Of a stretch of DNA of 64,000 nucleotides, positions 1 to 64,000 are shown in pieces; within the stretch, counting starts at the first letter, position 1, and every line of letters begins with the position of its first letter. Source of the stretch: Hyphomicrobiales bacterium. Its GTDB lineage: Bacteria; Pseudomonadota; Alphaproteobacteria; Rhizobiales; JAJFHB01. Location: positions 407,842 to 471,841 of the forward strand of contig JAJFHE010000050.1 in NCBI GenBank assembly GCA_021775755.1, written 5' to 3'. The position numbers and the translations under genes are program-made. The notes beneath the pieces are model-generated. The model saw only the letters and a program-made list of their open reading frames with translations. It was not told the origin of the DNA and did not search any database.

Positions 1-1553
1 GAGAATGTGATCTTGTTGTAAACATTATACTTTCCTGCAGGCCTGACCATGGGGATGCGCCGCACCTCCTCGAATGTGGCCGCGTCATAGACGACGATGG
101 CGCCGTCCATGTCCCAGATGCTGACCAGCGCATAGGCGCCGTCGCGCGTGAACTCGACATGTGCCGCCGTCTTGCCCGGCTCCGGACGCAGCGTCCTGAC
201 AATTTCCAGCGTGCGCTTGTCGATAATGTGGATGACGTCCCGGTTCGGGCCGAAGAACACATCGGTCCAGGCATAGGGTGTTGCCTCGTGGCTGCGCATG
301 AAGAACCCGGGGCCCATTGTTTCTATCGTCGCCGTTACCGACCAGTCTTCCATGTCGATAACGCTGAGCCGCGCCTCGCGCAGGTGCGGCGTCGCCATGA
401 CTTCGCGGCCCCGGTAGCGCCACGTAATGCCCGACCCCAGATGCGGCAGGCCGGGGAGATCAATGCGTGCGATGGGACGTCCGACATTGAGGTTGACGAC
501 AACGGCGCCGCCCGTGTCGCGCGATGAACCGACGAGAGAGCGGTAGGACTGGTCGAAGAAAAAGTCGTCCATCGGCTCTTCGACGGCGATCCGCCGCAGC
601 GCGAACAATCCGCTCGATGAGGCAAGCCCTTCGACCATGCCTTTTTCGTAGTTGTGTACGAGGCCTTCAAAAACCGGAGGCGCATCGGGGTCGGTGGCGA
701 TTTCCCATATTTCCGGGATGTCCTTGAGCGCGGCGATGAAACTTTGCCGCGTCGGCGCCTGATAGACAGCGCTCACCCTGGAGCTTTCGCCATCCTTGTT
801 TTCAACATTGAAGATCTTCGCAACGGAGAGATCGGATGCGTCCAGTATGACCAGGGTGTTGGGCAGGTAATTCGCCACCGCGACCCATTTGGCGTCGCTT
901 GAGAGCGCGATATTGCGGGTGTTGATTCCCGCCCTCACCTCCGCAACGATCTCCAGTGCATAAAGATCGAACTTGGTGATCCAGCCGTCGCGCGAGCCGA
1001 AGAACACATAACGACCATCGTTTGTGAATTTCGGGCCGCCATGCAACGCATAACGGCTTTCAAAACGGTGGATCGGCTCAAAACTGTCGCCGTCGAGAAT
1101 GGTGACATGATGATCTCCGCTTTCAACGACGACGAACAGGTTGAGCGGGTCAGCGTCGAACACGGGCCGTACAACCGGCGTGGCCGCAGGCGGCGCAATC
1201 TCCCGCGACGCTTCGATTTCCGCCTCACGCCAGTCGGGCACGCTCTCCGGCGGCGTATAGACATAGTCGACAAGTGCGGCGATTTGTTCTGTCGTCAGGT
1301 CTTCGCCGAAGGCCGGCATCTGCGTTGCCACGCGACCCGACGCGACGACATCAAGCGCCTTTTCGCGGCGCAGGCGGCCGAGGTTCCCGGGCAAAAGTGC
1401 CGGTCCCATGCCGCCAAGCCGTTCCTCGCCATGGCACGAGGCGCAGTTCTCCGCATAATCGCGCGCGGCATCGGGTTCTGCAAACGCCGTTCGCGGCACG
1501 CCGGCACTCACGACGGCAAGATAGAGGCTAAGCCACAATATGCGCCGGATCAT
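1..1553 (-). CDS. nirN: NirN, c-type cytochrome/heme d1-binding dehydrogenase (3' end cut by window)
   Basis: Periplasmic relative of cytochrome cd1 that in known systems performs the last step of heme d1 synthesis, oxidising dihydro-d1 to d1. The visible 517 residues begin with a signal peptide ending near AFA (residue 25). A class I cytochrome c domain follows with CASCH (Cys37, Cys40, His41), then an eight-bladed d1-type propeller running to KYNVYNK at the window edge, so only the last few residues are missing. The ATG at 1553 is chosen because the signal peptide starts there. It overlaps the end of nirJ by 26 bases, implying coupled translation as the last visible gene of the nir operon. 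NirS is excluded because a closer NirS lies at 6989-8764. Confidence 0.88.
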   Translation of the reverse strand, partial: MIRRILWLSLYLAVVSAGVPRTAFAEPDAARDYAENCASCHGEERLGGMGPALLPGNLGRLRREKALDVVASGRVATQMPAFGEDLTTEQIAALVDYVYTPPESVPDWREAEIEASREIAPPAATPVVRPVFDADPLNLFVVVESGDHHVTILDGDSFEPIHRFESRYALHGGPKFTNDGRYVFFGSRDGWITKFDLYALEIVAEVRAGINTRNIALSSDAKWVAVANYLPNTLVILDASDLSVAKIFNVENKDGESSRVSAVYQAPTRQSFIAALKDIPEIWEIATDPDAPPVFEGLVHNYEKGMVEGLASSSGLFALRRIAVEEPMDDFFFDQSYRSLVGSSRDTGGAVVVNLNVGRPIARIDLPGLPHLGSGITWRYRGREVMATPHLREARLSVIDMEDWSVTATIETMGPGFFMRSHEATPYAWTDVFFGPNRDVIHIIDKRTLEIVRTLRPEPGKTAAHVEFTRDGAYALVSIWDMDGAIVVYDAATFEEVRRIPMVRPAGKYNVYNKITF

Positions 1554-2739
1554 GGACACGTCCTCTGAAAGGTGTGACTTCGAGCCGGCCGCCATCGCCG
1601 GTAACGCCGATTTCCTCATCGCTCAGATAGCAGGCCGGGTCTTCCGCCCACGGGTCGCCGGTGAGTTGCAGGGCGCGGACACGGGTGTTGCCGCCGCAAA
1701 TATCGAAATGGCGGCACGCGCCGCAGCGGCCTGAAATCTTGCGGGGCCGGCGCTTCAACCCGGCCATGATGGGATCGGAGATATCCGTCCAGATGTCGGA
1801 GAACGCGCGCTCCTTCACGCTGCCGAGCGAGTAGTGCCACCACATGGTGTCCGGGTGCACATTGCCGAGATTGTCGATGTTGGCGACATTGACGCCCGAC
1901 GAATTACCGCCCCACTGAGCCAGTTTGGCGTCTATGTGTTCGACACGTTCTGGAAACCGTCGCTGCAGCCAGTACAGCAGATAGACCCCGTCGGCATCGT
2001 TGTTACCGGTCACGAATTCCTTTTCGACACCGCGGCGCACATAGTCGAGACAGCGCTCGAAGATCATGTCCATGGTGGCGCGCGTGGTATCGCGGCGCGC
2101 ATCGTCGCCGCGGTTCTTGTTACCGCGCCCGGCATAGACGAGATGCGACAGGTAGAACTTGTTGACGTCTTCGGCGTCGGCCAGATCGAGCAGCTCTTCA
2201 AGCTGCACATGATTGTCCATCGTCATGGTGAAGCGAAGCCCCACCTTGATGCCTTCGTCGCGGCACAGCCTGACACCGTTCAGTGCCGCGTCGAACGCCC
2301 CCTCCTTGCCGCGGAAAGCGTCATGGGTTGCGCCGATACCGTCGAGGCTGACACCGACATAGTCGTAACCGATGCCGGCGATCTTCGAGATGTTCTGCTT
2401 GTCGATGAGCGCGCCGTTTGACGACAGGCCGACATAAAATCCCATGTCCTTGGCGCGGCGTGAAATCTCAAAGATGTCCGGCCGCAGCAACGGTTCGCCG
2501 CCGGACAGAATGAGCACCGGCACGCCAAAGGCCTTGAGATCGTCCATGACGGCGAAGACTTCGGACGTTGAGAGCTCGCCCGGGAAATCCACATCGCTGG
2601 AGATCGAGTAGCAGTGTTTGCATTTGAGATTACAGCGGCGGATCAGGTTCCAGATGACCACCGGTCCCGGCGGCGCGCGGCGCGGCCCGAGCGGCGTCGG
2701 GCTGTCAATTTCCTTCATGAACTGTGTTACGCGAAACAT
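1528..2739 (-). CDS. nirJ: NirJ, heme d1 biosynthesis radical SAM protein
   Basis: Radical SAM enzyme that removes two propionate side chains of 12,18-didecarboxysiroheme during heme d1 synthesis (known for the family). The 403-residue protein has the cluster motif CNLKCKHC near residue 38, a GGEPLL strand, and a C-terminal SPASM-like cysteine set (CGACRHFDICGG, later PACY). The start MFRVTQFMKEI is preferred over an in-frame extension into the upstream gene because it is preceded by an AAGTGAG-like ribosome site and leaves a 17-base gap after nirH. It belongs to the nirDLGHJN run and no essential motif is missing. Confidence 0.92.
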   Translation of the reverse strand: MFRVTQFMKEIDSPTPLGPRRAPPGPVVIWNLIRRCNLKCKHCYSISSDVDFPGELSTSEVFAVMDDLKAFGVPVLILSGGEPLLRPDIFEISRRAKDMGFYVGLSSNGALIDKQNISKIAGIGYDYVGVSLDGIGATHDAFRGKEGAFDAALNGVRLCRDEGIKVGLRFTMTMDNHVQLEELLDLADAEDVNKFYLSHLVYAGRGNKNRGDDARRDTTRATMDMIFERCLDYVRRGVEKEFVTGNNDADGVYLLYWLQRRFPERVEHIDAKLAQWGGNSSGVNVANIDNLGNVHPDTMWWHYSLGSVKERAFSDIWTDISDPIMAGLKRRPRKISGRCGACRHFDICGGNTRVRALQLTGDPWAEDPACYLSDEEIGVTGDGGRLEVTPFRGRVHDPAHIVA

Positions 2740-2756
2740 GGCTGTCTCACTTTCTT

Positions 2757-3251
2757 TCAGGATGCGATGCGTAAACCGGTTTTCTTGAGGATGCGCGAAC
2801 TGTAGAGCACGTCGTGGGAACTGCACCGCGGACCGAGGATGTCGGATATTGCCGAGACCTTGTCGGACACTTCCGATCTGTCGCGGCCGTGTACCATGGC
2901 GAAGAGATTGTAACGCCAGACCGGCAGATGGCGTGGACGGTGGTAGCAGTGCGATACGTACTCAAGTGCTCCGACTTCGCGTCCCGCGATGCTGACGTCC
3001 TCGTCGCGAACGTCCCACACGGACATGCCATTCGCCGTGACGCCGAGCGCGTAATGGTTCGGCACGACGCCGATGCGCCGGATGACACCGGCCGCGAGCA
3101 TCTTCGCCATGCGCGCCATGACGTCCTGCGGGGTCAGTTCGAGGGCTTCCGCGACTTCGCGGTAGGGGTTCGGGCTGAGCGGCAAACCGGCCTGCGTTGC
3201 CGCAATGATCCGCTGATCGGTGGCGTCGGGCCTGTAGACAGTTTCCTTCAT
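2757..3251 (-). CDS. nirH: NirH, siroheme decarboxylase subunit (AsnC/Lrp-like)
   Basis: One of four paralogous Lrp/AsnC-fold proteins that together decarboxylate siroheme to 12,18-didecarboxysiroheme in the cytoplasm. The 164 residues comprise an N-terminal winged-helix segment (ATDQRIIAATQAGLPLSPNPY) and a C-terminal RAM-like domain with the family signature CYHRPRHLPVWRYNLFAMVHG. The histidines in that stretch are typical of the decarboxylase half-subunits. Its ATG overlaps the nirG stop as ATGA, so the start is firm. NirH pairs with NirG by position and pairs with NirL by sequence similarity. Confidence 0.88.
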   Translation of the reverse strand: MKETVYRPDATDQRIIAATQAGLPLSPNPYREVAEALELTPQDVMARMAKMLAAGVIRRIGVVPNHYALGVTANGMSVWDVRDEDVSIAGREVGALEYVSHCYHRPRHLPVWRYNLFAMVHGRDRSEVSDKVSAISDILGPRCSSHDVLYSSRILKKTGLRIAS

Positions 3252-3709
3252 GCCTCCACCTTGAATTCGATGAAGAACTCTTCGCACTTTGGAAAATCAT
3301 AGACCGTACAGCCGGTTTCTTGCTCGATCTCACGAAGCACTTCCGCAATTTTGCCGGGATCCTCGCAGGCCACGACGAACCACATGTTGAGCTGGTGATC
3401 GCGGGCGTAGTTATGGGCAACTTCACGGTGCGCATTGACGCTCCCGGCGATCTCTTCATAGCGCTCGCGCGGCGCCTCAAGGGCCGCAAGCGTGACCGCG
3501 CCGCCCATCCGTTCGGCGTTATACATCGGCCCGAAACGGCTGATTTTCCTGCTGTCACGCAACGACTGCAGCCGCTCAAGCAGTTCGGCCTCGCTCAGTC
3601 CAAGGGTTTCCGCCGCATCGCAATAAGGATGTTCGGAGATCGGAAACCCGCCCTGCAAACCGTTGATAATGCGTCGGTCGATGGCGTCCGTCTCATGGCT
3701 TTCACTCAT
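3248..3709 (-). CDS. nirG: NirG, siroheme decarboxylase subunit
   Basis: Lrp/AsnC-like siroheme decarboxylase component, 153 residues. It starts at MSESHETDAIDRRIINGLQ, where the ATG overlaps the nirL stop (ATGA). A longer in-frame extension upstream would run through nirL and is rejected. It shows the helix-turn-helix-like half (GLSEAELLERLQSL) and the C-terminal half with VAHNYARDHQLNMWFVVA, the NirD/NirG-type signature that lacks the PRRLPVWPYN motif seen in NirL/NirH. Context between nirL and nirH gives the name. Whether each half-subunit is catalytic or structural cannot be read from the sequence. Confidence 0.87.
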   Translation of the reverse strand: MSESHETDAIDRRIINGLQGGFPISEHPYCDAAETLGLSEAELLERLQSLRDSRKISRFGPMYNAERMGGAVTLAALEAPRERYEEIAGSVNAHREVAHNYARDHQLNMWFVVACEDPGKIAEVLREIEQETGCTVYDFPKCEEFFIEFKVEA

Positions 3710-4206
3710 GCTGCGGTCTCCGTCGCGCGGAAATACCGGGCACCGCGCTGTTTGAAACAACGGCGGCTGAACAATACCGATGTCGGGAACCTGCCGAGTT
3801 CCGTGGCGTCGTTGAGGGTCGCGATTTGCGCCATGACCGTCTCGCGGTCGCGGCCATGGATCATGCAGAATAGATTGTAGGGCCACACCGGAAGCCGCCG
3901 CGGACGCCGGTAGCACAAGGTGACGAAGTCGAACTCCGCGGCGATGCCCGCGATGTCATCGACACGATCGTCGGGAACGTTCCAGACGACCATGGCATTC
4001 GCCGTGAAGCCGAGCGTGCGATGGCGGACCACGAGACCCAACCGCTTAATGACGCCGCTCTCGATCAGACGCTGGAGCCGGGCAATGACATCCGCTTCGC
4101 CGATACCGATACGCCGCCCGATTGCCGCATAGGGCGCGGCTTGCAGCGGCAAACCGTCTTCGATCGCTGCCAGCAGCAGGGTGTCTGTGCGGTCGAGCGC
4201 GCTCAT
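3706..4206 (-). CDS. nirL: NirL, siroheme decarboxylase subunit
   Basis: 166-residue Lrp/AsnC-like protein of the NirDLGH siroheme decarboxylase. The N-terminal winged-helix part (TDTLLLAAIEDGLPLQAAPY) is followed by the RAM-like half carrying CYRRPRRLPVWPYNLFCMIHG. It is closest to NirH in this window, supporting the usual D/L and G/H pairing. Start and stop both overlap neighbours by four bases (ATGA with nirD upstream and nirG downstream), which fixes the reading frame and implies near-stoichiometric translation. Confidence 0.88.
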   Translation of the reverse strand: MSALDRTDTLLLAAIEDGLPLQAAPYAAIGRRIGIGEADVIARLQRLIESGVIKRLGLVVRHRTLGFTANAMVVWNVPDDRVDDIAGIAAEFDFVTLCYRRPRRLPVWPYNLFCMIHGRDRETVMAQIATLNDATELGRFPTSVLFSRRCFKQRGARYFRATETAA

Positions 4207-4652
4207 AGTTCGAACCCGAGATCGATGTGATATTGCGTTTCAAGCGGCAGATCGACGACCGCAATGCCGGTCTCAACCTCGATTTCGGTGAGCACGGCAA
4301 GCACGCCATCGCCGCAAGGCGCGGTGACCACGAACCAAAGGTTCAAGTCGTGCTCGCGTTCATAGTTGTGGTTGACCTCCGGACGCGCGCTGACGAAATC
4401 GGCGACCGCCTCCAGCCGCTGCTGCGGCACCGCCATTGCGGCAAGGGTGCTGGCGCCTGCCGAATTCGGCCTCACAACCGCTCCAAGCCGCGTGACCACT
4501 TCTTCGTGCTGCAGACCCTCAATCGAAGAGAGCACCTCCCCCTCGCTCATACCAAGGGTATCGCCAATCTCCCGGAAGGGGTGTGGAATCAACGGGAAAT
4601 CACGCTGATAGCCGTTCAGAAGCAGACGTTCGGTGTCGGAAATATCGCGCAT
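4203..4652 (-). CDS. nirD: NirD, siroheme decarboxylase subunit
   Basis: 149-residue Lrp/AsnC-like protein, first of the nirDLGH quartet whose product converts siroheme to 12,18-didecarboxysiroheme. It contains an N-terminal winged helix (TERLLLNGYQRDFPLIPHPF) and a RAM-like half with VNHNYEREHDLNLWFVVTA, matching NirG in this window. The ATG lies two bases after the nirF stop. In some species nirD and nirL are fused; here they are separate genes with overlapping ends. Confidence 0.88.
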   Translation of the reverse strand: MRDISDTERLLLNGYQRDFPLIPHPFREIGDTLGMSEGEVLSSIEGLQHEEVVTRLGAVVRPNSAGASTLAAMAVPQQRLEAVADFVSARPEVNHNYEREHDLNLWFVVTAPCGDGVLAVLTEIEVETGIAVVDLPLETQYHIDLGFEL

Positions 4653-4654
4653 GG

Positions 4655-5830
4655 CTAGAGCCCGATCCGGTTGGCGCGGGCGGTAAAGAAAATGCCACTC
4701 GGCTTGTCGACCGGCAACGACGTGATGAGATCGAACGTCTGGGTGTCATAGACATCGACGCGGTCTTCATCGCGCACGGATATCCAGACGTGCTCGCCGC
4801 GCGGGGTAAACTCCATGTGAAGGGCCGCCTTGCCAGGCGTGAAGCTGTGCACGATGGCAAGGCTTTGCGTGTCGATCACCTGGATGGTGTCATTCAGGGG
4901 ATGCGCGAAGTTGACCCAGACCTGGCGGCCATCGGGCTGCGCCACCGCGAATATCGGCTGGCCGTGAACGGGAATGCGCCCCACTTCCTCAAATGTCGAT
5001 GCATCGACAACGAGCAGTTCATGGCGGCCAACCGCGGGGAGGATCAGCCGGCCCTGCGCCAGCGCCCAGCCTTCAAGATGCGGCATCTTGTAGACGGGAA
5101 GAGGTTCCTCGCCACGCCCGTAACCGTCCAGTATGCGCTCGACGCGTGGGGTATCCGCCCAGAAGTCGATATGCGCCAGACCGTCTTCTCCGAACAGCCC
5201 GGCGATATAGTGGCGGCCGTCGCCGGTGATCAGCGCGTCATAAGGTAGCTCGCCGATGTCCGTGAACCGCTCGATGCTCGCGGTATTGTCCGCATCGAAA
5301 TCCGCCGTCCAGATCTCACCCGCATCGTACAGCGTAAAGATAAACCTGCGGCCGGGCGCATCGACAAGGCCGACCACCTTAGAGCGCGCATCAGCCTGCC
5401 CATAGGTGGCTGGAATGTCGGCGACTGGCTCAAGGTTTGCGGCATCGAATACCCTGACGCCCCCCGGCTCGTAATTCGACACGGCGACCAGACGGCCATC
5501 ATCGGAAATAGCGCCACCTATGGCATTCCCTGCTTGGATGACGCGGTTCGCAACTGTTGCGGTGAGAAGGTCAACGCGACTCAGCCCACCGTCCCGCCCG
5601 AACACAAACGCATGGCGCCCGTCCCGGGAAAAGACGACCGATGCATGGCTCAGATCGCCAAGCCCCTCTACCCGGCCAAGCGATGTCTGCGTTGTCGTCT
5701 CGATGATCTGCAGAGAGCCCGCTGCGCGTTCGACGATCACACCAAGATCGCCGGTGCCGCGGAGTTCATCGACAAGCGCAACGGTTGCGGACATACAGAA
5801 AACGAACGCCGCAAGCAGCCTTGAGATCAT
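4655..5830 (-). CDS. nirF: NirF, heme d1 biosynthesis protein
   Basis: 391-residue periplasmic beta-propeller protein needed for a late step of heme d1 synthesis, thought to act before NirN on the d1 precursor. A short N-terminal hydrophobic segment (MISRLLAAFVFCMSATVA) is an export signal. The rest resembles the d1-binding domain of NirS and NirN without a cytochrome c domain, as expected for NirF. The ATG overlaps the nirC stop (ATGA). A Cys at residue 12 sits in the signal region, but the surrounding residues are not a convincing lipobox, so lipoprotein anchoring is uncertain. Confidence 0.9.
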   Translation of the reverse strand: MISRLLAAFVFCMSATVALVDELRGTGDLGVIVERAAGSLQIIETTTQTSLGRVEGLGDLSHASVVFSRDGRHAFVFGRDGGLSRVDLLTATVANRVIQAGNAIGGAISDDGRLVAVSNYEPGGVRVFDAANLEPVADIPATYGQADARSKVVGLVDAPGRRFIFTLYDAGEIWTADFDADNTASIERFTDIGELPYDALITGDGRHYIAGLFGEDGLAHIDFWADTPRVERILDGYGRGEEPLPVYKMPHLEGWALAQGRLILPAVGRHELLVVDASTFEEVGRIPVHGQPIFAVAQPDGRQVWVNFAHPLNDTIQVIDTQSLAIVHSFTPGKAALHMEFTPRGEHVWISVRDEDRVDVYDTQTFDLITSLPVDKPSGIFFTARANRIGL

Positions 5831-6156
5831 TGTTCCGCCCCCTGTTTCAGATAACGCGCGATCCAGATCGCCTCATCGCGCGTCAACAGTCCCCTCCACG
5901 GCGGCATGGGGGTTCCGGGAACACCGTCGAGGATGACATCGGCGAGCGCATCCGCGGGCTTGCCTTCAAGCGCTTCGGGCAACAGCGGGCCGCCGAGCCC
6001 GCCCTTCAGCGTCATGCCGTGGCACGACCCGCAGTCATGCCGCACGAGATGCTGAAGTTCCGACTGCCGCGCAACGTCGAGCGCGCTGCCCGCTTGCGCA
6101 AGCACCGCCAGGGTTGCCACGGCAATGCCGCTAAGCATGACGCACAAGAAGCTCAT
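5827..6156 (-). CDS. nirC: NirC, small periplasmic c-type cytochrome
   Basis: 109-residue monoheme cytochrome c with a signal peptide (MSFLCVMLSGIAVATLAVLAQAG) and a single CGSCH heme site. Near the end GTPMPPW supplies the likely axial Met. NirC proteins can donate electrons to NirS or assist d1 maturation. The start at 6156 is chosen because it begins the signal peptide; it overlaps nirE by 26 bases. A longer in-frame start at 6282 would add 42 residues that do not resemble a signal sequence. It is followed immediately by nirF. Confidence 0.82.
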   Translation of the reverse strand: MSFLCVMLSGIAVATLAVLAQAGSALDVARQSELQHLVRHDCGSCHGMTLKGGLGGPLLPEALEGKPADALADVILDGVPGTPMPPWRGLLTRDEAIWIARYLKQGAEQ

Positions 6157-6913
6157 CAAGATGCGCAACTGCGATCTCCTCTGAACGGGTGGCCAAGCGA
6201 ACCACTTCGCCGACGACGAAAAGTACGGGTCCAGTAAATGCCTGCCGCTCGACCGCGTCGGCGATAGTGTCGAGGCGGGCAACGAGACGGCGCTCGTTCG
6301 GCCGTGTGGCGTTGCTGACGGCCATCACCGGCGTCTGACCGGTCAGACCGTTGTCGACCAGCCGATCGGCAATCAGGGCGATGTTCGACAGCCCCATGTA
6401 AATCACCAAAGTGGTGTCGCGGTCCGCAAGTCCCTGCCAGTCGTGGTCGAGGTCGAGATTGGAACGGCAATGGCCGGTGAGATAGCGAACGCCCGAGGCA
6501 AGTCCGCGGTGCGTCAGGGGCATCCCGACACTTGCCGCGCAGCCCTGCGCTGCCGTAACGCCCGGTACCACTTCAACTGGAATTCCGTGATTGACGAGAT
6601 CGATGAGTTCTTCGCCGCCGCGGCCAAAAAGGAACGGATCGCCGCCCTTCAGCCGCACGATCACGTCGGCGCTGTCGGCCGCATCGATCAGAATTTTCTG
6701 GATTTCACCCTGCGGAACCGGGTGATCGTCGGGGCGCTTGCCGACGTCTATGAGACGTGCGGTAGGATTTGCCAGCGACATGATATCGGATGAAACGAGG
6801 CGGTCATGGACGATGACATCGGCGTCCTGGATAAGCCTCAGGGCCTTGACTGTCAGAAGGTCGGGATCGCCTGGTCCGGCACCGACAAGATATACGCGAC
6901 CGCGTTTTTTCAT
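6131..6913 (-). CDS. nirE: NirE, uroporphyrinogen-III C-methyltransferase for heme d1
   Basis: 260-residue SAM-dependent methyltransferase making precorrin-2 from uroporphyrinogen III, the entry step to siroheme and heme d1. Family signatures are plain: VYLVGAGPGDPDLLTVKAL at the N terminus, VIVRLKGGDPFLFGRGGEE in the middle and GVTAAQGCAA after it. The ATG at 6911-6913 follows an AGAAGGGTC ribosome site. An upstream in-frame start would extend 25 non-conserved residues toward nirS. It lies second in the operon, between nirS and nirC. A single-domain SUMT without the CysG dehydrogenase part fits NirE. Confidence 0.9.
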   Translation of the reverse strand: MKKRGRVYLVGAGPGDPDLLTVKALRLIQDADVIVHDRLVSSDIMSLANPTARLIDVGKRPDDHPVPQGEIQKILIDAADSADVIVRLKGGDPFLFGRGGEELIDLVNHGIPVEVVPGVTAAQGCAASVGMPLTHRGLASGVRYLTGHCRSNLDLDHDWQGLADRDTTLVIYMGLSNIALIADRLVDNGLTGQTPVMAVSNATRPNERRLVARLDTIADAVERQAFTGPVLFVVGEVVRLATRSEEIAVAHLDELLVRHA

Positions 6914-6988
6914 GTGCCGACCCTTCTTTCCGGAAGTGAAGCGGGAACAGCGCGATAACCCGCGCTGTTCCCTGGTGACATCATGCAA

Positions 6989-8803
<1,815 letters not shown>

Positions 8804-8823
8804 TCACGGCATCGCAAGCTGCC

Positions 8824-8837
8824 TTGACAATCGTCAA
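8824..8837. promoter_or_regulatory. FNR/NNR-type box between nirS and nirI
   Basis: TTGACAATCGTCAA is a perfect dyad, TTGAC-N4-GTCAA, the pattern bound by FNR/DNR/NNR regulators. Counting 41.5 bases from its centre places transcription starts near 8789 for nirS (minus) and 8872 for nirI (plus). TAGGCT at 8861-8866 is a possible -10 for nirI. One site could serve both divergent operons. No regulator gene of this family is in the window. Confidence 0.85.
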
Positions 8838-8923
8838 GGAGACCGCTTGTGCGCCTTCGATAGGCTCCTCCATACTGAGATGAAGCCACCGGCTCTCCGC
8901 CACGACGACGGACAACACCGCTC

Positions 8924-11023
8924 ATGCCCTGGCGCCAAGTGTTCACAGCCTGCGTGCATCTCCTGCTTCTGTGGGTGTTTGCGGTATCTGTTGTGTCCGC
9001 GGGCGCGCGCGAGATATCCGCGGAACAGATTCAGATCGTGTTCCCCGTCGAAGGCGGGCACGCCGCCGCGTTGCAAACCAGTGGCCGCCCTGCCGCCGCC
9101 CGCGTCGTCGTTCAGGGCGAACTGCGCGGTTACGTGTTTTCCACCTTCGACATAACCGGATCGCTAGGATACTCGGGAAAACCGGTCGACATCCTGGTCG
9201 GCCTGACAACGGACGGCCTTATAACCGGCGCTCATCTGTTTCGGCACGAAGAACCGATCCTCATCATCGGTGTCGCGCCTGAAGACCTGGAAACTTTCGT
9301 TGCCGGTTTTGCAGGGTTCAATATTTCCGATGCGGTCAGTGCAACTGCGCGGGACTTGCCGCCGGTCGTGTCCGGCGCGAGCGTTTCGAGCGGTGTTATC
9401 GCCGACGCAATCGTGCGGTCCGCGCGCGCCGTGGCGAACGCCTACGGACTTGCGGGAGAGGACCCGCAGACCGCACGGCTCGACCGTTCATCGTTTGAAC
9501 CGGCCACCTGGCAAGATCTCCTGTCGGACGGCACGCTCGCCCAACTGACGTTGCGGCGCGGCGCCGTGGACCAGGCGCTTGGCATCGAATCAGATGAAGA
9601 GACGGCGAGCCGGCTGTTTATCGATCTTTATGCCGCGCTGATTACACCGCCGCGAGCTGGACAGAACCTGCTTGGACGCCGCGCCTTTGAGCGTATCGTT
9701 TCGCGCGCCGGTGCCCGGGACAATGCCATCCTGCTCGCGGCAAACGGCCTCTACTCATTCAAGGGAACCGGATATGTCCGATCGGGAGTGTTCGACCGGA
9801 TACAGATCGTACAGGGCTCACGCACGATCCGGCTGGTACGGGACGGCTATACGAACCTTGCGCGCATTGCGGCGGACGGTGCCCCTGAAATGCGCGAAAC
9901 CGGCGTGTTCACCCTGCCTGCGGACACCGGTTTCGACCCCCTCGAGCCGTGGCGGCTTGAACTGTTCGTCACCGGCGAAACAGCGGAGGGCGGTGTTCTC
10001 GGTTCCATGTTCCCGATCCACTATGTTCTGCCTTTGCGCTACCGGCTTGGGGAGACGCGCGAATCGGCCGTGTCGGTGGCCCCCGAAGCCAAGCCATTGT
10101 GGCGCCAGACCTGGGAAAACCGCACTTATGAAATTGCCGGTCTCGTCATCTGGCTCACCGTGTTTGCCGGCGTTCTAATTCTGCAGGACGCCGTGGTGCG
10201 CAACGACCGGTTTTACCGGTGGAGCCGTATTGCATTCCTGACCGTCACTCTTGTCTGGCTGGGCTGGATTGCCGGCGCGCAGCTTTCGGTGGTCAACATC
10301 ATCACATTCAGTCAGGCGCTTCTCAGCGGGTTTGAATGGGAGCTGTTTCTGCTCGATCCTCTGGTCTTTTTACTGTGGGGGTTCGTTGCGGTTGCACTGC
10401 TGTTCTGGGGCCGCGGGGTGTATTGCGGCTGGCTTTGCCCGTTCGGCGCCCTCCAGGAGCTTGTGAACCAGGTTGCCCGGTGGTTCAGAATACCCCAGTT
10501 CACCGTTCCGTTCGTGCTGCATGAACGGTTGTGGCCGATCAAGTACATACTGTTCCTCGGGTTGTTCGCGGTATCGCTGGGCTCGATCGAACTTGCCTTC
10601 AGAGGCGCCGAAGTCGAACCATTCAAGACGGCAATCTCCCTGAAGTTCATGCGTGAGTGGCCCTACGTCCTTTATGCGGTCGTGCTGCTCGGCGCCGGCC
10701 TGTTTATCGAGCGCTTTTATTGCCGGTATCTCTGTCCGCTCGGCGCCGCGCTCGCAATCCCGGCGCGCCTGCGCATGTTCGACTGGCTGCGGCGGCGGGC
10801 GCAATGCGGACTGGAGTGCAAGATCTGCGCGACCAATTGCACCGTGCAGGCGATCCATCCCAACGGTGAGATCAACCCCAATGAATGCATCCACTGCCTG
10901 AACTGCCAGCGCTTCTATTACGACAAAACCAATTGCCCGCCGCTGATCGTCAAGGAAAAGCGCCGGCAGCACCGCGAAGCCGTGGCACGAAAGGCGGCCG
11001 CGGAGGAAAAGAGCAAGTCATGA
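8924..11023 (+). CDS. nirI: NirI, NosR-family FMN/iron-sulfur membrane protein
   Basis: 699-residue inner-membrane electron-transfer protein of the NosR/NirI family; in Paracoccus NirI is needed for nirS expression or activity. Domains in order: signal or anchor (1-27), periplasmic FMN-binding domain (about 60-175), a large periplasmic linker, several membrane helices (about 400-600), two CxxxCP elements on the cytoplasmic face (CGWLCPFG, CRYLCPLG), and a terminal pair of 4Fe-4S sites (CKICATNC, CIHCLNC). The presumed flavinylation stretch reads SGASVSS (150-156) with Ser where Thr is usual. Position opposite nirS and before nirX argues for NirI over NosR, since nosZ is not seen here. Confidence 0.87.
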   Translation: MPWRQVFTACVHLLLLWVFAVSVVSAGAREISAEQIQIVFPVEGGHAAALQTSGRPAAARVVVQGELRGYVFSTFDITGSLGYSGKPVDILVGLTTDGLITGAHLFRHEEPILIIGVAPEDLETFVAGFAGFNISDAVSATARDLPPVVSGASVSSGVIADAIVRSARAVANAYGLAGEDPQTARLDRSSFEPATWQDLLSDGTLAQLTLRRGAVDQALGIESDEETASRLFIDLYAALITPPRAGQNLLGRRAFERIVSRAGARDNAILLAANGLYSFKGTGYVRSGVFDRIQIVQGSRTIRLVRDGYTNLARIAADGAPEMRETGVFTLPADTGFDPLEPWRLELFVTGETAEGGVLGSMFPIHYVLPLRYRLGETRESAVSVAPEAKPLWRQTWENRTYEIAGLVIWLTVFAGVLILQDAVVRNDRFYRWSRIAFLTVTLVWLGWIAGAQLSVVNIITFSQALLSGFEWELFLLDPLVFLLWGFVAVALLFWGRGVYCGWLCPFGALQELVNQVARWFRIPQFTVPFVLHERLWPIKYILFLGLFAVSLGSIELAFRGAEVEPFKTAISLKFMREWPYVLYAVVLLGAGLFIERFYCRYLCPLGAALAIPARLRMFDWLRRRAQCGLECKICATNCTVQAIHPNGEINPNECIHCLNCQRFYYDKTNCPPLIVKEKRRQHREAVARKAAAEEKSKS

Positions 11024-11955
11024 CGGCGCTCACGAGACGACGCTTTCTCAAGATTTCAGCCGGGCTTTCCGCCACGGCGGCGCTCGGCGGCAGCACGGCC
11101 TCGCAGGAGGCATACGTCTGGGAGGGGACGGCGCTTGGAACCCATGCACAGATCGTTCTGCGTCACCCCGACCGGGAATTTGCCGCCCGGGTGATCAGAA
11201 CCTGTCTTGATGAGGTGGAACGGCTCGAGTCGGTGTTCAGCCTTTACCAAACCGATTCGGAGTTGAACACGCTCAACCGGACCGGAAAGCTGCAACACCC
11301 CACCCACGACATGCGGGTGCTGGTGCACTTTTCCAAGTGGATGGGGGCCATGAGCGAGGGCGCATTCGATGTCAGCGTGCAGCCGTTGTGGGAGGCGATG
11401 GCGGTTCACTTCGCACAGTCGCCCGTCGCCACCGCAGCTTTCGAGAAACGCCTGAAGAAGCTGCGCGAACGTGTCGACTACCGGCGCATTGCCATCGGTG
11501 CGCAGGGCATCAGGCTACCGCAGGGCGTGAGGTTGACATTCAACGGCGTTGCGCAGGGTTACATCACAGACCGGGTTGCGGAACTGTTGCACCAGCATGG
11601 CTGGCGTGACGTTTTGATCAATCTGGGCGAGGTGCGGGCGCTGGAGGGGCAGACGTGGCCCGTGCGGCTGGCGCCCGATGGCGGACAGCTCGACTTGAGC
11701 GGCGCGGCGGTTGCGACATCCATGGGAGCGGCGACCCGGTTCGACGCGGAGGGGCGCTGGCATCACCTGCTGGATCCGCAAACAGGAAGAAGCGCCCGGA
11801 ACGACACGACGGTTTCGGTACAGGCGCCAAGTGCAGCTCTCGCCGATGCGCTCTCAACCGCACTTGCGGTATTGCCGCGCACCCACGGAAACTATGTGGC
11901 GCGGCGCTTTCCGAGAGCGTACGTTCATCGTCACGCGAGGTCTTCATTGACTTGA
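11020..11955 (+). CDS. nirX: NirX, ApbE-type FAD:protein FMN transferase
   Basis: 311-residue flavin transferase that attaches FMN to Thr/Ser of periplasmic targets, most likely NirI encoded just upstream. It begins with a twin-arginine signal (TRRRFLKIS) and has ApbE features: GTALGTHAQI, LESVFSLY, the LTFNGVAQGYITDRVAELL segment, NLGE, and the metal-site region SMGAATRF. The ATG at 11020 overlaps the nirI stop, so the longer in-frame start within nirI is rejected. Its stop codon lies inside the FNR-type box that serves hemA. Confidence 0.88.
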   Translation: MTALTRRRFLKISAGLSATAALGGSTASQEAYVWEGTALGTHAQIVLRHPDREFAARVIRTCLDEVERLESVFSLYQTDSELNTLNRTGKLQHPTHDMRVLVHFSKWMGAMSEGAFDVSVQPLWEAMAVHFAQSPVATAAFEKRLKKLRERVDYRRIAIGAQGIRLPQGVRLTFNGVAQGYITDRVAELLHQHGWRDVLINLGEVRALEGQTWPVRLAPDGGQLDLSGAAVATSMGAATRFDAEGRWHHLLDPQTGRSARNDTTVSVQAPSAALADALSTALAVLPRTHGNYVARRFPRAYVHRHARSSLT

Positions 11956-11992
11956 CAAAGATCAAGGCTTGTTGCGCGCGTGGGCGTATTCT
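11952..11992 (+). promoter_or_regulatory. FNR/NNR-type promoter of hemA
   Basis: The box TTGACAAAGATCAA occupies 11952-11965. TATTCT at 11987-11992 is a fitting -10 element. With a start near 12000 the box is centred at -41.5, the classic class II activation geometry. The first bases overlap the nirX stop codon. Confidence 0.75.
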
Positions 11993-12027
11993 CCTGAAGT
12001 GAAATCATACCCGCACGGGGACCGGCA

Positions 12028-13236
12028 ATGAATTATGAATCCGAGTTCGAACAGGCCGTCGCGGCTGTAAAAGCGCAAGGCCGGTATCGCGTTTTCGCCA
12101 ACCTGGAACGCATATCCGGGCAGTTTCCACTGGCACGGGATCATGACCGCGGCGGCCGTGAAGTGGTGGTGTGGTGTTCGAACGATTACCTTGGCATGGG
12201 TCAGAACGCCGTTGTCCGCGACGCCATGTGCGACGCGGTCCAATCCATGGGCGCAGGCGCCGGCGGCACACGCAACATTTCCGGCACGACCTTCCTTCAC
12301 AATGCTCTCGAGGCATCGCTGGCAAAATTGCACAACAAGGAAGCAGCGCTTCTGTTCACGTCGGGCTATGTATCGAACGCTGCCGGCATCTCCACCCTGG
12401 CGCAATTGCTTCCCGACTGCGTCATATTTTCAGACGAGCTCAATCATGCCTCGATGATCGACGGCGTGCGGCGTTCGGGAGCGGCCAAGCGCATCTTCCG
12501 CCACAACGACGTTGCCCATCTGGAAGAGCTTCTGGCGGCAGAGCCGAAGGAACGGGCCAAGCTGATCGTGTTTGAGTCGGTTTATTCAATGGACGGCGAT
12601 GTAGCGCCGATCTCTGAAATCTGCGACCTCGCCGACCGCTACAATGCCATGACCTATCTCGACGAAGTCCACGCGGTCGGCCTCTATGGCGACACCGGTG
12701 GCGGCATATCGGAACGCGAAGGACTTGCCCATCGCCTGACCTGCATCGAAGGCACGCTTGCAAAGGCCTTCGGCCTCATGGGTGGCTACATTGCCGCGTC
12801 GGAAGCGGCGTGCGATGCCATGCGGTGCAATGCCCCCGGATTCATTTTCACGACATCCCTGCCGCCGGCCATCCTCAATGGCGCGCTTACCAGCGTAAAG
12901 TATGTGCGTGAGCACAATGAGCTCCGGCAGAAACATCAGGAGCGCGCAGCCCGGCTCAAGTCAATGATTGCCGCAGCGCACCTGCCCCTGATGCCGTCGC
13001 AAACCCATATCGTGCCGGTACTTGTCGGCGATCCCGTACACGCCAAGGCGCTGACCGACTATCTCATGGACGCGCGCGGCATCTATGTGCAGCCGATCAA
13101 CTACCCCACCGTTCCGCGGGGCACGGAGCGGCTGCGCCTCACCCCCTCGCCGCTGCACACCGACGCCATGATGGAAGATCTCGTCGCCGCGCTGTGCGAC
13201 GCGTGGCGCGAGCTTGAGCTGCCGCTGGCGGCTTAG
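12028..13236 (+). CDS. hemA: 5-aminolevulinate synthase (C4 pathway)
   Basis: PLP enzyme condensing glycine with succinyl-CoA to 5-aminolevulinate, the first step of tetrapyrrole synthesis in alphaproteobacteria. The 402 residues match the family from [20 protein letters not shown] onward, with [23 protein letters not shown], the active-site Lys motif [13 protein letters not shown], and the C-terminal [12 protein letters not shown]. It is transcribed from an FNR/NNR-type promoter, so this copy probably supplies the extra heme and heme d1 demanded by denitrification. A second housekeeping copy elsewhere is possible but not visible. Confidence 0.93.
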
Positions 13237-13336
13237 CCACCCTAGCAAACCTGGCCGGAAAGTTACGCAACCGCGTCTATCCGTGGTAGCGCTGGCACGT
13301 CTATGTCGGAAATCCTCCGGCGAAGCGGATCCGACG

Positions 13337-14554
13337 ATGCCCAACGCCCCTGCCTCACCGCCGAGCATGCTGACGCTGATCCTGCTTACGTGGCTTTCGG
13401 TGTTGTCTTTGAACATGTTCCTGCCATCGCTTGCGAGCATGGCCGTGTTCTTTCAAGCCGACTATGCCATCGTCAGCCTGTCTCTGGCGGGGTATCTCGG
13501 CGTAACTGCCATATTGCAACTGATCATGGGCCCGCTGTCGGACAGGTATGGACGGCGGCCAATACTTCTGGCGGCGCTGACAATCTTCACTGTGGCGTCA
13601 CTGGCCTGTGCGCTATCCACCGACATCTGGGTGTTCCTGGCGTTCCGCATGCTGCAGGGCGCGATCATTTCGGGCTGGGTACTGTCGCTTGCGGTGATCC
13701 GCGACACGGTGCCTGAAAAGGAAGCGGCCAGCCGCATCGGCTATGTGGCGATGGCCATGGCGATCGCACCCATGCTCGGACCCATAGCGGGCGGGGCACT
13801 CGATGAACTGTTCGGCTGGCGCTCAAATTTCTTCGCCTACGCAGGCGCCGGCATTGCGGTGCTCGCCCTGTGCTGGTTCGATCTTGGAGAAACCAACAAG
13901 ACACCCACGGAAACGTTCGCAAAGCAGGTTCAGACCTATCCGGAACTCTTCGGATCGCGGCGGTTCTGGGGTTATGCGGTGTGCACGGCGTTTTCAACCG
14001 GGGCGTTTTACTCGTTTCTTGCAGGTGTGCCGCTGGTGGCGGAAACGCTTCTGGCGATATCACCCGCCATGGTGGGCTTTTATATCGGAACCATCACCGC
14101 CGGGTTCATGCTCGGCAGCTTTCTGTCGGGCCGCTACGCCAACCGGTTTCCGCTTCTGACGATGATCATTTCCGGACGGGTGATCGCCTGTGCCGGACTT
14201 GTGGCGGGGCTTGCCTTGTTCATGGCGGGCTATGTGAATGTGCTGTCGCTGTTCGGAGCGACGGTCTTCGTCGGTCTCGGCAACGGATTGACCATGCCAA
14301 GCTGCAACGTGGGCGCGATGTCGGTCCGCCCCGGACTGGCGGGCAGCGCGGCCGGACTTTCAGGCGCGCTGACAATCGGCGGCGGTGCCGCACTGACGAC
14401 AATCACCGGAGCGATCCTGACGCCGGAAAACGGGCCCTATGCACTGCTCGGCATGATGCTGTTCTGTTCCGCGATGGCGCTTGCCGCCGCTTTGTATGTG
14501 CTTTGGGTCGATCGGCGTGAAAAGTCATCGCCTTCGCCGCACGCGCAGGCATAG
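13337..14554 (+). CDS. MFS transporter, Bcr/CflA drug-resistance type
   Basis: 405-residue, twelve-helix major facilitator. It has the family motif GPLSDRYGRRPILLAAL between helices 2 and 3 and a Bcr/CflA-like profile: LSLNMFLPSLASMAVFF near the N terminus and GPIAGGALDELFGWRSNF around helices 5-6. The start MPNAPASPPS at 13337 is favoured because the longer in-frame ORF begins inside the hemA 3' end and lacks membrane character. It follows hemA by 100 bases in the same direction. The substrate is unknown. Confidence 0.85.
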   Translation: MPNAPASPPSMLTLILLTWLSVLSLNMFLPSLASMAVFFQADYAIVSLSLAGYLGVTAILQLIMGPLSDRYGRRPILLAALTIFTVASLACALSTDIWVFLAFRMLQGAIISGWVLSLAVIRDTVPEKEAASRIGYVAMAMAIAPMLGPIAGGALDELFGWRSNFFAYAGAGIAVLALCWFDLGETNKTPTETFAKQVQTYPELFGSRRFWGYAVCTAFSTGAFYSFLAGVPLVAETLLAISPAMVGFYIGTITAGFMLGSFLSGRYANRFPLLTMIISGRVIACAGLVAGLALFMAGYVNVLSLFGATVFVGLGNGLTMPSCNVGAMSVRPGLAGSAAGLSGALTIGGGAALTTITGAILTPENGPYALLGMMLFCSAMALAAALYVLWVDRREKSSPSPHAQA

Positions 14555-14567
14555 CCGAATTGTTGTG

Positions 14568-15182
14568 CTAGGCGCCGCTCTGGTCGAGGGCACGGGCGAC
14601 CAGGCCTTTCAGTTTTTCAGGCATATCGAGCTGCAATGCTGCTTCGTGACCCGCCGGGGACATTTTCCGCCAGGTTTTCGCAACGATGGCGACCACTTTG
14701 TCATCATCGTGGCCCGATGCAAACTCCGCCGCGTAATGTTCTAGAAACACAAGGCACGCCACATCTTCTAGCGTTTGCGCATCGGCATCGCGCTTCAGGG
14801 CCTCCTTGCGCACAAGAGACATGGCGCGAGTGACCGCCTCCGCTGGATAACCGCACTCTTCCATGATGCCGCCAAGGCGCTCGGCATGGTGTTGCTTGAG
14901 GGCCGTGCGCCACCCGAGGTAACCGGCGCGGCCCTGCGGATAGTCCGCCCGCGGAAGTATCCAGCGCTCAATGTGCTGGGCGTGCACGGCAAGTCGCAAT
15001 TCCTCGCTGGCCTGCGGCTCAAACAGCGAAAGCGTCCGACTCATGCGCTGCGAATAGAGCCGTTCCCGGGCGACCTTGCCCGCGTCGGTATCCATCCGGT
15101 TGGGATCTGCATCGTTCACAATATCAATGGCCACGAGCGCGGCGGCAAAGCGGCCTTCGTTTTGCACAGTGTCAGGCGTCAT
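14568..15182 (-). CDS. DUF4202 family protein
   Basis: 204-residue soluble protein of the DUF4202 family, function not established. Recognisable conserved blocks are FAAALVAIDIVNDADPN, RERLYSQRMSRTL, LRLAVHAQHIERW, GRAGYLGWRTALKQHHAE, LEDVACLVFLEHY and KTWRKMSPAG. Conserved His/Asp residues (QHIERW, LKQHHAE, LEDVACLVFLEHY) could form a metal site of HD-like type; that is inference. The start MTPDTVQNEG overlaps the hemerythrin gene by 11 bases and they are probably cotranscribed. Confidence 0.8.
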   Translation of the reverse strand: MTPDTVQNEGRFAAALVAIDIVNDADPNRMDTDAGKVARERLYSQRMSRTLSLFEPQASEELRLAVHAQHIERWILPRADYPQGRAGYLGWRTALKQHHAERLGGIMEECGYPAEAVTRAMSLVRKEALKRDADAQTLEDVACLVFLEHYAAEFASGHDDDKVVAIVAKTWRKMSPAGHEAALQLDMPEKLKGLVARALDQSGA

Positions 15183-15588
15183 GATGGGCGTGCGGCAAGG
15201 CCGCGTGGAGCTTGGCATCGAATGTGGAGAAATGCGTAGTGAACCAGCTGTTCAAATGCTGCGTCAGTGTTGCCTCGAAGGTTTCGTATGCCCCCGCGTC
15301 ATAACTGATCATGATGTCGCGGATGTCGTCCAGAAGCTCTTCATGGTTGTCCTTATGCGCCTGGTAATCGGGATAAGAGGCATTTCGCATGACCCGTTCC
15401 TCGAGCGCGAAGTGCGTTGAGATCTGCACGTTGATCTCGCCGAGGAACTCCTCGACCTCGTCCCGGGTGGCTCCGGCCTTGCCGAGTTTTCCATGCAGTT
15501 CGTTGATGAGATCAACAAGCTCGCGGTGTTCGTGATCAACACCTGCATCGCCCGTATTGAATTCATCGCGCCATTCAATTAATGCCAT
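15172..15588 (-). CDS. Bacteriohemerythrin
   Basis: 138-residue diiron protein binding O2 or NO. All ligand positions are seen: GVDHEHRELV, HFALEERVM (HxxxE), HKDNHEELL (HxxxH) and HLNSWFTTHFSTFDAKL. In a nitrite/NO respiration cluster it may carry oxygen or scavenge NO. It sits directly upstream of DUF4202, ten bases after the anchored protein at 15598-16101, in the minus-strand transcription unit that starts with the heme-copper enzyme genes. Confidence 0.92.
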   Translation of the reverse strand: MALIEWRDEFNTGDAGVDHEHRELVDLINELHGKLGKAGATRDEVEEFLGEINVQISTHFALEERVMRNASYPDYQAHKDNHEELLDDIRDIMISYDAGAYETFEATLTQHLNSWFTTHFSTFDAKLHAALPHAHHDA

Positions 15589-15597
15589 GTGCCGGCC

Positions 15598-16101
15598 TCA
15601 CCTGAATACGAACCCGCCCGCTTCCGGGCGGAACTGAACAACAAGCAATTGGGACGGTTCCAAAACAAACTCCGCGGAGCCCTCGTAATCGAATCCCTCT
15701 TCCCGGTCCGTGTCGCGCAGGCGCACAGCAATGGAATGTGCACCGGCTGCCACCTGGAAGCTGTCATAATACACCGCCGGGCCGTCACCGTGCAGCCCCG
15801 ATGCGGCAATGACTTCGCGATGCACCCTCTGGCCGTCGACATCGAGCTCGATCACTACCGGCAGACGGTCGCGCGGGCAATCCATCAAACGCCGCATGTT
15901 CGCCGCCATTTCCTCAAGTTCCGCCGCGGTGCGCCGGCGGCATCCGCCAACATGCTGACCGCCATGCACGAAAGTCATTTTGATAAGTGCCTGACCTTCT
16001 GGAAAATGCTGATAGGCGGGAGAGCTGGCTAAGAAACCGACACCGGCCACCAGCGCCAGCAGGACTATCGCCTGCCCGGCGTATTTTGCGATGTCACGCA
16101 T
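15598..16101 (-). CDS. Membrane-anchored periplasmic protein of unknown function
   Basis: 167 residues. One N-terminal transmembrane helix (AGQAIVLLALVAGVGFLASS) is followed by a predicted extracytoplasmic domain. That domain begins with VHGGQHVGGCRRRTAAELEEM, contains a second Cys (RLMDCPRD), and ends in a strand-rich part (VPYYDSF-like region, GAHSIAVRLRD, FDYEGSAEFVLEPSQLLVV). I do not recognise a named family. The start at 16101 overlaps the stop of the cytochrome b fusion gene by eight bases, so it is cotranscribed with it. Two periplasmic Cys about 35 residues apart could bind metal or form a disulfide, but this is speculative. Confidence 0.72.
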   Translation of the reverse strand: MRDIAKYAGQAIVLLALVAGVGFLASSPAYQHFPEGQALIKMTFVHGGQHVGGCRRRTAAELEEMAANMRRLMDCPRDRLPVVIELDVDGQRVHREVIAASGLHGDGPAVYYDSFQVAAGAHSIAVRLRDTDREEGFDYEGSAEFVLEPSQLLVVQFRPEAGGFVFR

Positions 16102-17683
16102 TTTCCGTGTTCTCGCTTTTCCTGAGGACGGGAGGAACCGGTGCCTCATCGCCCTTGTGGGGCAGTTTCGGAAGGCTCTTGAGGGTTTCCGCAAAGGCGC
16201 TCACCCGGCGGCCAAGTGAACCTCGATCACCACGTGCGAGCCACAGTCGTGCAAGACGTTCGCGCGGCACGCGGCGGCGCAGCGTCGGGTCACGGGTCCG
16301 ATCGATACGCGCTTCGGTCCACGTGTTGCCGAACCGGTTGTTGCAATCTTCGCGGGCGCAACCGGCAACCACGACGCCGTCCGCAAGGTCCCGATTGAGA
16401 ACATAGTCGATGAAGGGCGGCGGCAGCATGCCAGCGCAGAGCACCGTGACATAGGAGGTCGACACATCTCCGGCGGTGTTGCCGTTGAGCGTGTTTTCAC
16501 AACCAATGACAATCACACGAGCGTCGCCGACAAGTCCGACCGAAGCCTTCCCGACCGCTTCGCGCAAGTCGGCGAGAGATAGATGCGGCAGGTCTATGCC
16601 GGTCGCGATATCGCGGCGGCGGCGGAAGGGCGTGGAGCTGGGACAGGCGCCGACGCAAATACCGCATGAAACGCAAAGCGTTGGATTGACGACCGCTTCA
16701 AGATCGAACTTCGCGCCATCGGTTCGCGGCTGCATGGTGACGGCACCATAAGGGCAGTCGTCGGCGCAGCGCGAACAGCCATTGCAATGATCCAGATGCA
16801 CGACCGCTGCGGGGGCGCGGCGCATCGGCGGCATCCATGGCAGCAGCACCAGAGTGAGCGTGCCAATCAGCGCGGCGGCCCACACCGTGCCTGACGACCA
16901 GTAGTCGAGCAGCGGATAAAAACCCAGATAGAACCAGTCGAGATTGACAATGCCGGCAACCTTGCCAAGGTCGGCGGGCGCATGACTTAACGCCGGTTTG
17001 ACCAGCGACAACACGATGAATGCCAGAAACATGCCGACCGCCAGGCCGCGTGGCGGATGGATCTTCGGGCGGCTGACGCGCCACAGATGAATCCACATCA
17101 CCAGGAGCAGCAGCAACGGTGCCGCGATGTGTAGAAAGATCATAAGCGAGAAGAAGCGATCATCCAGCATGTCGGATGTCAGGAAGTTGGCCGCGATGGG
17201 GGTGCCGAAAATCGGCAGCCAGTCGAACCACTCGGTTGTCCGGACCGCGATGAACTGGGCGAGTTGGTCCCACACCAGCCAGTAACCGGTAATGCCGCAC
17301 ACGAACAGCAGCGCGATGACCGGCGCGCCCGTGACCCAACTGAACCAGCGCACACCACGATAACGGTCGCGCGCAAATTCACGCAGGAGATGCAGCACCA
17401 TGAAAAGCACCATGCCGTCGGACGCATAGCGGTGCAGAGACCGCATGACACCGGCCAAATACCACTGGTCGTGTGTCATGTACTCGACGGACTGGTAAGC
17501 CGCCGTAATGCCGGTATCGAAGAATATGTACAGATAGATCCCCGTCGCGGCGACGATCCAGTACATAAAGAATCCGAGTGCGCCAAGATGGCGCAACGGA
17601 TTCCAGACCTGCCCGAAGGGCCAGTCGAGAACGCGTTCAACGAGGTCGAGGCCCCAGCAAATCGGGCGTTGCACTAGCTTCAT
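16094..17683 (-). CDS. Cytochrome b / 2[4Fe-4S] ferredoxin / FlpD(MvhD)-like fusion protein
   Basis: 529 residues with three parts. (i) A cytochrome b N-terminal-type membrane domain (1-285) has likely heme ligands His84, His98, His185 and His199. (ii) Two 4Fe-4S motifs follow, Cys300/303/306/310 and Cys337/340/343/347. (iii) An FlpD/MvhD-like iron-sulfur domain (about 388-460) has IGCENTLNG, TVLCAGMLPP and AGCAREDCNNRFGN (Cys395, 416, 442, 447). The layout suggests transfer between a cytoplasmic carrier and membrane hemes. It lies between sco and the anchored periplasmic protein in the putative NO reductase operon, so it may feed electrons to that system. No disulfide-reductase or hydrogenase partner is visible in the window. 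Confidence 0.82.
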   Translation of the reverse strand: MKLVQRPICWGLDLVERVLDWPFGQVWNPLRHLGALGFFMYWIVAATGIYLYIFFDTGITAAYQSVEYMTHDQWYLAGVMRSLHRYASDGMVLFMVLHLLREFARDRYRGVRWFSWVTGAPVIALLFVCGITGYWLVWDQLAQFIAVRTTEWFDWLPIFGTPIAANFLTSDMLDDRFFSLMIFLHIAAPLLLLLVMWIHLWRVSRPKIHPPRGLAVGMFLAFIVLSLVKPALSHAPADLGKVAGIVNLDWFYLGFYPLLDYWSSGTVWAAALIGTLTLVLLPWMPPMRRAPAAVVHLDHCNGCSRCADDCPYGAVTMQPRTDGAKFDLEAVVNPTLCVSCGICVGACPSSTPFRRRRDIATGIDLPHLSLADLREAVGKASVGLVGDARVIVIGCENTLNGNTAGDVSTSYVTVLCAGMLPPPFIDYVLNRDLADGVVVAGCAREDCNNRFGNTWTEARIDRTRDPTLRRRVPRERLARLWLARGDRGSLGRRVSAFAETLKSLPKLPHKGDEAPVPPVLRKSENTENA

Positions 17684-17696
17684 GAAGTGGTCCAGA

Positions 17697-18515
17697 TCAC
17701 CCGGTTGTTCCGGGGCGCCAAAGGCGGATGATATTACGCGCCAGCACGAAGGCGATGGCCAAGAGGATCATAGCGCCGATAAACAGGCCGACGAAAATCG
17801 AGTAATCGAACTTATACCTGTCCTGACGAGGATCATAGACCGTGCAGAACAGCCTGATCCGGTCGAGCAGACCATCGAGGCTTGCCAGCGAACCGTTACG
17901 GTCGAACAGCAGGTCCTTGAGGGGCTCTATGAGAGCCGGTGGTTCGAAGGCCGTTCCGTAAACCTGCGTGTAGATCTTTCCGGTTGCATCGATCAGGGTG
18001 ACCTGGGCGAGATGATCGTAACCATAGGGCGAGTCCTGAAATATGAAGCCCGTGTCTTCGGTCAGCTCGCCGACGGCCTGTTCGCTCGCACTTACAAAAA
18101 TCCAGCCCGGCAGGTCTATGCCGCGGCTCCTTGAATAGGCGGCCATGCGTTTGGGCGTGTCGTAGCGCGTGTCGAAGCCGACGGTCACGACAGTGAAACT
18201 GTCCTCGCCGAGTACGTCGCGTGCGCCATCAACGGCGCGGTAGAGGCTCTCAGTAATCATCGGACAGAAATGGTGGCAACTTGTGTAGATCATCGAGACG
18301 ATGAGCGGCTTGCCGCGGAACTGACGCAGATCGACCTCGGTATTGTCGGAAGACATGAGGTCATAGTTGCCGACTTCTCGGCCGATTGCGGCCTGGCTCA
18401 CGGCGAGCGCCGCATGCTCGTCAAACTCCTCGTCGGCCTCCTGTGACGCCAGTGCCGGCGCCGCGGCGCACGCGATTGCGAATGCCAGTGCGGCAAGAGC
18501 GGACTTGAGCTGCAT
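17697..18515 (-). CDS. SCO1/SenC-family copper chaperone
   Basis: 272-residue thioredoxin-fold protein that delivers copper to the CuA site of heme-copper enzymes. A signal peptide (about 1-24, ending PALA) precedes the copper motif TSCHHFCPM and the distal ligand YGYDHLAQVT. Near the C terminus a hydrophobic helix (FDYSIFVGLFIGAMILLAIAF) anchors it, an unusual addition for Sco. The start MQLKSALAAL is chosen to leave a short gap after ctaB; an in-frame start nine codons earlier would overlap ctaB and neither has a strong ribosome site. It is next to a CuA-bearing subunit II gene. Confidence 0.86.
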   Translation of the reverse strand: MQLKSALAALAFAIACAAAPALASQEADEEFDEHAALAVSQAAIGREVGNYDLMSSDNTEVDLRQFRGKPLIVSMIYTSCHHFCPMITESLYRAVDGARDVLGEDSFTVVTVGFDTRYDTPKRMAAYSRSRGIDLPGWIFVSASEQAVGELTEDTGFIFQDSPYGYDHLAQVTLIDATGKIYTQVYGTAFEPPALIEPLKDLLFDRNGSLASLDGLLDRIRLFCTVYDPRQDRYKFDYSIFVGLFIGAMILLAIAFVLARNIIRLWRPGTTG

Positions 18516-18519
18516 CACG

Positions 18520-19377
18520 TTACAAACTGATCGCACCATCAATCATCGCCCCGATGAGTAACAGGCACAGCTGGATGAGCGATGCATGGAAATTGGCGAT
18601 TGCTTTCTTCGGTCCCGGGTCTCCCACCAGCTCAATGCTGCGCTTGATGAAGAGCGCACCGCCGACCGTGGCTGCAACGAGGTACACCCAGCCGAGGCCG
18701 AACGCAAAGGGCACGAGCGACAGCGCCACGAGAGCGACGGTGTGCGCAAGGATGATCTTTGCGGCCAACGCGTCTCCGACAACCACGGGAAGCATGGGAA
18801 CACGCGCTTCGGCATACTCGTCATGCAGGGCCATGGCCAGGCTCCAGAAATGCGGCGGCGTCCACAAAAACAGAACCACCGCAAGCAAGGCCGGCACGAG
18901 TGGCAGCGACGGGTCGATGGCGGCCGCGCCGGCAAGCACTGCAAAGCTGCCGGCGAGCCCGCCGATCACAATGTTCCATACGCTGCGCCGTTTGAGCCAT
19001 ACCGTGTAGACAACGCCGTACACAAACGCCCCCATGAAAACATAAAGCGCCACGTACGCGTTGAGCACGTAAGCCGCCGCACCCACTGACACGAGCAGCA
19101 GCAGGCCGATGCTCGCTAGCCATTGCCATCCCGCCTTGAAGACGCCGGTGACAAACGGCCGGTCACGCGTGCGCTTCATGTGCGCGTCGAGATCGCGCTC
19201 GACATACTGATTGAAGGCACCCGCACTTGCAGAAGATACAAACACCGCCAAGGCCAACACCAAAACCTGCCAGAAGCCGAGCGCCACGCCTGGCGTAATC
19301 GCATACCCGGCGAGCGCACACAGCATGATCGCGAAGCCGATGCGGAGCTTGAAGACGTTATTGATGTTCTTCAACAT
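18520..19377 (-). CDS. ctaB: Protoheme IX farnesyltransferase (heme O synthase)
   Basis: 285-residue UbiA-type membrane prenyltransferase converting heme b to heme O. It has the two Asp-rich motifs NQYVERDLDAHMKRTRDRP and, later, HDEYAEARVPMLP, with LWTPPHFWSLA between them. About eight membrane helices are apparent. It follows the heme-copper subunit I gene by 69 bases that include a hairpin, so the enzyme it serves probably contains heme O or A at one site. No heme A synthase (ctaA) is seen nearby. Confidence 0.9.
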   Translation of the reverse strand: MLKNINNVFKLRIGFAIMLCALAGYAITPGVALGFWQVLVLALAVFVSSASAGAFNQYVERDLDAHMKRTRDRPFVTGVFKAGWQWLASIGLLLLVSVGAAAYVLNAYVALYVFMGAFVYGVVYTVWLKRRSVWNIVIGGLAGSFAVLAGAAAIDPSLPLVPALLAVVLFLWTPPHFWSLAMALHDEYAEARVPMLPVVVGDALAAKIILAHTVALVALSLVPFAFGLGWVYLVAATVGGALFIKRSIELVGDPGPKKAIANFHASLIQLCLLLIGAMIDGAISL

Positions 19378-19409
19378 GCGAACTTTCCTTGCTTGAGCGG
19401 TGAACGTTC

Positions 19410-19440
19410 AGGGGGCCCCGTTAGGGGAGAGAGCCCCCCT
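19410..19440 (-). terminator. GC-rich hairpin between heme-copper subunit I and ctaB
   Basis: An inverted repeat, AGGGGG against CCCCCT with a G/C-rich flank, spans the intergenic gap. It has no T tract, so it may attenuate or protect the message and need not end transcription fully. Confidence 0.4.
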
Positions 19441-19446
19441 GCTCGC

Positions 19447-21141
19447 TTAGCTCAGAGGCCAGACCTCCGACAGGAACTTCCAGTTCACGAAGTAGTAGAG
19501 AACGAACGCGGTGAAGAAGATCGCGACGAGAACGATGGTGCCAGGAACCTTGACCTGCTCCTCCGAACCATAGTTCGCCACGGCCGCGCCGCCGTCAAAG
19601 ATTATCGGGTTCGCTTTCGCGACCGCCTCGTCGCGGCGCTTGCCGAACAGCACCGAACCAACAACGATTACTACGTACATCGCTCCTCCAACCCCGGCGA
19701 GAAGCGCGCTTATGCCGTTCAAGCCCATCATCAGGAACGCCGTTCCAGGCACCTCCACCGACATGATCGCATCGGTGAACGTGATGTCCCAATGACGCCG
19801 TGCGACACCGAGCGTACCCGCGCCCATCATAAAGAGCGAGATACCCGCGACCCCGATGCCGAAGATGTAGGGCTGCCACTTGGCCATACCCGGCAGGATG
19901 ATTTCACGACGGAAGATCAGCGGCACGACCAGATAGGTGACCGCCATGAACGTAAGCGTCGTTCCCGCGACCACCGTGGCGTGGAAGTGACCCGGCACAT
20001 AGAGCGTGTTGTGGATGATCAGATTGATCTGTTCCGTCCCCATCACGACACCGGAGATGCCACCGAGGAAACCGAACATGACGAGCGACATGAACATGCC
20101 GGAGAATGCCGGATTGCCCCAGGGTGCCTTGCGCAGCCACTCGAATATGCCGTGCGTAAAACCCCTGCGCCGCTGCGCCGCCTCGATGGCGCCGGGAACG
20201 CTAAGGCCATGGATCATGGAACCGAGAACGGCGAGATACATGGCATAGCTGGTGTTAAAGATCTTCCATTCCGAGCTGACGCCGGGCTCCACCAAAAGAT
20301 GGTGAGCGGAGGCAAGTTGCAGGAAGAGAATGTAGAGCAGGAAAGCCGTGCGGCTGACCTTCTCCGACAGCGGCTTGGCACCGAGCACCATGGCGGCAAT
20401 GCAGTACCATACGGCAACATGCGCCGCCACGTTGATCTGCTGCGAAGAGTGCCCCATGCCCCACCAGATAATCTTGTAGAGCAGTGTGTCGATGTTGGCG
20501 ATGAAGCCCATGGACCACAGCCATGTCGGGATCAGGATGACCGCACCCGAGGCGATTGTGAACACCGCGATAATCGCGGCGGTAATCGCACCGAATGTAA
20601 CCAGCGGCACCGAACCTTCATAGGTCTTCTCGTTCTTGGCCACGACCAGCGTCGCGAAGAACACGAACAACGCAATCAGTGCTCCAACGGCGAAGATAAT
20701 CAACCCCAGATAGAAGTGCGGTTCCGCCTTCATCGGGACATAGGACGTGAACATCACGGTCGAGTCGCCCTGCAGAACGGCAACGTTCGCCATTACGGCA
20801 CCGACCACCATCATTATGAAGGCAAGCCAGGCGAATTTCGGCGTCGCCAGTCTTGAATTCAACAATATGGCACTGGCGAAGTAGAGGATCGCGACCTCGA
20901 AAAACAGGATCCAAAACAACAGCACGTCCGCACCATGCGCCGTGAGCACGAGATAGAACATATCTGCATCGAGCAAATGCACCGCCGGCCAGCGTGTCAT
21001 TGCAACCAGCACGCCGAACAAACCGCCTACGGCCAGAAAAACGACCGCAACCACTGCGTTCGCCTTGATCAGCGCTTCGGCCGTCCGGTCAACTTTTAGC
21101 CCTGTATCGGGGCAGGTTCTGAAATTGGCTGCGCTTGCCAT
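19447..21141 (-). CDS. Heme-copper reductase subunit I, probable nitric oxide reductase of eNOR type
   Basis: 564-residue, roughly 14-helix membrane subunit. Heme ligands His69 (TAHG) and His385/His387 (VPGHFH) and CuB ligands His231 and His280-His281 (SAHHLL) are all present. Where O2-reducing oxidases have the His-x-x-x-Tyr cross-link (HPEVY), this protein reads HSSQQ, with Gln235 in the Tyr position. Loss of that Tyr is a hallmark of NO-reducing members, and in eNOR a Gln is reported there (from memory). Neighbours nirS, ctaB and sco, a CuA subunit II, an upstream FNR/NNR box and absence of norBC in the window support NO reduction. An oxidase role is less likely but not excluded. Start follows CTAGGAGG. 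Confidence 0.7.
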   Translation of the reverse strand: MASAANFRTCPDTGLKVDRTAEALIKANAVVAVVFLAVGGLFGVLVAMTRWPAVHLLDADMFYLVLTAHGADVLLFWILFFEVAILYFASAILLNSRLATPKFAWLAFIMMVVGAVMANVAVLQGDSTVMFTSYVPMKAEPHFYLGLIIFAVGALIALFVFFATLVVAKNEKTYEGSVPLVTFGAITAAIIAVFTIASGAVILIPTWLWSMGFIANIDTLLYKIIWWGMGHSSQQINVAAHVAVWYCIAAMVLGAKPLSEKVSRTAFLLYILFLQLASAHHLLVEPGVSSEWKIFNTSYAMYLAVLGSMIHGLSVPGAIEAAQRRRGFTHGIFEWLRKAPWGNPAFSGMFMSLVMFGFLGGISGVVMGTEQINLIIHNTLYVPGHFHATVVAGTTLTFMAVTYLVVPLIFRREIILPGMAKWQPYIFGIGVAGISLFMMGAGTLGVARRHWDITFTDAIMSVEVPGTAFLMMGLNGISALLAGVGGAMYVVIVVGSVLFGKRRDEAVAKANPIIFDGGAAVANYGSEEQVKVPGTIVLVAIFFTAFVLYYFVNWKFLSEVWPLS

Positions 21142-21150
21142 CGCTGCCTC

Positions 21151-21750
21151 CTAGTTTTCGCCCGCGGCATCCGATGCGGCAGGTTCGCCGCTCGATACCG
21201 GTTCAGCGCTTGGTTCGACCACATAGATCCGGCCAACCATGGTGTGGTGGCCGACTCCGCAGAATTCATTGCAGACCACATCGAACTGCCCGAGCTCGTT
21301 CGGACGCATCGTCACCACCATTTCGTAGCCGGGGTGAACCTGCAGGTTGATGTTGGTGGGCTGCAGCGAGAACCCGTGCTGCCAGTCGACCGACGCGAGA
21401 TGCAGGCGGTATTCCTTATCGAGCTCAAGCTCCAGGACGGGCCACCATTCCCACAAACGCCCGAGCATGTAGATGTCGGAGCCGGGCGGCGGATGCACTA
21501 CCGGAATGCCGGTATCGCCCTCTTCGCGCACGGTGTACTGATCGGCCATCGCTTCGGTACGTTCAGCGAACCGGTCAGGCGTTATCTGATAGGTTTCGTT
21601 GGATAGATTCTGTTCGCCGGTCAGGTGCCAGTAGATCATGGCAAAGAACATGATCAGGCCCCAGACGAATGAAATCGTTATCCATGTGACTTCGACTTTG
21701 GTGAGTGGTTCGTTCCACCAAATCCGTTGTTCGGGCGATTGCAGCGCCAT
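21151..21750 (-). CDS. Heme-copper reductase subunit II with CuA site
   Basis: 199 residues: a short cytoplasmic start, one membrane helix (WITISFVWGLIMFFAMIYWH), then a periplasmic cupredoxin domain. The CuA ligands are complete: the His in VDWQHGFSL and the loop CNEFCGVGHHTM (Cys, Cys, His, Met). The second transmembrane helix of typical oxidase subunit II is absent. The C-terminal tail is acidic and Ser/Ala-rich. It precedes subunit I by nine bases and follows a GGGGAGG ribosome site. A cytochrome c such as the one at 22125-22550 is a likely electron donor. Confidence 0.85.
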   Translation of the reverse strand: MALQSPEQRIWWNEPLTKVEVTWITISFVWGLIMFFAMIYWHLTGEQNLSNETYQITPDRFAERTEAMADQYTVREEGDTGIPVVHPPPGSDIYMLGRLWEWWPVLELELDKEYRLHLASVDWQHGFSLQPTNINLQVHPGYEMVVTMRPNELGQFDVVCNEFCGVGHHTMVGRIYVVEPSAEPVSSGEPAASDAAGEN

Positions 21751-21765
21751 CGGTGCCTCCCCGTA

Positions 21766-21930
21766 TTAATTCGCAATGGGTATCTGCGCGACCTCGATGA
21801 TCCCCCACACGATGTAAAGGATCGTCGGAGAGGCAACGCCGAGGAACAGGAGAATGAACGGATTGTCGAGCAACCGTTGCATGAAGGGAATGTCTTGATC
21901 ATCCGGTGTTTCGGACGCTTTGTTGGCCAT
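21766..21930 (-). CDS. Small single-helix membrane protein, probable third subunit of the heme-copper enzyme
   Basis: 54 residues: an acidic, soluble N terminus (ANKASETPDDQDIPF) and one membrane helix (NPFILLFLGVASPTILYIVWG). The ATG at 21930 follows GGGGAG and a longer in-frame ORF upstream has no coding look. It is the first gene after the FNR/NNR box at 22024-22037 and lies 15 bases before subunit II. Small one-helix subunits are common in heme-copper complexes; I do not recognise this one by family. Confidence 0.75.
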   Translation of the reverse strand: MANKASETPDDQDIPFMQRLLDNPFILLFLGVASPTILYIVWGIIEVAQIPIAN

Positions 21931-22023
21931 GGAGTGTACTCCCCTGATTGACCGGTGGACCGAGTCCCGACTCGGCCCGAATACCGTCCACTGAACACTA
22001 GATCCGCGCGTGACAAGTGGTCC

Positions 22024-22037
22024 TTGACATTTGTCAA
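22024..22037 (-). promoter_or_regulatory. FNR/NNR-type box of the heme-copper operon
   Basis: TTGACATTTGTCAA, a perfect TTGAC-N4-GTCAA dyad. Its centre is about 100 bases upstream of the small subunit start. A transcription start near 21989 would place the box at -41.5, with CTAGTG (21996-22001, minus strand) as a weak -10. Confidence 0.8.
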
Positions 22038-22067
22038 GAAGCGTCATTGCAGACTCTGAAACCGCAC

Positions 22068-22103
22068 AAAAAAAGGCTCCGCGGACGCGAGCCCGCGGAG
22101 CCT
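22068..22103 (-). terminator. Rho-independent terminator of the cytochrome c gene
   Basis: On the minus strand AGGCTCCGCGG pairs with CCGCGGAGCCT around a short loop and is followed by seven Ts. It lies just past the cytochrome c stop codon at 22125 and just before the next promoter box, insulating the two units. Confidence 0.9.
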
Positions 22104-22124
22104 CTGATTGGGAGGAAATTGCAG

Positions 22125-22550
22125 CTATTCAGATGCTGCGGCGAGACCTGCAAGATAGGCTGCAATGTTCTCGCGCAGGGACTGCTTCCTGAATTTGTTG
22201 CGCATTTTCGTGGTGATGTCGTCGGTCCCCAAAAGTTCGACCATGAATGCTTTGGGGTCCTCAAGATAGGCGATCAGGCTTTCCTGATCCCATACCAGAC
22301 CCTGCTCGCCGGCGGTGACATATGAGTCCGAATAGTCGTAACCCTCAGCAGTTCCCGCCTGACGGCCGATGATGCCGAACAGGCTTGGACCGACGCGGTT
22401 TTCGCCCTCTTCCAGAGAGTGACAGGACTTGCAACGCTTATACCCCTTTTCGCCCTTGACCGGATCGCCGTCCGCCATAGCCATCTGGGGGGCCAGAGCG
22501 AAAAACGCCGTTGCCATACCCGCCAACACCACTGCTCTGAAAGTTCTCAT
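22125..22550 (-). CDS. Periplasmic class I cytochrome c
   Basis: 141-residue precursor: signal peptide to about MAMA (residue 26), heme motif CKSCH (about 40-44), GPSLFGIIGRQAG, and a late Met in the TTKMRNKF segment that fits the sixth ligand. It belongs to the c2/c550 group. Preceded by its own FNR/NNR-type box and the ribosome site GGAGGAATTGAA, and ended by a strong terminator, it is a single-gene unit. It is a good candidate electron carrier from a bc1 complex to NirS and to the CuA subunit. Confidence 0.9.
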   Translation of the reverse strand: MRTFRAVVLAGMATAFFALAPQMAMADGDPVKGEKGYKRCKSCHSLEEGENRVGPSLFGIIGRQAGTAEGYDYSDSYVTAGEQGLVWDQESLIAYLEDPKAFMVELLGTDDITTKMRNKFRKQSLRENIAAYLAGLAAASE

Positions 22551-22681
22551 TTCAATTCCTCCGTGTCACACGCCGCTCCCGGGTTCGGTACCTGTTGCCC
22601 GGCAAACCGGCGAGCGTATGCTGCCGCCCTCTCATATAGAGAGATTCAAACGACACCCTATCCAACACGCCGGGAAGCTCC

Positions 22682-22695
22682 TTGACATTGATCAA
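22682..22695 (-). promoter_or_regulatory. FNR/NNR-type box of the cytochrome c gene
   Basis: TTGACATTGATCAA (TTGAC-N4-ATCAA). It lies 131 bases upstream of the cytochrome c ATG. A start near 22647 would put the box at -41.5, with TAGGGT on the minus strand as a possible -10. Confidence 0.78.
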
Positions 22696-22726
22696 GTGTC
22701 GAACAACGAACTGTAACAGCAGAAAA

Positions 22727-22909
22727 CTATGGGCCTGTGAAGTACCTGATGGCGGCAAAGCTGGTAACGCCCAGTATCAACAGGATGGCGAAAAATACGA
22801 CCGAGCGCTGCTGCAAATGACGTCCGAGAAACCGTTCAATCAGCAACAGACACCAGTCAGACACGAGATAGAGCAGGATGGCGACCAATGTGAAATAGAC
22901 AATTTCCAT
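22727..22909 (-). CDS. Small two-helix membrane protein
   Basis: 60 residues, nearly all hydrophobic: helix 1 (EIVYFTLVAILLYLVSDWCLLLI) and helix 2 (VVFFAILLILGVTSFAAI) around a basic loop RFLGRHLQQR. The ATG at 22909 is preceded by AAAGAGG. The long in-frame extension upstream (to 23269) overlaps the opposite gene and is not coding-like. It sits upstream of the cytochrome c promoter in the same direction and may share the respiration role; no family recognised. Confidence 0.65.
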   Translation of the reverse strand: MEIVYFTLVAILLYLVSDWCLLLIERFLGRHLQQRSVVFFAILLILGVTSFAAIRYFTGP

Positions 22910-23093
22910 AGCCTCTTTGCCTTTTATCGTGCCCGGGCCACGGTAGGAAACTGCCGCAGGTCTCACGGTTATGCAAGATGCCGCCCGGTAGACAGACCCT
23001 TTCGGAATTGACGCGACCTGCGTTTGGGAGAGAATGCACCCGACGCCGCCCGCATGCACCAGCGACACATTGATCCACAAGAAAAGCAACTTC

Positions 23094-24281
23094 ATGCCGC
23101 CGTCTGAACCACAATCCGCACCGCGAGACGAAATCGGCCTGCTGTCGCGATGCATTGCGTTGAACATGAACATCGATGAGCTGTCGGCGTTGCGTCTGGA
23201 GCTCCTATCCAGCCCCGCAAAGTGGACTGAAGTCATCGAGGCAGCACGCAAGCGTAATCTTTTTTCCATTCTGCGGCACCAACTCGCCGTGCACGGCCTG
23301 ATACCTCCCGCCGGCCCGAACAGCGGCGAGGATCTTGTGTCGATCCCGGCATTTTTTGCGAAGGTTGCCGCCGATCACACGTTGAAACGCCTGGAAATGA
23401 CAAATGGTCTTCGGCTGATCACTGGCATTTTGAACGGGATCGGCATTGAACCCGTCCTGCTCAAGGGTGCCATATCGTTGTGGACCGGCGAGCCCGGATG
23501 GCGTCAGTTGCGGGACCTGGACATCCTTGTTACTCCGGAACAGTCGAAGGCGGCGTTTCAAGCGCTTGTCGATAACGGGTTCTCGCTGGTCGAGAAGCCG
23601 GTTACGACCCCCTATCACTTAGCGGGTCTGCGCCGGCATGACATTCCAGGTTGGATCGAGTTTCACTTCGGTGCGTCCAGCATCCATGGCGAAGAACATC
23701 TGCCGACCGCGGAACTGCGCGCCGCGACAACGTTCAGCGAACAGAACGGCGTTCGTGCCGGTTTCTATCCCCTGCCCCTGCAGATCCTGCATGGCCTCAT
23801 CCACCATCATTTCCACCATCACTGCGGTCTCTACGGCATTATCCATCTCAAAGGGCTGTTTGAGTTCGCAGCCGCCATGGGTGCACTCTCCGAAGACGAG
23901 CGCGCGTTTCTTGCCGATCGCGTGACGTGGGACGCCCGGCTGCTTGCGGCGTTCGACCTTTGGATGGCCGGCGCGCAAGAGCTTCTTGGAATGGTTCCGC
24001 CGGCGGGCTTTGAGATTATGCCGGACGCGGTCGAGCGGTGGCAGCACGTGCGAAAACGCCTCGCCGACAACACCATGTGCAGCTACTACCGCGGGTACGT
24101 GGAGAGCATGGCCATGCTGATGAACGAGGACCGGCTACGGATCACCGCCAAGCGATCCGGCAAGAGCGTGCGGGAAATGGCAAGGACGGCGAGGTTCATG
24201 CCGGTCTGGCGAGCGCTTGACGCCCCGCACATGAGCAGCAAGAGATCGAACGTTCTCAAGTCGGCCGGGATTGTGAACTAG
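23094..24281 (+). CDS. Nucleotidyltransferase-like protein (NTP_transf_5 type)
   Basis: 395 residues. The segment GIEPVLLKGAISLW followed by QLRDLDILVTPEQSKAAFQAL is the core of the NTP_transf_5 nucleotidyltransferase fold (LKG, then DLDILV with the metal-binding Asp pair). The C-terminal half is helical and His-rich around HGLIHHHFHHHCGLYGI. Such proteins occur with PqqD-like and HprK-like genes in lasso-peptide and other peptide-modifying loci. The start MPPSEPQSAP is provisional; an in-frame start 20 codons earlier is possible. It is convergent with the TPR glycosyltransferase. Confidence 0.72.
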   Translation: MPPSEPQSAPRDEIGLLSRCIALNMNIDELSALRLELLSSPAKWTEVIEAARKRNLFSILRHQLAVHGLIPPAGPNSGEDLVSIPAFFAKVAADHTLKRLEMTNGLRLITGILNGIGIEPVLLKGAISLWTGEPGWRQLRDLDILVTPEQSKAAFQALVDNGFSLVEKPVTTPYHLAGLRRHDIPGWIEFHFGASSIHGEEHLPTAELRAATTFSEQNGVRAGFYPLPLQILHGLIHHHFHHHCGLYGIIHLKGLFEFAAAMGALSEDERAFLADRVTWDARLLAAFDLWMAGAQELLGMVPPAGFEIMPDAVERWQHVRKRLADNTMCSYYRGYVESMAMLMNEDRLRITAKRSGKSVREMARTARFMPVWRALDAPHMSSKRSNVLKSAGIVN

Positions 24282-24327
24282 AACAGTATGTGTTCATGAG
24301 GATCGACGCAGGCGCGCCGGCTATTCA

Positions 24328-25464
24328 TCAATCCGCAGGCATGCCCCGCCTGTCTTCGGCAACGCCCAGGCGTGCCTGAAGATCAAGGCGGCCGGGCTCT
24401 TCGCGCTGCGCCCTGCCAAACCACTCAGCGGAGCGCCCATAGTCACCCAACTCGAAGTGGCAAACCCCGAGCGACTCGTAAGCCAGAATGTCGAAAATGC
24501 GCCGGTCGTAGGACGCTTGCTCGCCGTAAACGGTCAAGCTGTCGATGGCGGCAAGTTCGCCGAGCAGGCCGGCGGCCCCCGCATAGTCGCGCTTGTGCAT
24601 CTTGACCCGTGCATCTGTCCACTTGATTGCCGGGCACTTGGGGAACAATCGGCGCGCCTCCGCAAGTAGATCGTCGTCAACTGTTTCGTGACGCTCCTGC
24701 CAGCGCAGCAATTCTCCGAACGCCTGCAGACCCGAACCGGAGGGAAGACTCTGAGCACGCACGAGTTCAACGGCGCGCCTCAGATACTTCGCGGCTTCCT
24801 GCGACCGTCCCAGTTCTTCCAGAATGGTCCCGACATGCCGCAGGTTGTAAATGTCGTTGGGCATATCTTCCAATTGCTTCTTAAGCAACGGAAGGTCGCG
24901 AGCGTATTTATGCGACTGTTCACCTTCGTACCCTATATGGTCGATCGTGAACGCGCACTTGCCGACTTCAAGTCCGTCTTCCTCACACATTCGCTCGATG
25001 CCGGGAATGATCTTCTCGTGCATGACCCGTGTGAAGCGAACACGCGGATCATTGCGAAATATCCGATACTCGTAATAGGCGGTGAAACCGGGCCTTGGAT
25101 GAAACCGGACCCGGTGGGCGGCTTTCGAAGGATCGGAAAGAAACGCCTCTACAGCCTCGCGATCGATATCTCGCACCCTCTCGTCAGCATCAATGTAAAG
25201 GATCCACTCGCCCGCCGCGGCATCCAGAGCGGCATTGCGTGCCTTGGAGAAGTCATTTTCCCAAGCAACGTCGAAAACCTTTGCACCGTGTTCGAGCGCG
25301 ACCAATTTCGTTCGATCCCGCGAACCGGTGTCGGCGATGATTATCTCATCTACCACATCGGAAATGGACGCCAGGCACTCCCCAAGCACAGTCTCTTCGT
25401 CGCGGACGATAAGTGCAGCGGAAAACAGAGGCCGTTCAGTCGTTTTTGTACGGGTGTTCAACAC
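24328..25464 (-). CDS. GT2 glycosyltransferase with C-terminal TPR-like repeats
   Basis: 378 residues. The N-terminal GT-A domain has SAALIVRDEETVLGECLAS, ADTGSRDRT and the DxD-like ILYIDADERV, plus ARNAALDAA and the late VMHEKI region. After about residue 200 it is helical with TPR-type repeats (LRHVGTILEELGRSQEAAKYL; ESLGVCHFELGDYGRSAEWF). This WaaE/SunS-like arrangement occurs in lipopolysaccharide and in peptide S-glycosyltransferases. The start is GTG at 25464 (TTG next is possible). It lies 70 bases downstream of the small peptide gene on the same strand, so the peptide is one conceivable acceptor. Confidence 0.82.
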   Translation of the reverse strand: MLNTRTKTTERPLFSAALIVRDEETVLGECLASISDVVDEIIIADTGSRDRTKLVALEHGAKVFDVAWENDFSKARNAALDAAAGEWILYIDADERVRDIDREAVEAFLSDPSKAAHRVRFHPRPGFTAYYEYRIFRNDPRVRFTRVMHEKIIPGIERMCEEDGLEVGKCAFTIDHIGYEGEQSHKYARDLPLLKKQLEDMPNDIYNLRHVGTILEELGRSQEAAKYLRRAVELVRAQSLPSGSGLQAFGELLRWQERHETVDDDLLAEARRLFPKCPAIKWTDARVKMHKRDYAGAAGLLGELAAIDSLTVYGEQASYDRRIFDILAYESLGVCHFELGDYGRSAEWFGRAQREEPGRLDLQARLGVAEDRRGMPAD

Positions 25465-25534
25465 GCCACCGTCCAGCCAAGCCTAATGGCTCCGGCGTTA
25501 TTCGGAGGAGCGTAAAGTCGCGGGCGAAGTACTA

Positions 25535-25714
25535 TTAAGAAGTTGTCGAGTTGGAGACGATCGCGGCCATGGCACTGTTGACCGTCAAGCCGTCCATGGA
25601 GAAGGATGCAACCGCCGGGGCAACGAACGCGGCGCCGGTAATAAACTTCTTTATGACGTCGCGACGGCCCGCGTCGACCTGATCGAGGATTTTCTGTTCG
25701 TTGTCTTTCGTCAT
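25535..25714 (-). CDS. 59-residue candidate precursor or signal-like peptide
   Basis: A small gene with an unusually good GGGAGGG ribosome site seven bases before its ATG. The product has a charged N-terminal half (TKDNEQKILDQVDAGRRDVI), then KKFITGAAFVAPAVASFSMD, and ends GLTVNSAMAAIVSNSTTS. The tail is rich in Ser/Thr, and the middle resembles short Tat-like leader sequences (RRDVIKKF). It lies between the HprK-related kinase and the TPR glycosyltransferase, downstream of a PqqD-like gene. It could be the substrate of these enzymes or a small secreted or anchored protein. I recognise the AAFVAPAVASFSMDGL pattern as recurring in short bacterial proteins but not a function. Confidence 0.7.
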   Translation of the reverse strand: MTKDNEQKILDQVDAGRRDVIKKFITGAAFVAPAVASFSMDGLTVNSAMAAIVSNSTTS

Positions 25715-25769
25715 CCGCTCGCCCTCCCAATTCGGACCATCTCACTGCTCAAAGCAGTTTGTTGATGCA

Positions 25770-25799
25770 TGTTTATCATTCCGCCGGCGCCGTGTGCAA
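25770..25799 (-). promoter_or_regulatory. Candidate promoter of the small peptide gene
   Basis: On the minus strand TTGCAC (25794-25799) is followed after 18 bases by TAAACA (25770-25775). This lies in a 158-base AT-richer gap after the kinase gene, about 56 bases upstream of the peptide ATG. Assignment rests on pattern only. Confidence 0.35.
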
Positions 25800-25872
25800 T
25801 ACGCAAATGGCAATTTTCGCCTGTAAAACCCATTTGCTCCAAGTTTCTATGGCGCAATAAATATGCGTAACC

Positions 25873-26724
25873 CTACTTTTCCTGTCCGGTATTCATTAGG
25901 ACGCGGATAACTTCATCGGCCGCCAACTGTGCGTCTCCATTGTATATCTGCCTGCACTGCGCGTGTTGTAACAGCATTGCGATGTCGGCAATCCAGCCTG
26001 GCCTGGAGTGAGTTGGCGGTGTTAGCTGTGAGGTGAGCATCTCCGCCAGTTCGATTTCAGGCAATATTCGGCTGGCTGTCTGACCACCTTTGTTGGCTTC
26101 AATAAAGAAGACGTGGTCTATGGACCTGACATCGATGTCCCAGGTATATCCAACGTCGGTGGGCGCCACTGCATAAACCCTTTGAAAGCCCGTATCGTCT
26201 TCAACGTAAGGCAGTGAGTCGATGATACCGGCAAACTCCGGATGGTGTTTAAGGCCGGCCTGTTTGATATGGAACCGCCTTGGGAAGACGACCGACTCCG
26301 AACCTCGCAGCATGATCCGTTCGTCACCCAGCACATCCGCACCGGAGAACATCAACCGTATGGCAATGGTCGATTTGCCGGCGCCGGACGCGCCGACTAT
26401 CACGGCGCGCTTACTGCCGAGCTGCACCGTGGCTGCGTGCAGATCAATCCACTCGCCCATGGCGTCGATCGCAAGCGCACGTACCTGGCCGAAAACACGC
26501 GACAGCACAAAGTGGGAGCTTGCCTCGCGGCACATGACCTCGCCATCCTGGCGGATGGCGAACAAGTTATCCTCGCGGATAATTTCAAACCGCAAGCTAC
26601 GGGTGACTTCGAACTCCTGGCGGGCATCCTGTGCAAGGTACCGCAGCGTGTGGGCGATCAGCTGCGTGTCGGTCGTGATCTCAACGTCGCAGGCCAGGAC
26701 CTGAAACGCGATGTGGTGCCTCAA
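25873..26724 (-). CDS. HprK-related kinase
   Basis: 283 residues. It has a P-loop GASGAGKSTIAIRLM (about 111-125), preceded by LHAATVQLGSKRAVIV, and DVLGDERIMLR downstream, the arrangement of HPr kinase/phosphorylase relatives (HprK-rel groups). No HPr gene is near. Relatives in lasso-peptide loci phosphorylate a C-terminal Ser of the precursor, which fits the Ser/Thr-rich end of the neighbouring peptide, but this is inference. Translation seems to start at a TTG that overlaps the PqqD stop codon (TTGA); no ATG or GTG lies near the expected start. N-terminal residues 1-100 lack recognisable motifs. Confidence 0.8.
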   Translation of the reverse strand: MRHHIAFQVLACDVEITTDTQLIAHTLRYLAQDARQEFEVTRSLRFEIIREDNLFAIRQDGEVMCREASSHFVLSRVFGQVRALAIDAMGEWIDLHAATVQLGSKRAVIVGASGAGKSTIAIRLMFSGADVLGDERIMLRGSESVVFPRRFHIKQAGLKHHPEFAGIIDSLPYVEDDTGFQRVYAVAPTDVGYTWDIDVRSIDHVFFIEANKGGQTASRILPEIELAEMLTSQLTPPTHSRPGWIADIAMLLQHAQCRQIYNGDAQLAADEVIRVLMNTGQEK

Positions 26725-26978
26725 GTGATCAGGCCCTCAGCGGTAAATTTCTCCAGGCATTCCGTGACCATCTGTTCGGGCGGCTCGGCAAGCTCATATG
26801 CGGACTGCATTATTGCCGGAATTTCCGACAGGGCGTTCGCACCGTTGCAGAGCTCAAGCACGACCGCGGCGGAATGGTTGAGATAGTGCACACGATCCAC
26901 TTCGGGCTGATAGACGATATACCCGTCCGCAACCGGGTTTATCTCCAGTCCTTCACTCTGCTTCGGTCGATCCGTCAT
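26721..26978 (-). CDS. PqqD-family peptide chaperone
   Basis: 85-residue PqqD-like protein, the fold that recognises leader peptides in RiPP and related pathways. Typical strand-helix pattern: EINPVADGYIVYQPEVDRVHYLNHSA, then AVVLELCNGANALSEIPAIM and a C-terminal helix EQMVTECLEKFTAEGLI. No PQQ biosynthesis genes are nearby, so the partner is the local peptide system. First gene of the minus-strand unit, overlapping the kinase gene by four bases, which implies the two proteins work together. Confidence 0.85.
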   Translation of the reverse strand: MTDRPKQSEGLEINPVADGYIVYQPEVDRVHYLNHSAAVVLELCNGANALSEIPAIMQSAYELAEPPEQMVTECLEKFTAEGLIT

Positions 26979-27138
26979 AGTTGCTTCCTCTACTTCACCA
27001 ACCCCGGCGCGTTTCTGGTCGTGTTATCGCGGGAGCGATAGGCTTCGTCAACATTTCGCTGAAATTGACGGGGCACACCTGGTTGTGCGACCAAGCAGCC
27101 CAGCTCCCGATTTGCGAACGCGATCCGCTCTGATCATC

Positions 27139-28038
27139 ATGTCCAACCAGACGCCTGTCACCATCCAGTTCTACAACAGCATTTTCGGCGACTGGCCGAA
27201 CGCCGCAGGCGCGAGATGCCGCGACCGCTGCAGGTTCATCATGGGCCCCAACGACTACCGTCACGCTGACGCGGTTGTCTTCCATCTGCCAACGATTGAG
27301 CATCTGGAATATATCGACAAGCCGGATGGACAGTTATGGGTCGGGTGGTCGATGGAAAGCACCGTCAACTATCCCATCATGGTCGACCCCATCCGCATGA
27401 GCCGGTTCGACCTCCAGATGAATTACCGCCGCGATGCGGACATCTGGGTTCCCTACATTCTGATGCCGGGAACCATACACCCTTTCCCATCGTCGCCGGA
27501 GAAGCCCGAAGCATCGCCCGTTGTGCATTTTCAATCGAACAGCCACGACAGATGCGGGCGGACGGGCTATGCGGCCGAGCTTATGAAGTATGTCAAGATC
27601 GATTCCTATGGCACTGTTTTGAATAATAAAACTCTTTCCGATAATGACCGTGTAAAAGGAATGCCTTATGACGTTGTCGGGCGTTACAAGTTTGCCTTGG
27701 CGTTCGAGAACTCGATCGCGCACGACTACGTTTCCGACAAGTTTTTCAAGGTCCTGATTGCCGGCACCGTTCCGGTCTATCTAGGCACTGAAACCGTCGC
27801 CGAACTCGCGCCGGGCGACGATTGTTACATTGATGCAGGGGACTTCGCCTCACCTCGAGAGCTGGCACGACACCTGAATCATCTGAACGAAAACGATGAT
27901 GTATACGCGGGATATCACCGATGGAGGCACAGACCCCTGCCGGCCTCGTTCCAGACGCATCTGGACCGTCTTTCAACGTCCATGCCCGATCGCCTGCATG
28001 ATTCGGTGCGCACTGCATTGGCGGCTAGAGCGGCATAG
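27139..28038 (+). CDS. GT10 alpha-(1,3)-fucosyltransferase-like protein
   Basis: 299 residues. The diagnostic C-terminal block of GT10 is present: RYKFALAFENSIAHDYVSDK followed by FFKVLIAGTVPVYLG, which binds GDP-fucose. N-terminal half carries VGWSMESTVNYP and VPYILMPGTIHPFP. The ATG at 27139 begins SNQTPVTIQFYN; an in-frame start 18 codons earlier is less likely. No signal peptide, so a cytoplasmic or peripheral enzyme of surface-glycan or lipid-linked oligosaccharide synthesis. It starts the glycan island, transcribed away from the PqqD gene. Confidence 0.85.
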   Translation: MSNQTPVTIQFYNSIFGDWPNAAGARCRDRCRFIMGPNDYRHADAVVFHLPTIEHLEYIDKPDGQLWVGWSMESTVNYPIMVDPIRMSRFDLQMNYRRDADIWVPYILMPGTIHPFPSSPEKPEASPVVHFQSNSHDRCGRTGYAAELMKYVKIDSYGTVLNNKTLSDNDRVKGMPYDVVGRYKFALAFENSIAHDYVSDKFFKVLIAGTVPVYLGTETVAELAPGDDCYIDAGDFASPRELARHLNHLNENDDVYAGYHRWRHRPLPASFQTHLDRLSTSMPDRLHDSVRTALAARAA

Positions 28039-28053
28039 CCTTGAACGGACGCC

Positions 28054-28827
28054 TTACTCGCGATGCAGAATCTCCAGATTGGGCATTCCCCAGCACTGGT
28101 GCCCCATGGCCTGGGCCATGATGCCGAAACCCTCTGTCTCCACCTCGCCACTCACGCCCGGCGGCAGGAACTCATTGCTCTGGCGGATCGCCGGATGCGC
28201 GGCGCCGAAGGGAAATGTGGGAAAAATCAGACCATCCCTGTGTAGATCGGCACGCACCAAAAGCATGGTGCCGCCGACCGTATCGAGCCGCACCAGATCG
28301 TCGCCCCCGCGCAGCTTGTCCATGTGGGTCTTGCCATGGTCGCACCAGGCGTTCCGGTCGAAAGTCTTGCCGCCATATTCCGTAACGCAATGCGGGTGCA
28401 CGATGTCGCGATCCATTGCGAGAAGCTGTTCGATTATGTCGGCGGGGTATTCGCAAACATCCACATCGAGCCACAACACCCAGTCTTCATCGCGCAGGGC
28501 GCTGAACAACAGCCGGTTGCGCGACTTGGCCAGCGTCGAGCGGCGCGGCAGCTGAAACGCCGGCGCCCAGCGCGGCACCGTTTCTGGAATTGTGAAACCG
28601 TAGTCGCGCTTCCAAACACCGGCATTCGCATAGCGGGCGTTGAGGTCAGGCAGCATCGATTGAAGCCTGCCAAAGGTGCCATCGCGGCTGTCACTTTCCA
28701 GAAATCCCAGCGACAGCCGGTTGGCCGGGTATGTCAGCTTCGCCAGTTGTTCAAAATAGGTGTCGAGATGCGGTTCGGCATCCTTGACCGGTGTGAGAAT
28801 CAGAATGTTTGCATCAGCACCGGCCAT
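28054..28827 (-). CDS. Anp1/Mnn9-like mannosyltransferase
   Basis: 257 residues resembling the Anp1/Mnn9/Van1 family of yeast mannan polymerase (GT62). It shows the opening LILTPVKDAEPHL, the LSLGFLESDSRDGT motif, and the WVLWLDVDVCEYPADIIEQL block containing the DxD nucleotide-sugar site. Later comes GGTMLLVRADLHRDGLIFPT, then the terminal EGFGIMAQAMG. Unlike the yeast proteins there is no membrane anchor. It follows the GT71-like gene by two bases, so they are cotranscribed and may act in sequence on one glycan. Confidence 0.78.
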   Translation of the reverse strand: MAGADANILILTPVKDAEPHLDTYFEQLAKLTYPANRLSLGFLESDSRDGTFGRLQSMLPDLNARYANAGVWKRDYGFTIPETVPRWAPAFQLPRRSTLAKSRNRLLFSALRDEDWVLWLDVDVCEYPADIIEQLLAMDRDIVHPHCVTEYGGKTFDRNAWCDHGKTHMDKLRGGDDLVRLDTVGGTMLLVRADLHRDGLIFPTFPFGAAHPAIRQSNEFLPPGVSGEVETEGFGIMAQAMGHQCWGMPNLEILHRE

Positions 28828-28829
28828 TA

Positions 28830-30155
28830 TCAGGCGCCCTCCTCGTTCTCTGTCACGCCTTCGTAGACGCTGACCGTCTGCTTCCATCCCCCCGGCCCCG
28901 TCGCATGGTTGTGGCCAGCCGAGGTGCCGGCTGTCTCAGGCGGAGCGCTCATGCCCATCAGATCCACTCTTGCGGCATCAGGGGAATTCCAGCGGCCGCG
29001 CCAAACACCGAACTCATCGCGCCGCAGCTTAAGACACGCCGCATCGCCGTTTCCGATGGCAAGCTCGAGCGCATCGTCTTCGGCCTCCTGAACCCACCAG
29101 TAAGCTTCGAGACGGCCATGGCCGCGGCCAATGCGGTGCGCTGTCAAAAACTCCATGGGCCAGGAGCTGTCGGCAACCTTCTCGTAAGTGAACCAGCGCT
29201 GCACCTCGATCTCCGAGGCGACGGCTTCGGCCTTTTTGGATGGGGCCGGCGGCTGGAAAATCTTGCCGTTCCAAACGCCACGCAACTCGTCCAGATAGCG
29301 AAAGCATCTATCCTCGCCATCGAACCCTTCAACGCTTGGATTGATGCCCTCCAGGGTCCACTTTCTGCGGTTGCGGTGCTGAAACAGCACGTTGCCGTCA
29401 AAGTCGTGCTGGCACAGGGTTCCCGGAAGCTGTCGCACCGGATGTTTCGGCATGGCGTATGCCTGCGCCAGCCGCAACCAGGCGAGCAGAAACGTGTCCT
29501 TGTCGCCATAGACGTGCCGGTAGAAAAAGTCCGAGTGATCGTTCATCGCCTTGGTGAGCTGCAGGGCGTGCCAGCACTTTGCCTTGTCGATGACAATCTG
29601 GCCGGTTTCGAATGACGGCGTGGAGCGGTACTCGACACCGCAGATCTCCCAAATCGACGCTCGTTGCGTGAGGGAAACGATGTCCGGCCAGAACACGCAG
29701 CCGGCTTCGCGATATTTCGGCGCCTCGAACAAAAAGGCCGGATCGCGCACAGGCACATTATCGGCATCCAGCAGCAGCACCTCGCGAAACCGGCAGTTCA
29801 TGATGGCATAGGGTTTAAGCTCCCAGCCTCCCAGGGCTTTCGCGGGAAACTCTTTCAGATGGGCTTGCGCATCGATGACCGCGACGCCCTGATCTTCCAG
29901 TATCGCCTTCATGGAGAGCGACATTTCGCCATCGCCGATATGCCAGACCTCGATGGGAAGGTCTGTACCCAGGTGATCGCGCAACGTGCGCACCGCGACC
30001 CAGGCACAGGTGAACATCCGCGCGCCGCCGGCGGGAATGACGATGCCCCTGCCCGCAAAACGTTCTGCGGGATATGGCGCGCCCGCAGCCGCCACCTCGT
30101 CGATGAGTGCCTGGTATTTCGCAAGCTCGTCTGAATGTTCTACACTTCCGCTCAA
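28830..30155 (-). CDS. GT71/Mnn1-like alpha-mannosyltransferase with C-terminal extension
   Basis: 441 residues. Residues about 36-290 match Mnn1-type glycosyltransferases: RGIVIPAGGARMFTCAWVAV, LPIEVWHIGDGEMS, GGWELKPYAIMNCRFREVLL and LLDADNVPVRDPAFLFEAP with the DxD. FWPDIVSLTQRASIW and FETGQIVIDKAKCW follow. A further 150 residues (from about 290) have WNGKIFQPPA, AYWWVQ and WRGRWNSPD, like a carbohydrate-binding or avidin-type strand domain, ending in a low-complexity tail. Only TTG at 30155 is available as an upstream start, so the N terminus is uncertain. Cotranscribed with the Anp1-like gene. Confidence 0.75.
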   Translation of the reverse strand: MSGSVEHSDELAKYQALIDEVAAAGAPYPAERFAGRGIVIPAGGARMFTCAWVAVRTLRDHLGTDLPIEVWHIGDGEMSLSMKAILEDQGVAVIDAQAHLKEFPAKALGGWELKPYAIMNCRFREVLLLDADNVPVRDPAFLFEAPKYREAGCVFWPDIVSLTQRASIWEICGVEYRSTPSFETGQIVIDKAKCWHALQLTKAMNDHSDFFYRHVYGDKDTFLLAWLRLAQAYAMPKHPVRQLPGTLCQHDFDGNVLFQHRNRRKWTLEGINPSVEGFDGEDRCFRYLDELRGVWNGKIFQPPAPSKKAEAVASEIEVQRWFTYEKVADSSWPMEFLTAHRIGRGHGRLEAYWWVQEAEDDALELAIGNGDAACLKLRRDEFGVWRGRWNSPDAARVDLMGMSAPPETAGTSAGHNHATGPGGWKQTVSVYEGVTENEEGA

Positions 30156-30342
30156 CTCAACCTCATGTGTGCTTCATAAACGGTCAAATGGGAAAACTGG
30201 TGCTCACGTCCGCCCCGCCCGCACCGGCGTGTGCCGGGCAGACCTTTTCATACCTCAGCCCCGGTGCCAACCGCCACGCGCCGACGTTGCATCCTTGCGC
30301 CCGTTTCCGGCAACCCTGCTGCTCTGCCGGTCCGGCCGAGTG

Positions 30343-31110
30343 ATGCGCACAACACTCGTCAACTATGCGAGTCCGGATTTTTTTGTGCGGCAACGCGTGA
30401 ATTCCCTGAGCGGACTGATGCATGGCGGCGTTGACCGTTATGCGAGCTACCGGCGCCAGCACCTCGACCGTGGTTTCATTGACAAACACCGGTTCCTGCT
30501 GACCCGCGCACGTGGCGCCGGTCTCTGGCTCTGGAAACCGCACATCATCAAGTACATGCTCGAGCAGGCCGCTCCGGACGACGTCATCGTTTACTCCGAT
30601 AGTGGCGCAAGATTCGTCGGGGCGGTCGGTGAACTGGTTTCTACGTGCCTGTCTCTGCGCGATGGCATCCTCGGATTCGCTGTCGGCGACGGGTTCATCG
30701 AGCGCGCATGGACGAAGCGCGACACGTTCGTTTTGATGAACTGCGACCGGCCGGAGTTTACCGACACGCTGCAAATCCGCACCGGTCTGATAATTCTGGC
30801 CAACCGCCCGGCAAGCAGAGACTTCGTGGCGGAGTGGTCGGACCTCATGGGCCACATCAGGCTTGTCTCCGACCTGCCTTCGGTTTGCGGCGAGGCCGAC
30901 TATCCCGATTTTCAGAACCACCGCCACGACCAGTCCGTTTTCAGCCTGTTGTACAAATTGCGCGGATACCGCTCCTATGCCGCTCTCACCGGCGGCGGGA
31001 TTGAGACGGTCGTTCAGCGCCTGGGCCCCGAAACTTCGGCCGCGGAGCAGGGGCTCACTTACCTGCACCCGGCGATGTATTTGAAAAATGTCCGAACGCC
31101 CATGGGTTAG
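30343..31110 (+). CDS. Unidentified protein, possibly glycosyltransferase-related
   Basis: 255 residues, soluble. I do not recognise a named family. Visible blocks are TLVNYASPDFF, GLWLWKPHIIKYMLEQAAPD, DVIVYSDSGARFVG, a KRDTFVLMNCDRPEF segment, and DFQNHRHDQSVFSLLYKLRG. The order of a WKP block, a DSGA strand and a terminal HRHDQS block recalls small nucleotide-sugar-using enzymes of capsule loci. The DSG could stand in for a DxD, which is inference. The ATG at 30343 is preceded by GAGTG. It is divergent from the two mannosyltransferase genes. Confidence 0.68.
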   Translation: MRTTLVNYASPDFFVRQRVNSLSGLMHGGVDRYASYRRQHLDRGFIDKHRFLLTRARGAGLWLWKPHIIKYMLEQAAPDDVIVYSDSGARFVGAVGELVSTCLSLRDGILGFAVGDGFIERAWTKRDTFVLMNCDRPEFTDTLQIRTGLIILANRPASRDFVAEWSDLMGHIRLVSDLPSVCGEADYPDFQNHRHDQSVFSLLYKLRGYRSYAALTGGGIETVVQRLGPETSAAEQGLTYLHPAMYLKNVRTPMG

Positions 31111-31129
31111 ACCAGCAGGCACCGCCAGC

Positions 31130-31387
31130 CTACTCGATGTGGCGCCAAAGCCCCGGATAGCGGTGCTTGATTTTGCGGCCGAGTTTTACCGCCATGTTGC
31201 GGCGCCAGCGGCGCACCAGCGGCAGATCAACGGACAGAATCAGAAGACCCAGCGGAATCATCCAGAAACCCAGAACCGGCAGAAATCCCGCAATGCCGCC
31301 AAGCACCAGTGCAACGCCGATAATCATGCGGGCGAGGCGACTGCGCGGCAGGCTGAATTCGCGGGAACCAATTCGGATTCGAGACAT
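31130..31387 (-). CDS. PGPGW-type small transmembrane protein
   Basis: 85 residues with two close membrane segments, MIIGVALVLGGIAGFLPVLG and FWMIPLGLLILSVDLP, followed by RRWRRNMAVKLGRK. This is the layout of the putative transmembrane PGPGW family, function unknown. The ATG at 31387 is preferred because the 33-residue extension upstream is not conserved-looking and would run into the tRNA promoter. It lies convergent with the gene at 30343-31110. Confidence 0.75.
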   Translation of the reverse strand: MSRIRIGSREFSLPRSRLARMIIGVALVLGGIAGFLPVLGFWMIPLGLLILSVDLPLVRRWRRNMAVKLGRKIKHRYPGLWRHIE

Positions 31388-31480
31388 GCGGATCAAGTAG
31401 GGCCGAACGGCGAATGTTGCAAGCGTAAGCCGGTCTGTCCTGCACCGGAGAACTTGAACGAAAACCCCGTTATTTGGACT

Positions 31481-31508
31481 TTGCACGAGCCGCGCGCTCT
31501 GCTATAGG
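31481..31508 (+). promoter_or_regulatory. Promoter of tRNA-Asn
   Basis: TTGCAC (31481-31486), a 16-base spacer and TATAGG (31503-31508) lie about 40 bases before the tRNA, the expected position for a sigma-70 promoter. Confidence 0.55.
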
Positions 31509-31547
31509 CAGGGTCGCGCGCAGGCAGAGATGTCCGCAAGCGGGTGT

Positions 31548-31623
31548 TCCCCGGTAGCTCAGTTGGTAGAGCAAGCGGCTGTTAACCGCTGGGTCGCTGG
31601 TTCGAGTCCGGCCCGGGGAGCCA
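31548..31623 (+). tRNA. tRNA-Asn (GTT)
   Basis: Cloverleaf with acceptor TCCCCGG pairing CCGGGGA, D arm TAGCTCAGTTGGTAGAGC, anticodon stem-loop CGGCTGTTAACCGC carrying GTT, T arm GCTGGTTCGAGTCC, discriminator G and an encoded CCA. Confidence 0.97.
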
Positions 31624-31663
31624 ACTTTTTCAAAGACTTAGCTTTTCTCGACAATTTGGAAGA

Positions 31664-32116
31664 ATGCGCTGGGGTTCCTGTGGGGTTCCAGCGGACCTTT
31701 TTATGTTCCCGTTTGCTGGTACGGCCACCCTCCGTCACAACCAAGTGTTGGAGGGCGCTCGCCTGCCAAAATTGCTAATCCTGCTAAACTGGCGCAGCGT
31801 CCACAGCCTCATTACTGCATATAGAGAACGCGCGTCACTTCTCGCCCTTGTACTAGACGCCATCGACGAAGCAAAACTGCAAATGCCGCTTCGCGAATTT
31901 ATGTCCGAATCCGGGGATACACGAATTTTTAAACTTCGTGACTTCGGTCCGGAGAGCTTCTTGTTGGATGTCGGAGTGGATGATTTCTTCTACAACGGCG
32001 CGGAAGGGAATTGGATTTCGGAGCCTAATGAATGGATCATCTATTGCTCGCATGAAGGAACTATGACGTTAGGTGGAAGCATCGCTGACGTCGCAAAGAA
32101 TGGCTTCCAGATGTGA
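31664..32116 (+). CDS. Hypothetical protein next to tRNA-Asn
   Basis: Up to 150 residues from ATG at 31664; no family recognised. The C-terminal 90 residues look protein-like and acidic (LREFMSESGDTRIFKLRDFG; LLDVGVDDFFYNG; NEWIIYCSHEGTMTLGG), while the first 45 are odd in composition, so the true start may be further in. The region is visibly less GC-rich than flanking genes and directly follows the tRNA, a usual insertion target. It may be an acquired or decaying gene. Confidence 0.4.
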   Translation: MRWGSCGVPADLFMFPFAGTATLRHNQVLEGARLPKLLILLNWRSVHSLITAYRERASLLALVLDAIDEAKLQMPLREFMSESGDTRIFKLRDFGPESFLLDVGVDDFFYNGAEGNWISEPNEWIIYCSHEGTMTLGGSIADVAKNGFQM

Positions 32117-32164
32117 CCCAAATCAGCTGCGGAAGCACACTCTGAAGCGCTGAGAGAGTTCGTC

Positions 32165-32398
32165 ATGTCCGATCTTGTCACACGCGAAATAGTGCATGAG
32201 CAGCTGAAACCTACGGAAGTGCGTTTAACGGTTCGCATAGGTGCAATGCTGGTCGCAGCGCTTGGCGCGGTGGCTGCAATTGTTCGTATCGTGCCGACGC
32301 TCCAGCAGTCAGCAAAGTTTCCAACTCTGGGAAAGATTGGGCGGTGCCGTCGGGTGCCGCCCTTAACGTTTCCGGCGACACGCTATAATGTACGGTAG
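32165..32398 (+). CDS. Small hypothetical membrane protein
   Basis: 77 residues: an N-terminal amphipathic part (SDLVTREIVHEQLKPTEVRL), one membrane helix (IGAMLVAALGAVAAIVRIV) and a basic tail. A GAGAGAG ribosome site precedes the ATG. The N-terminal layout resembles short phage or mobile-element proteins with a charged helix before a membrane anchor, but the tail may be the product of a frameshift. Part of the orphan cluster after tRNA-Asn. Confidence 0.45.
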   Translation: MSDLVTREIVHEQLKPTEVRLTVRIGAMLVAALGAVAAIVRIVPTLQQSAKFPTLGKIGRCRRVPPLTFPATRYNVR

Positions 32399-32424
32399 CC
32401 AAACGTTCTGATGGAGATTTGGAT

Positions 32425-32610
32425 ATGATGCCCAGTTTTTGGCAGATAATTCTGCTTTTCTTGGTCTTTGTTTTTCCACCGATTTGCTTTTGGAAAATTC
32501 TACCCCGCGCAGGACTGCCAGCCCCTGTTGCACTGGTTGCCGTAATACCGTTTGGAACACTGGTCCTTCTGGGCGTTTTGGCATTTAGGGCGTGGCCACA
32601 AGACGCATGA
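32425..32610 (+). CDS. Small two-helix membrane protein
   Basis: 61 residues with two hydrophobic helices (FWQIILLFLVFVFPPICFWKI; APVALVAVIPFGTLVLLGVLAF) joined by LPRAGLP. GGAG lies about eight bases before the ATG. Proteins of this size and pattern are common in Hyphomicrobiales, without known function. Confidence 0.55.
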   Translation: MMPSFWQIILLFLVFVFPPICFWKILPRAGLPAPVALVAVIPFGTLVLLGVLAFRAWPQDA

Positions 32611-32985
32611 GCCGCGCTATTTTCTAGGGCGGCGGATAACCGGCCCTGAAGGACAGTCGCTCCGTCTAGTTCACTCAACGTTGGACATACAGCCATGTCT
32701 GACGACGAACGCCCCATACTGCCAACTCCAACCCTCTCCACCGTGCGCGGTTCTCGCGCAAGGGCCGCTTCAGTCGGCGCATGGCCGTTTGGCGGGAAGT
32801 TCGGATCGAGGCGGCGCGACCAAACCGAGAATGCTTTGTTGACAGCCATAACTTTCTAGTCGCCCCCGCCGGCCGCACTTCGGCAACTCTGGCGCCAACC
32901 ACACTGCCCGCAAACAGTGAGGGCGGCGCCACGCGGCACCGCCCTTCGGTTTTGTTCAGACGTTCGCTGGCGTTTTCCCGCCCGC
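32611..32985. other. Intergenic stretch without a supported gene
   Basis: A 54-codon ORF begins at 32695 (MSDDERPILPTPTLSTVRGS) but has no clear ribosome site or recognisable domain. Its opposite strand also stays open, a composition effect. I see nothing else convincing. Confidence 0.4.
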
Positions 32986-33267
32986 TTACTTGTTCATGGC
33001 CTGTTTGATCACCCCGACAATTGCAAGCAGGATGGCTCCACCGATGCCGCCGCCGGCGATCTGCGAGATGATGGACCCGATGTCCATGCCGCCACCACCA
33101 CCGACACCCAGTACATTGGTCAGAATCTGGCCGCCAATGCCACCGCCGACGATCCCCGCAATGGAGTTGCCAAGCATGCCGAGATTGAACTGTTTCAGGA
33201 CGTTGCCGGCAATATTGCCGCCGACCGCGCCACTTATGAGCTGAATAATCAGACCTGTAAAATCCAT
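32986..33267 (-). CDS. Glycine-rich small hydrophobic protein
   Basis: 93 residues made of repeated GxxxG-type segments: LIIQLISGAVGGNIAG, LGNSIAGIVGGGIGGQIL, VGGGGGMDIGSIISQIAGGGIGGAIL, ending AIVGVIKQAMNK. The spacing suggests several short membrane-associated helices packed through glycine. Conserved small proteins of this kind occur in alphaproteobacteria, function unknown. GGGAACGTC precedes the ATG. It is not a phage holin by any motif I can see. Confidence 0.65.
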   Translation of the reverse strand: MDFTGLIIQLISGAVGGNIAGNVLKQFNLGMLGNSIAGIVGGGIGGQILTNVLGVGGGGGMDIGSIISQIAGGGIGGAILLAIVGVIKQAMNK

Positions 33268-33603
33268 GACGTTCCCTTTGTTGTCACATCAACCGTAAGG
33301 CGCATTTCCCGCGAGCCTGAACTAACCATCACGCGTGCCCAACCTCAGGATGCACCCATGCCCTCTCCCGTGCAAAAGATTAGCGCAGTTGCGGGAATCG
33401 TAAAAGCAATCTGTAACGAAAACATGAGCAGCAGACCGAAAAAGCAGTCTGTTCCTCCGTTTTTCAAGCACTTCATCGCATCAGTCCGATGCCGGACAGT
33501 CGGAAATGCTTGCGAACTCTTGAGAAATCACTATATGAAAGCGGCCTAACCGGGAGCGGGCTCAGTAAAATAATGCACACACTTAAAGTGCAGGATCATA
33601 TTT
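33268..33603. other. Intergenic region upstream of the epimerase gene
   Basis: 336 bases, moderately AT-rich. A 63-codon ORF starting ATGCCCTCTCCC overlaps most of it but has no ribosome site and a composition unlike its neighbours. Probably promoter and leader sequence for the glycan genes that follow. Confidence 0.35.
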
Positions 33604-34572
33604 GTGCAGCATATACTGGTATTGGGTGCGGGCGGCTTCATCGGCACCCACCTGACGGATCGTTTGAAGCAGGAAGGCGCCTGGGTTCGAGGCGCCGATC
33701 TTAAACGCCCGGAATTTTCGACAAGCACAGCGGACGAATTCGTAACCGGCGATCTGCGCGATCAGCGGTTTTGCGTATCGCTGTTCGACCGGCCGTTTGA
33801 CGAAGTGTATCAACTGGCCGCGGATATGGGCGGCGCCGGGTTCATTTTCACAGGCGAAAATGATGCCGACATCATGCACAACTCCGCGACGATCAGCCTG
33901 AACGTGCTCGATTGCGCGACGAAGGCGAAGTGCCGGCGCATATTCTATTCATCCTCCGCCTGCATCTACCCCGAGCGGAACCAGGAAGACCCCGACAATC
34001 CCGATTGCCGCGAGCACACCGCTTATCCGGCGGACCCGGATAGCGAATACGGCTGGGAAAAACTCTTCAGCGAGCGGCTCTACCAGACCTACGCCAGGAA
34101 CAAGAACATCGAGGTGCGTATCGCGCGTTACCACAACATATTCGGTCCTCTCGGAACCTTTGAGGGGGGACGCGAAAAGGCGCCGGCGGCACTTTGCCGA
34201 AAGGCCGCGCTCGCAAACGACGGAGGCAGTTTGGAAATCTGGGGCGATGGCCGTCAGACACGTTCCTTTCTTTACGTCGACGAATGTATCGAAGGCACGC
34301 TTCGCCTGATGCGCTCCGACATTAGCGAACCGTTGAATATCGGCAGCGAAGAAATGGTGTCGATCGCCGACCTGGCGGCACGGATCATCGCCATATCAAG
34401 CAAATCGCTGACTGTATCGAACAAAGACGGGCCACTTGGGGTTCGTGGGAGGAATTCCAACAACGATCTCATCAGGGCACAACTGGGCTGGAGCCCGACA
34501 GCGCCCTTGAACGACGGATTGCGGGCCACTTACGATTGGATTGAAAGCAAGGTTGTTCGATCCGATGGCTGA
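33604..34572 (+). CDS. NAD-dependent epimerase, GDP-mannose 3,5-epimerase-like
   Basis: 322-residue extended short-chain dehydrogenase. It has the Rossmann motif LVLGAGGFIGTHL, the substrate strip QLAADMGGAGFI (typical of GDP-mannose 3,5-epimerases), SSSACIYPE, and the catalytic YGWEK (Tyr-x-x-x-Lys). Then come YHNIFGPLGTFEGGREKAPA and WGDGRQTRSFLYVDEC. It would act on a cytoplasmic GDP-sugar, consistent with adjacent mannosyl- and fucosyltransferases. Start is GTG at 33604 with AGGATC upstream. It overlaps the next gene by eight bases. Confidence 0.86.
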   Translation: MQHILVLGAGGFIGTHLTDRLKQEGAWVRGADLKRPEFSTSTADEFVTGDLRDQRFCVSLFDRPFDEVYQLAADMGGAGFIFTGENDADIMHNSATISLNVLDCATKAKCRRIFYSSSACIYPERNQEDPDNPDCREHTAYPADPDSEYGWEKLFSERLYQTYARNKNIEVRIARYHNIFGPLGTFEGGREKAPAALCRKAALANDGGSLEIWGDGRQTRSFLYVDECIEGTLRLMRSDISEPLNIGSEEMVSIADLAARIIAISSKSLTVSNKDGPLGVRGRNSNNDLIRAQLGWSPTAPLNDGLRATYDWIESKVVRSDG

Positions 34573-35644
34573 AGGGCGTTATCTCATCCACAAATCGTCT
34601 TTCGGACTTGGCCACATGTTTCGCGAGCTGGGTGCCGCGGCACTCTATGCACAGTTGAGTGGCCGCAAGCTGGTTATCGACTGGCGAAATACAGCCTATT
34701 TCGGTTTTGAGCCGAGCGAAAATATCTACCCGCACGTCATAAAGCGTGCCGGGAAAGGACGGCAGAGGGTCGACATCGTCACGGTCACCGACGAGCTTCA
34801 AGAAGTGCAAGATACCAACAGCCGCACATTTCCGGACATCCGGTGGTGCGAATGGTCTCCCGAGACCGAGGCGGAGCTTTACCAGATCATTCGGGATTCG
34901 GTCGGCGCACAAATTATACCCATTCTAAATGACATGGCCAAAGGCCGTAAGGCCGACCCATTTGAAGATTATGACTTCGTTTGGGGCGCTCGCGAATTTT
35001 GCGGTTATGCAAGGTTACGAAAGTGGGACGCACAAAGCCGCATGCGTTTGCGCGAGTTTTTCCAGGACGTCGAATTTGTGGATCCGATACACAGGCTCGC
35101 CGATGAGTTTATCCAACGCGAAATCACTGGCCAGAACGTAATTGGCGTTCATGTGCGGCACGGCAACGGTGAACAGGGTGATTTTGTCGCCAAAGGCCGC
35201 GTTATTTCCGACGACGAAGCTTATGTCGACGGACTTCTCCACAGACTCAACCAATGGGGCAAGGCGGCATTTGAAGGAAGTTTTCGAATTCTGGTCTGCA
35301 CAGATGCACCCATCATTCGGGACATGTTCGCAACGAAATGCAGGCACAGCATTCACCGACAACAGTGGCTTCCCGAGGCGAATGCCGGTGGAACCACCGT
35401 CATGGATGGCAACCGGGGTGCCAACACCATCGAGGTTCCCAATCCCGTTGGTGTCCTGCACGACACCGTCGCCGACATGCTGGTTCTATCGCACTGCCGC
35501 GTGCTTGACCTCTCAAGCCGAAGCGCATTCAACTATCTGCCGGCACTTTTGCAGATTGAGGGCGGTCAGTGCCACATGCGTGCCAACGAGGACAGGCCGC
35601 AGTACTGGTCGAGCCGGATTTCCATCGCACCGCATTCCACATAA
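34565..35644 (+). CDS. NodZ-like fucosyltransferase
   Basis: 359 residues. N-terminal IHKSSFGLGHMFRELGAAAL and the C-terminal GVHVRHGNGEQGDF resemble NodZ and related GT-B fucosyltransferases, where the Arg in HxRxGN contacts GDP-fucose. Further support comes from ILVCTDAPIIRDMF and the terminal LSHCRVLDLSSRSAFNYLPA. It is longer and more divergent than NodZ, so the acceptor is unlikely to be a Nod factor; no nod genes are near. The ATG lies within the epimerase stop region (ATGGCTGA). Confidence 0.72.
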   Translation: MAEGRYLIHKSSFGLGHMFRELGAAALYAQLSGRKLVIDWRNTAYFGFEPSENIYPHVIKRAGKGRQRVDIVTVTDELQEVQDTNSRTFPDIRWCEWSPETEAELYQIIRDSVGAQIIPILNDMAKGRKADPFEDYDFVWGAREFCGYARLRKWDAQSRMRLREFFQDVEFVDPIHRLADEFIQREITGQNVIGVHVRHGNGEQGDFVAKGRVISDDEAYVDGLLHRLNQWGKAAFEGSFRILVCTDAPIIRDMFATKCRHSIHRQQWLPEANAGGTTVMDGNRGANTIEVPNPVGVLHDTVADMLVLSHCRVLDLSSRSAFNYLPALLQIEGGQCHMRANEDRPQYWSSRISIAPHST

Positions 35645-35767
35645 GCCTGGAGCTGGCGGCGCGCTCGGTTGAGACCCAGCGCGATCGACGCCCGGTGTTG
35701 ACGCCACCCTTTGCTTTCATGCCGCATTGCGGTTATGACATCGGCCTCTTTGGCAAAGGGCCGCGGA

Positions 35768-36502
35768 ATGCTGTGCAAAAATATCCTAGAACGCGTGTTC
35801 TACGAACTCCACGGCATCGTTCGTGCTCCGTTGATGGGTACGATCGACCGGACCTCGAAGGCCTATCTCGACGGTTGTGGCGTCACGCAGTTGCTGTCGC
35901 AGGGCGACCCTGACGAAATCGAACCGGTCTATCGGGATCTCGCCTATTTGCATCGTCTTGTGCGGCAGCGAAAACCGATGACAATCGTCGAATTCGGCGT
36001 TGGACTTTCGACGATCACGCTTGCCCACGCGCTGGAGAAGAATGCATTGGAGAATGGCGAAAGAAAATCAGCCCGTCTCCACACACTCGACACTTCCGAA
36101 CACTGGCTGAACAACACCCGCGACAAACTTCCGGGCCAGCTTGCAGAGTTCGTGGAGCTTCATTCAAGCACGGCGCGCCTGAGCGTGATCAACGGCGAGC
36201 TCTGCCATCTGTTTGACGAGTTGCCGAATGTCGTGCCGGACCTGATCTATCTCGACGGTCCCGACCCAAGCATCGTCGAGGGCAGGATCAACGGTTTGAC
36301 AAATACGGTCGAGCGCGGCGAGCCGCGCCGCGCCATGTCCGCCGACCCCCTGCTCTATGAAGCCGGCCTGAAAATCGGCGCCACAATCGTTGTCGACAAC
36401 AGACGCATGAATACGAGGTTCCTGCGGCGTAATCTCAAACGGCGCTGGCGGTTTCAGGCAAACAAGGCCGAAGGCAGATATACATTCACGCTGCGAGACT
36501 AG
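35768..36502 (+). CDS. Class I SAM-dependent methyltransferase-like protein
   Basis: 244 residues from the ATG preceded by AAAGGG. The motif I region TIVEFGVGLSTITLAHALE, followed by LHTLDTSEHWLNNTRDKL and the acidic strand DLIYLDGPDP, indicate a Rossmann-fold methyltransferase. The end (TIVVDNRRMNTRFLRRNLKR) resembles proteins of sugar-modification loci. Other in-frame starts (35711 TTG, 35735 ATG) would lengthen it by up to 19 residues. Cotranscription with the NodZ-like gene is likely. Confidence 0.7.
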   Translation: MLCKNILERVFYELHGIVRAPLMGTIDRTSKAYLDGCGVTQLLSQGDPDEIEPVYRDLAYLHRLVRQRKPMTIVEFGVGLSTITLAHALEKNALENGERKSARLHTLDTSEHWLNNTRDKLPGQLAEFVELHSSTARLSVINGELCHLFDELPNVVPDLIYLDGPDPSIVEGRINGLTNTVERGEPRRAMSADPLLYEAGLKIGATIVVDNRRMNTRFLRRNLKRRWRFQANKAEGRYTFTLRD

Positions 36503-36661
36503 GCTCATAGCATTGGCCGTTTCCAGAACATGCGACCAAGCAGCACGGAGCCACGATTCTGACTGGAATCTGATGGACAGTGCTCGTTGATCGCAGGTAA
36601 CAAAGAACCTGCAGCAGACAGGCTTGGACCGGAACATTTTGTCGAAAGCCGGCAGGTGCCT

Positions 36662-37612
36662 ATGACCCTTAGCGAGACCAGTCAAACTTCTTTCAGGCCG
36701 ATGCGCCAGATCCGCCGGACCCGGGACCTTTACCGCTTCCTGTTCCGCAAACTTTACCTGCCTGTCGCCCTGGTTGACGCCATCGTGCGCGGCATTCGCT
36801 TTGCCGCAAACCCCTCACAGGGACGGCTCCGGCAGGGTGCGGTACGCCGGGCCTCCCAGGTCAAAGACACCGAGAGCAAACACCTGCGCGAGCGCGGGTA
36901 TCTGACATTCGAGGCCAGCCGGTTCCCTGGAACGAAGGCGGCCATGGCGGACTGCCGGCGTGTTTTCGCCGAGGCACAGGCTGAACTCGAAGCGCGCGGC
37001 AATCAGAAGAAGAACTTCCTGGTCACTGTGCGGAAAGATGCCGATTTTGCGGTGTGGCCAAACGTTTTTTCGTTTGCGTCTTCGCGCGAACTGATCGACC
37101 TCGCGGCGGTTTATCTGGAGCGGGTACCGGTTCTTTCCAGCGTTTCTCTTTGGTGGTCACCGCCCAATGACAGCGCCGTACAAAGCCAGATGTTCCATTG
37201 CGACCGCGAGGACACATCGGTGCTGAAAATGTTTTTCAATGTCGAAGAAGTCACCGCCGCGCATGGGCCCTTCTGCATGCTACCGGCGGATGTATCCGAC
37301 CAGATCAAGGACAGCCTCGACTACCGCCACTTGAAATCCTCGCGCGTCAGCGACGAAGACATAGCCGCGCACAGCGGCTTCGACCATCTGGTGACCTTTG
37401 AAGGGCCACGCAATACCGGTGCATGCGTCGATACTTCCAGATGCCTTCACTATGGATCCCGTGGCAATTCGAAATCGCGACTTGTGCTGATGCTCCGATA
37501 CTCCGACTATCTCGCGCCCTACACCGATATTCCCGACTGGTACGGGGCGCTCAGGGGAACGGACTATGCGTTGGACGATATCCAGCGCCTCGCACTGGGA
37601 TTGAGGACGTGA
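36662..37612 (+). CDS. PhyH-type Fe(II)/2-oxoglutarate dioxygenase-like protein
   Basis: 316 residues of the phytanoyl-CoA dioxygenase-like fold. The iron-binding HxD is visible in QMFHCDREDTSVLKMFFNV, and the distal His/Arg pair in SRCLHYGSRGNSKSRLVLML. N-terminal 70 residues are basic. In glycan or peptide loci such enzymes hydroxylate small acceptors; the substrate here is unknown. The start MTLSETSQ is favoured over an upstream TTG. It lies 159 bases after the methyltransferase. Confidence 0.75.
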   Translation: MTLSETSQTSFRPMRQIRRTRDLYRFLFRKLYLPVALVDAIVRGIRFAANPSQGRLRQGAVRRASQVKDTESKHLRERGYLTFEASRFPGTKAAMADCRRVFAEAQAELEARGNQKKNFLVTVRKDADFAVWPNVFSFASSRELIDLAAVYLERVPVLSSVSLWWSPPNDSAVQSQMFHCDREDTSVLKMFFNVEEVTAAHGPFCMLPADVSDQIKDSLDYRHLKSSRVSDEDIAAHSGFDHLVTFEGPRNTGACVDTSRCLHYGSRGNSKSRLVLMLRYSDYLAPYTDIPDWYGALRGTDYALDDIQRLALGLRT

Positions 37613-37726
37613 AACGGCCAAGGAACTACGACCGGCACCTGACGATTGCAATCGCCGTCGTCCTTGCACAATCTTTTCAATCGGGTCTAATGAACGTCAC
37701 AACCATGCAGGCTGAAGAGTAAGAAC

Positions 37727-38707
37727 ATGCAGGTACTGGAATCTTGCCCGTCATGTGAGAACGGCGATCTCGTGGACGTTGATTTGTCAACCAACCTCAC
37801 CGACACGCACAAAGCCATTATCGGCTCAAACGTCATCTGGGAGGCGAACTATGCCTATTGTCCGTGTTGCGAGCTCATGTTTGCCCGCAACAGGCAGGAT
37901 ACCGAAGAGATCGACGACTACTACGCCGCCTTTCCCGAAGTCGAGAAGCGCAGTTATACGGTTTACCCTCTGCCGCAGCAGTTCATCGACGTTCAGGAGA
38001 AGTTTTCCGAACGCCTGATCGGAAACGTTGAAAAAGCCGGCCTGATCCGGCCCGATATGAGCGTCCTCAATATCCGCTGCGAGTACGGCGTCCACCTCGC
38101 CCATTTGCGCGACAAATTCGGCGTGCAGGATCTCTACGGCCTCGACCACTTCGAAACCAACATGCAGTATGCTCGCGAGGATCTGGGACTATCAAATATC
38201 GGGTATCTCGACCCCTATCATGTTCATGTCCCGTTTGAACGCCAGTCGTTCGATCTGGTGCTCGCCAATCATCTGATGACCCATGCGCTCGATCCAATGG
38301 CGTTGCTGGCTCATTTGCGTTCTCTCGTGGCACCGGGCGGTGCGATCGTGTTCTACAACGAGCTTGACCATATGGGGCTCATGGACATGCGCAAAATGTA
38401 CCGGCGCGGCGTCATCAGCTATCATAAACAGTTGCTGACACGGAACAGCCTGCAGAACATGTTGAAGCGCGCCGGCTACCGTTTCGATTTCCTCGACTAT
38501 GACACCACCGGGATCAAGTGGGCTTCGGGCCGCCATTCAATGGCGATCGCGGCTTGTCCGGACACTCCTGCAAGCGTGTCGGAACTCACCGCGCCAGCTG
38601 CCGAGAACCTCTATCAGGCCTACCTTGACGGCTATGACAGACACGCCCCCAACAAGCTGCTGCGTACAGTGAAAAAGGCGCTCGGCATGGAACAGATATC
38701 GGCGTGA
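37727..38707 (+). CDS. SAM methyltransferase with N-terminal zinc-ribbon
   Basis: 326 residues. The first 50 carry CPSC (7-10) and CPCC (45-48), a four-Cys zinc site usual in sugar C-methyltransferases and related proteins. Motif I is altered (VLNIRCEYGVHLAHLRDKF where a GxGxG is expected) but the later LVLANHLMTHALDPMALL and LVAPGGAIVFYNE match the family. The altered SAM loop may reduce or change activity. Last gene of the glycan island on this strand, convergent with the receptor gene. Confidence 0.75.
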   Translation: MQVLESCPSCENGDLVDVDLSTNLTDTHKAIIGSNVIWEANYAYCPCCELMFARNRQDTEEIDDYYAAFPEVEKRSYTVYPLPQQFIDVQEKFSERLIGNVEKAGLIRPDMSVLNIRCEYGVHLAHLRDKFGVQDLYGLDHFETNMQYAREDLGLSNIGYLDPYHVHVPFERQSFDLVLANHLMTHALDPMALLAHLRSLVAPGGAIVFYNELDHMGLMDMRKMYRRGVISYHKQLLTRNSLQNMLKRAGYRFDFLDYDTTGIKWASGRHSMAIAACPDTPASVSELTAPAAENLYQAYLDGYDRHAPNKLLRTVKKALGMEQISA

Positions 38708-38713
38708 ATAATT

Positions 38714-39820
38714 CTATTCGTAGCCCGCGCCGAACCACTTTTCGATGAGTGCCCGGTAGGCGCCGTTTTCGCGCAGGCGAAGAAGCGTCTGGTTAACCGG
38801 CTCCACAAGCGCACTGTTCTCTGGAAAAGCAATGCCGTATTTCTCCGGCCGGAACACCGGACCGGCCGAGCGGACGCGCCCGCGCCCTTCGGTCGCCGCG
38901 TAAAAGGCAATAAGCGGTGCGTCATGCACGACCGCATCGATTTCTTCGTTTTCGAGAGCGTGAAACAGACTGACAAGATCATCGTATTCACGCATGCGGA
39001 TGGATTGCGACTGCAGGAACGCTGCCGATGTGGACCCGCCGGTCGTGCCGACACGCCGGCTGTAGAGGTCGGAATACCCCTCGATTTGCGAACGCAGCTC
39101 GCCGACCGTCAGAGCCGCCGTGATGTTGGCGACAAAGATCGACACGATGAACAGGCTCGCCACCACGAGCATCACCGCGAAGATGCGCCCGAGCGGTGTT
39201 TGCGGCACGCGTTCCTCAAACCCGCCATTGACGATCATGTTCAGCGCCCACCAGAACGAACGGAACAGGCCCTCCTTATAGGGATGGCGGAAATATTCCT
39301 GGGCGCGCCTTTCAAACAGCCACATGAGATTGGCCGCGGCGAGCAGGATTCCCAGGGCCGCGGCGAGCCAGCCGAGCATTTCCCATGTTAGAATGGCCGA
39401 CAACAATCCACCCGAACCGCCATCGTCACGGATCAGCACCTGCAGGCCGGAGTCGAAAATCGGCTGCGAGAAATCCATAACCTCCTCGCGCGCGGAAGTT
39501 ATGGAAATATTGGCAATGGCGGCATCGGCATCGCCGCCTTCCACCATGCCGAGCATTTCGGAAAACTCTTCGACGCGGACGAACTCATATGTCAGCCCGA
39601 GTTCATCGGCCACCGCGCGCCAGAGATCGATGCTGAAGCCGACCGGGCCCTCGCTTGACGCCATCGAAAACGGGCGGCGCTCGATCGTTGTGATCGTCAG
39701 AGTGTCGGACGGTGCGACCTGCTGGGCCGAAGCGGGCGGCAGCAAGAACGCCGGCAGCACCAGGGCCAGCGACAAGGCAATAAGCCACCGCGCCGCGCTG
39801 TTGAATTTCTGCGATTTCAA
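38714..39820 (-). CDS. Prokaryotic ionotropic-glutamate-receptor-like channel
   Basis: 368 residues. A signal peptide (ending ASA) precedes solute-binding lobe 1 (FSIDLWRAVADELGLTYEF, ITSAREEVMDFSQPIF). The membrane channel block follows, with helices LGWLAAALGILLAAANLMWL and GRIFAVMLVVASLFIVSIFVANITA around the pore loop SFWWALNMI. Solute-binding lobe 2 has VHDAPLIAFYAATEGRG and a terminal EKWFG. This order is that of GluR0-type ligand-gated channels, not an ABC binding protein. The TTG start at 39820 follows GAGGGG by eight bases; a GTG at 39829 is the alternative. Confidence 0.8.
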   Translation of the reverse strand: MKSQKFNSAARWLIALSLALVLPAFLLPPASAQQVAPSDTLTITTIERRPFSMASSEGPVGFSIDLWRAVADELGLTYEFVRVEEFSEMLGMVEGGDADAAIANISITSAREEVMDFSQPIFDSGLQVLIRDDGGSGGLLSAILTWEMLGWLAAALGILLAAANLMWLFERRAQEYFRHPYKEGLFRSFWWALNMIVNGGFEERVPQTPLGRIFAVMLVVASLFIVSIFVANITAALTVGELRSQIEGYSDLYSRRVGTTGGSTSAAFLQSQSIRMREYDDLVSLFHALENEEIDAVVHDAPLIAFYAATEGRGRVRSAGPVFRPEKYGIAFPENSALVEPVNQTLLRLRENGAYRALIEKWFGAGYE

Positions 39821-39899
39821 AGTGGACACCCCTCGCCCGTATCTTGCCACCCATGCAAGTCATTAGAGCATGGCGCCGCCCGGTGCAATTCCCGCCGGC

Positions 39900-41804
39900 T
39901 CAGCGCATCCGGTCCGAGCAGACCACTAGGGGCGTGGCGGGCCGCGCCTGATCTGCAATGGCGGTCGCATCGATATCCGGAGTTTCCGTCAGCTCTGAAA
40001 ACTCGATGCCATGGGCGTCCAGAAAAAGCTTGGCGATTGAGGCTCTGATGGCAAAGTTGATGTTTTGCGGAATGTCGCCGGTGACCATCGCCGTCGCCAG
40101 AGCGTTCAGCTTCATTGTCACAATCCCAATCACGCGTCCGGATGAATCGAATACCGGGCTGCCACTGCTTCCGGGCTGAACGGGCGCGGAGATCTGCACG
40201 TGCAAGGGGCTGTTCTGCAGGCCGGTGAGAGCCGTTACGAGGCCTGTGGAGATACTCGGCTCATTGGACACAAGGCTGTTCAACGGGAAACCGTAGGCAT
40301 AGACGGTTTCACCCTGCGCAATGGAGCTGTTCAGACGAAATGCCGAAATCGCGGGCACCGGACCCTCCACCCGCAACAGAGCCAGATCGAGGTCCGGGTC
40401 CGATGCGACAACTTCGGCGTGCGAGCCCCCAACCAGTATTGTGCGGCACCGGGAGACAACGTGCTGGTTGGTCAGAACATGACCCCTGTCGTTTATGTAG
40501 AAGCCAGTGCCGCTGCTGCCGCCGTCATCGGCACTGTCCGGTTCCGGCTCCTGCGGTGAGGACGATGTCACAGCGCCCATGGATGGGCTCTCCTGAGATT
40601 GTGGCAACGGCCGTTTGTCCGTGTTTTCCGTCTGTCTGAGTTCTGAGTAGGAGGCAGGATCAGCGTGGCCGACCGCGCCCAGCAAATAGCTAAGCAGCGC
40701 TATGGACACGGTGTCTATCAGGTTGAACTCTATACCTTGCTGTCGGCCGAACGCGTCTATTGCCCCTGTCGTTTTCGGCCCATACAAGCCATCGACCGGT
40801 CCTGGGTCGAACCCGTGTCGTGTGAGCGCAGTCTGGAAATTTCCGATCAACGTCAACCCCAGGGGCACGTAGTCCCGCAACGGTACCGCATCTGGCACCC
40901 AATCGCGTACAAACCCTTCGGCGCGCTCGATTTGCTGCTCACTAAGTCCACGACCTATGACCACGCGCTCGTTCTGCGCGGACGTTCTCGTTTCGCCACT
41001 TTCCAGACGGTTTTCCGCCAGAAGCAGGTAAGCGTATGCCTTAACGAGATCGCGCCGCCGCCTGAGACCGTATTCATAGAAACCGGCAACATAGTAAAGT
41101 GCGGTTCCATCGCCGTACCGTGCAGCCCGTTCGAAAAGTCTGATGCCCGCCGTGACATCTTTGTGTACACCAGCACCCTTACAGAGGGCGAATGCCAGTT
41201 CACGGTCCGCCTCAGGGGACCCCAATGCCGAAGCGCGTCTGAGATAGCGAACCGCCTTGACCGGGTTTTTCCCCACCCCAATGCCTTCCTGATACATGGC
41301 AGCCATGACCAAGAGTGCCGCAATGACGTTCTGTTCCGCCGACTGCTCAAATAATTCAGCCGCGCGTTTCTCGTTCAAATCAACCCCTCCACCCAGCCGG
41401 TAGGCGTATCCGAGGAAGAACAGAGTCATCGGATCACCAAGGTTCGCTCCTTCACGGCATGCCGCGATACTTTCCCTCGCAAAACCCTCAATCGAGTTGG
41501 CGCACATATCCCTAATCGCGAGGGGGTGATCGTTCTTGTACGCTTCCGCAAACCACTGCTCGGCACCGGCCATGTCTTGGGGCGCTCCGATTCCATTGGT
41601 AAGAAGCGCACTCAGCAAATATTGGGCATCGATGTTTCCCCGTTGCGCATCGAGTTGGAGGACTGCAAAGAACCCGTCGGTGGATTCAACGTATGATTGG
41701 GCGTCGAGCGCACGGGCAGTGCCGGTGAGAACACCGGCAATCAGGGCAACCGTGAAGAAGATTGCCAGTACTTTGAGACAAGTTGCTCGTTTTACGCTCA
41801 CCAT
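39900..41804 (-). CDS. Secreted Sel1-repeat / peptidoglycan-binding / trypsin-like fusion protease
   Basis: 634 residues: a signal helix (LKVLAIFFTVALIAGVLTG), then at least five Sel1-type repeats (for example RGNIDAQYLLSALLTNG; LGDPMTLFFLGYAYRLGGG; LGSPEADRELAFALCKG). A putative peptidoglycan-binding domain follows (LTRHGFDPGPVDGLYGPKTT), then a Ser/Pro linker and a trypsin-like domain with the triad VLTNQHVV (His), DPDLDLALL (Asp) and QPGSSGSPV (Ser). Such a protein would sit in the periplasm and could sense or cut a partner gathered by the Sel1 repeats. The ATG at 41804 begins the signal peptide. Confidence 0.85.
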   Translation of the reverse strand: MVSVKRATCLKVLAIFFTVALIAGVLTGTARALDAQSYVESTDGFFAVLQLDAQRGNIDAQYLLSALLTNGIGAPQDMAGAEQWFAEAYKNDHPLAIRDMCANSIEGFARESIAACREGANLGDPMTLFFLGYAYRLGGGVDLNEKRAAELFEQSAEQNVIAALLVMAAMYQEGIGVGKNPVKAVRYLRRASALGSPEADRELAFALCKGAGVHKDVTAGIRLFERAARYGDGTALYYVAGFYEYGLRRRRDLVKAYAYLLLAENRLESGETRTSAQNERVVIGRGLSEQQIERAEGFVRDWVPDAVPLRDYVPLGLTLIGNFQTALTRHGFDPGPVDGLYGPKTTGAIDAFGRQQGIEFNLIDTVSIALLSYLLGAVGHADPASYSELRQTENTDKRPLPQSQESPSMGAVTSSSPQEPEPDSADDGGSSGTGFYINDRGHVLTNQHVVSRCRTILVGGSHAEVVASDPDLDLALLRVEGPVPAISAFRLNSSIAQGETVYAYGFPLNSLVSNEPSISTGLVTALTGLQNSPLHVQISAPVQPGSSGSPVFDSSGRVIGIVTMKLNALATAMVTGDIPQNINFAIRASIAKLFLDAHGIEFSELTETPDIDATAIADQARPATPLVVCSDRMR

Positions 41805-42112
41805 CGCAGCATCAGAATATGGTGATATCCGGACTTTTTCAATTCCCGGTCGACAAAAAATTCCCAACACTCTCTATGCGCGCGAATGCGCCTTGATGCT
41901 GTTCGGCGGCTGCCCGAAAAGCAAACGCGTTCGTTTGGTAAGCATACTGTCAAATAGGATCGCAGGGCACTGGAATTACTCGGATTCTGTGGTATAGATG
42001 CACTACCTTGGTATGCGGTTTCGGTCGCACTATCGGGGATGGGTCGTACACCGGACATATTGCCCCCGGTTCCTGGTGTACGGCCCATATTCTTTGCCTC
42101 ACGCCCCTTTCT
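41805..42112. other. Intergenic region between protease and isochorismatase-like genes
   Basis: 308 bases with lower GC than neighbours. Likely holds the protease promoter on the minus strand and the 3' end of the upstream unit. No ORF with ribosome site or known domain, no tRNA and no clear hairpin were seen. Confidence 0.4.
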
Positions 42113-42721
42113 TCAATGACCGCCATAGGCGGACCAGCATGCAGGGTCCGAGTGATGCAGGTGCTCCAGTGCTTCGGATGTCGTCATGACGTGGCAAAAC
42201 TGCGAAATCAGATCGGTTGTGAACGCGTGACTGAGCTCCTGCGGCCAGCGCGAGATGGGCGGCGTCGCTGAGGCATCCGAAATGAAAAATGCCGTGTGGC
42301 GACGGTGCGCTGCATCAATAATGCTGGACAGGCAGGCCCGGTCGGCACTGAGCCCGGCGATCAGCAACACCGGATCTTCGATTGAACTCATGAAGTTGGC
42401 GAACACGCCACTGTGAAAACACGATGGCATCGCACGCTCATAGACCATTTCGCTGGTATTTGGCGTAAAGCCTTCTATCCAGCGCGAATACCGCATGTCC
42501 TCGTTGAAGAACGGGCCTCTACGCAGTTGCCGGAAATGGGCGACAGGCAGCCCAACGTCGCGGGCCGAGGCAAGAAGCCGCCGGCAGTTGTCGAGGCAGG
42601 CCGAGACCCCGGGAATGACGTACGGCCTGTCTTCACAAACGTATTCTTCCTGCAGATCAAGAAGGACGAGAAGCAAGGCCCCGCTATTCCGGCGCTTGCG
42701 CGGGAATTCAATGAGAGTCAC
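42113..42721 (-). CDS. Isochorismatase-family hydrolase-like protein
   Basis: 202 residues of the cysteine-hydrolase fold. LLLVLLDLQEEY supplies the catalytic Asp, SADRACLSSIIDA the nucleophile Cys in its usual surroundings, and the preceding LLIAGL strand matches. The catalytic Lys expected near the middle is less clear: ERAMPSCFHSG stands where many members have a Lys, so activity is uncertain. The GTG start follows GGAGGGGGG. It is third in a unit with two GNAT genes. Confidence 0.75.
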   Translation of the reverse strand: MTLIEFPRKRRNSGALLLVLLDLQEEYVCEDRPYVIPGVSACLDNCRRLLASARDVGLPVAHFRQLRRGPFFNEDMRYSRWIEGFTPNTSEMVYERAMPSCFHSGVFANFMSSIEDPVLLIAGLSADRACLSSIIDAAHRRHTAFFISDASATPPISRWPQELSHAFTTDLISQFCHVMTTSEALEHLHHSDPACWSAYGGH

Positions 42722-42735
42722 TATCCCCCCTCCCG

Positions 42736-43377
42736 TCAGGCGTTGACGGCTTCACGCAGAGGCGATGTTACGGGGCGCGTCGAGGACGCCTCCAGAACAC
42801 CGGCACGGTGCCACTCTCCTTCAGGTCGAATAATGACGTAGGGATCGGTATCAAGCGAAATGGGGTCGGGATGCGGCTCAAGCGGGATCACCATTTCCTT
42901 GTACGAGAAGTCGGAAAAGACGAGATCGCGCTGCAGATCGTGGGGAACGGCGCCGAAGTGGCTCCAGAAATTTACCAGCCGCTCCTGAGAGTGACCGTAG
43001 ATCATGTCATAGCCCTTTTTACGGACGAGTTCGATGCCCGCACGCACAATTGCGAACGACATCCGCGTGTTGCGATAGTCATGCCGCACGGCAAGCCGCT
43101 CAAGCTTCGCGAATTTTGCAAAGAACCGTGCCCGTATACAAGCAGCGGGCTCATCATTGACGTAGCCGATGATATGGGCGGCACAGAAATCGTTGCCGTC
43201 AAACTCTTCTTCGTAAGGGCATTCCTGCTCGCTCATGAAGACAGCGGCGCGAATCGCCGTGACTTTCATTAAATCTTCAATGCTTCGGGCGACTTTAAAC
43301 GTGTAACGTTTGGAATTGGTCCCGTCGTTGCTGCCTTCTCGAGAATACGTATCGTATAACGGAACTTTGCCGCCCAT
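42736..43377 (-). CDS. GNAT-family N-acetyltransferase
   Basis: 213 residues. The acetyl-CoA fold is recognised by AAVFMSEQECPYEEEFDGND, AACIRARFF, KLERLAVRHDYRNTRMSFAI and YGHSQERLVNFWSHFGAVP. AGGAGG precedes the ATG. The C-terminal 45 residues (PLEPHPDPISLDTDPYV onward) are an extension beyond the usual fold. Middle gene of the GNAT-GNAT-hydrolase unit; substrate unknown. Confidence 0.8.
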   Translation of the reverse strand: MGGKVPLYDTYSREGSNDGTNSKRYTFKVARSIEDLMKVTAIRAAVFMSEQECPYEEEFDGNDFCAAHIIGYVNDEPAACIRARFFAKFAKLERLAVRHDYRNTRMSFAIVRAGIELVRKKGYDMIYGHSQERLVNFWSHFGAVPHDLQRDLVFSDFSYKEMVIPLEPHPDPISLDTDPYVIIRPEGEWHRAGVLEASSTRPVTSPLREAVNA

Positions 43378-43411
43378 TTCTTATTCCTCCCTGATACTTC
43401 GAACCCACCGC

Positions 43412-43975
43412 TTAAGCTGCGTCACGCCCCAGACCCGGCCGGTTCGCTATGCGCACATAGCGGAACAGGTCCTGAAACCCGGATCCTACTCGTTCATACC
43501 CGGTGCGCTCCATGATCCGGCACGCTGCCGGCGTCGTTCCGCGCGCATATATGTTGGCATTGCGGTATCGTGGCCGACGAAGATACACGCTTGCATGCCG
43601 AAACCCTTCCGCCGCGAGGCTGTTCGCCACAACGGCCCAATTGTAAATTGCCGTTGGCGCCCGCCCGTACTCCACCAGCGTCTCCACGCGAGGATGGACC
43701 GTATCCAGCTCGCCGGTAAGCAGTTGGCTGTGGCCTTCGCCATTGAGAAGCAACATGGCATAAACGCCGATCACTTCGCCTTCGCGGTCGAACACGAGGA
43801 TGTTCTCCTCATTGTGCTCCATGACGCGCTCGACGGTCGGCATAGCGGCTGCGAGAGCGGGGATTTCGTCGCGCGCCAGATCAAAAATTATGGGTAATTC
43901 CGTGTGAGTTGCGGGGCGTACCCCCATGCGGACGTGCCTGTTCGGTACCAGCAGATCAAACTCGCGATGTTGCAT
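43412..43975 (-). CDS. GNAT-like acyltransferase
   Basis: 187 residues; a divergent acetyltransferase-type protein. The pattern RPATHTELPIIFDLARDE, VFDREGEVIGVYAMLLLN, YNWAVVANSLAAEGFRHASV and CRIMERTGYERVGSGFQDLF resembles the GNAT fold, but the acetyl-CoA P-loop is not a clean match. First gene of the unit and divergent from the LysR regulator, which suggests that regulator controls it. Confidence 0.65.
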   Translation of the reverse strand: MQHREFDLLVPNRHVRMGVRPATHTELPIIFDLARDEIPALAAAMPTVERVMEHNEENILVFDREGEVIGVYAMLLLNGEGHSQLLTGELDTVHPRVETLVEYGRAPTAIYNWAVVANSLAAEGFRHASVYLRRPRYRNANIYARGTTPAACRIMERTGYERVGSGFQDLFRYVRIANRPGLGRDAA

Positions 43976-44102
43976 TTTTGAACCACCTGCCCCCGGATGG
44001 AGCTTGCCTCACAACTCACACTAGAAAAACAAACACATTAAGGAAATACGTGCATTTCCCTTGTGCTTGAGCTATATTTCACACCAAATGGAGACGACTT
44101 GT

Positions 44103-45167
44103 ATGCAGAAGTTTGCGCAAAGGGGTGATGCAAATATCGAGCACGGTACAAATGTCGTGCCCTTGCATCAGATTTCCTGGGACGACTTGCGGATATTTCT
44201 GTCCTGCGTCGAAGCAGGCAGTTTTCGCCGGGCGGCCGACCATCTGAAGGTTTCATCTTCAACCATCGTGCGGCGCGTCCAGCGCCTTGAGCGCGCACTC
44301 GGGCTGCTGCTCTTTCACCGACTTCCGGAGGGCGTCTCGCCAACCGAAGAGGGGCACGCCATCGTTGCCAGCGCCAAGCAGATGGAACGGGCAATCTACG
44401 ACATGTGCCGCAAGTCGGTCGCGCCATCGGAAAGCACTCGGGGTGTCGTTAAGATTTCAGTGACGGAGGGCCTTGGATCCTACTGGGTCCTGCCGCGTCT
44501 TATCGAGTTCCAAAGGGGCCACCCCTATCTCACCATCGACCTGCGCTGCGCAATGGAAAGTGCCGATGTGTTGCGCATGGAAGCCGACATGGCGGTACAG
44601 TTCGAACGCCCCCGCTCACCCGACCTGAAGGTCGTCAAAGTCGGGCGGATGCACATCTATTCTTTCGTATCGCAGTCCTACGCGGACCGTTACGGCCTGC
44701 CGAAATCGCTTGACGATCTTCCCCGCCACCGCATCGTCGATCAGGTCGCTCCGCAACTCGAAGACGGCGCGTGGGCACGCAAGCTTGGACTGGAGAATAT
44801 CGAGGGTATTGTCGGTGTGCGGACAAATGCCAGCTCCGCCCTGCTCTACGCCGTCGAAAAAGGCGCGGGCATCGGCGCCTTGCCAAGCTACGCGTCCGTT
44901 CTCAACGCACCTGTCGTGCCCGTGGACCTTGGCCTCAATCACTATATGGACATCTGGTTGACCTATCATCCGGACGCCCGCAAGACGACCCGCGCCTCGC
45001 TGGTCATCGATTGGGTGAAGTCCATATTCGACCCGAGCAGGTTCCCGTGGTTCCGCGATGAATTCATTCACCCGAATGAACTTGCGCAAATGATGAAGGA
45101 CGACGCTTCCCTGAACGACGCCTTTGGCTATTCGGCGGTGACACCGTTCAAGGTGTCGGGCCTTTGA
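44103..45167 (+). CDS. LysR-family transcriptional regulator
   Basis: 354 residues. N-terminal winged helix-turn-helix with SWDDLRIFLSCVEAGSFRRA and ADHLKVSSSTIVRRVQRLER, then a periplasmic-binding-type effector domain (VVKISVTEGLGSYWVLPRLI to about 300). The ATG at 44103 follows GGAGACGACTTGT and is preferred over earlier in-frame starts. It is divergent from the GNAT unit across 127 bases and is the likely controller of it. Effector unknown. Confidence 0.88.
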   Translation: MQKFAQRGDANIEHGTNVVPLHQISWDDLRIFLSCVEAGSFRRAADHLKVSSSTIVRRVQRLERALGLLLFHRLPEGVSPTEEGHAIVASAKQMERAIYDMCRKSVAPSESTRGVVKISVTEGLGSYWVLPRLIEFQRGHPYLTIDLRCAMESADVLRMEADMAVQFERPRSPDLKVVKVGRMHIYSFVSQSYADRYGLPKSLDDLPRHRIVDQVAPQLEDGAWARKLGLENIEGIVGVRTNASSALLYAVEKGAGIGALPSYASVLNAPVVPVDLGLNHYMDIWLTYHPDARKTTRASLVIDWVKSIFDPSRFPWFRDEFIHPNELAQMMKDDASLNDAFGYSAVTPFKVSGL

Positions 45168-45173
45168 CGAACT

Positions 45174-47261
45174 TCACGGCGGTGATTCAAGAGCCGGTAT
45201 TTCACGCTTGAACCAGTAGGGGTCGAAGGCTTCGGGTTGATCCAGTTCGCGCGCGTAACGATGGCCGCTGTGTACCGCGGCGGCAATCGTGCCGGGCGCC
45301 AGAACATCGCCGATGCGCGAGACGCTTTTTATTCCCGCCTCATTCCATTCGCTTTCGCGGGCAACGAGTTGCAGGTAAAGGGCTTCTGCGGGTTCACGTT
45401 CCGTCACGGGGACAAGCACGCCGCATGGCACATGCTGCGTGGCACCGGTATAAACACACTCCGTCTCCAGAACACCGTCGCCATAGCTGGCAATGGACCG
45501 CAGCGGCGCAATGGTTACGCCCAATTCGATGAGGCGAGCCTGAATACGCGACTGTTCGAGCGTGTTATGCGTAAAAGTCGAAACGTCGGCAGCGGGTGTC
45601 ACATAGATGACCTGCCGACCGGCCAGAGCGAACAGTTCGGCCAGCACACCGCCCATGTAGAACCTGTCATCATCATAGATAACGACATCGCCGGAGCCGA
45701 AAGACGCCGGATCGACCTCGCCGGTGAGAATCTCATCAACGCCCGCCGTCACGGCACCATTGCCGATCTTGAAGCCGCGATGCAGCGACCGTCCAACGCC
45801 GTCCAGGCGCCACGAAGAGCCGGTCGCCAGAATCACACGGTTAAACCCGAACTCAAGAATATGATCGGCACTCAGATCGCTGTCGAGATATGTCTCGACA
45901 TTGGTCATGCGCGCCAGTTGCCCGGCACGGTAATCGCGCACACGGGCCCAGGCGGCAAGACCCGGCAGCCGCGCTTCCAGGGCAACGCGCCCGCCAAGCT
46001 CGGTGCCGCGCTCGGCAAGAGCGACTTCATATCCGCGCGCTCCAAGCGCACGTGCACACTCCAGCCCCGACGGTCCGCCGCCGACAATCAGCACCTTGTC
46101 CCCGGAAGCTTTCGGGTCAATCCTTTCAGGGTGCCAGCCGCGGCGCCATTCCTCGCCCTTGGTAGGGTTCTGGGTGCAACGCATGGGCGCCATCACATGA
46201 TCGCTCGTAACGCATATATTGCAGCCAATACACTCGCGGATGTCGTCGACGCGGCCCTCTTCAATCTTCTTCGGCAGAAACGGATCGGCGATCGAGGGCC
46301 GCGCCGCGCCGATCATGTCGAGGATACCGCGCCTGATCTGCGAAACCATGGCATCGGGCGAAGTGAACCGACCCACCCCGACAACGGGTTTGCTGGTCAG
46401 CTGTTTAACGAACGACATGTAGCCTTCCTGGAAACCTTCTTCGGAAAACCGCGACGTTTGCGAATCGTTCGACCAGTCCGCGAGGCAGATGTCCCATAGG
46501 TCGGGAAGGTCGGCGAGCATTTCGATAACTTCGCGCCCCTCGCCTTCGCTGGTGATGCCATCGCCGCCCAGCAGTTCATCCACGGCGAAGCGAACGGCGA
46601 CGGCGCAGGTGTCGCCCACCGCGTCCTTGGTGTCCTCAATGACTTCGCGCATCAGACGCACCCGATTTTCGAGCGAACCGCCATATTCATCCGTGCGGGT
46701 GTTATAGCGCCTGGAGATAAAGTCCCCGAGCAGCGTCAGATTGTGACCCACATAGACATATACGATGTCGAATCCTGCCTGTTTACCGCGCAGGGCAGCG
46801 CTACGATGCCATTTTCGAAAGGCGGCAATGTCCGACTTGTCCATGGCGCGCGCCTGCGTTGGATAGCCGGTGTCGACCGTGCGGTGGCCTGGTGCAAGTG
46901 CAATCTCGCGGCTGTAGAGGTTGGCCTGATGATGGCCATTATGCACCAGCTCAACGCCGGCGAGCGATCCGTGCTCGTGGACCGCTTCGGTCATACGTGC
47001 AAGCGTGGGAATATCGCGCTCATCCCACAAGCGCCCTTCCAGGAAAGGCGTGGTGTCGGAGGTCGGATGGATTTCCACTTCTTCCGTACAGACTACCGCC
47101 CAACCGCCCTCTGCCTTGACGCCGCGCATCCGGGCCATGGCATCGGGATAGCGGTTTCCCATGCCATTGCAGTGGGGCACCTGATAAAAGCGGTTGCGGG
47201 CGGTTACCGGTCCAATTTTCACTGGCTCGAACAGAACATCGTATCTAGGATCGCGGGTCAT
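45174..47261 (-). CDS. Trimethylamine-dehydrogenase-family flavoprotein
   Basis: 695 residues: an N-terminal FMN-binding TIM barrel, a 4Fe-4S site (Cys344, 347, 350, 362) and C-terminal FAD/NAD-type domains (VLIVGGGPSGLECARAL). RNRFYQVPHC keeps Cys31, the covalent 6-S-cysteinyl-FMN attachment site of trimethylamine dehydrogenase, and Tyr170/His173 match catalytic residues. Compared with that enzyme from memory, the aromatic bowl is altered (Glu61 for Tyr, Asp354 for Trp). The substrate is therefore probably another N-methylated compound such as dimethylamine or a methylated amino acid. GAGGGA precedes the ATG. Confidence 0.83.
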   Translation of the reverse strand: MTRDPRYDVLFEPVKIGPVTARNRFYQVPHCNGMGNRYPDAMARMRGVKAEGGWAVVCTEEVEIHPTSDTTPFLEGRLWDERDIPTLARMTEAVHEHGSLAGVELVHNGHHQANLYSREIALAPGHRTVDTGYPTQARAMDKSDIAAFRKWHRSAALRGKQAGFDIVYVYVGHNLTLLGDFISRRYNTRTDEYGGSLENRVRLMREVIEDTKDAVGDTCAVAVRFAVDELLGGDGITSEGEGREVIEMLADLPDLWDICLADWSNDSQTSRFSEEGFQEGYMSFVKQLTSKPVVGVGRFTSPDAMVSQIRRGILDMIGAARPSIADPFLPKKIEEGRVDDIRECIGCNICVTSDHVMAPMRCTQNPTKGEEWRRGWHPERIDPKASGDKVLIVGGGPSGLECARALGARGYEVALAERGTELGGRVALEARLPGLAAWARVRDYRAGQLARMTNVETYLDSDLSADHILEFGFNRVILATGSSWRLDGVGRSLHRGFKIGNGAVTAGVDEILTGEVDPASFGSGDVVIYDDDRFYMGGVLAELFALAGRQVIYVTPAADVSTFTHNTLEQSRIQARLIELGVTIAPLRSIASYGDGVLETECVYTGATQHVPCGVLVPVTEREPAEALYLQLVARESEWNEAGIKSVSRIGDVLAPGTIAAAVHSGHRYARELDQPEAFDPYWFKREIPALESPP

Positions 47262-47349
47262 CTTTCCCTCACATCACCGCCGCGCTGCCGCAGCGTGAGG
47301 TGGGCACGCTAGCGGTTCGCCATATCGCACGCAATATCCCTGCGGTGTG

Positions 47350-47374
47350 GCATCGCATTGTCAGATGCATCGCA
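47350..47374. repeat. Direct repeat GCATCGCA in a divergent promoter region
   Basis: Two identical 8-mers, 47350-47357 and 47367-47374, are 17 bases apart in the 172-base gap between the flavoprotein gene and the dioxygenase gene. They could be an operator half-site pair; no regulator is assigned. Confidence 0.35.
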
Positions 47375-47433
47375 GGTTGTTAGACCATTCGCACATTCGA
47401 TTTCACATCCCGCAACGCAGCTAAGGACAGCCG

Positions 47434-48003
47434 ATGGCGCAATTCATTCGCTACTATGACAAGGCGTTGGCGCCGGAAATCTGCCGCGATATCATCAGCC
47501 GCTTCGATGCCGACGAGAACACGATTGTCGGTCGGGTCTCAGGAAACGAAGGCAGTGAAATTGACCTCGCCGGCAAGCAGACGACAGAGCTGATCCTGCA
47601 GTCCGACGGGTGGACCGACATCATGCAGGAGCTGCAGAACAATCTTTTCAAATATCTCGAAATGTACACGAAGGACGTCAAGTTTCTCGCCGGGAGCGAT
47701 CACCAGCAGCTTACCGCCGAGCCGCTTCGCCTGAAACGCTACGACATTGGCGGCCAGTTTCACTGGCACATCGACAGCAACTCAAAACGCAACCGCACGC
47801 GCTGCCTGGCCGCGCAATGGTATTTCAACGATGTCGCCAAGGGCGGCCACACCGAGTTTGAAGATCAGAAGGTCAAGGTCAAACCGGTCGAAGGCCGCAT
47901 CGCCTTCTTCCCCGTGGGCTGGACCTACCGCCACCGGGGCGCACCACCGAAGAGCGGTCCGAAATACGTTTGCACGACGTTTGTTCATCCGGCGTTCGAG
48001 TAA
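47434..48003 (+). CDS. Prolyl-4-hydroxylase-like 2-oxoglutarate/Fe(II) oxygenase
   Basis: 189 residues of the P4Hc fold. Iron ligands are the HxD in QFHWHIDSN and the distal His in WTYRHRGAPP; a Lys in the following PPKSGPKYV would bind 2-oxoglutarate. LAAQWYFNDVAKGGHTEFED is the conserved strand pair. Substrate unknown. It is the only gene oriented this way between the flavoprotein and malic enzyme genes. Confidence 0.85.
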   Translation: MAQFIRYYDKALAPEICRDIISRFDADENTIVGRVSGNEGSEIDLAGKQTTELILQSDGWTDIMQELQNNLFKYLEMYTKDVKFLAGSDHQQLTAEPLRLKRYDIGGQFHWHIDSNSKRNRTRCLAAQWYFNDVAKGGHTEFEDQKVKVKPVEGRIAFFPVGWTYRHRGAPPKSGPKYVCTTFVHPAFE

Positions 48004-48010
48004 CCCGAAT

Positions 48011-49669
48011 TCAGATCTCGCGGTACTCAGGCGTCCAGATAGCCTGATCGACAAGCCGCTCGACCTCGGACTTGTCGGTGACAACGCACACGCCCTCCTC
48101 CACCGCACATTCACCAACCGCGATGGCGATGGTGCGGCTGAGCGGACGGATTTCAGCCAGGTGCGGCAGCAGCGCCGTACCGGGAGCATCGTAGCCCGGG
48201 GCGGCATCACCGATAACGCGCGCGACACGCATAAACATTTCGTCCGTGACGCGGGTTGCGCCGACGGCAATGATACCAAGCCCGATACCGGGAAACGCAT
48301 AGGCGTTATTGCATTGGGCGATGATATGGGCGGTCGCACCGTGCACTACCGGCTGGAACGGACTGCCGCAGGCGACCAGGGCGCGACCCTCCGACCAGCG
48401 GATGACATCTTGTGGCCGTGCCTCGGTACGTTCGGTCGGATTGGAAAGCGGAAACACAATCGGCCGCAGATGGTCGGCCGCCATGGAGCGGATAATCGCT
48501 TCGGTAAACAGACCGGGCTGGCCTGAAACTCCGATGAGGATGTTGGGCCTGGCATGCCGGACGGTGCCGGCAAGATCAAATTCTCCGTTCCAGTCCTCAA
48601 GTTCGTCCGCCTTCCTTGCAAACGGAGCCTGTCGTGTGGTCAATGATTCGAGGCCCTCGCGTACAAGCCCGTCGCGGTCTACCAGGTAAAAGCGGCCGCG
48701 CGCCTCGTCTTCGTCGAGCCCTTCGGCAATCATGCCGCTCAGTAGCTGCTCGGCGATACCGCAGCCCGCCGATCCCGCGCCGGCAATCGTTACCGTGCTG
48801 TCGCGGAAGGAGCGGTTGGATTTGCTGCAAGCGGCCAGCACCGTCCCCATGGTGACGGCGGCAGTGCCCTGAATGTCGTCATTGAAACAGCACACCTCGT
48901 TGCGGTAGCGCTCAAGCAGGCGCCCGGCGTTGGCGGAACCAAAATCCTCAAACTGCACCAGTGCATTTGGCCAGCGCTTCTGGATGCCGGTCATAACCTG
49001 TTCGACAAAACCGTCATATTCATCGCCACGGATGCGTTCGTTTGACCAGCCGATATAGAGCGGGTCATCCAGCAATGCCTGATTGTTGGTGCCGACATCG
49101 AGCAGCACCGGCAGGCAGCGGTTGGGATCGACGCCGCCAAGCGCGGTGTAGAGGGCCAGCTTTCCAATGGGGATCCCCATGCCGCCGACGCCCTGATCGC
49201 CGATACCGAGAATGGCCTCACTATCGGTGACGACGATCGCGTCGACCGCATCACGCGACGCATTGGCCAGAATATCGTCGACAAAGTCGCGCTCCGGATA
49301 GGCGATGAACAGCCCGCGCGGCTTGCGGTATATCTCAGAAAACCGCTTGCAGGCATCGCCGACGGTCGGCGTGTAGATGATCGGGATCATCTCGGCGGGG
49401 TAGTCCATAATCACGCGGTAGAACAGCGTCTCGTTGAAGTCCTGAAGCTGACGCAGATAAATGTGGCGCTCAAGATCGTTGTTTTTCGCCTCATAGGCCT
49501 GATAGGCGCGCGCCACCTGCTGGTCCAGCGTTTCTTCATGCGGCGGCAACAGCCCGAGCAACCCATGATCGATACGTTCCTGCCAGGTAAACGCAGTGCC
49601 CTTGTTGTGTTGCGGCAGTTCGAGAAGAGACTGGCCGCGGGGCCCGGTGCGTTTCGGTGATTTGCTCAT
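48011..49669 (-). CDS. NAD(P)-dependent malic enzyme
   Basis: 552 residues, full length for the eukaryote-like/SfcA type of malic enzyme, converting malate to pyruvate and CO2. Signatures include YTPTVGDACKRFSE, DSEAILGIGDQGVGGMGIPI, FEDFGSANAGRLLERYR, CFNDDIQGTAAVTMGT and the dinucleotide site TIAGAGSAGCGIAEQL. The start MSKSPKRTGPRGQ is preferred over an in-frame start 35 codons upstream. GAAATCACCGAAA-type sequence precedes it, so the ribosome site is weak. Confidence 0.92.
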   Translation of the reverse strand: MSKSPKRTGPRGQSLLELPQHNKGTAFTWQERIDHGLLGLLPPHEETLDQQVARAYQAYEAKNNDLERHIYLRQLQDFNETLFYRVIMDYPAEMIPIIYTPTVGDACKRFSEIYRKPRGLFIAYPERDFVDDILANASRDAVDAIVVTDSEAILGIGDQGVGGMGIPIGKLALYTALGGVDPNRCLPVLLDVGTNNQALLDDPLYIGWSNERIRGDEYDGFVEQVMTGIQKRWPNALVQFEDFGSANAGRLLERYRNEVCCFNDDIQGTAAVTMGTVLAACSKSNRSFRDSTVTIAGAGSAGCGIAEQLLSGMIAEGLDEDEARGRFYLVDRDGLVREGLESLTTRQAPFARKADELEDWNGEFDLAGTVRHARPNILIGVSGQPGLFTEAIIRSMAADHLRPIVFPLSNPTERTEARPQDVIRWSEGRALVACGSPFQPVVHGATAHIIAQCNNAYAFPGIGLGIIAVGATRVTDEMFMRVARVIGDAAPGYDAPGTALLPHLAEIRPLSRTIAIAVGECAVEEGVCVVTDKSEVERLVDQAIWTPEYREI

Positions 49670-49906
49670 GCAGTCTGTCCACCAGATCGGAGTGTGATGC
49701 GTGTTCGCGATTCGCATAATGCACTGAGAATGCAAACATCCATAGGGCAACCGACGATGCCCGGGTTCGCTCACCCGTTACACCAGCCGCGTTCGGCGTC
49801 CGGCTTTGTAATTGAAATATCCGTGATCACACCCCACTTGCGAGCTTCAAGCGCGATGGTTACTTTCGCAGCTTCGCCCGCTCCCAGAGTGCCAAGAGGC
49901 AAATCC

Positions 49907-50956
49907 ATGCAGGCAGCATCCGATGTCATCGAACTGATTGGCAACACACCGCTGATTAAGCTCAAGCGCGTCTCCGAGGAGACCGGTTGCACGATCCTCG
50001 GCAAAGCCGAATTCCTCAATCCGGGGCAGTCGGTCAAGGACCGCGCGGCGCTCTATATTGTTCGCGACGCGATCGACAAAGGCGAGCTGCAGCCGGGCGG
50101 CATCATTGTCGAGGGCACCGCCGGCAACACCGGTATCGGCCTCACGATGGTCGGCAATGCCATGGGCTTTCGTTCGGTGATCGTAATTCCCGACACCCAG
50201 TCGCAGGAAAAGAAAGACACGTTGCGCCTCATGGGAGCGGAGCTCGTCGAAGTGCCGGCTGTTCCGTACAAAAACCCGAATAATTACGTAAAGTACTCCG
50301 CGCGCCTTGCGGAAAACCTCAATGCCGCATCGGAGAATGGCGCGATCTGGGCTAACCAGTTCGACAATGTCGCCAACAGGCAGGCACACTACGAGACAAC
50401 CGCCAATGAAATCTGGGATCAGACAGACGGAAAGGTGGATGGTTTTTCCAGCGCCATCGGCTCCGGCGGTACGCTTGGCGGCGTGAGCGACCGGTTGAAA
50501 GAACTCAAGGCCGACGTCAAGATCGCGCTCGCGGACCCCCTTGGCTCGGCGCTCTACAACCACTATGCCCACGGCGAACTCAAGGCGGAGGGTTCCTCCA
50601 TTACTGAAGGCATCGGCCAGGGCCGCATTACAGCAAACATAGAGGGCGTGGTAATTGATGAGCCTTATCGGGTCGCGGACGAAGACGCGATCCCGCATGT
50701 GTTCAATCTCTTGATGGAAGAAGGGCTTTGCCTTGGCGGTTCCAGCGGCATCAATGTTGAAGGCGCCGTGCGTCTGGCGCGCGAACTCGGCCCCGGTCAC
50801 ACCATCGTCACCATGCTTTGCGACTACGGCACACGCTATCAAAGCAAACTTTTCAACCCTGAATTCCTGCGCGGCAAGGAGCTTCCGGTGCCGCAGTGGC
50901 TGACGGAAGCAACCATCGACGTTCCTGCGGTTTTTGAGGACGTGGAAGAAAGCTGA
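49907..50956 (+). CDS. cysK: Cysteine synthase A
   Basis: 349 residues, PLP enzyme making cysteine from O-acetylserine and sulfide. PLP Lys is in NPGQSVKDRAAL; EGTAGNTGIGLTMV replaces the usual TSGNTG with TAGNTG, a known variant; phosphate loop GSGGTLGG. The ATG at 49907 follows AGAGG and the longer in-frame ORF upstream is not conserved. The C-terminal 30 residues extend beyond typical CysK. It opens a run of genes including AlaX, GFA and sulfurtransferase, all on the plus strand. Confidence 0.88.
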   Translation: MQAASDVIELIGNTPLIKLKRVSEETGCTILGKAEFLNPGQSVKDRAALYIVRDAIDKGELQPGGIIVEGTAGNTGIGLTMVGNAMGFRSVIVIPDTQSQEKKDTLRLMGAELVEVPAVPYKNPNNYVKYSARLAENLNAASENGAIWANQFDNVANRQAHYETTANEIWDQTDGKVDGFSSAIGSGGTLGGVSDRLKELKADVKIALADPLGSALYNHYAHGELKAEGSSITEGIGQGRITANIEGVVIDEPYRVADEDAIPHVFNLLMEEGLCLGGSSGINVEGAVRLARELGPGHTIVTMLCDYGTRYQSKLFNPEFLRGKELPVPQWLTEATIDVPAVFEDVEES

Positions 50957-50992
50957 CTGCAACTGCAGCGGCACATCGAGATCGGGAATGCA

Positions 50993-51715
50993 ATGACCGA
51001 ACAGCTCTACAGAGAAGATCCTTATGCGCGCGAGTGCTCAGCGCGGGTGATTGAGATAAACGAGCGTGGCGGCATCGTGCTGGATCGAACAATATTCTAC
51101 CCGACCGGCGGTGGGCAGCCGGGCGACGCAGGCGTTTTGGAGATAGACGGTGCCGGCGAAACGCAAATCGCGACGACGGTCTACGGCGACGACAGAGAAA
51201 CAATCGTACATGTGCCGGGGGAAGGCGCCGCATTGCCCGAGGCGGGCGCAAGTGTCGCCTGCAGACTGGACTGGGAGAGGCGCCACCGGCTCATGCGCAT
51301 GCACACCTGCATGCACCTTTTGTGCTCTGTCATTCCGTTTCCGGTGACGGGCGGGCAGGTTGGCGCGGAAACCTCGCGCCTCGACTTCGATATCGAAGAC
51401 GCATCCGCCATCGACAAGGAAGGGCTGACAGCGGAACTCACGCGGCTTGTCGGCGAGGACCACGCGGTTACGCAACGCTGGATCAGCGATGAGGACCTCG
51501 CGGCCAACCCGGAACTTGTGCGAACCATGTCGGTCAAGCCGCCTACGGGAAGCGGGAAAGTGCGTCTTGTCGCGATCGGCGACGGGTTGGTGGACCTGCA
51601 ACCGTGCGGTGGCACGCATGTTTCAAGCACCGGAGAAATCGGCGCCATTGAGGTTCAGAAAATCGAAAAGAAAGGTAGACTGAACCGTCGCGTGAGGATC
51701 GGTTTTGCAGAATAG
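50993..51715 (+). CDS. AlaX-type trans-editing alanyl-tRNA hydrolase
   Basis: 240 residues similar to the editing domain of alanyl-tRNA synthetase. It removes wrongly attached Ser or Gly from tRNA-Ala. The zinc site is complete: HxxxH in RMHTCMHLL and CGGTHV (Cys and His). FYPTGGGQPGDAG and RTMSVKPPTGSGKVRLVAIG are family blocks. It is separate from any alaS and short spacing (36 bases) to cysK suggests an operon. Confidence 0.9.
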   Translation: MTEQLYREDPYARECSARVIEINERGGIVLDRTIFYPTGGGQPGDAGVLEIDGAGETQIATTVYGDDRETIVHVPGEGAALPEAGASVACRLDWERRHRLMRMHTCMHLLCSVIPFPVTGGQVGAETSRLDFDIEDASAIDKEGLTAELTRLVGEDHAVTQRWISDEDLAANPELVRTMSVKPPTGSGKVRLVAIGDGLVDLQPCGGTHVSSTGEIGAIEVQKIEKKGRLNRRVRIGFAE

Positions 51716-51732
51716 AAATTTCGCGGGAGGGC

Positions 51733-52218
51733 ATGATGCGGCTTGAAGGTTCGTGCAAGTGCGGCGCGGTTAGGTACACAGTCAACAGCGCAACCCCCTA
51801 CCCGTACATGCGGTGCTATTGCTCTATCTGTCGCAAAACGGATGGCGGTGGCGGGTATGCGATAAATCTTGGAGCCGACATGGGCACGCTCGATGTTCAG
51901 GGTGAAGACAACGTGTCCCACTTCTGCTCTGTCAACAACGGCGAGCCGAGCCAGTCGCGGCGCCACTTCTGCACGCATTGCGGAAGCCCTTTGTGGGCAT
52001 GGGATCCGCGATGGCCGGAACTTGTTCACCCGCATGCATCTTCAGTCGATACCGACCTGCCCGTGCCGCCGCAAACGGTTCACATCATGTTGGGCTCGAA
52101 GGCTTCGTGGGTGCAACCGCATATCGAAGCCGGCGACCTTGCGTTCGATGGCTATCCGGAAGAATCAATCGCCGACTGGCACCGACGGCACGGCCTGATC
52201 GACGGCGACAGCGAATAA
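51733..52218 (+). CDS. GFA/CENP-V family zinc protein
   Basis: 161 residues. Zinc-binding pattern of the glutathione-dependent formaldehyde-activating family: GSCKCGAVRYTV, then RCYCSICRKT and HFCTHCGSPL. These proteins often bind S-hydroxymethylglutathione or related thiol adducts, but many members have no proved activity. Lies 17 bases after AlaX and 21 before sseA, probably cotranscribed. Confidence 0.88.
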   Translation: MMRLEGSCKCGAVRYTVNSATPYPYMRCYCSICRKTDGGGGYAINLGADMGTLDVQGEDNVSHFCSVNNGEPSQSRRHFCTHCGSPLWAWDPRWPELVHPHASSVDTDLPVPPQTVHIMLGSKASWVQPHIEAGDLAFDGYPEESIADWHRRHGLIDGDSE

Positions 52219-52239
52219 CAATCAAGGGTATTCCATCTC

Positions 52240-53103
52240 ATGACCACCGACCCCACCCAGAACCTCGTTTCCACGCAGTGGCTGGCGGAACATTTCAATT
52301 CGCCGGACGTGGTTGTTGTCGATGCCTCCTGGCATCTGCCGCCGACCGGCCGCAACGGCCATGACGAGTTCCTGGCCGAACACATTCCGGGCGCCCTGTT
52401 CTTCGACATAGACGATCTGAGCGATACCGCCAGCGATCTGCCGCATATGCTGCCAAGCCCTGAGAAATTCGCATCGCGCATGCGCAAGATGGGGGTCGGC
52501 GACGGCAAAAGAGTGGTTGCCTACGATACGCTCGGCCTGTTCTCGGCGGCGCGAGCCTGGTGGATGTTTCGCGTCATGGGACATGACGACGTCGCACTTC
52601 TCGATGGCGGACTTGCCAAGTGGAAATCGGAAGAACGGCCGCTCGAAGACGGGCCAAGCCGGCCGCGCCAGGAACGTCATTTCACCGCGCGCCTGCAAAC
52701 GATGAAAGTGCGGGACGGCGGTGACGTGGCAAAAGCCAGCGCCGATGGCTCCCCGCAGATTGTCGATGCCCGGGCTGCCGAGCGATTTGCAGGCGATGCG
52801 CCGGAGCCGCGCCCGGGCCTGCGGTCAGGTCACATTCCGGGCAGTCGCAACCTGCCCTTTACGGAACTCCTGAATGGCGACGGAACAGTCCGCACACCCG
52901 ATGAAATCCGTATAGCCTTCGAAAGCGCCGGCATCGACCTTTCACGTCCGGTGATTACATCTTGCGGTTCCGGTGTCACCGCAGCCGTACTCACCCTTGG
53001 GCTTGAGCTTCTCGGCCATCATCGTAATTCGCTTTACGATGGGTCGTGGACCGACTGGGGCGGCGACACTTCCCGGCCGCTTGAGACGGGCCCGACGGCA
53101 TAG
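52240..53103 (+). CDS. sseA: 3-mercaptopyruvate sulfurtransferase
   Basis: 287 residues with two rhodanese domains. The active-site loop in domain 2 is CGSGVTA, the 3-mercaptopyruvate type (rhodaneses proper have a longer basic loop). Also seen: DASWHLPPTGRNG with the substrate region at the N terminus and HIPGSRNLPF in the second domain. It moves sulfur from mercaptopyruvate to acceptors and follows cysK functionally. Last plus-strand gene before a bidirectional terminator. Confidence 0.92.
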   Translation: MTTDPTQNLVSTQWLAEHFNSPDVVVVDASWHLPPTGRNGHDEFLAEHIPGALFFDIDDLSDTASDLPHMLPSPEKFASRMRKMGVGDGKRVVAYDTLGLFSAARAWWMFRVMGHDDVALLDGGLAKWKSEERPLEDGPSRPRQERHFTARLQTMKVRDGGDVAKASADGSPQIVDARAAERFAGDAPEPRPGLRSGHIPGSRNLPFTELLNGDGTVRTPDEIRIAFESAGIDLSRPVITSCGSGVTAAVLTLGLELLGHHRNSLYDGSWTDWGGDTSRPLETGPTA

Positions 53104-53122
53104 ATCATCCGCACAAACCGAT

Positions 53123-53165
53123 AAAAGAAAACGCCCGCGGAGCCAGAGCCCCGCGGGCCTTTTCG
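53123..53165. terminator. Bidirectional terminator between sseA and aapP
   Basis: GCCCGCGG (53133-53140) pairs with CCGCGGGC (53151-53158); CTTTT follows on the plus strand and AAAAGAAAA precedes, giving a U-rich end on the minus strand as well. It lies between convergent genes. Confidence 0.85.
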
Positions 53166-53189
53166 CTTCCTGGCGTTTCCAAGCTCAGG

Positions 53190-54071
53190 TTAGTGCAGGA
53201 TCTGGCTCAAGAAGAGCTTGGTGCGATCGCTGCGCGGATTATCGAAGAACTCTCCCGGTTCGTTTTGCTCGATAATCTGTCCTTCATCCATAAAGATCAC
53301 GCGGTTGGCGACCTTGCGCGCGAAGCCCATTTCGTGCGTCACGCAGATCATGGTCATGCCGGATTCGGCGAGGTCAACCATCACGTCCAGCACTTCCTTG
53401 ATCATCTCGGGGTCAAGTGCCGATGTCGGCTCATCGAAAAGCATGATGCGCGGGTTCATGCACAGCGAGCGTGCAATCGCGACGCGCTGTTGCTGACCGC
53501 CTGAAAGCTGGCCGGGAAACTTGCCCGCCTGCTCGGGAATCTTCACCTTGGTGAGGAACTCCATCGCGACCTCTTCCGCCTCGCGCTTCGGCATCTTGCG
53601 CACCCAGATCGGTGCCAAAGTGCAATTCTCCAGGATGGTCAGATGCGGGAACAGGTTGAAGTGCTGGAACACCATGCCGACTTCACGGCGCACTTCGTCG
53701 ATCTTCTTGAGATCGTTCGTGAGCTCGATACCGTCGACAATGATCTGACCTTCCTGATGCTCTTCCAATCGGTTCATACAACGGATCAACGTCGATTTGC
53801 CGGAGCCGGACGGGCCGCAAACAACGATACGTTCGCCCCGGTTGACCGTCAGATTGATATCTCTGAGCACGTGGAAATCTCCGTACCATTTGTTCATGCT
53901 CGATACCTGGATGGCGACTTCGTCCGTAACCGCCATTCCCGCCGCCGGTACAGTCGCGGCCGATCCGCCGTTTGATGCCTTGGCTTTTGGTGCCGCTTTC
54001 TTGGCCGCCGCCTGGCTGCGCGTGGTAGCAGAGCTCCGGCTGGTCGTCGTTTTCCTTGTTGACTTCGCCAT
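53190..54071 (-). CDS. aapP: Amino-acid ABC transporter ATPase (AapP-like)
   Basis: 293 residues. Walker [13 protein letters not shown]-loop [12 protein letters not shown], signature [15 protein letters not shown], Walker [16 protein letters not shown] and switch His VTHEMGFA. It energises uptake of polar amino acids through AapQM. An unusual feature is a 45-residue Lys/Ala/Ser/Thr-rich N terminus ([18 protein letters not shown] onward) before the conserved [19 protein letters not shown]; translation could also begin at that internal Met. It lies 12 bases after aapM. Confidence 0.92.
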
Positions 54072-54083
54072 TTCCGAATTTCC

Positions 54084-55478
54084 TTACCGTTTGTGTCCTG
54101 TATTGAGTTTCTCCTCCAGCCAGATCGAGTAACGCGACATGGAGAAGCAGAAAATGAAGTAGACCACTCCGACGAAGACGTAAGCTTCGCGGGCAAGCCC
54201 GATCCAGTTGGCGTGCGTCACCGCCGCCTTGGCCATGCCGAGAATGTCGAACAGGCCGATGATCAGGACAAGGGTCGTATCTTTGAAGAGACCGATGAAC
54301 GAGTTCACGATACCCGGGATCACGATCTTCAGTGCCTGGGGCAGGATGATCAGATACATCGACTTCCAGTAGGTAAGCGCCATGGCATCGGCAGCTTCAT
54401 ACTGTCCCTTCGGGATCGCCTGAAGTCCGCCGCGCACCACTTCCGCCATATAGGCGGCGGAGAACGCGACGACGACGACGAGCGCACGCACCAGTTTGTC
54501 GAGCTCAATACCTTCAGGGAAGAACAGCGGCAGCATGTTGCTCGCCATGAAGAGCAGCGTGATCAGCGGCACACCGCGCACGAACTCAATGAAGATCACG
54601 CAGAGCAGGCGCACAGCCGGCATTGTCGAACGCCGGCCAAGCGCCAGCACGACGCCGATCGGCAGCGACAAGACAATCCCCACCATGCCGATGACAATGG
54701 TGAGCATGAGCCCGCCCCACTTATGGGTCGATACTTCCGCAAGCGCCGGTAGCGGTGAAAACTCCCAGACCGCAAGAGGACCAAGGAGCGTGTTCCATAT
54801 CGAAAAACCCAAGAGAGTATCGAGGATCGCGTCGAAAAGCAGGAACGCAATGAATAACGGATAGATCTTGGTGACCCAAAGCAGAATTTCACGCCCGGGC
54901 ATTTTGTCGAACAGCAGCGGCAGAATCGCCACGATCAAACCGTAGAAGACAAGAACCGAGCTCAGTTTCCACTCACCGCCACCCAGCAGCCACACCGCAA
55001 TGAACGGGAACGCAAAGGCGAACCACAACAGGGCCCTGCGGAAGGGAACTTTGTCGAACAGCAGCGGCGCGATCGCAAGCAAAAGGCCGACGAAGGCAAT
55101 GGTCGGGCGCCAGATGCTACCATCACTGCCGTAGAAACCATAGATGAGCTGTTCCCAGCGCACGTAGACGAGAACCCAGCATGCTCCCTCGAGCGTCATC
55201 AGACCGGCTGCATTTTCAACCAGACAATCCTTGCGCGTGATGGAGCCATCGCCATTAGCGTCGACACCAACAAACGTTGCATCAAAAATAGCCCACTCAA
55301 GGATACCCGGCAGCAGCCAGACAATGATCCCTATGGCCACAATTGTCCCAATCGAGTTGATCGGACCGGAGAACAGGTTCTCACGCATCCAGCCCTGTAT
55401 GCCGACTGTGCTTGGCGGTGGCGCACGTTCAGGAAGTCCGCCGCCTAACTGATCTTCAGGACGCAATGTGTCGCTCAT
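54084..55478 (-). CDS. aapM: Amino-acid ABC transporter permease (AapM-like)
   Basis: 464 residues, inner-membrane permease of an Aap-type general amino-acid transporter. The C-terminal half is the canonical HisM-like core with EVVRGGLQAIPKGQYEAADAM, the ATPase contact. The N-terminal half has extra helices, as in AapM. A loop at residues 73-84 (DANGDGSITRKD) fits an EF-hand calcium loop and lies, by topology, on the periplasmic side. The stop of aapQ is one base away, so translation is coupled. Confidence 0.9.
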   Translation of the reverse strand: MSDTLRPEDQLGGGLPERAPPPSTVGIQGWMRENLFSGPINSIGTIVAIGIIVWLLPGILEWAIFDATFVGVDANGDGSITRKDCLVENAAGLMTLEGACWVLVYVRWEQLIYGFYGSDGSIWRPTIAFVGLLLAIAPLLFDKVPFRRALLWFAFAFPFIAVWLLGGGEWKLSSVLVFYGLIVAILPLLFDKMPGREILLWVTKIYPLFIAFLLFDAILDTLLGFSIWNTLLGPLAVWEFSPLPALAEVSTHKWGGLMLTIVIGMVGIVLSLPIGVVLALGRRSTMPAVRLLCVIFIEFVRGVPLITLLFMASNMLPLFFPEGIELDKLVRALVVVVAFSAAYMAEVVRGGLQAIPKGQYEAADAMALTYWKSMYLIILPQALKIVIPGIVNSFIGLFKDTTLVLIIGLFDILGMAKAAVTHANWIGLAREAYVFVGVVYFIFCFSMSRYSIWLEEKLNTGHKR

Positions 55479-55479
55479 A

Positions 55480-56808
55480 CTACCGCTCCACCAGCGCGAT
55501 GCGCTTGTTGTACCAGTTCATGAACATCGAGATCACAAGACTGAAGAACAGATAGACCGCCATCGTAATGACGATGCACTCGACCGCCTGCCCGGTCTGA
55601 TTGAGCGTAATGCCGCCAATCGTACCAACCACGTCGGGATAGCCAACGACGAGGGCCAGAGAGGAGTTCTTGGTCAGGTTTAGATACTGGCTTGTGAGCG
55701 GAGGCACGATAACGCGAAGCGCCTGCGGCAGAATATTCAGCCGCATCGCCTGACCGGAACGCAGACCAAGCGCGAACGATGCCTCCGTCTGCCCGTAGTT
55801 CACCGCAAGAATGCCGGCTCGCACGATTTCGGCAACGAATGTTGCCGTGTAGGTGCTCAGCGCGAACCACAACGCCATGAAGGCAACGGGAATGGATGCC
55901 CCGCCGACAAAGTTGAACCCGATCAGTTCGGGATACTGCACATTGACCGCAGTACCCGAAAGCAGGACACAAAGGATCGGGAAAAGCACGATTGTTCCCG
56001 CGCTAATCCAGAATACAGGCAATTGTTCGCCGGAATTTTCCTGGCGTTTTTTCGCCCAGCGCCGGAACAAAACCACGCCGACGATGGCAATAATGAGTGA
56101 GACGGGCAGGATCCACGAACCCGTACCGAAGACAGGCTTCACCGATTCCGCCAGTGCTGCGGGTACATTCTCCACGCCACCTGAGGCCTCGACCAGCTTG
56201 TTGTATTTCACCTCCCCCATCCGGTGGATCATCGCCTCTTGTTCCGCCGCGCTCAGCGCAGGCGTGTCGCCAAAGAACACCTTTGGTCCGAGGAACTGCC
56301 GGTTGTTGAAGTAGAACATGTCGAACAATGCCAGAGACTGCTTTGGCTTCGGCATCAAAATGAAGACGCCGTACCAGAACAGGATCTGCAGCAGGACGGG
56401 AACATTGCGCAGGGTCTCGACATAAACGGCTGCGAGCTTGCTCACGAGCCAGTTTTTGGAGAGCCTCAAGACGCCCATGACCACGCCGAGGAACGTCGCT
56501 GCAAGACACCCGAAAACGGCGACAATGAATGTATTCAAAAGCCCTGCCATAAAGGCGTCCCAGTGGGTCTGGGTGGACCTGACATTCAAGAAGCCGCCGG
56601 TGACGTCATAGCGCGCCGGTTCCCACAGGAAGTCGAAGCCGGACGCGATACCGCGTTTTTCCAGGTTGACTGCCGTGTTGTGAATGATGAAGTAAAACAG
56701 AGCGACCACGGAACCGACAACCACAACCTGTGCGAAAATCGATCTGACTTTCGGATCATAAAGCCATGATCCGCCGCTTGTCTCTCCGGTCGTTGACGAA
56801 ACACTCAT
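55480..56808 (-). CDS. aapQ: Amino-acid ABC transporter permease (AapQ-like)
   Basis: 442 residues, the partner permease of AapM. The ATPase-contact loop is EIVRAGILAVNYGQTEASFALGLRS-like, with TLRNVPVLLQILFWYGVF earlier, both typical of HisMQ permeases. The large periplasmic insert between helices (from about 165 to 230) is usual for AapQ. It follows aapJ after 141 bases that include a hairpin, a layout that often sets lower expression for permeases than for the binding protein. Confidence 0.9.
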   Translation of the reverse strand: MSVSSTTGETSGGSWLYDPKVRSIFAQVVVVGSVVALFYFIIHNTAVNLEKRGIASGFDFLWEPARYDVTGGFLNVRSTQTHWDAFMAGLLNTFIVAVFGCLAATFLGVVMGVLRLSKNWLVSKLAAVYVETLRNVPVLLQILFWYGVFILMPKPKQSLALFDMFYFNNRQFLGPKVFFGDTPALSAAEQEAMIHRMGEVKYNKLVEASGGVENVPAALAESVKPVFGTGSWILPVSLIIAIVGVVLFRRWAKKRQENSGEQLPVFWISAGTIVLFPILCVLLSGTAVNVQYPELIGFNFVGGASIPVAFMALWFALSTYTATFVAEIVRAGILAVNYGQTEASFALGLRSGQAMRLNILPQALRVIVPPLTSQYLNLTKNSSLALVVGYPDVVGTIGGITLNQTGQAVECIVITMAVYLFFSLVISMFMNWYNKRIALVER

Positions 56809-56901
56809 GTGTTCCCCCTCCCCCCGAGCGAAATTAATCGAGCCCTTGTCTTTCTGTTGCCTTGCGCCGGCTTGTTGTTACTTGCCCGGCGAAAGCTCGA
56901 A

Positions 56902-56927
56902 ATGGGCCATCGATCACGACGGCCCAT
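56902..56927 (-). repeat. Intergenic hairpin after aapJ
   Basis: ATGGGCC (56902-56908) and GGCCCAT (56921-56927) form a 7-bp stem with a 12-base loop between aapJ and aapQ. There is no T tract, so it more likely stabilises the aapJ message than ends transcription. Confidence 0.5.
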
Positions 56928-56949
56928 CCCGATAACTGTCAGATGCGGT

Positions 56950-57966
56950 TTAGCGCATCGGGGGCGAGTACAGAATACCGCCCTTGGTCCACAGCTGGTT
57001 CAGGCCGCGCTCGAGACCGATCGGCGTATTGACACCGATGTGACGCTCAAACGACTCGCCGTAGTTACCAACCTGGCTGATGACCTGGTAAGCCCAGTCG
57101 GCCGACAGACCGAGCTGCTTGCCCATGTCGCCATCGGTGCCGAGCAGACGCTGGATTTCCGGATCGTTGCTGCCCTTCATGTCGTCGACGTTGCCCTGGG
57201 TCACGCCTTTTTCTTCGGCAACGACCATGGCATTGAACGACCAGCGCACGATGTCACCCCACTGGGCATCGCCGTGACGCACGAGCGGACCGAGAGGCTC
57301 CTTGGAGATAATCTCGGGCAGGATCTGGTGGGCGCTCGGATCATCGAACGTCGAACGTGCCGCGGCGAGAGCCGAGCTGTCCGTCGTGTAGACGTCACAG
57401 GCACCGCTCAGATAGTTTTCACGCGACTCATCGGCCGTCTCAACGTTAACCGCGCTGTATTCCATGTTATTGGCACGGAAGTAGTCAGCGAGGTTGAGCT
57501 CGGTCGTCGTACCGGTCTGCACGCAAACCGTGGCGCCGTCGAGCTGAAGAGCCGATGTTACGCCAAGCGCCTTGGGAACCATGAAGCCCTGGCCGTCATA
57601 GTAGTTGACGCCAACGAATTCAAAGCCCAGGCCGACGTCACGCGAGAACGTCCAGGTGGTGACGCGAGACAGCATGTCGACTTCGCCGGACTGCAGAGCG
57701 GTAAAGCGCTCTTTCGACGTGGTCGGCACATATTTGACCTTCGACGCATCGCCGAGAACGGCAGCAGCAACAGCGCGGCACACGTCGATATCGACGCCGC
57801 TCCAGTTGCCCTGATCGTCCGGCGCGGCAAAGCCCGCAACACCGGTAGACACGCCGCAAATCAGCTCGCCGCGCGCAACAACGTCCTCAAGGGTCGTTGC
57901 ATTAGCCGCAGCGGCGGTCAGGCCGATCGCTGCACCAAAAACCAAAGTTCCAACTTTCATCTTCAT
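56950..57966 (-). CDS. aapJ: Amino-acid ABC transporter periplasmic binding protein (AapJ-like)
   Basis: 338 residues: signal peptide (KVGTLVFGAAIGLTAAAANA), then a type II periplasmic-binding fold. Conserved AapJ features are GELICGVSTGVAGFAAPDDQG, GVDIDVCRAVAAAVLGDASK, DMLSRVTTWTFSRD and CDVYTTDSSALAAAR. Binds polar amino acids for AapQMP. ATGs at 57966 and 57960 are both possible, differing by two residues. First gene of the operon; the 299-base leader upstream should contain the promoter. Confidence 0.93.
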   Translation of the reverse strand: MKMKVGTLVFGAAIGLTAAAANATTLEDVVARGELICGVSTGVAGFAAPDDQGNWSGVDIDVCRAVAAAVLGDASKVKYVPTTSKERFTALQSGEVDMLSRVTTWTFSRDVGLGFEFVGVNYYDGQGFMVPKALGVTSALQLDGATVCVQTGTTTELNLADYFRANNMEYSAVNVETADESRENYLSGACDVYTTDSSALAAARSTFDDPSAHQILPEIISKEPLGPLVRHGDAQWGDIVRWSFNAMVVAEEKGVTQGNVDDMKGSNDPEIQRLLGTDGDMGKQLGLSADWAYQVISQVGNYGESFERHIGVNTPIGLERGLNQLWTKGGILYSPPMR

Positions 57967-58265
57967 CTTGAAGCCTTTTCGTTTACCAACTCACAGTGTA
58001 GGCATGCGCTATGGCACGACGGGCACAATCCGATCCTCACCGGTCAGCGTGCTGTCCGTCCCAAAGTGCATGTGCACGAGTAGAGATGATGATAAGTTAC
58101 TCCCTAACGCAGACACGGTGTCCCCCGCGTCTTGCAAAGCACATGTGAGGCAAAATAGCACAACCGGTCAAGTGCCAATGCGTGTTTGATAGGCAAATTG
58201 GGTTAACGCGGAAGGCGGACCTCGAAGAGTTCTCTCACAGTTAAACTTTCTTTCAGGACGGGAAA

Positions 58266-59450
58266 ATGAAGAAAGACGAAGCCGCGTCCAGAAAAGTCGC
58301 GACGGACACAACCCTGGTGACCGCCGGGAGAGACCCGCACGATCATTTCGGTTTTGTGAACCCGCCGGTATTTCACGGCTCAACCGTGCTTTTTCCCGAT
58401 ACGCGAACGTTGCTGGCACGCGATCAGAAGTACACCTACGCCCGCCGCGGCACGCCGACCTCGTCGGCATTGGAAGCGGCGGTAACGGAGCTGGAAGGCG
58501 GGTACGCCACCAGAATACTGCCCTCCGGCCTTGCGGCGATCACAACGGCAATTATGGCCATCGTGAAAGCCGGCGATCACATTTTGATGACCGATGCGGT
58601 TTACCTGCCCGGACGCAAACTGTGCGACACGCTGCTCAAGCAATTCGGTGTGGAAACGAGCTATTACGACCCCGAACTAGGTGCCGGCATCGCCGATCTG
58701 ATGCAGCCGAATACTGTTCTCGTTTATGCCGAATCCCCCGGCTCAATGACCATGCACATGCAGGATATGCCGGCGATTGTTGAAGCCGCGCACGCGCATG
58801 GTGCTCTGGTTGCCTTCGACAACACGTGGGCGACGGCCCTCTACTTCAAGCCGCTGTCGTTTGGCATCGACATATCGATCCAGGCGGGCACAAAATACCT
58901 TGGCGGGCACTCCGACATCATGCTCGGCGCCGTTACCGTCAACGAGCCTGTGTGGGACCGGTTGAACAATGCCTATGAGCGGCTCGGCATGTGCAGCGGG
59001 CCCGACGATCACTTTCTCGCCCTGCGGGGCCTGCGGACCCTGTCCGTCCGCCTGGAACGCCACTACCAATCGGCGCTTGAGATTGCGCGCTGGCTCGGGC
59101 AGCGGCCGGAAATCAAAACCGTCCTCCATCCCGCCCTGCCGGACCACCCCGGCCACGACATTTGGAAGCGCGACTTTTCCGGCGCTTCGGGCCTGTTTTC
59201 GGTGGTGTTCGCCGATGCCAGCGAAACTCAGATTATGGCGTTTCTCGATGCTTTAACGTTGTTCGGCATGGGGGCCTCATGGGGCGGCTACGAAAGCCTT
59301 GCGCTGCCGTTCAATCCGAGCAAACAGCGTAGCGTAACCACCTGGGATGAACCGGTATCGGGCGTCCGCTTCCACATCGGGCTGGAAGATGTGGGCGATC
59401 TCAAGCGTGATCTCGATCAGGCGTTTTCGGCCATGCGAGCGGCGGGATGA
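58266..59450 (+). CDS. metC: Cystathionine beta-lyase
   Basis: 394-residue PLP enzyme of the Cys/Met metabolism family, cleaving cystathionine to homocysteine. TLVTAGRDPHDHFGFVNPPV, YARRGTPTSSALEAAVTELE, the PLP pocket with DNTWATALYFKPLS, and the active-site Lys in QAGTKYLGGHSDIMLG. The length and the FGFVNPPVFHGST opening match alphaproteobacterial MetC. AGGACGGGAAA precedes the ATG. It ends 19 bases before the convergent tRNA-Arg. Confidence 0.9.
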   Translation: MKKDEAASRKVATDTTLVTAGRDPHDHFGFVNPPVFHGSTVLFPDTRTLLARDQKYTYARRGTPTSSALEAAVTELEGGYATRILPSGLAAITTAIMAIVKAGDHILMTDAVYLPGRKLCDTLLKQFGVETSYYDPELGAGIADLMQPNTVLVYAESPGSMTMHMQDMPAIVEAAHAHGALVAFDNTWATALYFKPLSFGIDISIQAGTKYLGGHSDIMLGAVTVNEPVWDRLNNAYERLGMCSGPDDHFLALRGLRTLSVRLERHYQSALEIARWLGQRPEIKTVLHPALPDHPGHDIWKRDFSGASGLFSVVFADASETQIMAFLDALTLFGMGASWGGYESLALPFNPSKQRSVTTWDEPVSGVRFHIGLEDVGDLKRDLDQAFSAMRAAG

Positions 59451-59469
59451 CCCGCCGCTGGCGAATGGC

Positions 59470-59546
59470 TGGCGATCCCGGCAGGACTCGAACCTGCAAC
59501 CTGCGGATTAGAAGTCCGCTGCTCTATCCAGTTGAGCTACGGGACC
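59470..59546 (-). tRNA. tRNA-Arg (TCT)
   Basis: Read on the minus strand: acceptor GGTCCCG pairs with CGGGATC (one G-T), D arm TAGCTCAACTGGATAGAGC, anticodon stem-loop GCGGACTTCTAATCCGC with TCT, T arm with GGTTCGAGTCC, and an encoded CCA. Confidence 0.97.
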
Positions 59547-59628
59547 GCGCGAGGTGCGTGGCGCACCCTCGCTGACCATATAGAGGATGGGTTAAGGCCC
59601 GGCAAGCAGATCGCCGGGGGACCGGCGT

Positions 59629-60924
59629 TCAAGTTCTTTCGTCGACAAAGCGCACGGCTTTCAGGGCGCCTTCGAACGCCTTGGCAAGCGTGCCCGTTTC
59701 GAGAACCTCGATGTCGGTGCGCACTTCGAAGACCCGTTTGATCTCGCCCTGCAGATCCGAAACCGTGGCGGCAGTGTCGACGCCGCGCGCAAGTTCGATG
59801 CGCACCTGAAACGCCTCCGCGCCTGAGGCATCGGTCGACAGCACGCCTTGAAAGTCACTGATCGCGGGATTTGCAAAAATGAAATCCTCAAAGTCGGTGT
59901 GGTTGATGTTGACGCCCTTGATCTTGAAGAATCCGGTGGTGCGGCGGGCGTGACGGATCATCGGAAAGAGGTCGGAATAGGTGTTTCCGCTGGTGCCGTT
60001 TCCATGAAACGAAACGATATCGCCGGAATTCCAGCGCAGGAACGGCGTGGCATGCCCGGTCATGAGCGGCGTGACGCACAATGTGCCGGTTTCGCTCTCG
60101 GGCACCTGCCGGCCGGTTTCTGGATCGACGACCTCGACGAAGTAAAGATCGCTCCAGATGTGAATGCCGTCATGGGCGGAGCTTTCCGCTCCCATGAGGC
60201 CCGCTTCCGACATGCCGAACACGTCGTAGACTTCCGCTCCCCAGGACCTTGCCAGCTTTTCACGCTTGGATTGCGAAAGCGGCTCGGCGGAACACACGAT
60301 GGTGCGCACGCTGCCGGCGGTGAGGTCTATGCCCTCCGCATCCGCAAGGCTTGCCAGATGTAGGGCAAAGCCCGGCATGGCGATGAGGACGGTGGGTTTG
60401 AGGGTCTCGATCAGACCGAGTTGCGCACGCGAAGGCACGGCATTACCCGCCCCTACCCAGTTCATGCCGATGCCGACTGAGTGGGCGCTGCGGGCCCAGA
60501 TCTGGCCAGCGGGGTGAATGCCGATGGGAAACGAGATGTGGCAGAGGTCGCCCGGGTGAATGTCCATGCAGGCAAACGAGCGCGACCAGGACTCCATGCC
60601 GAAGGTTATGTCGTCGAAGGTGCGCGGATAGAACACCGGCTGGCCGGTACTGCCGCCGGAACGCCAGTATTCGGAGATGCCCTCCCTCGGAACGATACAG
60701 ATCTGATCGAGAAACTCATCATGCGACCACTGCCGCAGCGTGTCCTTGTCGAGGATGGGGATCTTCTGCCATTCCCCCGGCTCGTCGAGGCGGTCCGGAT
60801 CAATGTGATCGAGCTTGCCGCCATACCATTTCGCGGTTTTGGCGCGCTCGAAGGCCTGGCGCTTGCGGGTGCTCTGAATTTCAAGAATTTCGCCGCGCGA
60901 GGCGGGCATTTTAACGCTCGGCAT
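59629..60924 (-). CDS. PaaK-like adenylate-forming ligase
   Basis: 431-residue phenylacetate-CoA-ligase-type protein. The ATP-binding loop WRSGGSTGQPVFYP, the YDVFGMSEAGLMG motif and the adenylation hinge FLRWNSGDIVSF are present. Such enzymes activate aromatic or related acids as acyl-CoA. No phenylacetate catabolism genes are close, so the substrate is open. Transcribed alone on the minus strand, upstream of tRNA-Arg. Confidence 0.85.
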   Translation of the reverse strand: MPSVKMPASRGEILEIQSTRKRQAFERAKTAKWYGGKLDHIDPDRLDEPGEWQKIPILDKDTLRQWSHDEFLDQICIVPREGISEYWRSGGSTGQPVFYPRTFDDITFGMESWSRSFACMDIHPGDLCHISFPIGIHPAGQIWARSAHSVGIGMNWVGAGNAVPSRAQLGLIETLKPTVLIAMPGFALHLASLADAEGIDLTAGSVRTIVCSAEPLSQSKREKLARSWGAEVYDVFGMSEAGLMGAESSAHDGIHIWSDLYFVEVVDPETGRQVPESETGTLCVTPLMTGHATPFLRWNSGDIVSFHGNGTSGNTYSDLFPMIRHARRTTGFFKIKGVNINHTDFEDFIFANPAISDFQGVLSTDASGAEAFQVRIELARGVDTAATVSDLQGEIKRVFEVRTDIEVLETGTLAKAFEGALKAVRFVDERT

Positions 60925-60994
60925 GTATATCCCGCCCGTGCAGCTGACCGAACGCTACTGTTGCAGGAATCTCAATTACGAGCAACGCGAGGTG

Positions 60995-61300
60995 TCAATG
61001 GGTCCACTGGCCGACGCGGCCATAGCGGAAGTTTTCGGCATAGGATTTTGGCCGGCGTGTCGATGATTTGGGCTCGGCGACACGGTAGGCGATCTTGTTG
61101 CGGTCCGCGTAGGCAATGGCGTCTTCTTTTGTCGCGAAACGCAGTTTCACCTGTTGCAGCATGTCGCCTGAACTCGTCCAACCCATGAGCGGCTCGACCT
61201 CGCGCGGCGCTTCGGCGTCGTGCTCAAGCACCCATTTACGGGTCCGCGCCTTGCCCGACTGCATTGCCGTCTTTGCCGGTTTGTAAATTCGCGCCGTCAT
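60995..61300 (-). CDS. Complex I accessory subunit, NDUFS4/ETC-type
   Basis: 101 residues. Matches the 18-kDa (NDUFS4-like) accessory subunit of NADH dehydrogenase found in mitochondria and alphaproteobacteria: ARIYKPAKTAMQSGKARTRK, WTSSGDMLQQVKLRFATKED and AIAYADRNKIAYRV, ending SYAENFRYGRVGQWTH. It helps join the NADH-binding module and is cytoplasmic at the membrane. Full length for the bacterial form. Confidence 0.92.
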   Translation of the reverse strand: MTARIYKPAKTAMQSGKARTRKWVLEHDAEAPREVEPLMGWTSSGDMLQQVKLRFATKEDAIAYADRNKIAYRVAEPKSSTRRPKSYAENFRYGRVGQWTH

Positions 61301-61367
61301 GTCCGCCTCGCTTGCTTGGCCCCCGTGCGCCGTGCCTTAACGTGGACCGGCCCCAAACTGAACCGGT

Positions 61368-61444
61368 TGGTCGGGGTGGACAGATTCGAACTGCCGACCC
61401 TCTGCTCCCAAAGCAGATGCGCTACCAGGCTGCGCTACACCCCG
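61368..61444 (-). tRNA. tRNA-Pro (TGG)
   Basis: Minus strand: acceptor CGGGGTG pairs with CACCCCG, D arm TAGCGCAGCCTGGTAGCGC, anticodon loop CTTTGGGAG with TGG, T arm GCAGTTCGAATCTG, discriminator A, encoded CCA. Confidence 0.97.
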
Positions 61445-61537
61445 AAACCGGACGAACCCGACCGGGTTCCGTGATCGCTTGTTGCCTTACACCGTTCGCG
61501 GCGCACGGGCAAGTAAGAGGCGTGATCAAGGTCGGCC

Positions 61538-61693
61538 TCACCGGCGCTTTTGCCGCGGCATTGCGGCGGCGAGTTTCTGCAATATCCGGTGCACTTTCTC
61601 ACCACGGCGAACGCGACATTGCTCAACATAGAACTTGGTGTCTATCGAACCGTTAAAACGGCGCACGATAACGGGGTTTTGCGCGGCATCCAT
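61538..61693 (-). CDS. Possible 51-residue basic protein
   Basis: An ORF with AGGAAG directly before the ATG encodes MDAAQNPVIVRRFNGSI followed by a Lys/Arg-rich tail ending QKRR. It fills the gap between tRNA-Pro and the cold-shock gene. No family recognised, and the reading frame has no clear codon bias, so it may be spurious. Confidence 0.3.
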   Translation of the reverse strand: MDAAQNPVIVRRFNGSIDTKFYVEQCRVRRGEKVHRILQKLAAAMPRQKRR

Positions 61694-61750
61694 CTTCCTG
61701 TCCCTTCGGAGTGCTCAAGTTTGTCTGAGCCAGGAAGATAGGAGCGCGAT

Positions 61751-61781
61751 GTTTCACCGTGGTTTCGCAACACGGTGAAAC
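61751..61781 (-). terminator. Perfect 11-bp inverted repeat after the cold-shock gene
   Basis: GTTTCACCGTG (61751-61761) and CACGGTGAAAC (61771-61781) pair fully around a nine-base loop, just past the stop of the double cold-shock gene. No T run follows, so termination is possible but not certain. Confidence 0.5.
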
Positions 61782-61808
61782 GGGTTTCAATTGTAAACTG
61801 AGATGGCC

Positions 61809-62372
61809 TCAGTGCGGCGGTGGCGGGCCGCTGTCCTCGGTGAGCTTGATTTCCGCCGCCATCAGACCCTTGGGTCCATTTCCGAAGCGTACGAATATCT
61901 TCTGGTCCGGCCTGAGCTCCGCAATCGCGTAACGGCGCAGCGTTTCCATATGGACGAAGATATCCGGTTTGCCCTCGCCTTCCGTCACGAAGCCGTAGCC
62001 GCGCTGGCGGTTGAACCACTTGACGATGACCTCGACCCATTCGCTTTCCGGCGTGATCGCCACGTGGGTCTTCGGCGGCGTGCGCTCGATCGGCTGAATG
62101 GCTGTCGACGCGTCGACCACGAGGATCTTCAACGCCTGCAGGCCCTTGGGCCGCTGCACCGCCTCGCAGACAATCCGCGTGCCTTCCAGCACGGCGTCGT
62201 AGCCGTCGCGTTTCAAGCAGCTTAAATGAATGAGAACATCGGGAAGTCCGTTGTCGGGGATGACAAAGCCAAAGCCTCTGGCCACGTCAAACCACTTCAC
62301 GAAACCCGAAATTTCGATGATGTTGACAGCCGTCTCATCGATGACTGCCGGTATCTGTTCTACCCTATCCAC
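61809..62372 (-). CDS. Double cold-shock-domain protein
   Basis: 187 residues with two cold-shock domains. The first (about 22-70) has [18 protein letters not shown] and VLIHLSCL; the second (about 115-180) has [20 protein letters not shown] and IFVHMETL. These carry the RNP1/RNP2-like nucleic-acid-binding motifs. A linker with [12 protein letters not shown] separates them. Such tandem proteins act as RNA chaperones or regulators in alphaproteobacteria. The start appears to be GTG at 62372 without a strong ribosome site. Confidence 0.88.
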
Positions 62373-62809
62373 TCGGAGTGGCCCCCTCGCCGCCTCTCTG
62401 AGTACCCGCCATTACCCGGTACCAATCCATGTCCGCCGTCTCGACCCGCCCGCTCCCCTAGGTCACTCCGCAATTTGAACCAGTTTGCCGAGCTTTGTAC
62501 AGAGCGCATGTCACTGCCATGTGGAAAAAAGAGGCGGAAATTTGTCGAAAGTTCGAACTTGATGCGGCAAGGACACACTACGTGTTGCGAGTGTCCGCCA
62601 AAAACAGACAGTTTTCTGCGGGTTTTCTGCGAAACCGCCCATTGAGGGCCACCGCTAGCCCGTTCCGGAAAATTGTGTCGTTGCAGTGCCGTGAATGTGC
62701 CGGCGCGCCCATTGACGGCTCCACATCGCCGGAATTCATTGCACGGAGGACCGCTATTGATTCGGCGGGACCGGGTCCAAACCGCCTGGAAAGCCGGTAT
62801 ACGGCCGCG
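62373..62809. other. Intergenic region without a supported gene
   Basis: 437 bases between the cold-shock gene and the aldehyde dehydrogenase. ORFs exist on both strands, but none has a ribosome site or a domain I recognise. Probably holds the cold-shock promoter on the minus strand. Confidence 0.4.
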
Positions 62810-64000
62810 TCAGGCCTTCGCCCTCGGTGACACGACAAGCTTGTTCTTGAGATAGGGGTCGAGCGCCTCGATACCGCCCTCCACGCCGTAACCACTGTCC
62901 CCCCAGCCGCCAAGTGGAATTTCGGGGAAGTGGCTGACGCCATTAGCGACGCCGACAACTCCGGTTTTGATGCCGCTGGCGATCGTCTGCCGCGCCGTCA
63001 CGTCATCGGTGTAGACGTATCCGGCCAATCCATAGTCGACGCCATTGGCGATTTCGAGCGCATCGGCCTGCGCTTCATAGGGCACCATGAGCGCGACGGG
63101 CCCGAAGGGTTCGGTCGTCATGATTTCCGAATCCAGAGGGACGTCGCCAAGCACGGTCGGCGCGAAAAAATAGCCCTGGTTGCCGATGCGGCTGCCGCCT
63201 GTCACCAGCCGTGCGCCCGCGTCGACGGCACCTGAAACCATGCGTTGGATCGCCGCGACACGCCGGTCGTTGGCAAGCGGGCCCATTTGCGTCTGTGGAT
63301 CGAGGCCGTCACCCACCGTGATCTCGCTGGCGCGCGCGGCGAACTTTTCAAGGAAGGGCTCATAGATGTCGCGCTGAACTATGTAGCGTGTCGGCGCGAT
63401 GCAGACCTGACCGCTGTTGTGGAACTTGTGATTGACCGCATGAGCGACGGTGTCGTCAATATTCACATCGCCGCACACGATGACGGGCGAGTGGCCGCCA
63501 AGCTCCATGGTAACGGGTTTCATCACCTCGCCGGCACGCGCGGCGAGAAGCTTGCCAACCGGGACGGAGCCGGTGAACGTCACCTTGGTGATGGTGGGAT
63601 GGGCAATCAGATGCCGCGAGATATCGTCCGGCACTCCGAAAACGACATTAACGACGTCACCCGGCAGACCCGCTTCGACCATCGCCTCTATCATCTGGCA
63701 CACGGCGCCGGGCGTTTCCTCCGACGGCTTCAGTACGACCGAGCAGCCCGCGCCGAGCGCCGCACCGAGCTTCTTCGCCGCCAGCACGACGGGAAAGTTC
63801 CACGGGGTCAGCGCCGCAACGACGCCGATCGGCAGGCGTTCAACGGTCATGAACTGACTGCCGTCGCGGTTGGGAATGGTCCGCGCGGCAATACGGCGTC
63901 CTTCCTCTGCACCCCATTCGAGAAAATCCGCAGCGCGGTCTATCTCGCCCATGGCTTCGGCAATCGGCTTGCCCTGTTCGACGGTCAGTTGATGCGCCAG
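62810..64000 (-). CDS. gabD: Succinate-semialdehyde dehydrogenase-like (5' end outside window)
   Basis: At least 397 residues, continuing through the window edge with QLTVEQGKPIAEAMGEIDRAA. Aldehyde dehydrogenase features: PWNFPVVLAAKKLGAALGAG, FTGSVPVGKLLAARAG, the catalytic Glu in TMELGGHSPVIV and Cys in NSGQVCIAPTRYI, and the late MTTEPFGPVALMV. The overall pattern fits the NAD(P)-dependent succinate-semialdehyde group, but substrate identity is not proved. Only the N-terminal 80-90 residues are missing. Confidence 0.85.
   Translation of the reverse strand: MAHQLTVEQGKPIAEAMGEIDRAADFLEWGAEEGRRIAARTIPNRDGSQFMTVERLPIGVVAALTPWNFPVVLAAKKLGAALGAGCSVVLKPSEETPGAVCQMIEAMVEAGLPGDVVNVVFGVPDDISRHLIAHPTITKVTFTGSVPVGKLLAARAGEVMKPVTMELGGHSPVIVCGDVNIDDTVAHAVNHKFHNSGQVCIAPTRYIVQRDIYEPFLEKFAARASEITVGDGLDPQTQMGPLANDRRVAAIQRMVSGAVDAGARLVTGGSRIGNQGYFFAPTVLGDVPLDSEIMTTEPFGPVALMVPYEAQADALEIANGVDYGLAGYVYTDDVTARQTIASGIKTGVVGVANGVSHFPEIPLGGWGDSGYGVEGGIEALDPYLKNKLVVSPRAKA

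Follow-up and report, generated by a model that had tools for sequence, protein, structure and literature searches.

The locus at 23094–26978 of the window (the whole stretch of 64,000 nt that was analysed) reads as a RiPP-like one, in which a 59-aa peptide is the substrate and the neighbouring enzymes are its predicted modifiers; we put the probability of this reading at roughly 55%. Because the same neighbours are kept in distantly related alphaproteobacteria, the peptide is probably the starting substrate of a hitherto undescribed pathway to modified peptides. All five genes of the original prediction are present where it had placed them. On the minus strand are a PqqD-like leader-binding protein (85 aa, 26721–26978; Pfam PF05402, 28.5 bits, 2e-6, against a cut-off of 23.4), an HprK-like kinase with a TTG start (283 aa, 25873–26724; profile match to HprK/P 1ko7, 7.3e-6), the precursor-like peptide (25535–25714) and a SunS/GmaR-like GT2-TPR glycosyltransferase (378 aa, 24328–25464; PF00535 at 2e-16 plus TPRs). 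A nucleotidyltransferase of the NTP_transf_5 type (395 aa, 23094–24281, plus strand; PF14907, 4.9e-14) is convergent. The kinase gene starts 4 nt inside the end of the PqqD frame, and the strong ribosome site claimed for the peptide gene is a GGGAGGG (25722–25728, minus strand) 8–14 nt before the ATG.

The conserved unit is wider than these five genes and extends to about 30155. It takes in a GT10 (fucosyltransferase-type) glycosyltransferase (27085–28038, plus strand; PF00852, 2.4e-33), an Anp1 (mannosyltransferase-type) glycosyltransferase (28054–28887, minus strand; PF03452, 1.4e-49) and a Mannosyl_trans3 glycosyltransferase (28830–30155, minus strand; PF11051, 5.3e-34), with homologues near the peptide in 3, 9 and 10 of the 11 homologous loci, respectively; a GT4 enzyme is near it in 8. 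The original prediction had overlooked the three in the window, and their presence means that a glycan is indicated as much as a phosphate. Terminator-like sites show no excess over shuffled sequence. Promoter-like sites number 5, vs 2.1 ± 1.6 in the shuffles, and were not used as evidence.

The order of the core is retained across genomes. In 11/11 loci the peptide is flanked by the kinase gene on one side and the GT2-TPR gene on the other and has a PqqD homologue nearby; NTP_transf_5 accompanies it in 10, there being none in the stretch of G052. Conversely, the peptide occupies the kinase-adjacent slot in all five genomes that have this close kinase subfamily among the 396 Rhizobiales searched, so the linkage of peptide to PqqD/kinase pair, which had been put forward as the test of the idea, holds. 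One locus, G994, has the five-gene core with no extending glycosyltransferases within ~9 kb. No kinase relatives were found in the viral contigs searched, and the plasmids searched had relatives of neither kinase nor peptide. Weak peptide matches in G266, G170, G278, G561 and G710 were left out of the count; absence of core genes was seen in the annotated loci of G278 and G561, and it is on those two that the statement rests. The G561 match resembles an ArsR-type regulator, which shows that matches of the peptide profile near 1e-6 can be spurious when the set searched is small. A partial match in G832 falls outside any cluster.

Judged by comparison of sequences, the 59-aa frame is a real gene, beyond chance, because it has same-position homologues in 10 other loci and a low dN/dS (mostly ~0.06–0.35 among the Phreatobacter copies, i.e., purifying selection). 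The homologues are in Phreatobacter, Bradyrhizobium, a Rhodospirillaceae MAG and other Rhizobiales, at one to seven copies per locus, with tandem arrays of 7, 3 and 2, the first two in Phreatobacter. The tandem copies have a common conserved leader and differ only in their last residues, which is precursor-like behaviour. In a 12-copy alignment, the leader part (residues 1–50; 25565–25714, minus strand) conserves R18, A29, F30, P33, A36, F38, D41, L43 and A48 and ends near an A-x-A (A48-M49-A50 here). The tail varies, and this combination is the one looked for in a RiPP precursor. In the window the tail is AIVSNSTTS (residues 51–59; 25538–25564, minus strand), with N55-S56-T57 as the candidate modified core.

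Tails of the relatives are mostly 6–13 residues long and always have Asn with Ser/Thr nearby, usually as one N-x-S/T, and are otherwise variable. The motif N-x-[ST] is found in the tails of 8/11 loci (shuffle test P ~5e-4, the loci not being independent); a strict sequon was rejected as a rule since three of the 11 loci are without it. The linkage of the peptide and the kinship of the glycosyltransferase stand from the original prediction, whereas the SNSTTS ending is not itself a conserved feature. The peptide of Bradyrhizobium L042 is part of a fusion in which an S74 autocleavage domain comes directly after NGTGSALPP, and cleavage at that point would leave a tail resembling those of the other Bradyrhizobium peptides.

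The catalytic motifs of the locus enzymes are conserved among homologues. The kinase has an intact P-loop (GASGAGKST) and the invariant Asp, and its best family matches, HprK_rel_B, HprK_rel_A and HprK, are weak ones. The KG...RDxD motif of NTP_transf_5 is invariant in 10 homologues, and the protein gives nucleotidyltransferase-fold matches. A profile of 11 PqqD homologues matches TfuB1, a lasso leader-binder, in the PDB at 1.2e-4, and also PqqD; we presume that the homologue is a leader-recognition element beside its precursor, with binding predicted from these matches. As had been proposed, the glycosyltransferase appears to be of the peptide/protein-modifying type. By profile it matches GmaR (7.8e-45, the best sequence match) and SunS (4.7e-36), and in a structure model with pLDDT 91.3, SunS and ThuS come first among fold matches (TM 0.63 to SunS), so SunS, ThuS and GmaR are its closest relatives by profile and predicted fold.

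From these observations we infer a scheme for leader binding, the modified residue, the order of steps, export and product use. PqqD would bind the conserved leader and present the short tail in the cytoplasm, where the HprK-like kinase would phosphorylate a Ser/Thr and the GT2-TPR enzyme would put a sugar on a Ser/Thr, Asn being less likely. In the psm cluster, PsmK phosphorylates the C-terminal Ser of pseudomycoidin and PsmN adds a hexose to the same residue (PMC9266682), and a glycocin cluster with a GT2-family enzyme gives O-GlcNAc on Ser/Thr (PMC8620827). NTP_transf_5 may attach a nucleotidyl or hexosyl moiety to this phosphate, the kind of step reported for PsmN, and in most loci the sugar would then be extended by the Mannosyl_trans3, GT4 and Anp1 enzymes. 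The modified peptide would be exported and cleaved after A-x-A to a product of ~6–13 residues. Counting against the pathway are the absence from the cluster of genes dedicated to leader cleavage or export, the variability of the tails (one of them is Thr-rich and 45 residues long, and that of G052 ends LSMAGNAG), the missing NTP_transf_5 in G052 and the missing extenders in G994.

The abundance of glycosyltransferases also allows the roles of peptide and glycan to be reversed, with the peptide serving to prime or anchor a surface oligosaccharide. The GT2-TPR enzyme would place the first sugar, Mannosyl_trans3, GT4, Anp1 and GT10 would build the chain, and the kinase and NTP_transf_5 would cap or regulate it, so that the pathway would yield a glycan, for which the peptide is only a handle. 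The recurrence of the first three chain-building enzymes in most loci agrees with this, as do epimerase and NodZ-type genes at 33604–35644 of the window and the presence in the same genome of another cluster with Mannosyl_trans3, GT4 and kinase genes. However, G994 does without the extending enzymes, and neither a flippase nor a polymerase was identified among the neighbours scanned; we consider this account unlikely.

Another possibility, which we rate as improbable, is that the peptide is an unmodified exported protein with a Tat or Sec signal and a vestigial tail, linked by shared regulation to enzymes that hit another target. The peptide does look like a signal peptide, with its basic n-region, hydrophobic stretch and A-x-A, and Tat-like leaders recur beside related cassettes. 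The RR of the window copy (GRRDVIKK) recurs in L043, but most relatives have KR and no (S/T)RRxFLK consensus, and all close homologues but one carry an Asp after the hydrophobic stretch. A substrate role better fits a gene that is multiplied in tandem, keeps its slot between kinase and glycosyltransferase and comes with a leader-binding PqqD. Very improbable, in our view, is a regulatory role, with the peptide as an HPr-like partner that is phosphorylated by the kinase and so controls the glycan synthesis of the neighbouring enzymes; the tandem arrays, up to seven similar copies with small C-terminal differences, look precursor-like. The match of the kinase to HprK/P would fit such a role, as would second kinase copies beside PqqD in Phreatobacter, whose degenerate P-loops suggest non-catalytic functions, but the peptide, with its 59 residues and signal-like sequence, does not resemble HPr.

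Read as a substrate with its modifiers, the locus falls outside the lasso, glycocin and formal HPr-rel-A systems and is a variant among peptide-modifying loci. It shares a PqqD-type leader-binding domain with phosphorylated and hexosylated lasso peptides, and with psm a kinase and a nucleotidyltransferase homologue that there act on one peptide Ser (PMC9266682). As originally noted, no asparagine-synthetase-like cyclase or transglutaminase-like leader protease is present (main predicted proteins scanned, 16–42 kb), and the tail lacks the Asp/Glu (core position 7–9) that would close a macrolactam ring. Like the glycocins, it pairs a small peptide gene with a GT2 peptide glycosyltransferase, and the predicted fold of the enzyme is the same; unlike them, it adds the kinase, PqqD and NTP_transf_5. 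The enzyme scores 53.3 bits against the TIGR04195 (SunS) cut-off of 350 although the predicted fold matches, and the peptide is without Cys, so there can be no S-linkage and no disulfides. GmaR, the Listeria glycosyltransferase/antirepressor, has another genomic setting, and no flagellin or MogR context was seen near the window locus. The literature searched (including PqqD with HprK, HprK-related kinase and PF14907) gave no description of this gene set, in line with the earlier failure to recognise the combination.

The HPr-rel-A system, defined by NCBIfam TIGR04352 (HprK-related kinase A) and TIGR04353 (PqqD), is to our knowledge of uncharacterised function. In it, too, PqqD, an HprK-like kinase and NTP_transf_5 are immediate neighbours, and a leader-bearing gene adjoins the cassette in most of its loci inspected. 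That neighbour is a protein of 160–214 aa, whereas the window locus has the 59-aa peptide and a SunS-like glycosyltransferase in its core. The window kinase scores 28.3 bits against the TIGR04352 cut-off of 200, and the window PqqD 22.1 against 35 for TIGR04353.

An enzyme set without an assigned target thus gains a defined, testable substrate, 59 aa long and in tandem copies elsewhere. If the reading is true, a new peptide-modification class joins kinase, glycosyltransferase and nucleotidyltransferase chemistry. More tentatively, at rather less than even odds, we propose that exported phospho-/glyco-mini-peptides form a RiPP class of their own, a new one, in which PqqD would hold the leader, a short Asn/Ser/Thr tail would serve the kinase, SunS/GmaR-type glycosyltransferase and NTP_transf_5, and an oligosaccharide would be built on the tail; PqqD/HprK/NTP_transf_5 cassettes generally, HPr-rel-A included, may modify adjacent leader-bearing proteins. 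HPr-rel-A loci exceed the family cut-off in 45/249 Pseudomonadota genomes, and their NTP_transf_5 and HprK-related kinases are suggested to modify the leader-bearing neighbour.

The five genes of the original prediction, at 23094-26978, are real and were correctly placed. The PqqD and kinase genes share a 4-nt overlap. The 59-aa peptide gene starts 158 bp beyond the HprK-like kinase behind a GGGAGGG ribosome site, 70 bp separate its end from the GT2-TPR glycosyltransferase gene, and the NTP_transf_5 gene is convergent. Three more glycosyltransferase genes lie outside the span first proposed: GT10 (27085-28038, plus strand), Anp1 (28054-28887, minus) and Mannosyl_trans3 (28830-30155, minus). 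The latter two are found again in most homologous loci.

The 59-aa peptide is a gene. A kinase search in relatives led to genome G067, where seven tandem 60-aa peptides occupy the exact slot of the single peptide in the window. Profile searches recovered copies in genomes G159 (three), G335, G996, G994 and G802 (two loci), and in records from Phreatobacter sp. (L040), Bradyrhizobium diazoefficiens SZCCT0138 (L041), Bradyrhizobium sp. LY.8 (L042) and a Rhodospirillaceae MAG (L043). For the Phreatobacter copies, ten in all, dN/dS falls mostly within 0.06-0.35.

When checked across genomes, the linkage of the peptide to the PqqD/kinase pair holds both ways. Taking G802 contig C1 and L041 as one, and G159 and L040 as one, there are eleven peptide loci; all carry PqqD, kinase and GT2-TPR, ten carry NTP_transf_5, and kinase, peptide(s) and GT2-TPR follow one another in the same order throughout. 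Starting from the kinase, a search of 396 Rhizobiales genomes gives close relatives (E <= 2.3e-38) in five (G000, G067, G159, G335 and G052), and each of these carries a peptide in the slot, that of G052 being strongly diverged and recognised chiefly from position. Since the search profile was built with most of these kinases, with G052 the most independent case, five of five is fairly read as meaning that the peptide is missing from none of the genomes that carry this kinase subfamily.

In an alignment of 12 copies, the leader has D..[KR]R followed by the block G-A-A-F-x-x-P-x-V-A-S-F-x-M-D-G-L, and most peptides then have A-x-A with a tail after it. The window tail is AIVSNSTTS; relatives have GVTLPNSTAS, IVPNAS, VTNGTGSGISPA, QQTNSSN, GKVMASNS, LSMAGNAG, QVANGSGV followed by a variable stretch of two to five residues, and in one case a Thr run, ANGPTSTTTTTTT... 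Every tail contains Asn and either Ser or Thr, with N-x-[ST] in 8 of the 11 loci. The LY.8 peptide (L042, 9968-10405) forms an in-frame fusion with a Peptidase_S74 autocleavage domain (PF13884, 1.1e-7) that starts at about SDRRLK, directly after the tail NGTGSALPP, with the Ser-Lys spacing of the S74 autocleavage dyads S587/K592 and S911/K916 (PMC8326128). Given this junction and spacing, self-cleavage would leave a tail like those of other Bradyrhizobium peptides; the predicted cleavage fits a short functional tail.

The GT2-TPR protein matches GmaR (7.8e-45) and SunS (4.7e-36) in PDB profile searches. Its model (pLDDT 91.3) has SunS/ThuS as top matches at 5.3e-19, a wide margin over the first other family at 2.4e-8, and the motifs D-T-G-S, D-A-D-E-R and H-E are invariant. 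The PqqD profile matches the lasso leader-binder TfuB1 as well as PqqD, and that of the kinase, whose P-loop is intact in the window, matches HprK/P. NTP_transf_5 conserves a KG...RDxD motif, with the R of MGD type in one copy, and its model (pLDDT 79.4) weakly matches the nucleotidyltransferases MenT1, TM1012 and LnuA.

Most likely, the locus would work by binding of the peptide leader to PqqD, cytoplasmic phosphorylation and glycosylation of the tail, sugar extension on the tail in most loci, and export of the product, which would then be cut after A-x-A. In pseudomycoidin, PsmK puts a phosphate on the C-terminal Ser, and PsmN leads to hexoses on the same residue (PMC9266682), a precedent for a kinase and a nucleotidyltransferase homologue acting on one peptide. 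The glycocin literature likewise offers a precedent in GT2-family enzymes that make O-linked sugars on peptide Ser/Thr (PMC8620827). The original reading of a peptide-modifying locus is supported in part, and strengthened by the linkage and the kinship of the enzymes; the enzyme steps are a proposal. The locus represents a conserved and apparently undescribed type of putative peptide-modifying operon.

Known classes were also considered. Several features fail for membership of the lasso group, and several for the glycocins. The window set is like the HPr-rel-A system (NCBIfam TIGR04352 and TIGR04353) and falls below both model cut-offs, so formal membership is rejected. In 17 of 20 HPr-rel-A loci inspected, three of the 17 having seeded the search profile, a gene in the kinase-side stretch encodes a protein of 160-214 aa whose leader follows xRRRxLLKGLxxGVPxIxTL..A and which usually has SCWxSF close to its C terminus; none of four tested had a Pfam or NCBIfam match. 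This Tat-like-leader gene adjoins PqqD-HprK-NTP_transf_5 in L113, L115-L127, L130-L132 and L135, and its product is a candidate substrate of the system.

Several wider PqqD-HprK/NTP_transf_5 loci of Rhizobiales (L034 8733-11751; L094, L097-L104, L106, L112, L011) adjoin a short Tat-like peptide with varied, sometimes Thr-rich tails; none was found in L093, L095 or L096. Because these peptides were partly chosen by eye and Tat signals resemble one another, it is not established that they share an ancestor with the window peptide.

Some neighbouring observations may be added. An isolated fragment STAMDGLVITDANAFVTNSS in genome G832 (L045, 961-1605), with no core genes nearby, is likely a remnant of a peptide gene; the host is probably Bradyrhizobium. 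Second kinases in Phreatobacter (L010 12740-13573; L032 4703-5599) have the degenerate P-loops GDQRCGRTT and GSPGDRSTL and are, judging by these motifs, likely pseudokinases. The window genome has a second cluster on contig C18 (L009, 9195-12894), with kinase, GT4 and Mannosyl_trans3, in which no peptide was recognised; this cluster and the window locus combined amount to the gene set that Phreatobacter has in one operon. Finally, genes for an epimerase, a NodZ-type glycosyltransferase and a methyltransferase at 33604-38707 suggest a deoxysugar or glycan cluster near the peptide locus.
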